DNA of 39,648 nt from a virus. A program made the translations under genes and the position numbers. This document shows, piece by piece, positions 1 to 39,648 of this stretch. The notes under the pieces are model-generated. The model did not search any database, was not told the origin of the DNA, and saw only the letters and a list, made by a program, of their open reading frames with translations. The stretch's first letter is position 1, and every line of letters starts with the position of its first letter. The stretch lies in IMG/VR virus record IMGVR_UViG_3300028678_000166, positions 1 to 39,648 of that record; one strand, given 5' to 3'.

Positions 1-315
1 AGTTTCATTGACTTTGAATTTAACATAGTCTCCACGTTTAATCTGATTAGGATATACTTGCAATTTTTCTTCCATTTCAGTATCAGCAGTTTGTTTTCTT
101 GATATGTCAATTACTCCTTTGATTGGAGCTTCTAAGTTATTTATAAATACATCTTTTGCATCGATTGAATTTATTAATACATCAAATCTATATATTGCAT
201 GTTCTCTAGCGTTATTATAGTCTTGTGTAATTCCAGAAATGAGTGATTCTTTGCTTGTTTGATTATTAGAAACTTTGTTTATAGTTCTATAATATTTTAA
301 ATCTTCTTTATTCAT
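1..315 (-). CDS. Putative virion (head-tail or neck) protein, C-terminus cut by the window edge
   Basis: An open frame of 105 codons runs from an ATG at 315 off the left edge, so only the N-terminus is visible. It begins MNKEDLKYYRTINK and contains a beta-rich stretch (residues about 40-105). I do not recognise a family. It starts two bases after the TGA of the preceding gene, so it is probably translationally coupled, and its position after the capsid and connector-like genes suggests a head-completion or tail-joining protein. That role is inference from gene order only. Confidence 0.6.
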   Translation of the reverse strand, partial: MNKEDLKYYRTINKVSNNQTSKESLISGITQDYNNAREHAIYRFDVLINSIDAKDVFINNLEAPIKGVIDISRKQTADTEMEEKLQVYPNQIKRGDYVKFKVNET

Positions 316-316
316 A

Positions 317-787
317 TCAATATGCCAATAAATGACCACCAGTTTTTCTATTCTTACTGTTATAGCTAACAACTTTTTTATCAAATTGTATTTGTCTATA
401 TTCAGCAACTTTTAAATAGGTAGTCCTTTCTGTATTAGAATTGGGCATTTTAATATCATCTCCAAAGTATTCTTGATATTTTTTCAACCTGACTATTCCT
501 TCATCAAACATTTTAATAACCATACAATCACTAATTAAATCCTTTTCCAATGGAACTAACTCAAAATTAAATGTTTCTAAATCATCATTTTTATCTAAAA
601 AATCTACATTTTGAGAGATGGAAACAACTAATTGCAAGTCACTTACTGCATCTTCTAATAAACCCATTTCTCTTCTATTTGTAATTTCTATAAATTCTTC
701 TTCTGTAACATTTTCATAACAAAAGAAATCTTTGTATTCTTTTATTTTACGTTCAAATCTATCTATTACTTCTGAATAAGGCGTCAA
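317..787 (-). CDS. Putative head-tail connector (neck) protein
   Basis: 156 aa. The likely start is TTG at 787, preceded by AAAGGAATG about nine bases upstream; no better ATG lies in frame. The protein is helical and charged, with an aromatic-rich N-terminus (residues 10-30) and a basic C-terminus. It has no motif I can name. It lies between the capsid group and the partial gene at 1-315, where tailed phages usually encode the gp6-like adaptor, hence the tentative call. Its TGA stop lies two bases from the next ATG, implying coupling. Confidence 0.6.
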   Translation of the reverse strand: MTPYSEVIDRFERKIKEYKDFFCYENVTEEEFIEITNRREMGLLEDAVSDLQLVVSISQNVDFLDKNDDLETFNFELVPLEKDLISDCMVIKMFDEGIVRLKKYQEYFGDDIKMPNSNTERTTYLKVAEYRQIQFDKKVVSYNSKNRKTGGHLLAY

Positions 788-841
788 TATTAATCATTCC
801 TTTCTATAATTCATTAAAGGAAGATTTATATATCTCCCTTA

Positions 842-1453
842 TTATTTCTTAGTTGTAGTAGTTTTCTTAGTTGTTGTTTTTGTTACAATAGGTTCTTGAA
901 TATCTTCAACATTTTCTTCATTTGGAGCTACTGCTAATTCGATATTTTCAGTTGCGTCAACTTCTAATTCTGATTTTCTTATACCTTCAGCAATTTCTTC
1001 TTTTCTTGCTCTTATATATAATTCCACTTTTTCGGCAATAAGATATTTGTTAGTATTTTTCAAATAAACTAATAATGATAAGAAAGAGTCTATTGTTGAC
1101 ATTTTATCTATTTGAGTTATCTTTGTTAATATTGTGTCATTAGGTTGTAGGATCATTCTTTCTATTTCATCTCTTGAATAAGAGTTTTTGTCTTTATTAA
1201 CGTCTATTCTTAATTGTTTATAGGCTTGGTCTTCAATATTTGGTGAGAATCTAATAGCTTGATTCTTGAAGTTTTCTGATTTCATATTAGCTTTCATAAT
1301 ATCTTTCCATAGTACAGATACATAATATGGTTCTCCATCAATCTTAGGAGGTAATTCATATCCTGCGTCTAAAGGATTTTCACTTGCTATAAATGTTTTA
1401 TAATCATAATCGTGGTATACATCCACATAGTCTATTTCTTTTATCATTTCCAT
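842..1453 (-). CDS. Phage structural-module protein of unknown function with Thr/Lys-rich tail
   Basis: 203 aa, ATG start behind AAGGAGAG. The body (residues 1-150) is mixed alpha/beta and acidic. The last 15 residues are a low-complexity Thr/Lys tail (TKTTTKKTTTTKK), typical of capsid-surface or assembly proteins but not diagnostic. It lies directly downstream of the major capsid gene in the same orientation and is probably part of the virion operon. No family is recognised. Confidence 0.7.
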   Translation of the reverse strand: MEMIKEIDYVDVYHDYDYKTFIASENPLDAGYELPPKIDGEPYYVSVLWKDIMKANMKSENFKNQAIRFSPNIEDQAYKQLRIDVNKDKNSYSRDEIERMILQPNDTILTKITQIDKMSTIDSFLSLLVYLKNTNKYLIAEKVELYIRARKEEIAEGIRKSELEVDATENIELAVAPNEENVEDIQEPIVTKTTTKKTTTTKK

Positions 1454-1532
1454 AATTATCTCTCCTTGAATTTTATATTATTTATTTTATTAAGAAAGGG
1501 CATGTAAATTAATACACACCCTAATGTTATAA

Positions 1533-2573
1533 CTAAGAAATAGTTATTTTTGAAATGTATTGAGTATCAGTTACACAAATTCCAAATTCAACTCCAGAGA
1601 ATTTGAATGAAATCTTTTCACCATTGTTTTCTTCAGTAGTTCTAGTAAACATTTGTCCTTTTGTATACATTTCTCCAATTGTTCCTGAAAAACCAAATAC
1701 TCTATTTTCTGGTAATAATGTTTGATCGTCTCCTGTTTTCTTACCTTTTAATACTGGAACTAACTTACAACCATTTAATACTTGTAGTAATGATAAATCA
1801 TTTAATGTTCCTTTCATTGTTTCAGAATAGAAATCAGCACCGATGGCTCTGCACATTTCTCTTATTCTGTTAGATAATCCAACAATTAATGGTTCTTTAC
1901 CTGTAACTGCATTATCATATGTATAATCAGTTAAGCTTTGAGTAGCACCAGCAGTCCATGCACCAGTAACACCAAATACTTGAGTTCCACCAGTGATTAA
2001 TTTATCTACATAGCTTAATATTGCTTTAAATTTTTGTTTGTCAAATTCTTCAATAGCATACATAGCTAAAGTTGCTACTCCAACTGCACCGTCTCTTCTT
2101 AAATTAGACATTGGGATTTCAGTTTCGATTTGTAAAACTGTTTCCATTGTGTTTCCTTCTGCTACATCTAGGTAAGATTTATCTACGTTACCTGTTCTGT
2201 TAGCAACTTGTCTTGCAACTAATGTATTCTTTGGTGATTTTCTAATTCTAACCATATCAAATTCGCCATAAGAACCCTTATCTGTTAAGAATTGAGTTAA
2301 TACTTCATTTGGTACTTCAAATATAATTGGTTCAATTATATCTACAACTATTTGTGCAATACTTTCTCTAGCTTCTGTTTTACCATATTTCCAAGCATCA
2401 TTTACCATTGTATTAACTACTTGTGAAAATGCTTCTTCGTCTTCTGATAATACTATATCCTTTTCTCTTAATACATTTTTAGAATATACATTTTTAGCCC
2501 ATTGATATGCTTCTCCACTTTTAAATCTTTTTACTACTTCTTCTTCGCTTAATTCTATGTTTCTGTTTATCAT
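1533..2573 (-). CDS. Major capsid protein (putative, HK97-like)
   Basis: 346 aa, ATG start with a GAAGGAAT ribosome site. It has the length and layout expected of an HK97-fold capsid protein: helical N-terminus (residues 1-60, possible delta-like region), central beta-rich domain, a Gly/Ala-rich stretch around 195-215 (GGTQVFGVTGAWTAGAT) and a C-terminal beta segment. It follows the protease/scaffold and decoration genes in the canonical order portal, protease-scaffold, decoration, capsid. Identification rests on order, size and composition rather than a motif. It has the same leader type (AAAGAAAGAAGGAATATTAAT) as the decoration gene, consistent with high-level expression. Confidence 0.75.
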   Translation of the reverse strand: MINRNIELSEEEVVKRFKSGEAYQWAKNVYSKNVLREKDIVLSEDEEAFSQVVNTMVNDAWKYGKTEARESIAQIVVDIIEPIIFEVPNEVLTQFLTDKGSYGEFDMVRIRKSPKNTLVARQVANRTGNVDKSYLDVAEGNTMETVLQIETEIPMSNLRRDGAVGVATLAMYAIEEFDKQKFKAILSYVDKLITGGTQVFGVTGAWTAGATQSLTDYTYDNAVTGKEPLIVGLSNRIREMCRAIGADFYSETMKGTLNDLSLLQVLNGCKLVPVLKGKKTGDDQTLLPENRVFGFSGTIGEMYTKGQMFTRTTEENNGEKISFKFSGVEFGICVTDTQYISKITIS

Positions 2574-2608
2574 AATTAATATTCCTTCTTTCTTTTATTA
2601 TTTTTTTA

Positions 2609-3070
2609 TTAAACTAATCTAAATCCTAATAATTTGTGTCCATTGTCATAAATCCAACCAAGGCTATAAAAAGCAGAACCAGTAGTTCCTTTTGCTAATT
2701 CTCCATTTACAACAGTTAATAAAGAACCTTCAACCACATCAGCATCAACTAATGCAGAAGCAAATAATTCTGTTGCATATCTTTCTCCTTTTTGAATTGT
2801 TTCAACTCCAGCGTATGCACCTGTTAAAACAAGATCTTGAGAAGTAGAATAATCTGAAACTGGCATACCCATTGCTACATCTACATCAACAACTACATCT
2901 CTTGTTAAAATTCCTACAACATTTGCGTCTGCAACTGCTTTTATCAATGTTGTGATTTTATTAGTGGCATCATAACTCTCGTTTACGAATGTCCCCCTTT
3001 TCATATCAACCTTTACTGTGTTTTGAGCATTAAATACTTTTCCTGAGTTTACTTGTAATCTTCTATACAT
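2609..3070 (-). CDS. Putative head decoration or stabilisation protein
   Basis: 153 aa, beta-rich, almost free of Cys and His, with many Val/Gly/Ala/Thr residues, for example VVGILTRDVVVDVDVAMG (residues about 51-68). This resembles the small beta-sandwich decoration proteins (gpD or DUF2190 type) encoded between protease-scaffold and capsid genes. The ATG at 3070 is preceded by GAAGGAATATTAAT, the same leader as the capsid gene. The function is inferred from composition and location. Confidence 0.65.
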   Translation of the reverse strand: MYRRLQVNSGKVFNAQNTVKVDMKRGTFVNESYDATNKITTLIKAVADANVVGILTRDVVVDVDVAMGMPVSDYSTSQDLVLTGAYAGVETIQKGERYATELFASALVDADVVEGSLLTVVNGELAKGTTGSAFYSLGWIYDNGHKLLGFRLV

Positions 3071-3128
3071 ATTAATATTCCTTCTTTCTTTTATTATTTT
3101 AATTTATTATTTAATTAATTTAAATTAA

Positions 3129-3942
3129 TTATCTTTTAATATTTCTTCTAGCATAATTTAATAATGCAGAACTTGAATTTTCATACTTATAGTTTGTATT
3201 TGCGTTTAAATCAGTAGAAACTTCTACTTCTTTTTCACTTGTTTCAACTTCTGCTTTTTCTTCTTTAGTAGTTATTTCTACTTTTGAAGCTTGTTCAACA
3301 ACTCTTTCAGCTATTAGACATTTAATTTGTTTTTCGTCTAAATTTGAAATTGCTTCTTTAATTGCTTCTGAATTCTCAATATCTTCTTCTGTAAAATATT
3401 TACTAGATAAAGCCATTTTCTTTAAGTTTTCTTTTTTTTCTGCAATTTCGGCTTCTAATTTCTTTGCATCAGCTTCAGCCTTTTCAATTCTAAGTGGTTC
3501 TAATTCAGCTATAGCCTTTTCTTTTTCTGCAATAGTTTCTTGTTGACTTGTAATTGTCTCACCAAGTTTCACAATTTCATCTATTTTTGTAGAAAGTTCC
3601 TCGTTCTTAGTTGATAATTCATCATTAACACCATTTAATTGTGCTTGAATTTCTTGAATTTGTTCATCAATTTGAACTGATGGAACAAAAGTCATTTTAA
3701 CTGGTGTTTGGCTTGTAATAGATATACTTTCATCTGAATTAACAGTGTAAGCATATTCTATAAAGTCATCTTCGCTCTCTGCATTCCAATCATACCCTAC
3801 TGCTCTAAATTCATACGGATATACTCTTGATATGCAAATCCATTTGTTTGTGTCTATTGAATTAATAGCAACTCTTAATTTATCATATAAATCATTTGTT
3901 GTTATAGATGACACTTCTGTTTTGTTTTTATTTTCTGCCATA
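3129..3942 (-). promoter_or_regulatory. Probable internal translation start for a scaffold-only product
   Basis: Inside the protease/scaffold gene, GGAGGAATTGTCGAT precedes an in-frame ATG at 3942. This would give a separate protein of about 271 aa containing the middle domain, coiled coil and tail. Nested scaffold genes inside protease genes are well known in tailed phages (for example lambda C/Nu3). The strong Shine-Dalgarno is seen in the sequence; use of the start is inferred. Confidence 0.5.
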
Positions 3943-4712
3943 TCGACAATTCCTCCTTTTTCTTCTATGTTTTCGTTTAATTTATTTTCAACTGATTTTT
4001 CATCAGACTGAATGCTTGTTTCTATGTTTTCTTGGTTCTCTGATATTTGTTCAAAACTATTGATTTCACTTAAATCGTTTATAAATGCTTCTGCAAATTC
4101 GTCTTCTTGTTGTGTTTCTTCGGCAACTTCTAACATACCACTACAATCATATGCAGGACTTGTATATTTAGAAAGCAACGCATGTCCTATAAAAATACCA
4201 TCGTTAATAACTTTAACTTGTTTTCCACCTATTGCATTTATATTACTATTTACAATTGATATTTCCCAAGATGTATTTAATGGTTCATCACTATCAAATC
4301 TATCTTGTATTATTTTGCAACAATTTTCAAACCTACGCCAAACTCTACAATTAGCTGTAATATATTCTACCTCATCAATAGTTTCAATTTGAACAGTATC
4401 AAATACTCCAAAGGCATCAGTTCCAAACTTTAATTTTTCTTGAAGTTGTCCATTAATTAACTCATAAACTTTTTTTGCTTGATGTGAAGTAAAATCCAAC
4501 TCATCATCCTTATTTGGTTTTATTAATCCAACTAGTGGCTTCATTACTAAAGTATTTAACCAATTTTCTATAGTATCTCTATTTAACATTACATTATTTC
4601 TATTGGGATCAAAATTACATATAATGAATTTTACATTCATATATGAATCATCTTGAGATTCTGATATTTCTATTTTGTTATTACTATATAAAATTATTTT
4701 ATCTTCGTCCAA
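3129..4712 (-). CDS. Putative prohead protease fused to scaffold (XkdF-like N-terminus)
   Basis: 527 aa. The start is TTG at 4712, seven bases after AAGGTGGTG. Residues 1-200 form a globular domain with candidate protease features (FTSHQ near residue 75 and the IGHALLSKYTSPAY segment near 180), similar to XkdF-type phage head proteases. An acidic linker follows (200-250), then a small middle domain (about 265-345), a long Glu/Lys coiled coil (about 350-440) typical of scaffolding, and an acidic tail. An internal Met near residue 256 (GGIVDMAENKNK) has GGAGGAAT upstream, so a shorter scaffold-plus-tail product could be made from an internal start. Catalytic residues are not certain. Confidence 0.65.
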   Translation of the reverse strand: MDEDKIILYSNNKIEISESQDDSYMNVKFIICNFDPNRNNVMLNRDTIENWLNTLVMKPLVGLIKPNKDDELDFTSHQAKKVYELINGQLQEKLKFGTDAFGVFDTVQIETIDEVEYITANCRVWRRFENCCKIIQDRFDSDEPLNTSWEISIVNSNINAIGGKQVKVINDGIFIGHALLSKYTSPAYDCSGMLEVAEETQQEDEFAEAFINDLSEINSFEQISENQENIETSIQSDEKSVENKLNENIEEKGGIVDMAENKNKTEVSSITTNDLYDKLRVAINSIDTNKWICISRVYPYEFRAVGYDWNAESEDDFIEYAYTVNSDESISITSQTPVKMTFVPSVQIDEQIQEIQAQLNGVNDELSTKNEELSTKIDEIVKLGETITSQQETIAEKEKAIAELEPLRIEKAEADAKKLEAEIAEKKENLKKMALSSKYFTEEDIENSEAIKEAISNLDEKQIKCLIAERVVEQASKVEITTKEEKAEVETSEKEVEVSTDLNANTNYKYENSSSALLNYARRNIKR

Positions 4713-4733
4713 TCTATATCACCACCTTTCAAA

Positions 4734-6482
4734 TCATACTTTTAATGCTTCTTTTCGTGATTGATCTGATTCTTGCTTATCTATATTTTCATTTTTTTTA
4801 CTATTATTCTTATTGGTATTAGAATCTAGATTATTATGTGTTACCGTGTCTCCGTCTTTTCCCGATGTTGTGAAAGATGTTATATGAGGACTCATAATAT
4901 CATCAGTAGTCATTTCTACGCCATCTATTGTTACTTTATTTTCTTTTACACGTTTATTAATTTCAATTTCAGGATTTAATCCTAGCATTGTCAAAATAGT
5001 ATCGTAGCTTAATCCAATTTTTGAGTACATAGTTTCTACTAACCTTAATAATGTTTCTAAATCCAGCAACTTAGTAGATTCAATAGTTATAGTAGGTGAA
5101 TATTCCAAAGGAAAACCATTTTCTTCACATACCAACTGATAGTATTTATTAAGGATTGGTTCTAAACTCTTAGTTATTCTATTAACCATTTTTAATAGTT
5201 CGTCATAGTTTATTTTAGTAGTTGTTATAGATTTAGAACCTTCTGAACTAATAAATGATATTCCTAATGCTTCTAATATTCTTAACTTATAACCTGATTT
5301 AGTTTTTTCATCAGTCAACTCAGTTTTAGGTTCAATCAATTTTAAATCTTGTACTTGTGGGTCAGCAGTATATATAATAGTATCTTTTGACATAGCTTCA
5401 AGTAAACTCACATGTGCATGACCTATCATATTAATGGCATTTGGCTTTTCCATTAATTCTTTTTCAGTTAATTGCAAATAAATCTTTTTAGTCTTTTGAA
5501 TTAATACTTTTTGGTCACTTTTATCAACCGTTTCCAACATTAATTGAGGTTGTAGTGCTTTAAATATAGGTGTTAATCCATATAGCCCTTTTAAATTATT
5601 TATCCTATTTAATCCTATTTTTTGTGGATTTAATAAAGCATATTGGTCTTTCCCTTTATAAGCGTCATATATTTCAGTAGGATAACATTTTTTAACTTCG
5701 TCTTCTATTGTTTTTTCAATATCAATAAGTTTATTTGTTTTTAATCTTCCATATTTTGTTCTACTCTCTTGTAACCTTGATGATAATTCAGTAACATTAA
5801 AAGACACTACTGGGTCGTCATCAATTCTCATTGGTGTGATTTCAGTAATATCCATTGGATAATTTACTATAGAATAACCATTTTCACTATCACCCATTAA
5901 ATAGAATATAAAATTACCTTCTGTATATGTAATAACTGCATTATCGGCTATTAACTTAGGTATATTAATTTGTTTATTAAACTTTTCTATTACTACTTTT
6001 AATTCGTCTTCCATTTTTTGTTCTTTTTTTAGTTTAGTACCTTTTTTACTGCTAGGAGATGGATAATCAATTTTGTAATTTATGTTTATATTATTTTCTA
6101 TAGTTTCAACCACTCTACCAATTAAATCTTCTTTGTTTATGTAATATTTAACTATTCCGTTTATTTTCTTTATTTTATCTATACTAGTTTGAGTGTTCTG
6201 TGCTAATGAGGATAATTCGTCCATAGTTGTAACATAAGATGATGTATTTTTATCTAATACAGTACTATAAATATTACTTAATCTTTGTGCATCATATGTA
6301 GCTTGTTGTATGTAGTTTGGATCAAAATAATCTTTAGTAGTAGATGTTTCTATATCTGATAAGATGTAATTCCCACCGATATTAGACACTTGTTTTGTTT
6401 CGCCTTCTGATAGAACTGGTATAGTTAAATCTATCTTTTGTAGTTGAGGGATTGGGATTTCTGTAGATTGTTTTTTTGTCAA
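4734..6482 (-). CDS. Phage portal protein (putative)
   Basis: 582 aa. The TTG start at 6482 sits seven bases after GGAGGAATC. The size, the position between large terminase and protease/scaffold, and the layout fit a portal: an N-terminal helical arm, a central alpha/beta wing region with the VITYTEGNFIFYLMG segment, then the EALGISFIS to LEPILNKYYQLVCEENG region and an ALGL/MLGLNPE-type C-terminal helix. The last 50 residues are polar and low complexity. Its stop lies 22 bases before the TTG of the next gene. It is SPbeta YonE-like by gene order, as far as I recall. Confidence 0.8.
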   Translation of the reverse strand: MTKKQSTEIPIPQLQKIDLTIPVLSEGETKQVSNIGGNYILSDIETSTTKDYFDPNYIQQATYDAQRLSNIYSTVLDKNTSSYVTTMDELSSLAQNTQTSIDKIKKINGIVKYYINKEDLIGRVVETIENNININYKIDYPSPSSKKGTKLKKEQKMEDELKVVIEKFNKQINIPKLIADNAVITYTEGNFIFYLMGDSENGYSIVNYPMDITEITPMRIDDDPVVSFNVTELSSRLQESRTKYGRLKTNKLIDIEKTIEDEVKKCYPTEIYDAYKGKDQYALLNPQKIGLNRINNLKGLYGLTPIFKALQPQLMLETVDKSDQKVLIQKTKKIYLQLTEKELMEKPNAINMIGHAHVSLLEAMSKDTIIYTADPQVQDLKLIEPKTELTDEKTKSGYKLRILEALGISFISSEGSKSITTTKINYDELLKMVNRITKSLEPILNKYYQLVCEENGFPLEYSPTITIESTKLLDLETLLRLVETMYSKIGLSYDTILTMLGLNPEIEINKRVKENKVTIDGVEMTTDDIMSPHITSFTTSGKDGDTVTHNNLDSNTNKNNSKKNENIDKQESDQSRKEALKV

Positions 6483-8070
6483 TCGGATTCCTCCTTTCTT
6501 GCTTTAATTATATAGAATTGAAATTTACTGATGAAACAAATGTTGGTGCTGTTGACCAATCAACTTGTGGTGCTTGCTTATTAACTATTCCGTCACGTCT
6601 AAGGTTTTTTAAATGCCAAGCTAACATTACCATTGTGTAAGCTCTATCATCATGCATTTTACTCTTTTTATCAGGAGGCAGTTCATATTTATAATTTATA
6701 TCATCACCTTGTCTTCTTATTGCAATTAATTCTTCTTTTGCGTTATCAATTTGCTTTAATGCCAATTCTTCGTCCCAAGATAGATTGTATTGTTTATAAT
6801 CTATTGATTTTACCTTTTTCTTTTCATTCGTATCCTCATCAATTTCTTCAATCTCTTTTCCTTCCTGTGGTAGACTTAAGTACCCTTTCATATCATAATT
6901 ATCTGTAAATTCAATTAGTCCTAAATTTAATAATTCTACAAAATCATCATACATTTCTGTTTTATATTTTTTAGGTGATACTAATTTTAATTTTCCTACT
7001 GCATTCGGATAAGAATTTACATGTTCAGCACAGGCTTCTTTATCAATTAATCCCCTATGTTTATTTCCTTGTTCATCTTCCCAGTCGTCCATAAAATAAT
7101 CTGCGATTATCGGACCACCACCTCCTGAACCAGCATCAACTAGTAAACAATCTATATTCTCATAATCAGCCTTGCCTTTTCCGTTATAATTTATTAGCAT
7201 TTGTTTTATCTCTTTAATTTGTTCTGGCGTTCTCATTGGAGTTTTTTTCTTTTTCCCTAAATCCACAAGACTTACACAGTTTTGAATTATTAATTTCCAT
7301 CCAACTTGTTCATCATATATATATTCTCCTACTGATGTCGCTGAATTATCATAATCATGTGCTGGATCATATGAAATTGCAATGTGTCTTTTTATATTTC
7401 CTTCATTAATTAATAATGGTTTTCTAACTGATGAATTTTTCATAATTACTGCACGTTTTATAGGTTGTTTATTTCCACCATCAGCATCAAAACGATTAAA
7501 ATATTCTCGATTTGCTTTCTCTGAGTTTGACCTTATTTCATCATCAACTTTAGATTGTGATAACAATGGTATATTTAATTTTTTACCTTTTAATGTAGCT
7601 CCTATTATAACCTCACAATTTAAGTCAGCTACAAAATGGTCTTTACTTCCTGCAAACATTAACTTTGCCCACTCTTTATATAATGTATAAAATGCAGAAT
7701 CCGTACTACTAGCAGATGAACAAAACAATAATTGATTAGGAATATTCATCGGTATAGTTTCGGTGTTTATACCACCACCTAACTTAAACGACGAATCCTG
7801 TGTACAAAATGATTTTGTAACTGAAATATAGTTTTCACTTATGAAACCACTTTCATCATACAAATTTAAATTTGATCTTTTCCCTCTAATATTATCTTCT
7901 TCCCCAGAAACAGTAGTAACTTGACTGTTGTTAAATAGCTTACATCTAAATCCTTGAGGAGAGTGAACAAATCCATCATGGTTAGCACTTGCAGAAACTT
8001 CTCCTAAAAATATATCTGTTAATCCACAAAAAGATTCTATTTGTTTTTTTGCTATTGACTCCATTTTAAG

Positions 8071-8079
8071 TTGTCAAAG
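8071..8079 (-). other. In-frame TGA with flanking CTT codons in large terminase
   Basis: The minus strand reads GAT ACC TTT CTT TGA CAA CTT AAA ATG. The expected protein is DTF-L-KME; the extra TGA CAA plus one CTT separates two identical Leu codons. A hop from the first CTT to the second would restore the family sequence exactly. A 9-base insertion flanked by a 3-base duplication explains it equally well. Confidence 0.8.
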
Positions 8080-8184
8080 AAAGGTATCTTGGCTTTGACT
8101 TGCGGTTAATGAAAGTATAAAGCTTTGAAAGTTTGGAAATAACATCATTTTTGTCATTATAAATGGAGAACTTAAAGTTGATTT

Positions 8185-8189
8185 ACTCA
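8185..8189 (-). other. Five-base TGAGT interruption inside Walker A of large terminase
   Basis: The minus strand reads CGT AAT GGA GGC, then TGAGT, then AAA TCA ACT. Without the five bases the product is RNGGKST, a standard terminase P-loop. As it stands, Gly is followed by a stop, and the lysine codon is in another frame. The same heptamer, CTGAGTA, occurs at the interruption in the MBL RNase gene at 19397-19403. Confidence 0.85.
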
Positions 8190-8402
8190 GCCTCCATTAC
8201 GAGACATCAACCATAATGCAAATTGTTTGCTCCATGATTCTTGAAATGTATATTTTTGATAATCCATAAGTTCAAGTCCCAACACTAATTCTGCGAACTT
8301 TACAGGATTTCTTCTTCCCCATACAAGTATTTCATTGTATTTTAAATAACCTTCTAACTTTTTTTGAGTCAAATTACCTTTATTTATAATTGTGATACCC
8401 AT

Positions 8403-8510
8403 AATGAATTTAATTCACCTCCTTCTTATATCAATAAAGTTTGCTTAAACGCAACAAAAGACATGTTACCATGCCTTCAGTTATTGAAACATATTTTTTT
8501 ATTTAAATGC
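8403..8510 (-). terminator. Leader of large terminase with hairpin and T-rich tract
   Basis: Read on the minus strand, a CATG-GTAA-CATG hairpin is followed by TCTTTTGTTG, then AGGAGGTGAATT ahead of the terminase start. A similar TCTTTTGTTG tail follows the hairpin at 12130-12176. It may act as a weak terminator or attenuator between the small and large terminase genes. No other coding is seen here. Confidence 0.35.
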
Positions 8511-9967
8511 CTATTCACTATTATTATTATTATTATCATTTAATAACAATCTTAATTTATCTCTACTAATACCCACTAATTTTGAAGCTTCGCTTATTCA
8601 CTTATAACACTATTCAATATTTTTTGTTTTTCAATTTCTTTTTTATTTTTAATAACCTTATCAATATGCTCCATAGTGTCAATAGGTACTATTTCCTCAA
8701 CCATATTATTAAAACTTATTTGGTCTTCTTTATAATTCTGCTTTTGAATAGAGTCTTGTCCATCCTTTATGTCTCCGTAGTCCAAAACATCATAATAATC
8801 TGTTTCTAAAACATCTTGTTTATAATCTACATCATTGAAAGAGCAAATCGCCTTTAATTTTCTATTTTCTTCTCTTAATTTACTGTATTCTTGTTCATAA
8901 AAATTTATTTTTTCGTTTTGGAATTTTACCATATCTATTAAATCATCATCGCCAAAATTAAGATTTTCTACAATTGCTTTTGCGGATAATCTTGCTGTTT
9001 GTAACATACCATTAGAAGTCTGAATATCAAATAAATTAACTTGTGCTTCTTTTAAATCTATTTCTTTTAACTTTTTAACCATGCCCGTTAATGTATTTGC
9101 ACCGATTGTTTTATGACCACTATATAAATCACTAATCTTATTGTCTTTCGCTAAAGCCAATAAACTTTTATTTAGTTTTTCTTTAGTGTCGGTTAAGCTT
9201 TTAATAGTTCCAATATTGTCTTTTATACTTTTTATATCAGAACTTAAATTTGTTATAACATCATTTATTTTATTTTCTTGATTTTGACCTTTTATAATAC
9301 TTATTATTGCACTATTTTTAAGCTCATCATTTTGACTATCTTCATCTAGCATATTTATCAACTTGGCATACATTTTTGATTTATCTTCTTCTATTTCATT
9401 CTGAAAAGGATCATATCCGATTATTCTAATAATATCTTCTTTATTTTGTTTATCTCTTACTCGTTGTTCAATTTCTTCGTCAGTAAACTCTTTAGGCTTA
9501 GATATAATTAAGCTATTTTCTTTTTCTTTGGTAGTATCATCCTCAACAATACTCATTCCTAAATCAATTTTATCTCCATGTTCAAAAGCATAACCTTTAT
9601 AATTTTTAAGAGAATTTATTGTTTTTATGTATTTTTTCCATACTTCTAATCCATTTTGTACTATAGTGAAATCTTTATTCCATCCTGCTTCTGTTAATGA
9701 ACTATTGTATATTCCTTCGAGATATACAAAATCCAATAACTCACATATTTTATATATTGATATTTTTATATCATTAGTTTCTTCTAAAAGTGATACATAA
9801 AAATTAGTTAAACAATCTTTACATAAAGATACTCTTCCAGTATAAGTATGTAATTTTGAACTCGATGTGTAAAAATTATTTGTATTACTAAGTATTGTTC
9901 CACACTTAGTACATCTAGTTTTCCCTTTCATCTGCTCATCTAAATCTTTTGTCTTAAAATCTGCCAT
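8511..9967 (-). CDS. Putative terminase small subunit; C-terminal HTH behind a stop codon
   Basis: The main open frame (8594-9967, 457 aa) starts at ATG 9967 after TAGGTGAAAAT. It has an N-terminal zinc-ribbon (CTKCG near residue 20, CKDCL near 50), an acidic helical middle and a coiled coil near 340-370, and stops with TAA at 8594. Eight bases on, another frame reads EASKLVGISRDKLRLLL and runs to 8511. This completes SEASKLVGISRDKL, a textbook helix-turn-helix. The full-length protein would therefore carry a C-terminal DNA-binding HTH that the present frame lacks. Its location just upstream of large terminase suggests TerS. The family assignment is inferred; zinc ribbon and HTH are visible. 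Confidence 0.7.
8589..8596 (-). other. TAA stop with matched GAA codons in the small terminase HTH
   Basis: The minus strand reads ATA AGT GAA TAA GC GAA GCT TCA AAA. Skipping from the first GAA (8597-8599) to the second (8589-8591), over TAAGC, restores the HTH frame. Alternatively an 8-base insertion, partly copying neighbouring AAGC and GAAGC, has broken the gene. Confidence 0.7.
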
Positions 9968-10014
9968 TATATTTTCACCTACTTAATTTTTTACATAATA
10001 AAAAGTCACCAAAA

Positions 10015-11370
10015 TTAATTAGCAACTTCTAATTTTTTTAATATTTTATTACTTCTATATTGTTCTTCTAACTGTTCGTCAAATGCTCCTTCAAAAAATC
10101 TAATTAAGAACTCATCAAACTGACTATGTGTATTTCTTCCATATCCATAATTTTGATGAAATATTTTATGATATTCTTCTTTCATACATTTCCCTAATGG
10201 ATACCTGTAATGAATTTCTGTACATTTACATATAATTTGTTTTATTTCCATATCTGTATAATTACTTATAGTTTCATATATAGGTAATTTTAATTCTTCT
10301 AAAGTATCTCTAACTATATTATCAAAACTATATAAGTGATGAATATGATCAAACCTTTCCCCTGTAATAATACATTTGAAATTGCATTCTTTCATACTAT
10401 CTAATTTCCATTGGTTAATATTTCTTCTTAATTCATTTTCTATATTACTAATTCCACCTTTATAATTAGGATTTAAACTACCAAATCTTGCAGAACCAAA
10501 CATTGGATTATTTTCGCCTTTTGATTTTCCATTTTTAAGTCGAGTCTCACTTATTTTATTTCTCCATTCCTCAGTTTGTGCGTCATTTGTTGCTCTTAAT
10601 TTACTTTCATCACTTTTATGTAAATTTAAACTATGAGCTTTATCCATAATTTGATTAATTGTTAAATGTGGGAAAAATTCATTCTTCATTTCATTATTGG
10701 TCATATCTGAATAATTATTTTGAATAATTATTACTTCTTCATCTTTCCATATGTATGAATCAGATATTGCATAGTTCTCACCTTTACATTTTTTGCATAC
10801 GTTTCTAAAACCATCACTACAAGTATTATCTTTTGGAAAATATAAAAATTCTAATGGTAAATATTCATTACAGCACTTGCATAATTTGTATCTTTTGCCT
10901 TTAATGTCTTTATATTTTATTTTGTCATAATCTTCTACTACATTATTTATTTTATATAATCCTAGTTTTTTACTCATATGTAATACAGATTTTTCAGTAC
11001 GATTAACGCTAAGCAATGGAATTATCTCTTTGATTATTAATTTATTATAATTAGCTATAATAATATCTTTATCCCTTTGACTCCATGTATCTTTCTCATT
11101 AGAACAATTTAAACACTTAGACAAATATCCATCTTTAGCTTTAGCATATAATCCAAATTCTGATACCTCTTTTTTAATATTACAACATTTGCAAACTTTA
11201 TATCCATCTTTAGCATAGAACTTTTCTCTATATTTAATTTCTTGTTCTGTTTTTGCTTTATTCCTACAAGCTTTACATGTATTTTCAAAACTTCCATTTT
11301 TGTTTTTATAAAAATTTTCCTCGTTTAATTCTTTTTCTTGTCCACATTTTTTACATTTTCTTATTTCCAT
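10015..11370 (-). CDS. HNH homing endonuclease with zinc ribbons and NUMOD3
   Basis: 451 aa from ATG 11370, nine bases after AGGAGG (an upstream TTG is in frame but too close). Three CxxC...CxxC zinc ribbons of the 'KxCKxCGxxKELxEFY' type lie in the N-terminal 195 residues, followed by HTH-like SANT-type helices, then a NUMOD3 segment (GENNPMFGSARFG, NPNYKGG) around residues 290-310. A C-terminal HNH-like region follows (CIITGERFDHIHHLY near 335, HKIFHQNYG near 410). Free-standing homing endonucleases like this cut conserved sites in phage genes. It sits between the terminase and replication-type genes. No intron or intein is seen around it. The cleavage target is unknown, but the interrupted motifs nearby are worth testing. 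Confidence 0.85.
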   Translation of the reverse strand: MEIRKCKKCGQEKELNEENFYKNKNGSFENTCKACRNKAKTEQEIKYREKFYAKDGYKVCKCCNIKKEVSEFGLYAKAKDGYLSKCLNCSNEKDTWSQRDKDIIIANYNKLIIKEIIPLLSVNRTEKSVLHMSKKLGLYKINNVVEDYDKIKYKDIKGKRYKLCKCCNEYLPLEFLYFPKDNTCSDGFRNVCKKCKGENYAISDSYIWKDEEVIIIQNNYSDMTNNEMKNEFFPHLTINQIMDKAHSLNLHKSDESKLRATNDAQTEEWRNKISETRLKNGKSKGENNPMFGSARFGSLNPNYKGGISNIENELRRNINQWKLDSMKECNFKCIITGERFDHIHHLYSFDNIVRDTLEELKLPIYETISNYTDMEIKQIICKCTEIHYRYPLGKCMKEEYHKIFHQNYGYGRNTHSQFDEFLIRFFEGAFDEQLEEQYRSNKILKKLEVAN

Positions 11371-11427
11371 AATCAAATTCCTCCTAAATTGCTAATATCA
11401 CATAGCTCATTATTTTATAATTTATTT

Positions 11428-12096
11428 CTATAAATAACTTTTAACTTTTTCATCATCAATTTTTACTAAACCAAATAACTTCAAACTATCTAAATCTAGT
11501 TCTTTCCCTGAAGCATAATATTCTGGATTTATGTAAATAGCTTTTTTATGACCATATTGAACTCTTTTTAACATATTTTTATCTTCCAAAGATTTTAAAG
11601 CAGTAATTATACTTCTTTCAGTTAATCCTATAATTGGTTCTAGTTCTTTAATAGTAGGAATATGATCATTAATTACAATACAATTAGTAGGATACTGAAT
11701 GAAATCTCTCATTATATAAAATACTAGCTTTTCATTTGTATTTAATTTCATATTCATCACTCCCTCAATTTTATTCCTATAAACTATATTGAACTCACCG
11801 TTATCAAAATTCTCCCTTGCTTTACCACTCTTTTTCCTTTTAACTTTCTTCTTAGTTAAACTTTGTTCATTCTCTATGCCAAATTCAGTATTAGACACAT
11901 AATTAGCAGTAGCAAACATTTCTGTTTTATACTTTTCTAATTTAGTTTGTATTATTTTGTCATGCTCTGATTTTGTTATAAATTCACCAGTTTCAGACTG
12001 AATAAAACTACCACCTTGTATTTCTAAAAATTTACTATCTTCTTCAATTATAAAATATCTTATTAATTCACCTATATTATTGTTTTGCATCTTCAT
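11428..12096 (-). CDS. Winged-helix protein, RepL-like C-terminal domain
   Basis: 222 aa from ATG 12096 (AAGGAGG four bases upstream; a second ATG six bases on is also possible). The N-terminal 100 residues are polar with a basic KKKVKRKKSGKA patch. Residues about 115-205 form a winged helix: LNTNEKLVFYIMRDF, PTIKELEPIIGLTERSIITALKSLEDKNML, then a wing and YINPEYYASGKELD. The INP-x-x-x-G ending resembles RepL-type plasmid initiators and phage replication or transcription regulators. Role: DNA binding, likely regulation or replication; the target is unknown. Confidence 0.65.
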   Translation of the reverse strand: MKMQNNNIGELIRYFIIEEDSKFLEIQGGSFIQSETGEFITKSEHDKIIQTKLEKYKTEMFATANYVSNTEFGIENEQSLTKKKVKRKKSGKARENFDNGEFNIVYRNKIEGVMNMKLNTNEKLVFYIMRDFIQYPTNCIVINDHIPTIKELEPIIGLTERSIITALKSLEDKNMLKRVQYGHKKAIYINPEYYASGKELDLDSLKLFGLVKIDDEKVKSYL

Positions 12097-12129
12097 AATG
12101 CCTCCTTAAATTTATTTTTACGCACAACA

Positions 12130-12176
12130 AAAGACTGAATATCACAACAGTTAATACTGCATGTAGTTCAGTCTTT
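12130..12176 (-). terminator. Hairpin with T-rich tail between two small genes
   Basis: A perfect 10-base stem (AAAGACTGAA with TTCAGTCTTT), whose 3' arm on the minus strand is followed by TGTTGTG, lies in the gap between the DUF5659-like gene and the winged-helix gene. It probably acts as a weak terminator or a transcript-end stabiliser. Confidence 0.5.
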
Positions 12177-12234
12177 CATACTTAATACTCATATTTAATT
12201 TATTTAACATTAGTTGTATCAGCACTTTACAAAC

Positions 12235-12525
12235 TTACTCTTCTTTGTTCTTCATATTATTTTGAGTTCTAATAGCGTCAGCTATTACCCTTTTTATCTG
12301 TAATAATTTGTTGATATAATCTTGTAGACATATATTAGTTTTATTTTTAAAATCTTGTTCCAATTTAATCAAATCTTCTTTATAGCCTTCAATATAAAAA
12401 AATACTTTGTAATCACTTTTATATCTTTTATTTTCTTTCACCTCAATATTATTATATGTATAACCATTAAGAAGTAAGTAAGCTACCATTTCAGATTGAC
12501 TATATTTGTAATTAACTTTTTCCAT
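12235..12525 (-). CDS. DUF5659-like small protein
   Basis: 96 aa from ATG 12525, nine bases after TATAGGAGG. The pattern 'MVAYLLLNGYTY...YKVFFYIEGYKEDLIKLEQDFKN' (hydrophobic helix, Gly turn, strand KVFFYIE, helix) resembles the DUF5659-type proteins common in clostridial phages and plasmids. A second gene of this shape is at 23997-24158. The function is unknown. Confidence 0.6.
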   Translation of the reverse strand: MEKVNYKYSQSEMVAYLLLNGYTYNNIEVKENKRYKSDYKVFFYIEGYKEDLIKLEQDFKNKTNICLQDYINKLLQIKRVIADAIRTQNNMKNKEE

Positions 12526-12531
12526 ATTCAA

Positions 12532-12829
12532 ATTCCTCCTATATAATTTATTTTAGGTATTCTACAAGATAATTTTACCATATAGAATACTAATTTACAA
12601 TACTTTATTACATTAATTTATTATTTCTAGCTATCCACCTAATAGGCAAATATCATAAAAACAATAAGCATTATACGTTAAAAATAGACTAGACAACAAC
12701 TCATCTAGACAACAACTCATCTAGACACCTTAAAACCATATTAAATTAATTATATGTTGTAAGTAATCTTTGATTACGCCACAACAAATCATGCTTTAGC
12801 ATGACAACCCCGTAGAGTATAATAATCTA
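12532..12829 (-). promoter_or_regulatory. Gap with tandem repeat, two hairpins and a likely promoter
   Basis: No gene is seen. On the minus strand, in order: hairpin CATGCTAAAGCATG; hairpin GTAATCAAAGATTAC; two tandem copies of GATGAGTTGTTGTCTA; then TTGTTG, 18 bases and TATAAT, a plausible sigma-A promoter for the DUF5659-like gene with a leader of about 140 bases. The leader contains a copy of the ACAAATTAATGTATAAA-type motif (variant at 12607-12625). The GTTGTTGTCTA element also recurs near 27050, 30160 and 31840. Confidence 0.5.
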
Positions 12830-13435
12830 TTAATTACCTTGCTTCATATCTTGTAATACTTTAATTTGCTTTAATATATTTTCCCTTGATAACGTTGTAT
12901 TTTTATTCTTAGGTGTTTCAGCGTATTCAATCATTAATTCTTCTATTTGAGTATCACAAAAACTACTACGAGTAATTTTAGACTGTCTACTATCTATATA
13001 TTCAATATTATCATTAGTAATCATGCAATATATTTGTTTAACGTCCATAGGTTTTAATATACTATCAATATATTCTTTATTTAAATAACATTCGTCAAAG
13101 AAAGCAATTTCAATATTTCTACACGCTTTAAATTGAGTATTAGGATTAATATAAAACACTTCTAATTTGTTACCATCATTAAATTCTATAGAATCCCTTT
13201 CTCTAGATGATTTATATAATTTTATAGAATTACTTTCTTTATATGTGTATTCTTTAAAATAATCTTGTAGTATTCTACTTGAAAATGGTGAAATATATAA
13301 ATACTTCCCGTTCTTATTCTCTATGATCTTCCTAAACACAGAATAAGTTTTTCCTTCTCCTCGTTCCCAATTACATACTACAATTTCCTTTTTACTATTT
13401 AACATTTTGTCTTGATAAACTCTCATCTCACTCAT
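12830..13435 (-). CDS. P-loop ATPase domain protein (helicase or terminase-type N-terminal half)
   Basis: 201 aa from ATG 13435, ten bases after AAGGAG (a TTG nine bases earlier is in frame but too close). Walker A is NWERGEGKTYS near residue 25 and Walker B is IEIAFFDECY near 110. The motif order QDKML (Q-like motif), Walker A, 'YLYISPFSSR' (Ia), Walker B, 'IYCMITND' (III) matches the first RecA-like domain of helicase or terminase ATPases. The second domain or nuclease is missing and the frame ends cleanly, so it may work as a stand-alone ATPase. A Rho-independent terminator lies upstream. The function is unknown. Confidence 0.65.
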   Translation of the reverse strand: MSEMRVYQDKMLNSKKEIVVCNWERGEGKTYSVFRKIIENKNGKYLYISPFSSRILQDYFKEYTYKESNSIKLYKSSRERDSIEFNDGNKLEVFYINPNTQFKACRNIEIAFFDECYLNKEYIDSILKPMDVKQIYCMITNDNIEYIDSRQSKITRSSFCDTQIEELMIEYAETPKNKNTTLSRENILKQIKVLQDMKQGN

Positions 13436-13507
13436 TTTTATCAAACTCCTTCTTATATAATCTTTATTTACCTATCCATCTTGATAAGCATAACTAAAAT
13501 TACATAT

Positions 13508-13539
13508 AAAAAGGACTAGATATATTTCAACCTAATCCT
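13508..13539 (-). terminator. Rho-independent terminator
   Basis: Minus-strand stem AGGATTAG with CTAGTCCT (one G-T pair), 12-base loop, then TTTTTAT. It lies after the acidic-protein gene and before the P-loop ATPase gene. The 3' end, AGTCCTTTTTAT, also resembles half of the Rep iteron, probably by chance. Confidence 0.75.
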
Positions 13540-13591
13540 AATAAGGACATAAAATTTTACTTTTAACTGCTTTTTATATTAATTTATTAAC

Positions 13592-14221
13592 TTAAATATG
13601 ATCAATACTTTCTCTAACGTCCTTTAAACAATCATCGAATCCTTCTTCGTAGCCCATCTCAATAGCATCAGAAATTGTATCTTTAATTAAATTATAGATA
13701 TTTCCAACTAAGTATTTGTCTAAATCCAGTTCGTCAATGCTTGATAAAAGTTCTTCAAATAAAATCTCTGTTGTATCTTCTTCTTCAATTTCTTTTTCGT
13801 AATCTTCGTCGTCACTATATTCACAATTATCGCAGTCATAATTACATTCTTCTTCTGAATCATTTTCATATGTACATTCAACTAACATTACCATTCCAGA
13901 AAACTTCTTTATATCAATGCAATCAGCTAAATCGGAGTCTATAAAAACAATATCACTATCATCTTCTAATGTTTCTCCATCTTTACTGAAGACTTTTTCT
14001 ATAAAATATTCTATTTCTCCATCTTCATAAATGTTTTTAGCAATTGCTAATATATCATTTTCTTCTATTAGATTTTCAACATAATCAAAATCAGCTTCAC
14101 AGAATTGAACTCCATCTTCCATTAATTCTAAAACTGTTTCACCAATTTCTATGCCATCACCAATAAATACTGTACCTGATTCTTCTGAATTTAGTATCAT
14201 TTCTTTAATTAATTCTTGCAT
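13592..14221 (-). CDS. Highly acidic protein of unknown function
   Basis: 209 aa, ATG 14221 behind GAGGGAG. Roughly a third of residues are Asp or Glu. A cluster near 120-150 (ECNYDCDNCEYSDDEDYEKE) has four Cys in a CxxxCxxC-like pattern that could bind metal. The C-terminus ends with an amphipathic helix. Strongly acidic phage proteins are often DNA mimics (anti-restriction or anti-repressor), but there is no motif to prove that here. It is in line with the following small gene and ClpP. Confidence 0.65.
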   Translation of the reverse strand: MQELIKEMILNSEESGTVFIGDGIEIGETVLELMEDGVQFCEADFDYVENLIEENDILAIAKNIYEDGEIEYFIEKVFSKDGETLEDDSDIVFIDSDLADCIDIKKFSGMVMLVECTYENDSEEECNYDCDNCEYSDDEDYEKEIEEEDTTEILFEELLSSIDELDLDKYLVGNIYNLIKDTISDAIEMGYEEGFDDCLKDVRESIDHI

Positions 14222-14259
14222 TTTTTATTATCTCCCTCACTTATAATATTTAATTTATT

Positions 14260-14601
14260 TTATACTTGACTATCATCTTGAATATCTTGTTTAATTTTTG
14301 TGGCTTCTAAATTCATTCTACCTGTACTTTCATTAAGAATATATTGAAAAGCATCAGCATTATTTACTCCTACAGATACTAATCCGATAAATTGCCCACA
14401 AGCAAAACTAATATCTTTCAAACCTTTTTTAAATATATCTTCGTCTAATTCAAATCCATTTAACTCATCAGTATTGATTTCAATCCTAGGTGTTATTTCT
14501 TCTATAATATCTAAAACTTCATCTTTACTATAATATTCTTGTTCTTCCATAGGCTGATTTGGTTCTATTTCTTCAACTTTATTTAACTCTTCTTTACACA
14601 T
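14260..14601 (-). CDS. Small acidic protein of unknown function
   Basis: 113 aa from ATG 14601, preceded by ATATAGGTGAGAATT; an in-frame GTG nine bases earlier overlaps the ribosome site and is less likely. The N-terminal 50 residues are acidic and the C-terminal half is a compact helical domain (ISFACGQFIGLVSVGVNNADAF). The ribosome site follows the real ClpP-frame stop by five bases, which suggests that translation normally reaches that stop. Confidence 0.65.
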   Translation of the reverse strand: MCKEELNKVEEIEPNQPMEEQEYYSKDEVLDIIEEITPRIEINTDELNGFELDEDIFKKGLKDISFACGQFIGLVSVGVNNADAFQYILNESTGRMNLEATKIKQDIQDDSQV

Positions 14602-14619
14602 AATTCTCACCTATATCCT

Positions 14620-15216
14620 TTATATAATTATTTCATCAGCAACATTTAATTTTAAAGCAGTAGCACCATCCATATAAAAGTCTTTATTACTCTTTGTATA
14701 GCTATCAAATTGTTCTTTAGTTATACCTGTTTTCTCAGTTATTAAATCAACTATTAACTTGTACCATCTATCGCATTGCTCTCTATCATTTACAGTATCT
14801 TGATATGTCTCAGTACCGTATCTAAATCTATTCCATTGGTGTCACATTAAATCACTTCTCTTATATACAAATCTTTTAGATCCACATATAAATATTTTGA
14901 ATGCCATTGAATAAGCATAGCTTGTACAATATGTATGAATTTCTATCCCTTTATTAATGTAATATTCCATTAGGTCACAAAAATGCATTCCATCAACTAA
15001 ACTTCCTCCTGGAGAAGCTATGATTAATTTTATTGGTGTTCTATCTTCCTTGCTCAATGATAGTTGTTTAGTGGCAAGTTTCTTTAATTGTCTTGATAAC
15101 ATTATTATAAATTCAGTTGTAATTTCATCATCAATATATAGTGTATTATTATCTTTGTAATCTACTAATTTGATTTCTTCTAGCAATAAATTCCGTTGTT
15201 GATATACTTCTCCCAT
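14620..15216 (-). pseudogene. ClpP-like serine protease with an in-frame TGA before the catalytic His
   Basis: ATG 15216 to TAA 14620 gives 198 codons, the normal ClpP length, but codon 125 is TGA (14842-14844). Before it: ASPGG (near residue 68) and the catalytic serine in SYAYSMAF (Ser103). After it, in the same frame: HQWNRFRYG, a helical arm and TGITKEQF...YMDGATALKLNVADEI, the family C-terminus. The family motif is M-x-H-Q, so the TGA occupies the position of x (Trp would need only TGG). Stopping at TGA would remove the catalytic His. Phage ClpP-like proteases mature heads or modulate host proteolysis. It is readthrough-dependent or dead; the downstream gene spacing fits the long form. 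Confidence 0.85.
14842..14844 (-). other. In-frame TGA codon in ClpP
   Basis: The minus strand reads TTA ATG TGA CAC CAA TGG. Both flanks are in one frame and no bases are inserted. Unlike the other four interruptions this looks like a single-base change (for example TGG to TGA) or a readthrough codon. Confidence 0.85.
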
Positions 15217-15246
15217 AACTTTTCACCATTAATCCTTTATTTTATT

Positions 15247-16482
15247 TTAATTGATTTGTAAATTTATATCTCTTATATATTCAACTCCATCATAGTTAAC
15301 TAAAATTAGAGTTTGACTTGCATGTGTTGTACATTGAAGTTTGTCCACACTATATGGATTCATACCAAATAATGAACCTATAGTTGTTACGTACCCACCA
15401 TTATTTTGTGAACTTACACCAAAATTATGATAATGTCCTCTTATTAACATAGCATACTTTATATTATTCATACTTGTTTCTGTGTCATAGAATTTCTTAT
15501 CTTCTTTAGGACTTTTATCACCATGTTTAACTTTTATAACTCCAAAACCTAAGTCAAACTCTCCACAATCTTCTTTAAAATCAATATCACAAACGTTGAC
15601 TCTATCATTCTTAGCTAAAGTAAACCACTTCTTTAAATTCTTAACTATGGTATAATTGTTGTTATCTCCTTCAATATTTCCATCTTTATAAGCTTGGTTT
15701 CCACGCTGATGGTTTCCACCTACTGAATATAAGTCTACATTTACCTTCATTTCTGATATACTTGTAATAAATCCATATAGCAATTCCTCAGCCATAACAA
15801 TCTGTTCATTACTATTAAATTCACAACTATATGATTGATCTTGTCCACGCATATAAATTCCTTCAGTTAAATCTCCAGCTTGCACTACTATAACTTTAGA
15901 TATATCATTTTTATGTATTTCTTTTTCTATTTCAGATAAGAATCTAGATAATCTCTTTTTAGCTATTTCATAATTATAACTATTTCCTCTATAATCCTTA
16001 ATAATGTATCCTATATGCCAATCTGAAATGCAACAAATTAGTGTTTTTTCTGATTCATCTTCAATTCTTTTATAAGATAAAGGTAGAAAGTTTTCACATT
16101 CTCTATCAATATACTCATTTATGTAATTTGCAATTTCAATATTCTTTATAAAGTCTTTCTTTATTCTGTTAAGTTTATTAGTATCATTACGAATTAATTG
16201 CTTTTTAACATCTAACTCACCAATCAATTCAGTGACTTCGTCTATTTTATTTTTTACTGCTTTATCACCTTTTAAAGATTCCAAACATTCAGCACACGCA
16301 ATTTCATAAATTTTATATATACCACGGAAATAACTCTCTTGGAAGTCAGTTCCAAGTTCTTGATTAATTACTTCTGCAATTTCTCTATTAATCATATTAA
16401 ATTGTGTTTTGTTAGAATACATTCTATGTATATATTTTTCTCTTGACTCGATTTCCGATTTTAAATATCTTTCATCTTCCAT
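15247..16482 (-). CDS. Calcineurin-like metallophosphoesterase
   Basis: 411 aa, ATG 16482 after GAGGGAGAATT. All five motifs of the family are present: CISDWHIGY (about 151), VVQAGDLTEG (about 203), GGNHQRG (about 256), IKVKHGDK and RGHYHNFG (about 350). The N-terminal 140 residues are an alpha-helical, coiled-coil-like extension with an HTH-like segment. The family cleaves phosphodiester or phosphomonoester bonds with two metals; phage members are often DNA exonucleases of the SbcD type. It lies upstream of ClpP in the same unit, 30 bases apart. The substrate is unknown. Confidence 0.9.
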   Translation of the reverse strand: MEDERYLKSEIESREKYIHRMYSNKTQFNMINREIAEVINQELGTDFQESYFRGIYKIYEIACAECLESLKGDKAVKNKIDEVTELIGELDVKKQLIRNDTNKLNRIKKDFIKNIEIANYINEYIDRECENFLPLSYKRIEDESEKTLICCISDWHIGYIIKDYRGNSYNYEIAKKRLSRFLSEIEKEIHKNDISKVIVVQAGDLTEGIYMRGQDQSYSCEFNSNEQIVMAEELLYGFITSISEMKVNVDLYSVGGNHQRGNQAYKDGNIEGDNNNYTIVKNLKKWFTLAKNDRVNVCDIDFKEDCGEFDLGFGVIKVKHGDKSPKEDKKFYDTETSMNNIKYAMLIRGHYHNFGVSSQNNGGYVTTIGSLFGMNPYSVDKLQCTTHASQTLILVNYDGVEYIRDINLQIN

Positions 16483-16525
16483 AATAATTCTCCCTCATTA
16501 TTATTTTACTTTCATAATTTGTTTT

Positions 16526-16732
16526 CTAAAGCTTTATAATATCTGTACTTTCTCCACATTTATTGCAATAAAAAATATATTCTTCATTTGTGCCTATCTT
16601 TTCAAAATCCTGCAAAGACACTTTTTCATCAATATCTATATTACTTTTGCAATTCTTACATTTAACATCTTTATACTTTTTGTGTTGTTTCTTTTTATCT
16701 TTATTACTCATTCTTCCATCTTCTTTTAACAT
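16526..16732 (-). CDS. Small zinc-ribbon protein
   Basis: 68 aa from ATG 16732 (or 61 aa from a later ATG after AGAAGATGGAAGA). A basic N-terminus (MSNKDKKKQHKKYK) is followed by CKNC...CNKC spaced like a zinc ribbon. It is probably a nucleic-acid-binding or protein-binding accessory factor. It is the first gene after the tRNA region, with a palindrome-containing gap upstream. Confidence 0.6.
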   Translation of the reverse strand: MLKEDGRMSNKDKKKQHKKYKDVKCKNCKSNIDIDEKVSLQDFEKIGTNEEYIFYCNKCGESTDIIKL

Positions 16733-16867
16733 CTCATATCTTCCCTTTACTCTTTAATTTTTAATTAATTTTAAATACATTAAAAGCTCATAACATCACA
16801 TGCAATGAGTTTTATCATATATTTAATTTATTTCCTATTCATTTTACTATTTACATATTGCACATTT

Positions 16868-16906
16868 AAGTTTATAATATAAATTGGTATATTATACAAT
16901 AAACTT
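16868..16906 (-). promoter_or_regulatory. Long imperfect palindrome overlapping a TATAAT box
   Basis: The inverted repeat AAGTTTAT(TGT)ATAATAT / ATATTATAAACTT, with an 8-base centre, lies 140 bases ahead of the zinc-ribbon gene. Read on the minus strand it contains TGTATAATAT, a good -10, with a weak -35 (TTCCAG). It could be a repressor-controlled promoter. Confidence 0.4.
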
Positions 16907-16941
16907 ATCTGGAACAATATTTAATCCCTATCCGTAATGTT

Positions 16942-17034
16942 CTATTCATCTAATCCCATAGGGTAAAACTCTTGTACTTCGAGTTTCATATAATCGGAAG
17001 CTTTTCCAGTTAACAAAGAACTATCGTAATTCAT
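16942..17034 (-). CDS. Possible 30-aa peptide just after tRNA-Ser
   Basis: ATG 17034 to TAG 16942 encodes a 30-residue acidic peptide ending EVQEFYPMGLDE. The ribosome site (CAGG, five bases) is poor. The sequence looks protein-like, so it may instead be the remnant 3' end of a gene replaced by the tRNA. Low certainty. Confidence 0.25.
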   Translation of the reverse strand: MNYDSSLLTGKASDYMKLEVQEFYPMGLDE

Positions 17035-17056
17035 TAATCCTGTTGAAGGCTTTATT

Positions 17057-17146
17057 TGGAGGAGAGTGAGGGATTCTAACCCTCGATACGAATAAACGTA
17101 TGCTGATTTAGCAAACCAGTGCATTCGGACACTCTGCCAACTCTCC
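17057..17146 (-). tRNA. tRNA-Ser(GCU)
   Basis: A 90-base cloverleaf including an encoded CCA: acceptor GGAGAGU/ACUCUCC, anticodon stem CUGGU/AUCAG with loop UUGCUAA (anticodon GCU, codons AGC/AGU), a long class II variable arm, and T arm GAGGG-UUAGAAU-CCCUC. The discriminator base is U, where bacterial tRNA-Ser normally has G. It is the only tRNA found, and its anticodon is not a stop suppressor. Confidence 0.95.
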
Positions 17147-17825
17147 GTGTAATGTGATATTATTATTTAACCTCCCATATATCACAAAAGGGAATACATC
17201 TTTTTTGTTAGAGCCATCATAACTCAATTCATTATTTGTGTGGATATATTCCAACCCAATATCTAATCATTCTAGAATGAACAATTAGTCACGATGGTAC
17301 AGCTAGAATGCCTCCATCTATCAATACAATGTATTTTTGTCGCACATTGTGAAGCGTATTTGTATCATAGGTTTTTATTTTTCAAGATCAAATCTCTAGT
17401 TACACCTAAGTTTACCTAAAACTCTAAATAAGACTCCATATTTACCCGTAACAAGGCAAATACTTCATTGTCGTTCTCTCAACTTAAAGTATTGAGTATG
17501 AGGTAAGTATATTACCAACTAATAAAATTCACTGTTTGTAGTATTTAGTATGTTATTAGTAAATTTTTAGTATTGATTTCCTTATTCCCACTTGGGCAAA
17601 ATTCTTCTTTGTCTGAGTTTCTAACTCACTTCAATATTTGTTGGGAATCTATACCTCGTTCTTTATAATCTTTGAATAACAGACTATGTATTACCCAATA
17701 GCCAAGCAAATCATGGTATTATTATTCCCCCACTAGGGAAAGGATCGTTATTCTTTTACTCCTTATAAAACAGTTCTTTTAATGAAAGGTCACGTCTATT
17801 TCTAGTACATGCCTTTGTTCACATT
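17147..17825 (-). ncRNA. Candidate large structured non-coding RNA beside the tRNA
   Basis: About 680 bases without an ORF, between YonK and tRNA-Ser and presumably co-transcribed with them. It is more G+C-rich and structured than other gaps here. On the minus strand, hairpins include GAGTTAGAAACTC, CCCAAGTGGG and CCCTAGTGGG, plus GGGTAA and GGAGG patches. Position next to a phage tRNA, length and structure resemble the settings of GOLLD and ROOL RNAs of Firmicute phages, but I could not match either consensus by eye. Class unproven. Confidence 0.5.
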
Positions 17826-18017
17826 TTATTCTTCAGATGGTATATCATTATCCTTTTTAATTGTTACAGTTAGTCCGTCTTCTCCAATCCATTTTCTAAT
17901 TTGATTTGTTAGATTGTATGTTTTAGAATCATCTTTTCCAACTTCTGTAATCTTAAATTCTCCATCTTCCTCAGTTATTACTGCTTTTGAAAAACTTACA
18001 TTTTTAGTTTCTTTCAT
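17826..18017 (-). CDS. yonK: YonK-like protein
   Basis: 63 aa, the same length as SPbeta YonK. A beta-rich N-terminus is followed by a central helix (YNLTNQIRKWIGEDG) and the ending LTVTIKKDNDIP, which parallels the VSITVKEENELP ending I recall from YonK. YonK is a small oligomeric SPbeta protein of unknown role. Start ATG 18017 with GTGGAGAAATAATT. Together with the YonO-type RNA polymerase at 21187 it ties this phage to the SPbeta-type gene set. Confidence 0.75.
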   Translation of the reverse strand: MKETKNVSFSKAVITEEDGEFKITEVGKDDSKTYNLTNQIRKWIGEDGLTVTIKKDNDIPSEE

Positions 18018-18019
18018 AA

Positions 18020-18142
18020 TTATTTCTCCACCTTTTCGTTATTCTTTTTCTTTTCATTTAACATTTTAATTGGTTGGTTTTGTAAATTATTTAAGGACTG
18101 ATAGTTAAATCCTGATAATGTACGCTTAGTTGAATTTTTCAT
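18020..18142 (-). CDS. 40-aa basic peptide of unknown function
   Basis: MKNSTKRTLSGFNYQSLNNL at the N-terminus and a Lys/Glu-rich C-terminus. ATG 18142 is preceded by AAGGAGAGAAATAGA, a strong ribosome site, and the stop is two bases from the YonK start, so the two are coupled. A copy of the recurrent AATTAATGTA motif lies at 18159-18180, just upstream. The small size and lack of homologues known to me leave its function open. Confidence 0.6.
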   Translation of the reverse strand: MKNSTKRTLSGFNYQSLNNLQNQPIKMLNEKKKNNEKVEK

Positions 18143-18175
18143 TCTATTTCTCTCCTTATTTCTACATTAATTTGT

Positions 18176-19651
18176 TTATAAAATGAATTGTGAAGCAAAT
18201 TTACTTACTCCTACAATTTTAGTTGTTTTATTTTTACTTTGTAGATATTCAGTTCCCTTTTCTTTCATTTCAATTTTTCCTTCTTCAGTACAATGGTGTA
18301 TTAGAATCTTATTTGTGTTTATTTGACTCCAGTAGCTAAAAATTTCTTCTTGTTGAATGTGGCTCGAAAATGTTTTCTGAGTAAGAACATCACAACTTTT
18401 TATTAATGTACTTCCATCAATTTTAATAGGAGTGCCTATTGGTCTAGTAACTAATTCATGAGAAATTGAACCTTCAGCTCCGTAATATCCTACGAAACAA
18501 ATTAGATCTCCTGTAACTCCCATAAAATTTTTAACATAGTCACAACTACGTGTTTTAGGTTGAACAAATCCACTAGAACTTATGTAAATTCCACATTCTC
18601 TTTTAGATAATATTCCCAAAGTACCTTTATATTCTTTATTATAACGAAAATTCTTCCAGTTTTTTATTCTCTCCCAGTCCTCAAATTCATCATATTTTAA
18701 TATCTTGCTATAAGTATCACATATAGAATTAGTTAATCTTCCATCAATTGTTACTGGTATTTCATTAAACCATTCTTCATCTTTAAAAAACGAATTTATT
18801 AAAAATTGTAACTCTTGGGTACGCCCGAAAGAAAAGGAAGGAAAAAATACTCGGTGTCCACTTTTTAAATATTTAGTTAAAGTTTCTTTTAGTTCATTTC
18901 TTTCTTTTTCTACTAAATTTTTATCAAAGCACTTTTCAGAGTTTGAATAAGTTGCCTCAAAAACGTACATTGAAGCCTTAGGAATTATATCTCTTTTCTT
19001 TACAAATGGTTTATATTTTAAATTGTAATCTGATCCCAAATCGCTTGTGTAAACTAAGGATTTTATATTATTGTTAGGTAGTCTAAAAGTAAGTTTCAAT
19101 TGAGTACCACCTAATACATGTCCAGAATTATAAAATTCATAACTTAACCAATCATCAAATTTATATACTTGATGTGTTTCAACTGTTTTTACCTTCTCTA
19201 ACATCTTATACATATCTAATTCAGTATATAAGTTTTTAGGTCTTTTCCCTTTTGCTTTTAAACCTTTTATTAAACAATCATGTAAATACACACTATCTTT
19301 TAATAATTCTTTAGATATCATTAAACATTCTTCTGTTGTAATTATTTCACCTTTGAATATATCTTGTCCAAATATAGGTGTGTTCCCAATATGGTCTACT
19401 CAGACGTGGGAGTGCATTAAAAACACTCCCGAAATACCTCCTACTGGAATATTTTCAACCATTTTTTTATTCATTGAATATTCTATCTCTGGTTTTGATT
19501 CTCCTTGTATCATGCCACATTCTAGACAAACGCATTTATGTTTGTCATTTCCTATAGGATAGCTAATTAATAAAGCAGATCCACAAATATCGTCCCTACT
19601 TCCACCGACAAAACTTAAAATTATATCATTATCCTTATTCTTTTTGCTCAT
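18176..19651 (-). pseudogene. Beta-CASP metallo-beta-lactamase RNase with TGA inside HxHxDH
   Basis: ATG 19651 to TAA 18176, 491 codons plus stop, the usual length of RNase J/CPSF-type beta-CASP enzymes. Visible motifs: HSHV-TGA-VDHIGN (residues 80-89; motif 2), FYNSGHVLGG (motif 3 His), LVYTSDLG (motif 4 Asp), FSFGRTQEL and SSSGFVQ (beta-CASP), and FSSHIQQEEIFSYW (terminal His). Such enzymes are zinc-dependent endo/exoribonucleases acting on RNA. The TGA (19400-19402) and the extra Val codon split the zinc-binding motif; removing six bases restores HSHVDHIG. A fragment starting at ATG 19321 (381 aa) would lack the first metal ligands. It is interrupted or recoded. Confidence 0.85.
19397..19402 (-). 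other. TGA plus synonymous Val codons inside the MBL zinc motif
   Basis: The minus strand reads CAC TCC CAC GTC TGA GTA GAC CAT. The stop is flanked by GTC and GTA, both Val; moving from GTC to GTA over TGA gives HSHVDH. CTGAGTA is shared with the Walker A interruption in large terminase. Confidence 0.85.
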
Positions 19652-19768
19652 AAGTAAGTCTCCCTCTATTATATATTATGTCTATTGACAAAGTGAATAA
19701 TAGTCAAAGAGAGACTTAATATAAGTAAAACTCAATTAAATCTCTTTTGATATATCCAATTTATTTAA
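19652..19768 (-). terminator. Gap with a hairpin
   Basis: On the minus strand, AAAGAGA pairs with TCTCTTT across a 28-base loop between the 83-aa protein gene and the RNase gene, without a long T-tract. It may be a weak terminator or processing hairpin. Confidence 0.3.
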
Positions 19769-20020
19769 TTACTTAACCTTTGGTTCTACATATTTAACTT
19801 TAATAATTACTTCTTCATCTTTTAGCTTCTTTTCTATATGTAAATTACCAATTACTAATTTTTCACCAACTTTTAAGAAATCTGTATATTCTTTTATAAC
19901 TGCATTTAATTCTGCACCTCGAGCTTCTTCATTGGCTTTAGCGACTCTTGATCTTTCAGCTTTTGACTTAAATTCTCCTTGTGCGAACAACTCTTCTTTT
20001 CTATCTTTATTTAATAACAT
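19769..20020 (-). CDS. Unknown 83-aa protein
   Basis: ATG 20020 behind AGAGGAGAAATATT. The N-terminal 45 residues are a charged helix (KSKAERSRVAKANEEARGAELN), followed by a beta-rich C-terminus (LVIGNLHIEKKLKDEEVIIKVKYVEPK). No family is recognised. A copy of the recurrent intergenic motif precedes it (20094-20110). Confidence 0.6.
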   Translation of the reverse strand: MLLNKDRKEELFAQGEFKSKAERSRVAKANEEARGAELNAVIKEYTDFLKVGEKLVIGNLHIEKKLKDEEVIIKVKYVEPKVK

Positions 20021-20127
20021 AATATTTCTCCTCTTTCTCTCTGTTTTAATTTAATTTATTTATAACCCTTTAATTAGGGATATTTACTATTTGTTTATAC
20101 ATTAATTTGTCATTTAAAAGTTATATT

Positions 20128-20598
20128 TTATATACTTTTGCTTTCAGTAACCCACTTATTATCAATTTTTCTAGCATGAATTTCATAATTATACTTCCCA
20201 ATCTTCATAGGAATAGTTAATCTATCTTCTTCTATAATATAATCATTACTCAGCTCAATTTTTATAGTAGGTACTTCTTTTTCTACTTTAAATGTTCTAT
20301 GATTTCTTATTTCATCACCTTTTTGTTCCCAAGTGGCAATATATTCATTATCGCCTTTTTCTATTTCTCTACCCTCGTAATAATGAGAACTCTTTTCTAT
20401 CCAAGTTTCTCTAGGTATATTAGCTAATTCCTTTTGTTTCAAAGAAGTTACATCTGCTAAAGCTCTAATTAGATTCTTATAAGTACCAAAATCCTTATTA
20501 TCTCTTGAATGTTTGATCTTTTGTAGTAATTCATTTTCTTCGGTTATCAGTGATTCAATTAAAGAATCTCTATTTTGTTCAATTGTTTTATTATCCAT
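20128..20598 (-). CDS. Unknown 156-aa protein
   Basis: ATG 20598 behind GCAAGGAGGAATAGAA. Residues 1-70 are helical and charged, possibly a coiled coil; residues 100-156 form a small beta domain (TIKIELSNDYIIEEDRLTIP). No motif. It is the first gene downstream of the 590-base gap after the RNA polymerase, with a copy of the recurrent motif at 20689-20707 in its leader. Confidence 0.6.
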   Translation of the reverse strand: MDNKTIEQNRDSLIESLITEENELLQKIKHSRDNKDFGTYKNLIRALADVTSLKQKELANIPRETWIEKSSHYYEGREIEKGDNEYIATWEQKGDEIRNHRTFKVEKEVPTIKIELSNDYIIEEDRLTIPMKIGKYNYEIHARKIDNKWVTESKSI

Positions 20599-21186
20599 TT
20601 CTATTCCTCCTTGCGTAATCAGTTCGCAACCCTATAATTTATTTAAAACAACAATTAAGTTGAATTAATCTTATTAAATCTGTATTTCTTTATACATTAA
20701 TTTATTACAAACTCATATTACTCCTACTTATTTCTTTCTCCAACAAGGCAAGAATACCTGTTTGTACCTTGCCAATGTCAGGAGAGAGATTAAAATATTA
20801 ATAAAGGGAGTTATGAAAAATGAATTAATGAAAGGTATTTCGCCCACTTAAGGGCGTTGGTATAATAAACTCAAAATTGAGCAATACTATCTTTTTATTT
20901 TATTTAATTTGTTTTATTTTTTATGTAGGGCAAATATGCTAGGCATAATCTACCCTACTGGATTGTACTTTAATATCAATACAACTCCTTTGCACACTTA
21001 GACATTGTGCTGATAATTTACGACTTCTCAGTCTTTTCTTTTCCATTTACAGAATTTGACCAAAACGCTACAAACGTTGGTATCACTAGCTTATAACCCA
21101 TTTTTATAAAATATATTTTTTATGTTGACCACTTATAAACGTGATAACCATGCGTGTTAGAGTATACTTTCTATTCCGTTACATGA
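20599..21186 (-). ncRNA. Gene-free stretch with many hairpins, candidate structured RNA or long leader
   Basis: 590 bases without an ORF downstream of the RNA polymerase gene. Minus-strand hairpins include GTAGGG...CCCTAC (22-base loop with an inner ATGC/GCAT), CGCCCTTAAGTGGGCG, GGCAAG...CTTGCC and GACTGAGAAGTC. An A-rich tract follows the first. It may hold a terminator for the polymerase gene plus a non-coding RNA. No known class is recognised. Confidence 0.4.
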
Positions 21187-23955
21187 TTATTCTTTATTTC
21201 TAAATTTTCTTACTCTTTCCTTTGTTAGTTCTTTTTCTATGTCTTTAGCACACTTATAACAATATTTTGCATTATTTGACTTCTTTTCAAATCTTTTGCC
21301 ACAACAATCACACATTTCAACAGTCTCATCATTTAATGATAATTCTAAATTGTTATTTAGATTATTGATTATTACTGCTCCAAATACATTAAATATAAAA
21401 GCTAGTTTCATTTCGTCCTCATTAAATGCATATTTAATTATCATATCTATTAAATCTAAATAATCAATATTCATCTCTTTTGAATATTTTAAGGTATCTT
21501 CTTTAGCTTGATTATAAGCTAATTCTTTATAATTAAATTCTGCATCTTCCTCCTTATATTTAGTTGCATATTGATTAATAAGTATTCTTGTACTATTTTC
21601 TAACTTCAAATAAAAATCAATAACATTATAATCTATTTCTATTTTGTTATTATGTAATAATTTCTTTAAATTAAATCTTCCAAACCCTTTTGAATAATCA
21701 AAATCTGTATTTTTTATATTGCTAATACTCTTACAAATTCTATCAATTACTCCGTTTCCTATATCTCTACACTCATTTCTTTTTTTGTTCTTTGCAAATT
21801 GAAAAAAGTATGGATATAATTTATTATTCATTAGTTGTTTTATATCTTTTGGCAGTTTAGGAAGCTCTAATTTTTTTGCACTATCAATTATCCAGTTATT
21901 ATATGCACATAGCTTTTTTATGTTATCCATATTTTTTTCAGAATCATCTTTTGAAAATATATTTGTCAATGTATTGCTAACCTTACCTATATTGGACTTC
22001 TCATATACAAATTTTAAAGAGTTGAATATGTTTATAGGATTTATAACTTTTCCTTCTCCCCCACCCATTTCGTAATATAAAGGAACTAACTCACTCATTT
22101 GTTTTTCAGCCAAATCTAATAACCATTTTTGTTCCTCACAATCCTCAACAACTAAGGCTTCATCTCCATCTACATCGAACATTAATACCAAATAAGCCAA
22201 ATCTTTAGCACTCACATATATTCCATTAGTTTTAAAGTACTTTGTTTTTTCATTACTTATATTGTTTCTTAAGCACCATTCTCGGCTTAAATGAGGAGAA
22301 CGTAATAATGCTAGTCTTTTACTATCTTTATATGTATTGAAGAATACTTCATTTTCACCTAGTGCATAGTCTTGTCCATTTCCAAATAATACACTCATAA
22401 AATGTATTAAGTCTGGTATTATAAAAGTTCTTTTTGCATGAAGTTTGATTCTTCCACTATTTGCTTCCTTCTTAAAGCTTGTAATTGTATCACTTAGTTG
22501 TTTTTTTATGTACTTGCTTGTTAGTATCTCGGGGTACAACCTTATTATTTCTTGCATATAATCCCTATATTTTGTTTCAAGGGTTGCTCCTAAAAATTCA
22601 AGTTGTTTATCTTTACTACTATGTACTTCATTAACTAACGATTTAACATCTTTAGTTAAATATTCTATTTCTTCATCACTCATTTCTGTAAGAGTTTGAA
22701 GCATTTGATAATTTATTCTCATATTCTTTAATTTGTCTTCATCTTCCATACATTTATTACATGTGCATTCATATTTCTTGAAATATGTTTTATATTCATT
22801 CCAATCTTTATAGAATTTCCACATTTTGAACTGACTTTTTGTAAATATAACTTGAATATCATCTTCTAAAATATCATACTCTTTTCCATATATGTCTTTT
22901 ACCTTTACAGAACAATCCTTATTTTCTTCTATGTATTTTTTATAATTTATGGGACATAACAAGCCCTTAAACCAAGGTAATCTTATTTGAGTATTTTTAT
23001 TGAATACATTACTTAAACAAATTCCTGCTCCATCCATAAAATCAAAAGATATATCTTTCTTTTCTCTTTTTATACTCCAATCAGTTTTTTTATTTTTTCG
23101 TTTGACTTTCTTGCCTCCTTTTGTAGTATATTCTGTTATCCCGTTATCTACTTCATCATCTCTTGTAATATAATCAACTGTATCATTTATTATTTCTGTA
23201 AAATCGTCCACTACAATACATTTATCTATATCAAAATTTTCTACCACTTCCGAAGCCGAATTATTCAAACTTAAATATGCATTAAACTTATTTATGTTCA
23301 TTCCCCCTACTTTATTGACTTGCTCTATAGTCAATCCACACATTAATGTTTCTTCGTAAGTTTTCCAAACATCTTCCTTTATCATCATAAATTTCTTTTG
23401 ACGAGTTTGCCCAGCTCCAGCAGTAAAGAATTTATATTTATTATCAACTGAAATTACCTTATCATATTCCATTTCTCTACTTATTATAATTAATCCTTTT
23501 TCTATTACTTGTTTTACTATTAGCATATCAGTATTTCCTACTTCAATTACTATAAAGTCTAAAGTAGGTTCTTCACTTTCTAATTTTAATGTTCTTGTAA
23601 GCACATTATCAAAGAATGCAATTACATTAGTTTCTTTAAAATATTTACTATCTACGTATCTAACTTCATTAAAATCATTAATTGTGTTATGTATCATTTT
23701 AGTTATTTTTTTATTTTCTCGATTAATAATTTTATATAATATATTTTCTTTTAATTCCTTTTTAAAAATAGTATTACATTCGCTTGTCCACTCTGTAGTA
23801 TCCAGTTTATTCTTTATTCTATTTGATAAATTTTGCTTAATTCTGAACATAGAGCCATCATTTACATACTTCATTGAATATAATTGCTTTTCATCTCCTG
23901 TTTTAACCATTCCTAAGTTTATAGAATATAGTTTAATTTGTTTATTCATCGCCAT
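21187..23955 (-). CDS. yonO: Single-subunit RNA polymerase, YonO/QDE-1-like
   Basis: 922 aa from ATG 23955, right after AAAGGAGACAAAATAT (an upstream in-frame ATG lacks a ribosome site). The catalytic signature LMFDVDGDEALVVE (about residues 592-605) is the DxDGD motif of double-psi-beta-barrel polymerases. Supporting motifs in family order: FFTAGAGQTRQKKFM (about 176), FMDGAGICLSN (about 306), QIRLPWFKGLL (about 323) and LLRSPHLSREW. A zinc finger (CDCCGKRF...CYKCAK) closes the C-terminus. SPbeta YonO, the best-known phage relative, is a DNA-dependent RNA polymerase. It is expected to transcribe part of this genome. Confidence 0.9.
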   Translation of the reverse strand: MAMNKQIKLYSINLGMVKTGDEKQLYSMKYVNDGSMFRIKQNLSNRIKNKLDTTEWTSECNTIFKKELKENILYKIINRENKKITKMIHNTINDFNEVRYVDSKYFKETNVIAFFDNVLTRTLKLESEEPTLDFIVIEVGNTDMLIVKQVIEKGLIIISREMEYDKVISVDNKYKFFTAGAGQTRQKKFMMIKEDVWKTYEETLMCGLTIEQVNKVGGMNINKFNAYLSLNNSASEVVENFDIDKCIVVDDFTEIINDTVDYITRDDEVDNGITEYTTKGGKKVKRKNKKTDWSIKREKKDISFDFMDGAGICLSNVFNKNTQIRLPWFKGLLCPINYKKYIEENKDCSVKVKDIYGKEYDILEDDIQVIFTKSQFKMWKFYKDWNEYKTYFKKYECTCNKCMEDEDKLKNMRINYQMLQTLTEMSDEEIEYLTKDVKSLVNEVHSSKDKQLEFLGATLETKYRDYMQEIIRLYPEILTSKYIKKQLSDTITSFKKEANSGRIKLHAKRTFIIPDLIHFMSVLFGNGQDYALGENEVFFNTYKDSKRLALLRSPHLSREWCLRNNISNEKTKYFKTNGIYVSAKDLAYLVLMFDVDGDEALVVEDCEEQKWLLDLAEKQMSELVPLYYEMGGGEGKVINPINIFNSLKFVYEKSNIGKVSNTLTNIFSKDDSEKNMDNIKKLCAYNNWIIDSAKKLELPKLPKDIKQLMNNKLYPYFFQFAKNKKRNECRDIGNGVIDRICKSISNIKNTDFDYSKGFGRFNLKKLLHNNKIEIDYNVIDFYLKLENSTRILINQYATKYKEEDAEFNYKELAYNQAKEDTLKYSKEMNIDYLDLIDMIIKYAFNEDEMKLAFIFNVFGAVIINNLNNNLELSLNDETVEMCDCCGKRFEKKSNNAKYCYKCAKDIEKELTKERVRKFRNKE

Positions 23956-23996
23956 ATATTTTGTCTCCTTTGAATTATAATTTGAATTTTGTATAT

Positions 23997-24158
23997 TTAT
24001 TTTAGCAAATTCCAATCATTGTTTAATTTATTAGTATTCACAAAACAGAATACTTTAAGTTTTGGGAACTTTTTATTCTGCTCTGTGTATAGTATTATAT
24101 TTCCCATATTGAGTAATTGGATTGCCACTCTTTTACTAAATATTTTTTGAATATCCAT
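23997..24158 (-). CDS. DUF5659-like 53-aa protein
   Basis: ATG 24158 overlaps the end of the CoiA-like gene, whose last codons supply the ribosome site (GGAGGAGTAAT). The pattern 'AIQLLNMGNIILYTEQNKKFPKLKVFCFVNT' matches DUF5659-type proteins, and a relative is at 12235-12525. It is coupled to CoiA and lies directly ahead of the RNA polymerase. Function unknown. Confidence 0.65.
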   Translation of the reverse strand: MDIQKIFSKRVAIQLLNMGNIILYTEQNKKFPKLKVFCFVNTNKLNNDWNLLK

Positions 24159-24159
24159 A

Positions 24160-26730
24160 TTACTCCTCCATCTTATAAACATAATTTCTTATCTTATCAC
24201 TTATTTTCTTTTCTATATCTTGAAATTTAATTTCATTAATTTGTATAGAGTTAAAAAAGTTAGATATAGATTCATATATATCTATAGTATTACGTCTTAC
24301 ATTGAATTTAAATCTCCACTGTTTATTAACTTTAATATATTTATGATTTAAATTATCTACTAATTCTTTTATTTTATTATAATTTTCAAAATCTTCAACA
24401 TTTTCAATTAATGCTAATTTAAATTCTTTATTATTAATGATATTATCTATAGAATCTATATTAAAATAAGCTGATTTAAAAACTGAATCTTCTTTGTAAT
24501 AAATTTCTATTCCATTATTTAGTAATATAATAGAATAATTATTTTTAATATTTTTACATGTTATATAATAATCTTTAAATATATTATTATATTTTTCTGA
24601 AATTTTTATATTTTCATAATAAAAATTTATTATTGTATTTAAGGTATTTTCCTCAATATATTCATTAAATACAAAATAATCTTCTGTAATAACCGATCCA
24701 GTATCATATGTTAAATATACTCTATTATTTAATTGTATGGTTTTTACATTAGAATCTATTTTATTTATTTCTTCACATACAATTTCATCATAGTCATTTC
24801 TAATCATTCTGTTTATATGATCTATATAATATTCTGTATTTGAATTATAATCTACACATCTTCCTATTCCTAAACTATATTTCCTACATACGTCATTTGT
24901 AAAATAATAAGTAAATGACAATAATGTATTATAATCATTTAGATTTGCATCACATATGCATTTGTAGTTATTATTTATATAATTACATAAAACTTGCATA
25001 TCTTTAATGTAATTATCCCTAGAATATATCTGTTTATCTATTTTATTATATATATTTTTAATATCTTCCTTTAAACTATAATCAAATATCTTTATGGAAT
25101 CTTTATATAATTCAAAATTATCACGACAAGAAGTATATTTAATAGTATATTCATTATATTTTTCTTTAATGTAATTAAATACATTTAAATAGTTTAATAC
25201 ATATAATATATTTTTTGTATCATAATTTATAATTTTATTACTTAAAATAATAGAATCATCCCAATACACTGATAAAATAAAATATTCATAAATTCTATCA
25301 TGAATTAATCTTGGTAATTCTGTTTTAAATGATATTGAACTATTTATATTATTTAAAATTTCTGTGTGTTTTTTTATATTAAAATCTAGATAATCATTTA
25401 AAATATTTTTATTAATTTTTAATGTTGTTTCAACATATTCTTTATATTTGTTATTTTTTATATTATCTGCAAGGGCTTCCAAACTTATCTCACCATTCTT
25501 ACACATATTTAATAATGTATTGAATTCAAATTGTGCTTTAATCTTTTTTTTATCTACTTTGTTTATTTCATTCTTAATATTAGTCACAATATCATCTATT
25601 TCATCATCCATTTTTATATTAGATATAAATGTTGTATAATAAAATAGATATATATTTGAATCTTCATGGAAACTTATTTTTATTTCGTCTTCTATATATT
25701 TTTCCTTTATTATATTACTTACTGCTATAAATTTCTTATATCTTTCGATATTCTTTAATGTTTTCTTACTTATTTCATTTATAGAATAAAATTTAACCCT
25801 ATCGTAGAACGTTTTATCATAGTCGATTAGTAGATATTTCAAATCATAATATCCATAAATTTTATCACAATATTTTGTTGGAATATCTACTGAAATATTG
25901 CAATTTTCACTTATTTCAATATTTTTTAAATTATTCACATTATAATTAATATAATCTTCCATAATTCCTGTACATTTATTTTTTCTCAATATGGAAACTA
26001 CTATTTCTCTTAATTCTTCATCTTCTATAGCTTGTATCAAATCACTTAACTCAGATATTTCTAATTCTCCTAATAAATATCTATTAATATCTTTCCATAA
26101 CCAGCTTAGTTTATTAACTTGCTCTATTGGATATTTATATTTGTTTAATTTAACTTTTCCTATTAGTTCGTAATATTCATTTTCGTCTTTGCTGATATTA
26201 AAGCATTTCCCCTCATAGAATAAAGCTTTAAATTCATTAGTTATATTTCCATCTATCAATTCTTTCGTTTCAACTTCAACAACTATATTATTGAGTTTCA
26301 CCCAAATATCCAAATACTCTTCTATTTTCTTTTTATTAGTGTTGGCTATTTCAAAGTAAATAGTTTCATCATTTTTAGTTATTATAGTTATATCAGGTCT
26401 ATACGTACCAAATTCAGTTTCATAAGATTGTTCTATTAAAACTTCTTTACAGACAAATTCTTTAATTTCATCATCTAATTTAACTTTAAAAACATATCCT
26501 TGTTTTATTAATTCGTTCTTAACAAAGAAATGGACTTGAGCCTCACTATCACATTTACTAGCATCTTTATGTGCAAAATGATGTTTATTAATATCACCTA
26601 ATTTTGAAATAAGTTTACTTTCACATATTGGACACTTATATTCTTCATATCTATTATCCTCATTAACTTTGTCTATTGTAACTATATCACCATCTTTATT
26701 TCTGGCAAACCAAATATTTATATTATCCAT
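24160..26730 (-). CDS. Large CoiA-like nuclease domain protein
   Basis: 856 aa from ATG 26730, behind AATAAAGGAGAGTAAAATA (an ATG eleven codons earlier has no ribosome site). Residues 20-55 form a zinc ribbon with a His cluster (CPICESKL...KHHFAHKD), then H/SEAQVHFFVK and a PD-(D/E)XK-type core (E of YETEFGTYRPDITI, then YFEIANTNKKKIEEY, about 105-150), all typical of the competence protein CoiA family. The remaining 700 residues are Asn/Ile/Lys-rich helices with no known domain. CoiA members handle incoming DNA. Here it could be a recombination or superinfection nuclease; unproven. Confidence 0.75.
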   Translation of the reverse strand: MDNINIWFARNKDGDIVTIDKVNEDNRYEEYKCPICESKLISKLGDINKHHFAHKDASKCDSEAQVHFFVKNELIKQGYVFKVKLDDEIKEFVCKEVLIEQSYETEFGTYRPDITIITKNDETIYFEIANTNKKKIEEYLDIWVKLNNIVVEVETKELIDGNITNEFKALFYEGKCFNISKDENEYYELIGKVKLNKYKYPIEQVNKLSWLWKDINRYLLGELEISELSDLIQAIEDEELREIVVSILRKNKCTGIMEDYINYNVNNLKNIEISENCNISVDIPTKYCDKIYGYYDLKYLLIDYDKTFYDRVKFYSINEISKKTLKNIERYKKFIAVSNIIKEKYIEDEIKISFHEDSNIYLFYYTTFISNIKMDDEIDDIVTNIKNEINKVDKKKIKAQFEFNTLLNMCKNGEISLEALADNIKNNKYKEYVETTLKINKNILNDYLDFNIKKHTEILNNINSSISFKTELPRLIHDRIYEYFILSVYWDDSIILSNKIINYDTKNILYVLNYLNVFNYIKEKYNEYTIKYTSCRDNFELYKDSIKIFDYSLKEDIKNIYNKIDKQIYSRDNYIKDMQVLCNYINNNYKCICDANLNDYNTLLSFTYYFTNDVCRKYSLGIGRCVDYNSNTEYYIDHINRMIRNDYDEIVCEEINKIDSNVKTIQLNNRVYLTYDTGSVITEDYFVFNEYIEENTLNTIINFYYENIKISEKYNNIFKDYYITCKNIKNNYSIILLNNGIEIYYKEDSVFKSAYFNIDSIDNIINNKEFKLALIENVEDFENYNKIKELVDNLNHKYIKVNKQWRFKFNVRRNTIDIYESISNFFNSIQINEIKFQDIEKKISDKIRNYVYKMEE

Positions 26731-27123
26731 TATTTTACTCTCCTTTATTTTTTTATTATCCATCTCATTTCAAAATCCCAATAAAACACGCATTATATCG
26801 GGTTTTATTTTATACATTAATTTGTTTTATAATAATGCTTAATGCTTTTACTATTATCATACCTTATCCACATTCTTCGACAAAAACTCGACTTCCCACT
26901 TTCTAAGACGTTCTACACAATTTAACGAAGAACTTATCACCTTACATTTTAAAATTAAAACCAACCCATATTTTTAACTCTTCATCGGCATCTAAAGTTT
27001 ATTACAAGAAACTCAAAAATAATGCCTTATTTCGATTTAGATTCTTAACTAGACAACTTGTACCTTATTTACTCTAAAACCTCATCTTAAGCCTGTAATC
27101 GACTTTCTATCGAACAATTTTAA
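26731..27123 (-). promoter_or_regulatory. Long gene-free leader of the CoiA-like gene
   Basis: 393 bases without a gene. It carries a copy of the recurrent motif (26809-26829) and a stretch (about 26880-27060) sharing pieces with the gaps at 30100-30240 and 31790-31930: TTGTCTA...TCGAAATAAGG and TAGAACGTCTTAGAAAG. It is probably a structured leader or regulatory RNA; I cannot name it. Confidence 0.4.
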
Positions 27124-27597
27124 CTACTCCACACTCTTATTAATATTATTTACAAATCGTTGTCTATAAACTTCTTTCTCTTCTTCGGTCAATTCTTCTT
27201 TTTCTTTATAATATCCTTTATCTATATAATATTGTTTATTCTTTTTGAACCAATCTAATTTTCTAAGGTTTTTTATACTGCTTGGTTTTATATCTGCACC
27301 ATTTGTACTAGCACCTACTTCTTCAGCAACTATGTCTAAACTATCTTCACTAAAATAAATCAACATATCTCCATCGCTAGAACAATTATTAACACTTTTA
27401 ACTCCCTTATCTATTAGTTTAGTTGCAAACTGTTCTGAATTACCTCGCTTTGGCTTATAATAAGCGAGTAAATTATCACTTACTCTGTATATTTGTCCAT
27501 TACTAGCACAAATTATAAATGTATCTTCTTTTATTGGTTCTAAATTTCTTCTATCAAACTCACATGATATTCTATATGTACCTATGTATTTATTCAT
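27124..27597 (-). CDS. Unknown 157-aa protein
   Basis: ATG 27597 behind AAAGGAGAGAATAAA. An N-terminal beta domain (YIGTYRISCEFDRRN...DTFIICASNGQIYRVSDNLLAYY) is followed by an acidic helical tail. No motif recognised. It is the last gene of the 28.7-27.1 kb cluster; the recurrent motif is at 27610-27630. Confidence 0.6.
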   Translation of the reverse strand: MNKYIGTYRISCEFDRRNLEPIKEDTFIICASNGQIYRVSDNLLAYYKPKRGNSEQFATKLIDKGVKSVNNCSSDGDMLIYFSEDSLDIVAEEVGASTNGADIKPSSIKNLRKLDWFKKNKQYYIDKGYYKEKEELTEEEKEVYRQRFVNNINKSVE

Positions 27598-27636
27598 TTT
27601 ATTCTCTCCTTTATGTATTAATTTATGTAATATGTA

Positions 27637-27855
27637 TTATCTTTTATCCATATCATTTCTATATCTTGCTAACTTACCTTTGTCCCATCTACTCAAATTA
27701 TAATCACTTATATCAGCCCCAATTAGAAACGCTTCAGTAATTCTATCATTATTGCTATAGTGCTCGTCCTTATCATATGTATCGTTAAAACCATCTATGT
27801 ATTGTCTAAATTCATTCGCAAACTTCTCATTTGTACAACCGTAATTATCTTTCAT
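27637..27855 (-). CDS. Unknown 72-aa acidic protein
   Basis: ATG 27855 overlaps the end of the nucleotidase-like gene by 11 bases and uses its AGGATGGTAGGAGACA as ribosome site, so the two are translationally coupled. It is Asp/Asn/Tyr-rich (FNDTYDKDEHYSNNDR) with a C-terminal basic end. No family is known to me. Confidence 0.6.
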   Translation of the reverse strand: MKDNYGCTNEKFANEFRQYIDGFNDTYDKDEHYSNNDRITEAFLIGADISDYNLSRWDKGKLARYRNDMDKR

Positions 27856-28453
27856 TGTCTCCTACCATCCTTTTATTATTTATTACTTTGTCATTTAATT
27901 TGTTATTTCTAGTTGTATTTTCTATTATTTTAATCATATTATCTACTTCCTTCCAATTATTTGCTCTTAGTCCATTGTAGTCTTTATTCCAGTCATATGT
28001 TCCAAACAGTATTTTATAATCAGCATCTACACTCAAAAGTGCTTCAGGTTTATCATCGATAACTATATCAACTTTTCCAACTATACTTTTATTAAACGTG
28101 TCTGTGAATTCTAAATTGGCAGTTGGGAATATCTCATATATCCATTTACTCGTTATAGGTCTTCTAGCTATATCGTGTTTACTACAAAAAATCACTTTAT
28201 TCTGCATAGATAATCCATTTATAACTTGAATAGCTTTGTCAAAAACAACCAATGTATCACTTTTATAAAAATCTTTGTGGTCAAATAACTTGAATAATTC
28301 CTTTAATTCTTCTATAGTTTTTATCATGGGGTAGAAATTCCACGAATAATCTTCCTGATATTCAATTTTATTATCATACAGTTTGTTATGTAAGTTTATT
28401 ATACTCCTGCAAGTATCTATGGTTGAACTATCTATATCAATAACTATTTTCAC
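27845..28453 (-). CDS. 5'(3')-deoxyribonucleotidase-like HAD protein
   Basis: 202 aa from GTG 28453 after AAAGGAGATTAAAAA. HAD motifs: IDIDSST (Asp6/Asp8; catalytic DxD), VIFCSK (motif II), a Lys region and VDIVIDDKPEALL (motif IV). The order and length fit the NT5C-type nucleotidases common in phages. These dephosphorylate deoxynucleoside monophosphates and adjust dNTP pools. The Ser-Ser after DxD replaces the more usual G-V and could alter substrate choice. Confidence 0.75.
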   Translation of the reverse strand: MKIVIDIDSSTIDTCRSIINLHNKLYDNKIEYQEDYSWNFYPMIKTIEELKELFKLFDHKDFYKSDTLVVFDKAIQVINGLSMQNKVIFCSKHDIARRPITSKWIYEIFPTANLEFTDTFNKSIVGKVDIVIDDKPEALLSVDADYKILFGTYDWNKDYNGLRANNWKEVDNMIKIIENTTRNNKLNDKVINNKRMVGDNER

Positions 28454-28493
28454 TTTTTAATCTCCTTTGTTTGTATTATTTTATTATTTACTA

Positions 28494-28658
28494 CTAACCT
28501 ATATGTATTTTTAACCATTCACACTCTTTATCAAACTCTATTATCTCATTATCTTCAAGAGTTCCACTGAAATTTTTAACCTTTAATTGATAAAACCTGA
28601 TTAAGTGCGTTTCTATAATATCATTACTTCTTGATTTAAACTCTATTACATTACTCAT
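28494..28658 (-). CDS. Unknown 54-aa protein
   Basis: ATG 28658 behind AAAAAGGTGGTGAAAGAT; an in-frame start eight codons upstream lies inside the ribosome site and is rejected. It contains FKSRSNDIIETHLIRFYQLK and an acidic helix. It is the first gene of the cluster transcribed from the promoter at 28739-28767. Confidence 0.6.
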   Translation of the reverse strand: MSNVIEFKSRSNDIIETHLIRFYQLKVKNFSGTLEDNEIIEFDKECEWLKIHIG

Positions 28659-28738
28659 ATCTTTCACCACCTTTTTATACATTAATTTATTTAAATGTGT
28701 TGAATTACTAAATTTCTTATTTCCTCCTTACAAGTATT

Positions 28739-28767
28739 ATCTTACCATAATTCTATTAATTTGTCAA
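28739..28767 (-). promoter_or_regulatory. Sigma-A promoter
   Basis: TTGACA, 17 bases, TAAGAT on the minus strand. The recurrent AATTAATATATAAA motif ends four bases upstream of the -35 box. It drives the 28658-27124 cluster. Confidence 0.8.
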
Positions 28768-28770
28768 CAC

Positions 28771-28791
28771 TTTATATATTAATTTGTTTTA
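28771..28791 (-). repeat. Copy of the recurrent intergenic motif
   Basis: AACAAATTAATATATAAA immediately upstream of a consensus -35. The placement suggests an UP element or activator site for the host polymerase, or a tandem promoter for the phage polymerase. Confidence 0.7.
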
Positions 28792-28974
28792 TTCACCATT
28801 TAATCACACTTCTCAAGCCGAATTCAATTCTAGTCTCATTACAAGACTATTAGTTCAAGCTTACCCTTAATGTAACAGTCTTATGACAAGACTACAATGG
28901 AGGTGTAATAAGAACTAATAAATATATAATAAGAATTAGTAAGACTCTCCTGTTCGCCTTGGAAGTCGCCCAGA

Positions 28975-29952
28975 CTATTCTCTCTTCTTTTCTTTTTTAG
29001 GTTTGTATTTTGTTTTATATTCTTCTATATCAGTATCTATCAATTCAAGTTCTTTTATTTCTTTTTCTGTTATAGTATTATTATTTAGTTTCTTAGTTAA
29101 ATAACCTTTGCGTCCATATATAGATTTATCATTTATGCTATTATCATTAATTATTATATATCCATCTTTCTCATAAAAATTTCTTTGTTGTTTTAATCCT
29201 TCTTTAAATTCTAAATCAACATATTCTCCCTGCACTAAATTTGTTATAACATATAAATTAGTGCAATCAGTTATTTTCTTATTAGGATCATTCTCAAGAT
29301 ACTTTTTACCTAGATTTCTATATTCTATCATCCCTAACTCTTTAAGTTTGGTTATGTATTCAACTATATGGCTTTCACTAGTATATGTATATTCAGTTAT
29401 GTTATTATAGCTAGGATAAGCAACTTGTGCCCTTCCACCAGCCTTTTGAATATTATCTCCATCTTTTCTTTTATTACATTTGCACTTGAGATATAAATAT
29501 ACTTTTAAAAGATTTAATATTTCTTTATTACTTGTACTACTTGAAGTTATTGTATTTAATTCTTTTTGTTCTAGTATTACAAAGCTATCCATATCAATTA
29601 ACTTACTTGTGCCAAATGTTATTAAATCATTATGCTTTAATTTATTTATATCATCACTTGTATTAATATATTTTAAATTGCACAGATTATTTAATATAGA
29701 TTTAAATTCATCTTTGGTTTTAGTATTACTGAAATAGTTGCATTTATTTATTAGCTTGCTGACAGATGTATCACATTCATTAGTATAATTTGTTCTTATA
29801 TATAATTGATATAGTATTAGTAGAACCTTACTATCTCTTATATTAGTTAAGATACTATTCTCTTTTACGCATTTGTTTCTTTCTGTTATTTCATCTTCAA
29901 TTATTTCATAGAATAAAATTGTTGGTATCTTTGCGAATAGATTTTCGTCCAT
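28975..29952 (-). CDS. Winged-helix replication- or regulation-type protein
   Basis: 325 aa from ATG 29952, behind GAGGAAGGAGGGGAAAAT; the in-frame codons upstream overlap the promoter and are rejected. Layout: an N-terminal helical domain with a winged-helix look (SKVLLILYQLYIRTN, SVSKLINKCNYF, EFKSILNNLCNLKYI), a second helix-turn-helix-like region near 200-225 (TSESHIVEYITKLKELGMIEYRN), and a basic tail ending KPKKEKKRE. This resembles DnaD/Rep-type initiators and regulators of clostridial plasmids. It is downstream of Rep but has its own promoter. Confidence 0.6.
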   Translation of the reverse strand: MDENLFAKIPTILFYEIIEDEITERNKCVKENSILTNIRDSKVLLILYQLYIRTNYTNECDTSVSKLINKCNYFSNTKTKDEFKSILNNLCNLKYINTSDDINKLKHNDLITFGTSKLIDMDSFVILEQKELNTITSSSTSNKEILNLLKVYLYLKCKCNKRKDGDNIQKAGGRAQVAYPSYNNITEYTYTSESHIVEYITKLKELGMIEYRNLGKKYLENDPNKKITDCTNLYVITNLVQGEYVDLEFKEGLKQQRNFYEKDGYIIINDNSINDKSIYGRKGYLTKKLNNNTITEKEIKELELIDTDIEEYKTKYKPKKEKKRE

Positions 29953-29977
29953 ATTTTCCCCTCCTTCCTCAATTACC

Positions 29978-30006
29978 ATATTAAACCTGTTGAAGTTATT
30001 TGTCAA
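29978..30006 (-). promoter_or_regulatory. Sigma-A promoter
   Basis: TTGACA, 17 bases, TAATAT on the minus strand, 26 bases ahead of the start codon at 29952. The recurrent motif (30010-30030) lies just upstream of the -35. Confidence 0.85.
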
Positions 30007-30009
30007 TCA

Positions 30010-30030
30010 TTTATACATTAATTTGTTTTA
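30010..30030 (-). repeat. Representative copy of the recurrent motif ACAAATTAATGTATAAA
   Basis: Near-identical copies, all reading in the minus-strand direction and all ahead of minus-strand genes: 12607-12625, 13571-13590, 18159-18180, 20094-20110, 20689-20707, 26809-26829, 27610-27630, 28674-28690, 28771-28791, 30010-30030 and 36128-36147. A looser form, AAATAAATTAAATAT, is found in gaps near 12195, 14250, 16825 and 20055. It is absent from the plus-strand operon. Confidence 0.8.
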
Positions 30031-30063
30031 AAATAATATAATTATCAATTTAATTCAAAACAT

Positions 30064-30095
30064 AAAAAAAGAATGTAATAATTTCTACTACATTC
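30064..30095 (-). terminator. Rho-independent terminator after Rep
   Basis: Minus-strand stem GAATGTA / TACATTC with an 11-base loop, followed by seven T. It ends the rep transcript. Confidence 0.85.
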
Positions 30096-30240
30096 TCATA
30101 TATCTATATATAGGATTTATTTACCCTTATTCGACTCTCTAAGACGTTCTAATTTTAGACAACAACTATTACCTTTGATAGGACAAGTCTTAAATTTGAG
30201 GCGTATTTTGGCGTTTAAGTAAATGAATTTAATGTAAGGG
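30096..30240 (-). other. Rep 3' region containing the GTTGTTGTCT element
   Basis: Gene-free. On the minus strand it contains AGTTGTTGTCTAAAATTAG and then CGTCTTAGAGAGTCGAATAAGGG. Related sequence lies in the gaps at 31790-31930, 26880-27060 and 12690-12722. Confidence 0.45.
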
Positions 30241-31410
30241 TTATTTAGTTACATCTTCTATTGCAACTTCTTCATATCCTAATAACCCAGCTTCAAGTTT
30301 ATCAAAATTATATTCTCTTCCTTCAAAATTATTGAATTTAGTTTGTTTTTGTTGAACTTCAATTGATTTTAATCCATAATCTTCTTCCATTGCGTTTTTT
30401 AAGAATCCAATGATATTATCTATAGGTTTTTTTGTAATATAGCTATCCATATAGTTGATTTTTTCTAAAATGTAATTAACAGGATTTGTATCTGGATATT
30501 TCTCTTTAGTCACTTCAATAGCTGTATCGAATAATGTTTGTGCGTCAGTAGAAGTTAATTCACAATTATATTTTTCTAATGCAGTAGAAATTTCATTAAA
30601 TGCCGAAGGTATCTTTTCTTTAAACTTGCTATCTACTGAAAAAGTAGTATTTCTTTTTTTAGTTATATTAAAACATAACCACTTTACATTCCTTCCAGAC
30701 CTAATTGTTTTATATTCTAGAGATATATCACTATATAAATTTATTACTTCTAAATTGGGCTTTATTATCTTTTTATTTAAATCTGCAAAATCAGTATACT
30801 TATCCGTTATCTTTAGCTTAAATTTAAATTCTTCGACTGAAATTTTCATTTTTCCTAAATAAGCACTATTTTTCAATATTTCATACATACGAAATGAATA
30901 TTTACTTTTTATATCTTGCGACATATCAAAAAACAAAGCAACAAATTTACCGTTAAAAACTAATAAATCTAAAATAAGATCTATATTAAAGGTTATTTGT
31001 ACGTTGCCATTTTTTCTATCAAAATTAACCGATGACATCCATCGTCTTTTGCAAAGTTTACCATTATCATCAAAATATACTATTTCTTTTTCATATAAAT
31101 CATCAGTAGCATTTTGTATTGAATCATATACTTTATTACCAACAATTCCATATTCTTCTCTGTATTCCGACACAGATATTTCAATCAAACTGAATTTCAT
31201 TGCTCCTAAAACTTTTTGTAAATCATTCGGTGTTAGTCTGTTTTCTATATATATTGGCTGTAATTTTTTACATCCTAATGCGATTATTCTTTGTTCTGTA
31301 ATTGTTAATTCATAAGAGCTTTCTATAAGTGCCGATGATTTATAAGTATAGTTTACGTTATTTAATTGTTTTGTATTATCCATTAACATTGATATTTGTT
31401 CATATGCCAT
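30241..31410 (-). CDS. rep: Rep_3-type plasmid replication initiator
   Basis: 389 aa, ATG 31410 after TATTGAGGTGGGCTATTT. The N-terminal signature 'SSALIESSYELTITEQRIIALGCKKL' and the repeated winged-helix body (NKVYDSIQNATDDLYEKEIVYFD, KYSFRMYEILKNSAYLGKMKISVEEFKFKL, FADLNKKIIKPNLEVINLYSDISLEY) are typical of iteron-binding Rep_3 initiators. The family opens an origin at direct repeats upstream of its own gene and represses itself. Iterons are indeed found at 31435-31786. It carries a Lys/Glu-rich C-terminal extension of about 120 residues. Confidence 0.9.
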   Translation of the reverse strand: MAYEQISMLMDNTKQLNNVNYTYKSSALIESSYELTITEQRIIALGCKKLQPIYIENRLTPNDLQKVLGAMKFSLIEISVSEYREEYGIVGNKVYDSIQNATDDLYEKEIVYFDDNGKLCKRRWMSSVNFDRKNGNVQITFNIDLILDLLVFNGKFVALFFDMSQDIKSKYSFRMYEILKNSAYLGKMKISVEEFKFKLKITDKYTDFADLNKKIIKPNLEVINLYSDISLEYKTIRSGRNVKWLCFNITKKRNTTFSVDSKFKEKIPSAFNEISTALEKYNCELTSTDAQTLFDTAIEVTKEKYPDTNPVNYILEKINYMDSYITKKPIDNIIGFLKNAMEEDYGLKSIEVQQKQTKFNNFEGREYNFDKLEAGLLGYEEVAIEDVTK

Positions 31411-31434
31411 AAATAGCCCACCTCAATATATTTT

Positions 31435-31786
31435 CGTCCTACATCAGTCCCTTTTATTGTTGTCACGTCCTATATTAGTCCTTTTTATCTACTAAATCAA
31501 TCCTTTTTAAGCCACTATTAATAAATATATTTGTTGTTGCTTTACAACAACTTTAATTATTCTATATTACCATACACTTCTAATTAAGTGATATCAACGG
31601 TTCTATATTTATAAAAAGGACGGATATAGTACATGAAAGCTACTCTAGGTGTACGTAAAAAGGCTTTTTGGGGTAGATAAAAAGGACGGATATAGTACGA
31701 AACTATAATTATTAATAGTTTTAATCACAATATTGCAATGTAAAGAGTTAATATTGAATTTTTCGTCCTACATTAGTCCTGTTTAT
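31435..31786. repeat. oriV: Replication origin with five Rep iterons
   Basis: Consensus near CGTCCTAYATTAGTCCTTTT. Direct copies start at 31435, 31466 and 31764; inverted copies are at 31611-31632 and 31677-31699 (AAAAAGGACGGATATAGTAC). A partial copy is near 31500. The A+T-rich spacer between copies may be the melting region. Location directly ahead of the Rep gene fits an autoregulated iteron origin. Confidence 0.8.
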
Positions 31787-31950
31787 TAGATATCGCTTGT
31801 ATTGCCCTTCTCGTCAAATCTGAGACTTAAAATTTTAAGACAACAACTAATACTCTTTTAATCCTATCTCCATTCTTACGACCTGTCTGATGGTTAGAAA
31901 TTAATACCATATTCGACATTAATATTATATTTAATGTTTATGTTGAGTTA
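31787..31950 (-). other. Gap between TubY stop and iterons
   Basis: Gene-free. On the minus strand it contains GTATTAGTTGTTGTCTTAAAATTTTAAG, split here as GTATTAGTTGTTGTCTT followed by an AAAATTTT palindrome, then CGAGAAGGG. It is the closest relative of the element at 30134-30175. Confidence 0.4.
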
Positions 31951-32694
31951 TTAGTTCTTAAAATTGAATATTTTGCTAAAGAATCCTTTTGGTTCTTCTT
32001 GTTTTTGAATTTCTTCTAATTTGATACATTTGAACTCATTCATCATTTTAGTATTTTCATTAATGATTTTATTACTCATGTTATTAAAGTTATTTTGGAT
32101 TTGTTGTGACTGATCTTCTATAAGATTCTTTTCAAAATCATTAATTTTTTCTGTGACCACCTCATCTACTGTTAAACAAATTTCTTGCTTGAGTTCTTCA
32201 TTATTTTGAAGGATTATACTCTGTAAATTTTCTATCATTTCTCGTTGTTGCTGAATAATAGTATTCTGCATTTCTGATACCTTTTTATCAAACTCTACCG
32301 TCATAGCTGATATAAATGTTTGAACAGCTAATGGATTTGAACTATCAACTAAGCCTGATTCTGAATTAAAACCTTTTTCTGAGCAGTACTCCAGTGCTTG
32401 TTGGATAGTTAAATGATCCTGTCTAAGTAATTTTTGAATAAACATTAAGTTTTCTATGTCTATTTTTGTATATTTCCTAGTCATATTAATAATTTTTAAA
32501 TTTAATAATGGTTGAAATTGCTTGCTCCAATATGAAATAGTACTTTCATTCTCTCCTAATATTTTAGCTGTTTGAACCCTTGTGTAATATAACGGTTCTT
32601 TATTTATATTCATATTTTCTAATTTCTCTTCTATGTCAACTTCTATAAAGTCAGTATCTACAATATGTTTGTCATTATCATTAAAGTTATCCAA
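31951..32694 (-). CDS. tubY: TubY-like MerR-type regulator of the Tub partition system
   Basis: 247 aa from TTG 32694 behind AAAGGAGTGATTTAGAT. Residues 35-100 form a MerR-like winged helix (YYTRVQTAKILGENESTISYWSKQF, KYTKIDIENLMFIQKLL). A long coiled coil follows (about 125-225), and the last 15 residues (KGFFSKIFNFKN) form a basic amphipathic end. Phage c-st TubY has this design and sits beside tubC-tubR-tubZ, as this gene does, divergently transcribed. TubY modulates TubZ filaments or tub expression. DUF3967-type plasmid regulators are alternatives of the same architecture. Confidence 0.8.
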   Translation of the reverse strand: MDNFNDNDKHIVDTDFIEVDIEEKLENMNINKEPLYYTRVQTAKILGENESTISYWSKQFQPLLNLKIINMTRKYTKIDIENLMFIQKLLRQDHLTIQQALEYCSEKGFNSESGLVDSSNPLAVQTFISAMTVEFDKKVSEMQNTIIQQQREMIENLQSIILQNNEELKQEICLTVDEVVTEKINDFEKNLIEDQSQQIQNNFNNMSNKIINENTKMMNEFKCIKLEEIQKQEEPKGFFSKIFNFKN

Positions 32695-32859
32695 ATCTAA
32701 ATCACTCCTTTATGAATTCTAATTATATTATAAGTATACCATAAAGTAATAAAAAGTAATCACTATTATTATATTTGTTTTTATGATAATTTATATTTAG
32801 TTAAGTTTTTGATATTTTAAGTTTCACTTTACTTTACTTACTAAATGAGATACTTTAGA

Positions 32860-33010
32860 TTTACTTACACACTATTTATAAACTAATCATACACTATCCA
32901 TATAGTATATATAAACTACTATACTTTTATAGTTACACTATTTATAAAGTATTTAACAACTATAGTAACACTATTTGTATATTAAACATATAGTATATTA
33001 AAACAGTTAC
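32860..33010. repeat. tubC: tubC centromere candidate
   Basis: Repeated ACACTATTTATAAA-like units at 32870, 32891 (ACACTATCCATA), 32936 and 32970 (ACACTATTTGTATA), with TATAGTATATA segments between them, in the gap upstream of tubR. TubR binds such arrays to form the TubRC partition complex and to repress its operon. The repeats are seen directly; the function follows from position. Confidence 0.75.
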
Positions 33011-33053
33011 AAAATTAAAATACTATACAGATACGATATTTTTAAAATTACTA

Positions 33054-33082
33054 TTGATTTATAATTATATATTTGTTATACT
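33054..33082 (+). promoter_or_regulatory. Promoter of tubRZ
   Basis: TTGATT, 17 bases, TATACT, 28 bases before the tubR start. It is adjacent to the tubC repeats, so it is probably repressed by TubR. Confidence 0.7.
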
Positions 33083-33110
33083 TATCTAAAAGTGAGGTGA
33101 AATCACAATA

Positions 33111-33374
33111 ATGATAACGCAAAACGATTTTAAAATACTTCAAAGTATTTTAAGTGAAAATGATAAAACCAAAGGTAATATAAAAACAAATGGTACTACT
33201 AAAAAAGAAATTATGGATAAAACAGGAATGAGTATAACAAAAGTAACTAATACATTATTGAATTTTTTCAACCAAGGATTGATTGAAAACGGATTATCAG
33301 TTAAAAATGCAAAAAGTTATATTGTTACTGAAAAGGGAATGAAAGAATTATTAGAATTAAAGGGGATGTGTTAA
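33111..33374 (+). CDS. tubR: TubR-like DNA-binding partition adaptor
   Basis: 87 aa, ATG behind GTGAGGTGAAATCACAATA. A single winged helix: NGTTKKEIMDKTGMSITKVTNTLLNFFNQGLIENGLSV followed by a wing and SYIVTEKGMKELLEL. TubR proteins have this size and fold, bind tubC as arrays, and hook the plasmid to TubZ filaments. It is three bases ahead of tubZ in the same operon. Sequence similarity between TubRs is low, so the call relies on fold and context. Confidence 0.85.
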   Translation: MITQNDFKILQSILSENDKTKGNIKTNGTTKKEIMDKTGMSITKVTNTLLNFFNQGLIENGLSVKNAKSYIVTEKGMKELLELKGMC

Positions 33375-33377
33375 GAA

Positions 33378-34460
33378 ATGAACGTACTAAATATTGGGAC
33401 AGGTGGTACAGGTAATAAACTATTAGATACTTTCATGGATTTATTAGATAATTCAGAAAACGTATTACAATCGGTATACGATGGTGTATTTGTGAACTCT
33501 AACATAAATGAAATGAAGAGATTAAAACACTATAATTCAACTATTAATGGCTTGGCAATAAATGGTGGTGGTACAGGAAGGAATCAAGATGTAGCACAAG
33601 AAAGCATATCAAAAGATAGAAGTAAATTTATAAATTTCCTTGCTAATAAAACAGATAATTATGATGTTGCGTCAATATATCTAGCTAGTGGTGGCGGATT
33701 TGGAGGTGGTTCACTTACAACATTAACTAACGTATTAAGGCATTTAAATTCAAAATTAGCAATTAATTTAGTTGTTGCTATGCCAGCATTGTCAGAAGGA
33801 AAGACAACAATAGGAAATGCACTTAAATTACATTCAAAAATTACAAAATTAAGAGTTCAAGGGGTAGTCAATTCTTATCAATATATAGACAATGACAAAA
33901 TGCAAAATGAAGACGAATTTAACAAACTATGTATGAAATTAATTTTAGATTCATATGAATTACAAGAAGGGGCAGTAGATATTAATGATACTAAAATGAT
34001 TAATTCAGCAAACAAATATAAAGTAATATTACCATTGGCTGATAAATTCAAATCATTAGTAGATGCAGTAGATTATAGTATGGATAATTCTCCTTTTGTA
34101 ATGCCTAATAATTTAGATTGTTCTTATATGGGAGGTATATTTGAAAAGGGTATATATGATAAAGATGAATGGAAAGAATTATTTAAAGCTAAAATGTGGG
34201 GAAAGACCGATTATGGCAGTAAGAATTTAATGGTACTTGGTGGGGTAACAAGTCCAGATGAATATATACAAACTCTTCAAGAAGCTTATGATAATATGAA
34301 AGACGAAGAATTAGAAGATGAAGAAAAAGTATTTGAATTTAGAGAAAATGGTAGTAAAAATAAAAGTAATAATACCACATCTAAAGATACAAACAAGGAA
34401 GAGCCAGTTGCAACAAAACAAAAATTACGAGATATGATGAATGCAGATTTTTGGAGTTAA
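33378..34460 (+). CDS. tubZ: TubZ, tubulin/FtsZ-like partition GTPase
   Basis: 360 aa. Phosphate-binding N-terminus NIGTGGTGNKLLD (residues 4-16), T3 loop INGGGTGRNQD (about 61-71) and the tubulin signature ASGGGFGGGSLTTL (about 101-114). The C-terminus has an acidic/lysine linker (300-345) and a final KQKLRDMMNADFWS peptide, the tail that normally contacts TubR. It polymerises with GTP into treadmilling filaments that move TubRC-bound plasmid DNA. The signature has GGGFGGGS instead of the usual GGGTGSG, as in other divergent TubZ. Confidence 0.92.
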   Translation: MNVLNIGTGGTGNKLLDTFMDLLDNSENVLQSVYDGVFVNSNINEMKRLKHYNSTINGLAINGGGTGRNQDVAQESISKDRSKFINFLANKTDNYDVASIYLASGGGFGGGSLTTLTNVLRHLNSKLAINLVVAMPALSEGKTTIGNALKLHSKITKLRVQGVVNSYQYIDNDKMQNEDEFNKLCMKLILDSYELQEGAVDINDTKMINSANKYKVILPLADKFKSLVDAVDYSMDNSPFVMPNNLDCSYMGGIFEKGIYDKDEWKELFKAKMWGKTDYGSKNLMVLGGVTSPDEYIQTLQEAYDNMKDEELEDEEKVFEFRENGSKNKSNNTTSKDTNKEEPVATKQKLRDMMNADFWS

Positions 34461-34483
34461 ACAAATATAAATAATAACAGTCC

Positions 34484-34519
34484 AAGCACTTACATTTTTT
34501 AATTGTAGGTGCTTTTTTG
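34484..34519 (+). terminator. Rho-independent terminator of tubRZ
   Basis: Stem AAGCACTTACA / TGTAGGTGCTT (one G-T pair) followed by TTTTTG, 24 bases after the tubZ stop. Confidence 0.9.
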
Positions 34520-34526
34520 TTTTCAA

Positions 34527-34560
34527 TTAAAAAATAAGCCTAGAAATTAATCTAAGCTTT
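34527..34560 (-). terminator. Rho-independent terminator of the minus-strand endonuclease gene
   Basis: Minus-strand stem AAGCTTAGA / TCTAGGCTT followed by ATTTTTT. It faces the tubZ terminator, so the two convergent units are separated. Confidence 0.85.
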
Positions 34561-34566
34561 AAAAAT

Positions 34567-35976
34567 TTATGCAAATTCAAAGTGTAATTTATTATGAGTT
34601 TTTCTATTACCTTTACATACCTCTGATATATTACATATATTGAATTTTAAATTTAACATTTTTGATAATTGTTCTACACATTCTGTTATGGAATTGAACA
34701 TCAAATTATATTCTATACATATTACATTTCTTATATTACTATTCTTACTATTTTCAGATCCATTATAATGACACAAATTTAACTTATTTCCATCATTCAA
34801 ATATCTACGAATCGCACCTGTACTAATTTTAAAAACATTACTTATTTCTTTAACATTTTTACCATCATTCCATAAATCACAAGCTTCTTTCATTTGATTT
34901 GTTAAAGTATATTGAAAAACATTATTCCAATCAATTTTAGACAAATCAAATAGTTTATTTAGTCTATCATCCATTAATATATTATTTTTTATATAATCAA
35001 ATTTGCTGGGATTACAATCAATTCGAATAGGTTTTTGCATTCCATGTTCAACAGCCATTTTATCTTTGTAGTCATCAATTTCTAAGGATTCTTCTGAAGT
35101 CATATTATTTTCATTATATACCATATTACCATGACCTAAACCACCATCCATTTCAATTATATATTCTTTTTCATTATATATGAAGTAAAAATCATATAAT
35201 CTTCTGCCTATCCATTCTGGTGAATATTCTCTTTTGAAATTGTCTAATTCTAATAATTGTTCTAATACGTTAAACATCATTTTATTAGGCATAGAAATTC
35301 CATCACCACACTTTGGACAAGTGAATCCATTTATATATAAAGATATTATTGATATTTTTCGTATAGACCCACAATCAGGACATTTTACTTTAATAGATTG
35401 TTCACTATAATGTGGATATTTATAACTTTCTTCTTCATTAACAAAATATTTAACTAATTCATTATCAGTTGCCCATATTGAATTAATTTCTTTTTGAACT
35501 TTTTGATGTGAGCAAATTGAACAATTTTTTCCTTCTTTTAAATGACTTTCAGCTATAGTACCAATATATCTACAATTCAAACATTCATATTTATAATATC
35601 TATATCCGTTTATATAAAATTGTTCTAATATTAATAGATTTCTTTTTTCGTCTTTTATTATTTCATTAACTTTATATACGTAATCATGGTTTATTAGTCC
35701 AAGTAATTCTTTTAATTTACATTGTTGAAAGTGACCTGTAAATATATAAAATATATCATTATCTAAATATTTTATACCTAACATAGTTTTTCCATTTTCT
35801 CTTTTAACTTCTGTAATTTCTACCCAACCTTCAACATTGTTATAAATGAATCTTACTTTATAATTTTTAGATTCCAACCAATTTATACTTGAATTTTTAA
35901 CACCTTTACCTCCATGTGGTAAATCATCTAAAAACACCTTTTTAAATTTTTCTTGTTTAATTTTCTTTTCTTCCAT
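34567..35976 (-). CDS. Homing endonuclease-like protein with EDxHD (VSR-like) core
   Basis: 469 aa from ATG 35976 (a TTG at 35982 is also possible behind AAAGGATTGAT). Domains: N-terminal unknown domain (1-100), zinc ribbons (CLNCRYIG...CSICSHQ; CPDCGSIRK...CPKCGDG), a nuclease core EYSPEWIGRRLYDFYF / YIIEMDGGLGHGN, an HTH (ACDLWNDGKNVKEISNVFKISTGAIRRYL) and a C-terminal NUMOD1/IENR1-type piece (LMFNSITECVEQLSKML). This design matches free-standing EDxHD homing endonucleases of phages. It is on the opposite strand from its neighbours, with its own promoter and terminator, so it is a self-contained insertion. Confidence 0.8.
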   Translation of the reverse strand: MEEKKIKQEKFKKVFLDDLPHGGKGVKNSSINWLESKNYKVRFIYNNVEGWVEITEVKRENGKTMLGIKYLDNDIFYIFTGHFQQCKLKELLGLINHDYVYKVNEIIKDEKRNLLILEQFYINGYRYYKYECLNCRYIGTIAESHLKEGKNCSICSHQKVQKEINSIWATDNELVKYFVNEEESYKYPHYSEQSIKVKCPDCGSIRKISIISLYINGFTCPKCGDGISMPNKMMFNVLEQLLELDNFKREYSPEWIGRRLYDFYFIYNEKEYIIEMDGGLGHGNMVYNENNMTSEESLEIDDYKDKMAVEHGMQKPIRIDCNPSKFDYIKNNILMDDRLNKLFDLSKIDWNNVFQYTLTNQMKEACDLWNDGKNVKEISNVFKISTGAIRRYLNDGNKLNLCHYNGSENSKNSNIRNVICIEYNLMFNSITECVEQLSKMLNLKFNICNISEVCKGNRKTHNKLHFEFA

Positions 35977-35982
35977 TAACAA

Positions 35983-36326
35983 TCAATCCTTTCAATATGT
36001 ATTTTAATTTGTTATCAATCCTAAATATAGTAGGGAAGGGCGATTGATACTCCTTTATCATTTAGTTGATCAGACTAAACTATCCCTTAAGATTAGTATA
36101 TCACAAAGAATATTACTTGTCAATTGTTATTATATTAATTTGTTTTGATTATAGTTTATATCTATTTTAATCAAAATAATCATTTAAAACTACTAAAAAT
36201 TATGTAAATTTAGATGTTTTTGACTGATTTTTGTAATTATTTAATGATTATTTTCATTAAATGGGTATCATTTAAATCATTATCGAATAGTATATATTAT
36301 AAGAAATCAATAAGGAGTTAAAGACA
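35983..36326. promoter_or_regulatory. Divergent control region
   Basis: No gene. The minus side has the promoter at 36095-36123, a copy of the recurrent motif (36128-36147) and, downstream of the start site, an inverted repeat TTTAGT-TGATCAG-ACTAAA (36060-36079) that could be an operator. The plus side has AATAGTATATATTATAAG ahead of the 57-aa membrane protein, repeated as CATAGTATATATTAAAAG ahead of the FtsK-like gene. Confidence 0.5.
36095..36123 (-). promoter_or_regulatory. Sigma-A promoter of the endonuclease gene
   Basis: TTGACA, 17 bases, TATACT on the minus strand, followed by the TTTAGT/ACTAAA inverted repeat. Confidence 0.85.
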
Positions 36327-36500
36327 ATGCAACAAATATTAATATTAGCAGGTGGATGGTTAGCTTCTATGACCATTGCATATACAGTTTATTGTTTTAA
36401 AGGTAATAGCAAAGAGAATAAAATAGAAATGATGAATGTTAGATCACGAGTAAGGAAAATAGATAGACTAAATAAAGAATCTAAAAATTCCACATTCTAA
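36327..36500 (+). CDS. 57-aa single-pass membrane protein
   Basis: ATG behind AAGGAGTTAAAGACA. Residues 2-24 form one hydrophobic helix (ILILAGGWLASMTIAYTVYC), followed by a basic cytoplasmic tail rich in Lys/Arg/Asn (MMNVRSRVRKIDRLNK). No family recognised. It is in line with the FtsK-like gene and may help anchor it. Confidence 0.7.
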   Translation: MQQILILAGGWLASMTIAYTVYCFKGNSKENKIEMMNVRSRVRKIDRLNKESKNSTF

Positions 36501-36567
36501 AATAAAAAAGTTGTAACACATCAATAAGAAATATCATAGTATATATTAAAAGAAAGGAGGAAACGAT

Positions 36568-38058
36568 ATGCAATTATTAAAACAAGAAATAAAAGAAGAA
36601 GTAAAAGAACCTAAAACAATACCTGATAACACTGAAGAAAAAGAATGCCAAGGGCGACTAGAACAACAAATCAAAAAAATATGTATAGCAATAATGGAAA
36701 AAGAAGAAATAAAAGAATCTAAAAAATCTTCGGTTATAAATAAATTTAAAAATACATGGTTAGATATTATGACTTTATCAGGGCTTTATAACAAAATGTA
36801 TTTTACTTATGCTCTTAATAAAATCAAATTCACACCCTACGGTTTATCTGGACAGATATATATAGTTCCACCTTTAACATTTGATAAATTAGACTCTCAA
36901 AGAGATATGATAGAAGAGAATTTAGGTTGTTGTATTATATTTAATCATTCAAAGGCTAGTAAATGGATAAATGCTAAGTTTATATTTAATCAAAATGACA
37001 AAAAGGGATTTGAAATTATTAAAGAGAAAAGTCCTTATAAGCTATTTATATGCAATGATTTTGCTGGAAATGCTATATTTGGAGATTTGAGAAAAAATCC
37101 ACATCTATTAGTATCAGGAACTACAAGAAGCGGAAAATCAAAAGGAGAAGATTGTACGATAACTAATTTAATAGTAAATTGTAGTCCAGAAGATTTACAA
37201 TTGTACTTGTGTCAAGTGGCAAAAAATGATCTCTGCCTATATGAGGATGTAATTCATACTAAAGCTTTTGCAGATACTTTAGAGAAAACAAGAGACGTAT
37301 TGAAATATATAAAAGAAGTAATTATACCTGATAGAATTTCAAAAATAAAACCTTATAGGAAAAAAGCAATAGTTGATAATATCTTTGAATATAATGAGTT
37401 AAAGAAGGTTTTTACAAAAGAACCTATGATACTGATTGCTTTTGATGAAATGATGGCACTTTTTCAAACAAAAGGTAATGGTAGTGATGAAAAGAAACTT
37501 AAAGAAGAAATAAGTGGATATATCGAATCCATTGCACAATACGGGGCTTCACTTTCAGTCTTTCTTTATAGTAGTGTACAAAGAAGTACAGTTGATAATA
37601 TCCCTAGCTTCATAAAAGCAATGTCAAATATAAATATATCATATAGACAGGCAAATCAGAAGTCAAGTGAAATAGCCACAGATGATAGCAAAAGGGCGTT
37701 AGATTTAAAGAGAAGAGAAATAGTTTATCATTTGGATTCATGGGAATACGGATTAGTTCCAATAGTTGATAATAAAAAAATATATGAATATATAAAACCT
37801 TTTATTAAACCTAATCACAGAACATTGTTTGATGACTTAGAGAAATTACAACATAGGGATGGAGTTAAACAAGGAAAGAGAAAGTTAGTAGAAGTAGGCA
37901 CTCGTATTAAAACAGAAAAGGAAATGCTAGAAGAAGGCATGTCTAAGATACCTAATTGTGTTCCTTATGATAATTATACAGGAATGACTATTATTGATAA
38001 GACTAAATTACCTAGTAATACTAAAAAATCAATTAATGAAGGGAAAAGAAAATTATGA
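36568..38058 (+). CDS. FtsK/SpoIIIE-like (TcpA-type) DNA translocase
   Basis: 496 aa, ATG behind AAAGGAGGAAACGAT. Walker A is LVSGTTRSGKSKGE (about 181-194) with the FtsK-type preceding segment AGNAIFGDLRKNPHLLV. Walker B is MILIAFDEMMALF (about 291). An N-terminal 80 residues of charged helix lacks transmembrane segments, unlike FtsK itself. It resembles the coupling-type ATPases of Gram-positive conjugative elements and plasmids. It overlaps the replication-relaxation gene by four bases (ATGA), a typical coupled pair. It is likely to act in plasmid transfer or segregation. Confidence 0.85.
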   Translation: MQLLKQEIKEEVKEPKTIPDNTEEKECQGRLEQQIKKICIAIMEKEEIKESKKSSVINKFKNTWLDIMTLSGLYNKMYFTYALNKIKFTPYGLSGQIYIVPPLTFDKLDSQRDMIEENLGCCIIFNHSKASKWINAKFIFNQNDKKGFEIIKEKSPYKLFICNDFAGNAIFGDLRKNPHLLVSGTTRSGKSKGEDCTITNLIVNCSPEDLQLYLCQVAKNDLCLYEDVIHTKAFADTLEKTRDVLKYIKEVIIPDRISKIKPYRKKAIVDNIFEYNELKKVFTKEPMILIAFDEMMALFQTKGNGSDEKKLKEEISGYIESIAQYGASLSVFLYSSVQRSTVDNIPSFIKAMSNINISYRQANQKSSEIATDDSKRALDLKRREIVYHLDSWEYGLVPIVDNKKIYEYIKPFIKPNHRTLFDDLEKLQHRDGVKQGKRKLVEVGTRIKTEKEMLEEGMSKIPNCVPYDNYTGMTIIDKTKLPSNTKKSINEGKRKL

Positions 38059-38681
38059 TAGTTGAAAGAGATAAACTGATAATAGATTTTATAGAGACTA
38101 TTGGCTACGCAACAATAAAAAATATAGCAGATATGTATTTTACAAAAAAACGTTATGCATATGATGTTGCAAGAAAGAGACTTAAAAAGATTGCTGAAAT
38201 GGGAGAATATATCAGAGTTTTTAAAAATCAAGAAACCAACGAACTCGTTTATGTACCATATGATTCTAAAATAAAAAGAGTATCTATTCATAATATAAAA
38301 GTTTTAGAATATTTGTGTGGATTGAAAACTTTAGGATGTGATATTCAAGAAATAGAGATAGAACCTGTATTTAATAATATTAAACCAGATCTATATGTAT
38401 CTTTTAAATTTGATGGAAACATGTATTATCAAATTGTAGAAATGCAAATTAGACATGATTATATAGATTTAAAACGATTTAAAGATAACGATACTATAAA
38501 TGCCATATTGGATAAAACAAGGGCAATAAACGAAGAAACAGGGGAAGAAGAACTAACAATGCCACGACTTATAATAATCCAAAATACAAATAAAGATTAT
38601 GAAGCAGAAAATGATACTCAATTTAAAATAACTCAATTAGATGTGAATATGGAAGATATAGCAAAAGTATTATGCTATTAA
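38055..38681 (+). CDS. Replication-relaxation family protein
   Basis: 208 aa, ATG overlapping the TGA of the translocase gene. The N-terminal winged helix 'DFIETIGYATIKNIADMYFTKKRYAYDVARKRLKKIAEMGEYIRVF' is the signature region of the replication-relaxation family. A C-terminal alpha/beta nuclease-like domain follows (IKPDLYVSFKFDGNMYYQIVEMQI, a PD...ExQ pattern). The family pairs with FtsK-like ATPases on Gram-positive plasmids and acts at a plasmid origin or transfer site. The D-(X)n-E-x-Q pattern suggests a nuclease; not proven. Confidence 0.8.
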   Translation: MIVERDKLIIDFIETIGYATIKNIADMYFTKKRYAYDVARKRLKKIAEMGEYIRVFKNQETNELVYVPYDSKIKRVSIHNIKVLEYLCGLKTLGCDIQEIEIEPVFNNIKPDLYVSFKFDGNMYYQIVEMQIRHDYIDLKRFKDNDTINAILDKTRAINEETGEEELTMPRLIIIQNTNKDYEAENDTQFKITQLDVNMEDIAKVLCY

Positions 38682-39063
38682 TAAAATACCCCTCCTTGAA
38701 GGAGGAATACATATCACAAAAGAAAGAATATTCTGAATAAGATTATTCTAATTTCAAAAGATAGATATATATCATAAGTTTAAGAATTGATATGTAATTA
38801 CTAGACTTATGATATGGTATCACTACAATATTTATCTAGTATATGGCTTGATTATTTATACTAGATATGCAATGAAAGTCAAGTTTGAATACTTAATCTT
38901 AATTGGTATTCAGTATAAATAGTTGACTATATACTAGATGAATCATTGTAATGATATTTATATTATAAGTTATTGGTAATTAGCAAATCAATTTCAGTAA
39001 ACTTACGATAAGCTATCTCACTTTTTGAGATATGAAATAAACTTTAAGAAGGAGGTATTTCTT
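38682..39063 (+). other. Hairpin tract, possible oriT or double-strand origin
   Basis: 382 bases without a gene. Successive inverted repeats: CCTCCTT/AAGGAGG (38690-38704), GAATAA/TTATTC (38736-38749), ATATCATAAGT/ACTTATGATAT (38770-38815), TATCTAGTATA/TATACTAGATA (11 of 11, 38832-38866), GAATAC/GTATTC (38887-38911) and TATCTCA/TGAGATA (39014-39032). Together with the replication-relaxation gene just upstream this suggests a nicking or initiation site. A structured leader for the next gene is the alternative. Confidence 0.45.
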
Positions 39064-39369
39064 ATGAAATACATAATAAACTCACTAGGTCAATTAATAT
39101 TAATGATGGTTCTTGTCAATGTAGCATTATTACTTGTACCAAGAAGCGTAAGAAGATTAATTATAGGAACATTTAAAACTGCATATAAAGTTACTCATTT
39201 TGTAACAATTCAACTTAGGAAAGTTGTCAAGAACATGTGTGCAAATTATAAAGAAATTGAGCAACCTAAAAAAGTTAAAGCAAAAACTGAGACTAAAACT
39301 AAAAAGTCCCAATCTCAGTCCAAGGCTAAATCTAATGTGATTCAATTTCCAAAAGCCAACGTAAAATAA
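39064..39369 (+). CDS. 101-aa membrane protein with basic tail
   Basis: ATG 39064 behind AAGAAGGAGGTATTTCTT; in-frame codons further upstream lack a ribosome site. Residues 4-24 form a hydrophobic helix (INSLGQLILMMVLVNVALLL). The remainder is very basic, ending with a Lys/Thr/Ser/Gln low-complexity linker and IQFPKANVK. It could tether DNA or a protein to the membrane. No family is known. Confidence 0.7.
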   Translation: MKYIINSLGQLILMMVLVNVALLLVPRSVRRLIIGTFKTAYKVTHFVTIQLRKVVKNMCANYKEIEQPKKVKAKTETKTKKSQSQSKAKSNVIQFPKANVK

Positions 39370-39376
39370 TGTTCAT

Positions 39377-39417
39377 ATACAAGAATTTGAAAACTGATGA
39401 TATTCAAATTCTTGTAT
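39377..39417 (+). terminator. Perfect 14-base hairpin
   Basis: ATACAAGAATTTGA pairs fully with TCAAATTCTTGTAT across a 13-base loop just after the membrane-protein gene. There is no T-tract, so it is either a bidirectional hairpin or an operator rather than a clean intrinsic terminator. Confidence 0.5.
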
Positions 39418-39477
39418 CCCTTATGATAAATAGTATTACCTTAAATTTAGATAATATACATGTGAGGTGAAATAAAT

Positions 39478-39648
39478 ATGAAAACAATTGCTTTTAAAAA
39501 TTTTATAAAAGACTATAGAGAATATTATAATGAATGTAATGATTTTAAAATAAACACTGAACAAGATATGGAAGAAGTAATTTATGATTTATATAGTGTG
39601 GAATCTTATGAGGTAGATTATGACAGAAAAATAATAGAATTGTATTAA
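39478..39648 (+). CDS. 56-aa unknown protein
   Basis: ATG behind TGTGAGGTGAAATAAAT; the TAA is the last codon of the window. It is acidic and Tyr-rich (FIKDYREYYNECNDF, EVIYDLYSVESYEVDYD). No family recognised. Confidence 0.65.
   Translation: MKTIAFKNFIKDYREYYNECNDFKINTEQDMEEVIYDLYSVESYEVDYDRKIIELY

Follow-up and report, generated by a model that had tools for sequence, protein, structure and literature searches.

Very few genes are known in which ribosomes bypass part of the message naturally. As far as the accessible parts of the sources go, T4 gene 60 resembles the insertions described below in that its take-off codon is followed at once by a stop and, in part, in its matched landing codon (PMC3014915, PMC5009743, PMC11194080). 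A homing-endonuclease gene adjoins it, as in some carriers here, and its 5' stem-loop and take-off hairpin have predicted counterparts in one hydrolase gene. The T4 gap is 50 nt, however, and is not matched in length by the 2-15 nt found here; T4 uses a nascent-peptide signal, the landing codon in the terminase insertions is often imperfect, and the insertions recur in many phages, at several positions within a different gene.

In E. coli, synthetic 'stop hops' decode 9 nt as a single amino acid where the codons on either side of a stop match (Weiss et al. 1987, as cited in PMC5009743), and the title of that paper in the review's reference list names +2, +5 and +6 shifts. The same codon-stop-synonymous codon form is present here as CTT-TAA-CTA in terminase locus L132 and as GTC-TGA-GTA in the hydrolase gene, but in natural and apparently selected genes; no natural in-frame stop-hop was known as of 2016, in the part of the review at hand (PMC5009743). 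The same text describes the byp elements of Magnusiomyces capitatus mitochondria, which are likewise many short inserts in coding genes, several with imperfect landing codons, whereas those reported here are bacteriophage inserts, mostly in one gene, very short and stop-led. It also describes a putative bypass in the terminase of Streptomyces phage Hau3, at a UUA codon after KGWG. Gene and proximity to a WG motif are shared (the recurrent terminase site 31 follows WGR), but the key codon in Hau3 is UUA rather than a stop, and another cause was proposed.

The large terminase gene

The DNA analysed was a viral stretch of 39,648 nt (the window; IMG/VR record IMGVR_UViG_3300028678_000166). A sequence-only reading had described four genes broken by stops at or beside functional motifs. 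This was borne out, as insertions, for the large terminase (TerL) and an MBL/beta-CASP hydrolase; the ClpP stop is real but a substitution, and the small terminase is not broken.

6508..8402, minus strand: TerL gene, likely start at 8402, interrupted by two tiny insertions
8185..8189, minus strand: +5 nt TGAGT in Walker A (GGC-TGAGT-AAA)
8068..8076, minus strand: +9 nt in-frame TGACAACTT (CTT-TGACAACTT-AAA)

By sequence family and Walker A motif, the gene belongs to the terminase large subunits. The intact relative L018 matched PHROG 2 'terminase large subunit' at E 3e-23, with weak matches to Bacillus phage terminases; the Pfam TerL_ATPase match (0.013-0.014) was under the Pfam cut-off. In L007, which has 82-84% DNA identity to the window here, the two sites read RNGGKSTLSSPF and DTFLKMES; the additional bases are therefore insertions of 5 and 9 nt, and both also lack a counterpart in L010. 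The take-off codon, stop, last triplet and resumption codon are GGC, TGA, AGT and AAA at Walker A; at the 9-nt site, the take-off codon and last triplet are both CTT and reading resumes at AAA. Both inserts were present with the same letters in contigs of six metagenomes (L002-L006, L009). Window positions 6500-19700 matched nothing in a near-DNA search of the phages and plasmids in GenBank.

The MBL/beta-CASP hydrolase gene

18176..19651, minus strand: MBL/beta-CASP RNA-hydrolase-like gene (Pfam Beta-Casp 2.4e-7; phrog_36352 5e-43)
19397..19402, minus strand: +6 nt TGAGTA inside HxHxDH (GTC-TGAGTA-GAC), in common with L023
19408..19430, minus strand: predicted mRNA hairpin GGGAGUGU/GCACUCCC, ending 2 nt 5' of the take-off codon

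The take-off codon is GTC, the stop TGA, the last triplet GTA and the resumption codon GAC. The HxHxDH motif was uninterrupted in three distant homologues (L317-L319; 23-28% identity), and the insert was also identified in contigs of three metagenomes (L020-L022). The predicted hairpin has a folding energy of -17 kcal/mol (z -4.7 on 43 nt; z -2.65 on 72 nt), and a second small predicted hairpin, GUCU-GAGU-AGAC, covers the take-off codon, stop and last triplet. At the TerL sites, folding gave no RNA structure that recurred consistently; L051 has a possible 6-bp hairpin but with z -0.4, and the signal at Walker A was weak (z -1.8 to -2.6). mRNA structure, clear at the MBL gene alone, was thus rejected as a common signal.

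The record that contains L023 also includes L046, where the frame of another gene is broken by one base at a stretch of As; this break was disregarded.

Insertions in related terminase genes

Among the 104 distinct TerL genes compared, 19 contained tiny insertions of 2-15 nt, most of which follow residue 31, 45 or 47. The count leaves out stops at the extreme 5' end of L068, L069 and L138, which precede the likely start, and L294, whose single plain TAA near its end was not taken as an insertion. On a tree of 80 TerL genes the carrier state requires at least 11 changes; taken separately, site 31 requires 8 and sites 45/47 require 5. Insertions at the same few sites have been gained many times. 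TGA, TAG and TAA are all used as insert stops, and most inserts shift the frame. All five members of the window's sub-clade (the window, L007, L010, L125 and L149) have lesions, each different. The sole difference between L007 and L008 over 16,772 bp is a further 4-nt TerL deletion in L008, and hopping would leave that deletion uncorrected.

Genome searches at family and class level located the TerL in 4/394, 1/80 and 4/391 genomes. One of these loci, L237, was identical to L113 over 4,446 bp including the insert, and the two may be the same strain. A DNA-pattern search of viral contigs for more site-31 carriers returned 22 stretches, nine of them in TerL and none new. When ARAGORN was used to look for suppressor or unusual tRNAs, lineages A and C gave tRNA-Ser(GCU) alone, and B and the D contig gave none; no link between tRNA content and insertions was seen.

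Metagenome contigs and short indels would fit sequencing or assembly error, but identical inserts recur across metagenomes: six for the window's TerL, three for L058-L060 and two for L061/L062. The Paenibacillus pini JCM 16418 draft assembly contains the L131 insert as well. Because the TerL letters recur in six metagenomes and the MBL letters in three, sequence error, which had been offered as one model, is excluded for both genes. A non-standard genetic code would leave the three stop types and the mostly frame-shifting inserts unexplained under any reassignment. Taken together, error or an altered code is scarcely credible.

Stop and codon rules

In 16 of 17 events, the last homologous codon has an in-frame stop immediately after it, L010 being the exception (the reading register of L010 and of L149 is the analyst's choice). 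When restricted to frame-shifting events, which were found regardless of stops, the figure was 11/12; simulation gave an immediate stop in 14% of cases per event (P ~3e-9 for 11/12). The take-off codon and the insert's final triplet have the same second base in 17/17 events and are synonymous in 11/17 (not in the other 6/17), including all five in-frame events. Shuffles gave means of 6.4 and 2.5, respectively, and none of 100,000 was as high as observed. Without the five site-31 events, the second base was shared in 12/12 (P 3e-5) and the triplet was synonymous in 10/12. The type of stop is linked to the take-off codon, with TAG at CGN and TGA at GAN.

On balance, we regard the TerL and MBL insertions as probable stop-led bypass ('stop-hop') cassettes, translated to an uninterrupted protein. 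On reaching the last homologous codon, the ribosome would have a stop in the A site; the peptidyl-tRNA would detach, move 2-15 nt and re-pair with the insert's final triplet, whose second base is identical and which in most cases is synonymous; and translation would pick up at the next homologous codon. We infer both the hop and its efficiency. If the reading is correct, the cassettes are a compact version, occurring in nature, of a kind of decoding that is very rare, and 17 comparable events of varied lengths, stops and codons would make the requirements of the hop measurable without construct libraries.

Bacterial RF2 (prfB) is decoded by +1 frameshifting triggered at a stop. The window's 9-nt site would share stop-triggered recoding and has the similar context CTT-TGA-C, but there the frame is kept. 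Other forms of recoding, namely a +1 (or +2) frameshift at the stop for the 4- and 5-nt inserts, adding one residue, or readthrough of the in-frame ones, could account for the selection on TerL and MBL described below. In every 4-nt insert, one base could be skipped and the other three decoded as a codon (CGA-T-AGC-AAA), and a TGA-C context is present at ClpP and at the window's 9-nt site. However, readthrough would add two residues within HxHxDH, L051 has two stops, and neither the link between stop type and take-off codon nor the synonymous last triplets are predicted. We consider such recoding quite improbable.

Selection on the interrupted genes

Only two shared insertions gave a clear test of selection. 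L110 and L150 have CGA-TAGC-AAA in common, for which a single origin was assumed. Over their last 540 codons, 112 synonymous and 36 nonsynonymous changes were counted (dN/dS 0.058), with 7 and 0, respectively, in codons 32-73; no new stops were present, versus 9.2 expected from 148 random changes (P 8e-5). L122, with the same TAGC, differs from L110 and L150 in the first 31 codons by 4-4.5 synonymous and 6.5-8 nonsynonymous changes (dN/dS 0.27-0.37), which counts against the bypass reading. In the MBL gene, dN/dS between the window and L023 was 0.088 before the shared insertion and 0.043 after it, and a run of 28 identical codons across the insertion is the longest in the gene (P 0.002 there, 0.02 anywhere). 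Loss of purifying selection after the lesion was not seen in either pair. In L118, L122 and L150, inteins follow the site-31 stop within a single open frame.

The sequence-only reading had also proposed programmed bypass or readthrough that silences lytic functions. For TerL and MBL, bypass is the best supported of its models, given the immediate stop, the codon match and purifying selection flanking a shared insertion; silencing is not supported, as the genes look conserved where tested. Large Firmicutes phages recurrently carry insertions of 2-15 bases, nearly always stop-led, in a packaging gene under selection, a pattern that suggests ribosome hopping. If so, terminases annotated in phages as 'frameshifted' may in fact function.

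Split genes are a further possibility, with termination and re-initiation yielding two parts that then assemble. An ATG is the second codon after the insertion in L007 and the first in L149, and a phage gene pair split by a homing-endonuclease gene is described in the available part of one source (T4 genes 39/60; PMC3014915). Elsewhere, however, the first in-frame start comes further on, across codons that are conserved where tested: the first ATG, GTG or TTG is 13-24 codons on in 8/8 site-31 loci tested, 8-10 at four other TerL loci, 29 in L125 and 25 past the MBL insertion. Split genes are therefore very improbable.

Homing elements near the terminase genes

10015..11376, minus strand: homing-endonuclease-gene-like (HEG-like) ORF upstream of TerL; endonuclease by analogy, Pfam DUF6510 below cut-off

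Inteins at GK|T were found in 12 of the 104 TerL representatives, 3 nt from the window's +5 insertion, and two group I introns lie in the TerL of B, at residues ~174-179 and 341. Since these introns are away from the insertion sites, intron remnants were rejected as the source. Relatives of the window's HEG-like ORF were present at 17/104 TerL loci. HEG-like genes lie beside TerL in 8/19 carriers and 11/85 others (P 0.006, ignoring relatedness; P 0.010 if L105, a non-carrier matched by a third query, is included), and in 6/17 carriers when the two query-supplying loci are left out (P 0.035).

The TerL cassettes, we infer, are likely retained through blocking of homing endonucleases, whose targets they would destroy without loss of the protein; this would explain how the packaging gene escapes such enzymes. 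More tentatively, and with some doubt, the cassettes may form a natural class of minimal stop-hop elements (2-15 nt) in phages, recurring at endonuclease-targeted terminase codons, rendering the DNA uncuttable and acting as very small immunity elements against inteins, introns and homing elements, with the MBL case carrying T4-like RNA signals.

The main rival, which we consider unlikely, is that homing endonucleases (intein, intron or free-standing) cut TerL at conserved positions and imprecise joining left small insertions as scars, the carriers being defective prophages or phage-plasmids sampled soon after. The inteins, introns and HEG-like genes in or near relatives' TerL fit such scars, as do the recurrent gains on the tree, the 4-nt deletion as the sole L007/L008 difference, the lesions in every window sub-clade member and a ClpP nonsense codon in the same genome. 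Random joints, however, do not explain the in-frame stop in 11/12 frame-shifting events or the synonymous triplet in 5/5 in-frame ones, and selection continues past both shared insertions. No intein or intron was found at sites 31, 45 or 47 among the 104 TerL representatives, three of which are without that part, and 15/15 carriers scored had no break in the longest downstream ORF. Scars, also put forward by the earlier reading, have support as an origin of the insertions but leave the selection and the near-constant in-frame stop unaccounted for if the genes are dead. Should the scar model be true instead, the set would document how nucleases attack TerL in nature. Ordinary decay is disfavoured, the longest ORF downstream of TerL being intact at 90/90 loci scored (including those 15 carriers), yet the window has its ClpP nonsense codon.

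Small terminase and ClpP

8594..8596, minus strand: TAA of the 'small terminase' ORF, its natural end; same in L007, similar in L010
14842..14844, minus strand: TGA in a ClpP-like gene, just 5' of a His codon (catalytic according to the sequence-only reading); plain nonsense substitution

The small terminase ends in NSVISE in lineage A, DSVISE in C and ESVKNGELI in B, each followed by its stop, and among A, B, C and D the HTH-like stretch 3' of the TAA is present only in the window's lineage. As C ends in the same way and B nearby, GAA-TAAGC-GAA is no break, and the gene was rejected as a fourth case. A codon, stop and matching codon had been noted at three sites; the pattern is retained at the TerL 9-nt site and the MBL gene and falls away at this natural stop. 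The heptamer CTGAGTA, put forward as common to two sites, was rejected as a signal; four copies are present in the window versus 3.3 expected.

Alignment with homologues, proposed as a check, identified relatives without the window's TerL bases (L007, L010); the MBL bases are missing from L317-L319 but present in L023. In ClpP, the position of the TGA is TGC (Cys) in L023 and Ile in B. The ClpP TGA was found in contigs of five metagenomes, and because of this nonsense codon the window lineage may be defective.

Interrupted genes in the window

The large terminase gene (TerL, L140) of the window, with a likely start at 8402 on the minus strand, carries two small insertions, and the beta-CASP metallo-hydrolase gene (MBL) carries one:

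8189-8185, minus strand: TerL insert TGAGT in Walker A, +5 nt, absent in L007
8076-8068, minus strand: TerL insert TGACAACTT, +9 nt, absent in L007
19402-19397, minus strand: MBL insert TGAGTA, between Val and Asp of HxHxDH

The TerL breaks described in the sequence-only reading were confirmed as insertions of 5 and 9 nt, as the relative L007 is continuous at both places. The reported break within the MBL motif was also present; alignment showed HxHxDH uninterrupted in the distant homologues L317-L319. The in-frame TGA in ClpP is real, but it is a plain substitution and not an insertion, since the codon is TGC in the relative L023 and Ile in lineage B (L010). The 'small terminase' was ruled out as a further case, as the TAA taken for a break is where that ORF naturally stops.

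The TerL and MBL inserts are not sequence errors, as had been considered. Both window TerL inserts recur in contigs from six metagenomes (L002-L006, L009), and the MBL insert in three (L020-L022) as well as in L023; L009 and L022 match the window apart from a single base each, located elsewhere than the inserts. The ClpP TGA recurs in contigs from five metagenomes. The window comes from a virus record and measures 39,648 bp; a 130-kb IMG/VR contig is identical to it over the 20,960 bp common to both.

Recurrence of TerL insertions

TerL homologues were collected by scanning viral contigs and genome contigs. The set is a sample, as the three viral-contig scans kept the best 80 of 114, of 203 and of at least 383 relatives. 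From 167 loci, 80 distinct genes were obtained and 76 more loci added 24, giving 104 representatives, with near-identical genes still included and three (L124, L211, L269) lacking the N-terminal part. A tiny insertion was found in 19 of the 104, and in none of the 24 added by the second batch.

Tiny insertions in TerL, as take-off codon-insert-resume codon; sites numbered on the intact L018
After residue 31 (WGR): L056, CGA-TAGT-AAA; L058, CGA-TAGA-AAA; L103, CGT-TAGC-AAA; L110, L118, L122 and L150, CGA-TAGC-AAA; L113, CGA-TAGC-AAG; L051, 15-nt insert; L010, CGA-ACGA-AAT, stop-free (equally CGT-CGAA-CGA, one codon earlier)
After residue 45: L007, GAA-TGAG-TTA; L017, GAG-TGAA-TTC; L061, GAT-TGAC-TTT
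After residue 47: L111 and L112, CTT-TGATT-GAC; L132, CTT-TAACTA-GAC
After residues 72 (Walker A) and 108: window, GGC-TGAGT-AAA and CTT-TGACAACTT-AAA
After residue 81: L149, GTG-TA-ATG
After residue 185: L125, CTT-TGACGAAGGCTT-TCT

L056 and L131 are one and the same sequence, from Paenibacillus pini JCM 16418, and L113 was found again, letter-identical, in another genome of that species' family, perhaps of the same strain. A plain TAA lies close to the TerL end in L294.

On a tree of the TerL part that follows residue 111 (quick search on 80 rows, support of at least 95 on 48 of 76 inner branches), the insertion state calls for at least 11 changes; taken alone, site 31 calls for eight and sites 45/47 for five. 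Each of the five members of the window's sub-clade has a different lesion, and the nearest tree neighbour of the sub-clade is an intein bearer (L205).

Stop and codon rules at the inserts

Seventeen events were scored, comprising 16 in TerL and that in MBL, with L110/L118/L122/L150 pooled as one and L111/L112 as one. A stop immediately follows the last homologous codon in 16 of the 17. As stop-free in-frame inserts would go unnoticed, the fair count is that of frame-shifting events (11/12); simulated random inserts gave an immediate stop in 14% per event (P ~3e-9, treating events as independent). The insert's last triplet shares its second base with the take-off codon in 17/17 events and is synonymous with it in 11/17, values reached in none of 100,000 triplet shuffles (means 6.4 and 2.5), although events were again treated as independent, the register of L010 and L149 was chosen by the analyst, and where a 4-nt insert opens with TAG or TGA, its last triplet is partly fixed by that stop. 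With five site-31 events removed, the counts were 12/12 and 10/12; the last triplet was synonymous in all five in-frame events. The type of stop tracks the take-off codon (TAG at CGN, TGA at GAN), and this pairing is itself a pattern.

In the proposed mechanism, the ribosome would take off from the last homologous codon with the stop in the A site, re-pair through at least the second codon position, and pick up translation at the next homologous codon. Imperfect landing reportedly has precedent, to judge by the title of a 2004 study by Herr et al. A ribosomal hop over the TerL and MBL inserts is the likeliest reading, at slightly better than even odds, and recoding of some kind is fairly probable; a main doubt is that the lineage of the window may itself be defective. 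Synthetic stop-hops in E. coli reportedly used matched codons flanking a stop, with 9 nt yielding one amino acid (PMC5009743); L132 (CTT-TAA-CTA) and MBL (GTC-TGA-GTA) have this form. In the literature covered, which took in few subscription papers, the proposal for Streptomyces phage Hau3 was the sole terminase case; given that scope, the phenomenon may already have been published.

The hairpin predicted at MBL (-17 kcal/mol, z -4.7) stops 2 nt short of the take-off codon; this is the T4 gene 60 layout in small. At the TerL sites, some structure was predicted at Walker A only (z -1.8 to -2.6).

Selection and decay

L110 and L150 share CGA-TAGC-AAA and belong to a three-carrier clade (support 97). 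Over the last 540 codons, 112 synonymous changes separate them against 36 nonsynonymous ones (dN/dS 0.058, dS 0.48), with seven and none in codons 32-73, and three and one in codons 1-31. For 148 random changes ~9 new stops were expected and none was found (P 8e-5). If the insertion dates to their common ancestor, TerL has been kept in use with it. The result for L122, with the same insert, was weaker, with few changes (dN/dS 0.13 over the long part, 0.27-0.37 over the first 31 codons).

Between the window and L023, both with the insertion, MBL dN/dS was 0.088 in the 83 codons that precede it and 0.043 in the 406 that follow. The 25 codons following the insert contain no start codon and show four synonymous changes and one nonsynonymous. 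The insert lies within 28 identical codons, and no other such run in the gene is as long (P 0.002 for this position, 0.02 for a run of that length anywhere).

General decay, as had been suggested, was not supported by the neighbouring genes: TerL is interrupted in 19/104 representatives, whereas the longest ORF downstream (scored where the fetched flank gave a matched part of at least 200 residues) was unbroken in every one of the 90 loci scored among the 104, including 15 carriers. Across neighbouring alignment pieces of lineages A (the window), B, C (L007) and D (a 20-kb contig), small sense-strand frame breaks occurred only in TerL, apart from one 1-nt break in D; this comparison is blind to stops that fall within an aligned piece, and neither MBL nor ClpP was flagged by it. 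Points in favour of decay are the ClpP nonsense codon of the window lineage and a second TerL indel in L008. L007 and L008 are identical over 16,772 bp but for one 4-nt indel in TerL, reflecting either active TerL mutation or an assembly slip.

Mobile elements in and near TerL

In 12/104 representatives (L104, L105, L107, L114, L115, L118, L120, L122, L123, L135, L150, L205), TerL holds an intein of ~430 to 1,120 nt at the Walker A lysine (GK|T), a point only 3 nt away from where the window has its Walker A insertion; close relatives differ in whether they have one. Lineage B's TerL contains two group I introns (Rfam RF00028):

L010:8181-8421 and L010:8956-9259: group I introns, one at 61.3 bits, above gathering, the other at 38.4 bits, below gathering (E 5e-8)

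Near the place of the first intron, L149 and L205 have gaps of ~255-261 nt; L259 has a 1,131-nt gap at residue 181.

Homing-endonuclease-like genes akin to the ones in A or C were found in the fetched flank of 8/19 carriers vs 11/85 others (P 0.006), and of 6/17 carriers without the two query-source loci (P 0.035), both values ignoring relatedness and flank length. This company resembles that of T4 gene 60, where a homing-endonuclease gene adjoins a bypassed gap that, as a review suggests, may protect from cutting (PMC5009743, PMC3014915). An immunity role for the insertions is a proposal, since no mobile element was seen at sites 31, 45 and 47 in the representatives examined.

Other features of the window

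An HTH-like peptide, EASKLVGISRDKLRLLLND (8593-8520), follows the 'small terminase' in the window lineage only, among A, B, C and D, and may be what is left of an endonuclease gene. A tRNA-Ser(GCU) at 17057-17146 is present in lineage C too, and none was detected in B. Intergenic stretches at 12705-12822, 12132 and 8459 share similar TTTTGTTG or TTTGTTG motifs and form a possible regulatory unit; that at 12705-12822 is kept at 83-87% in L010 and L023.
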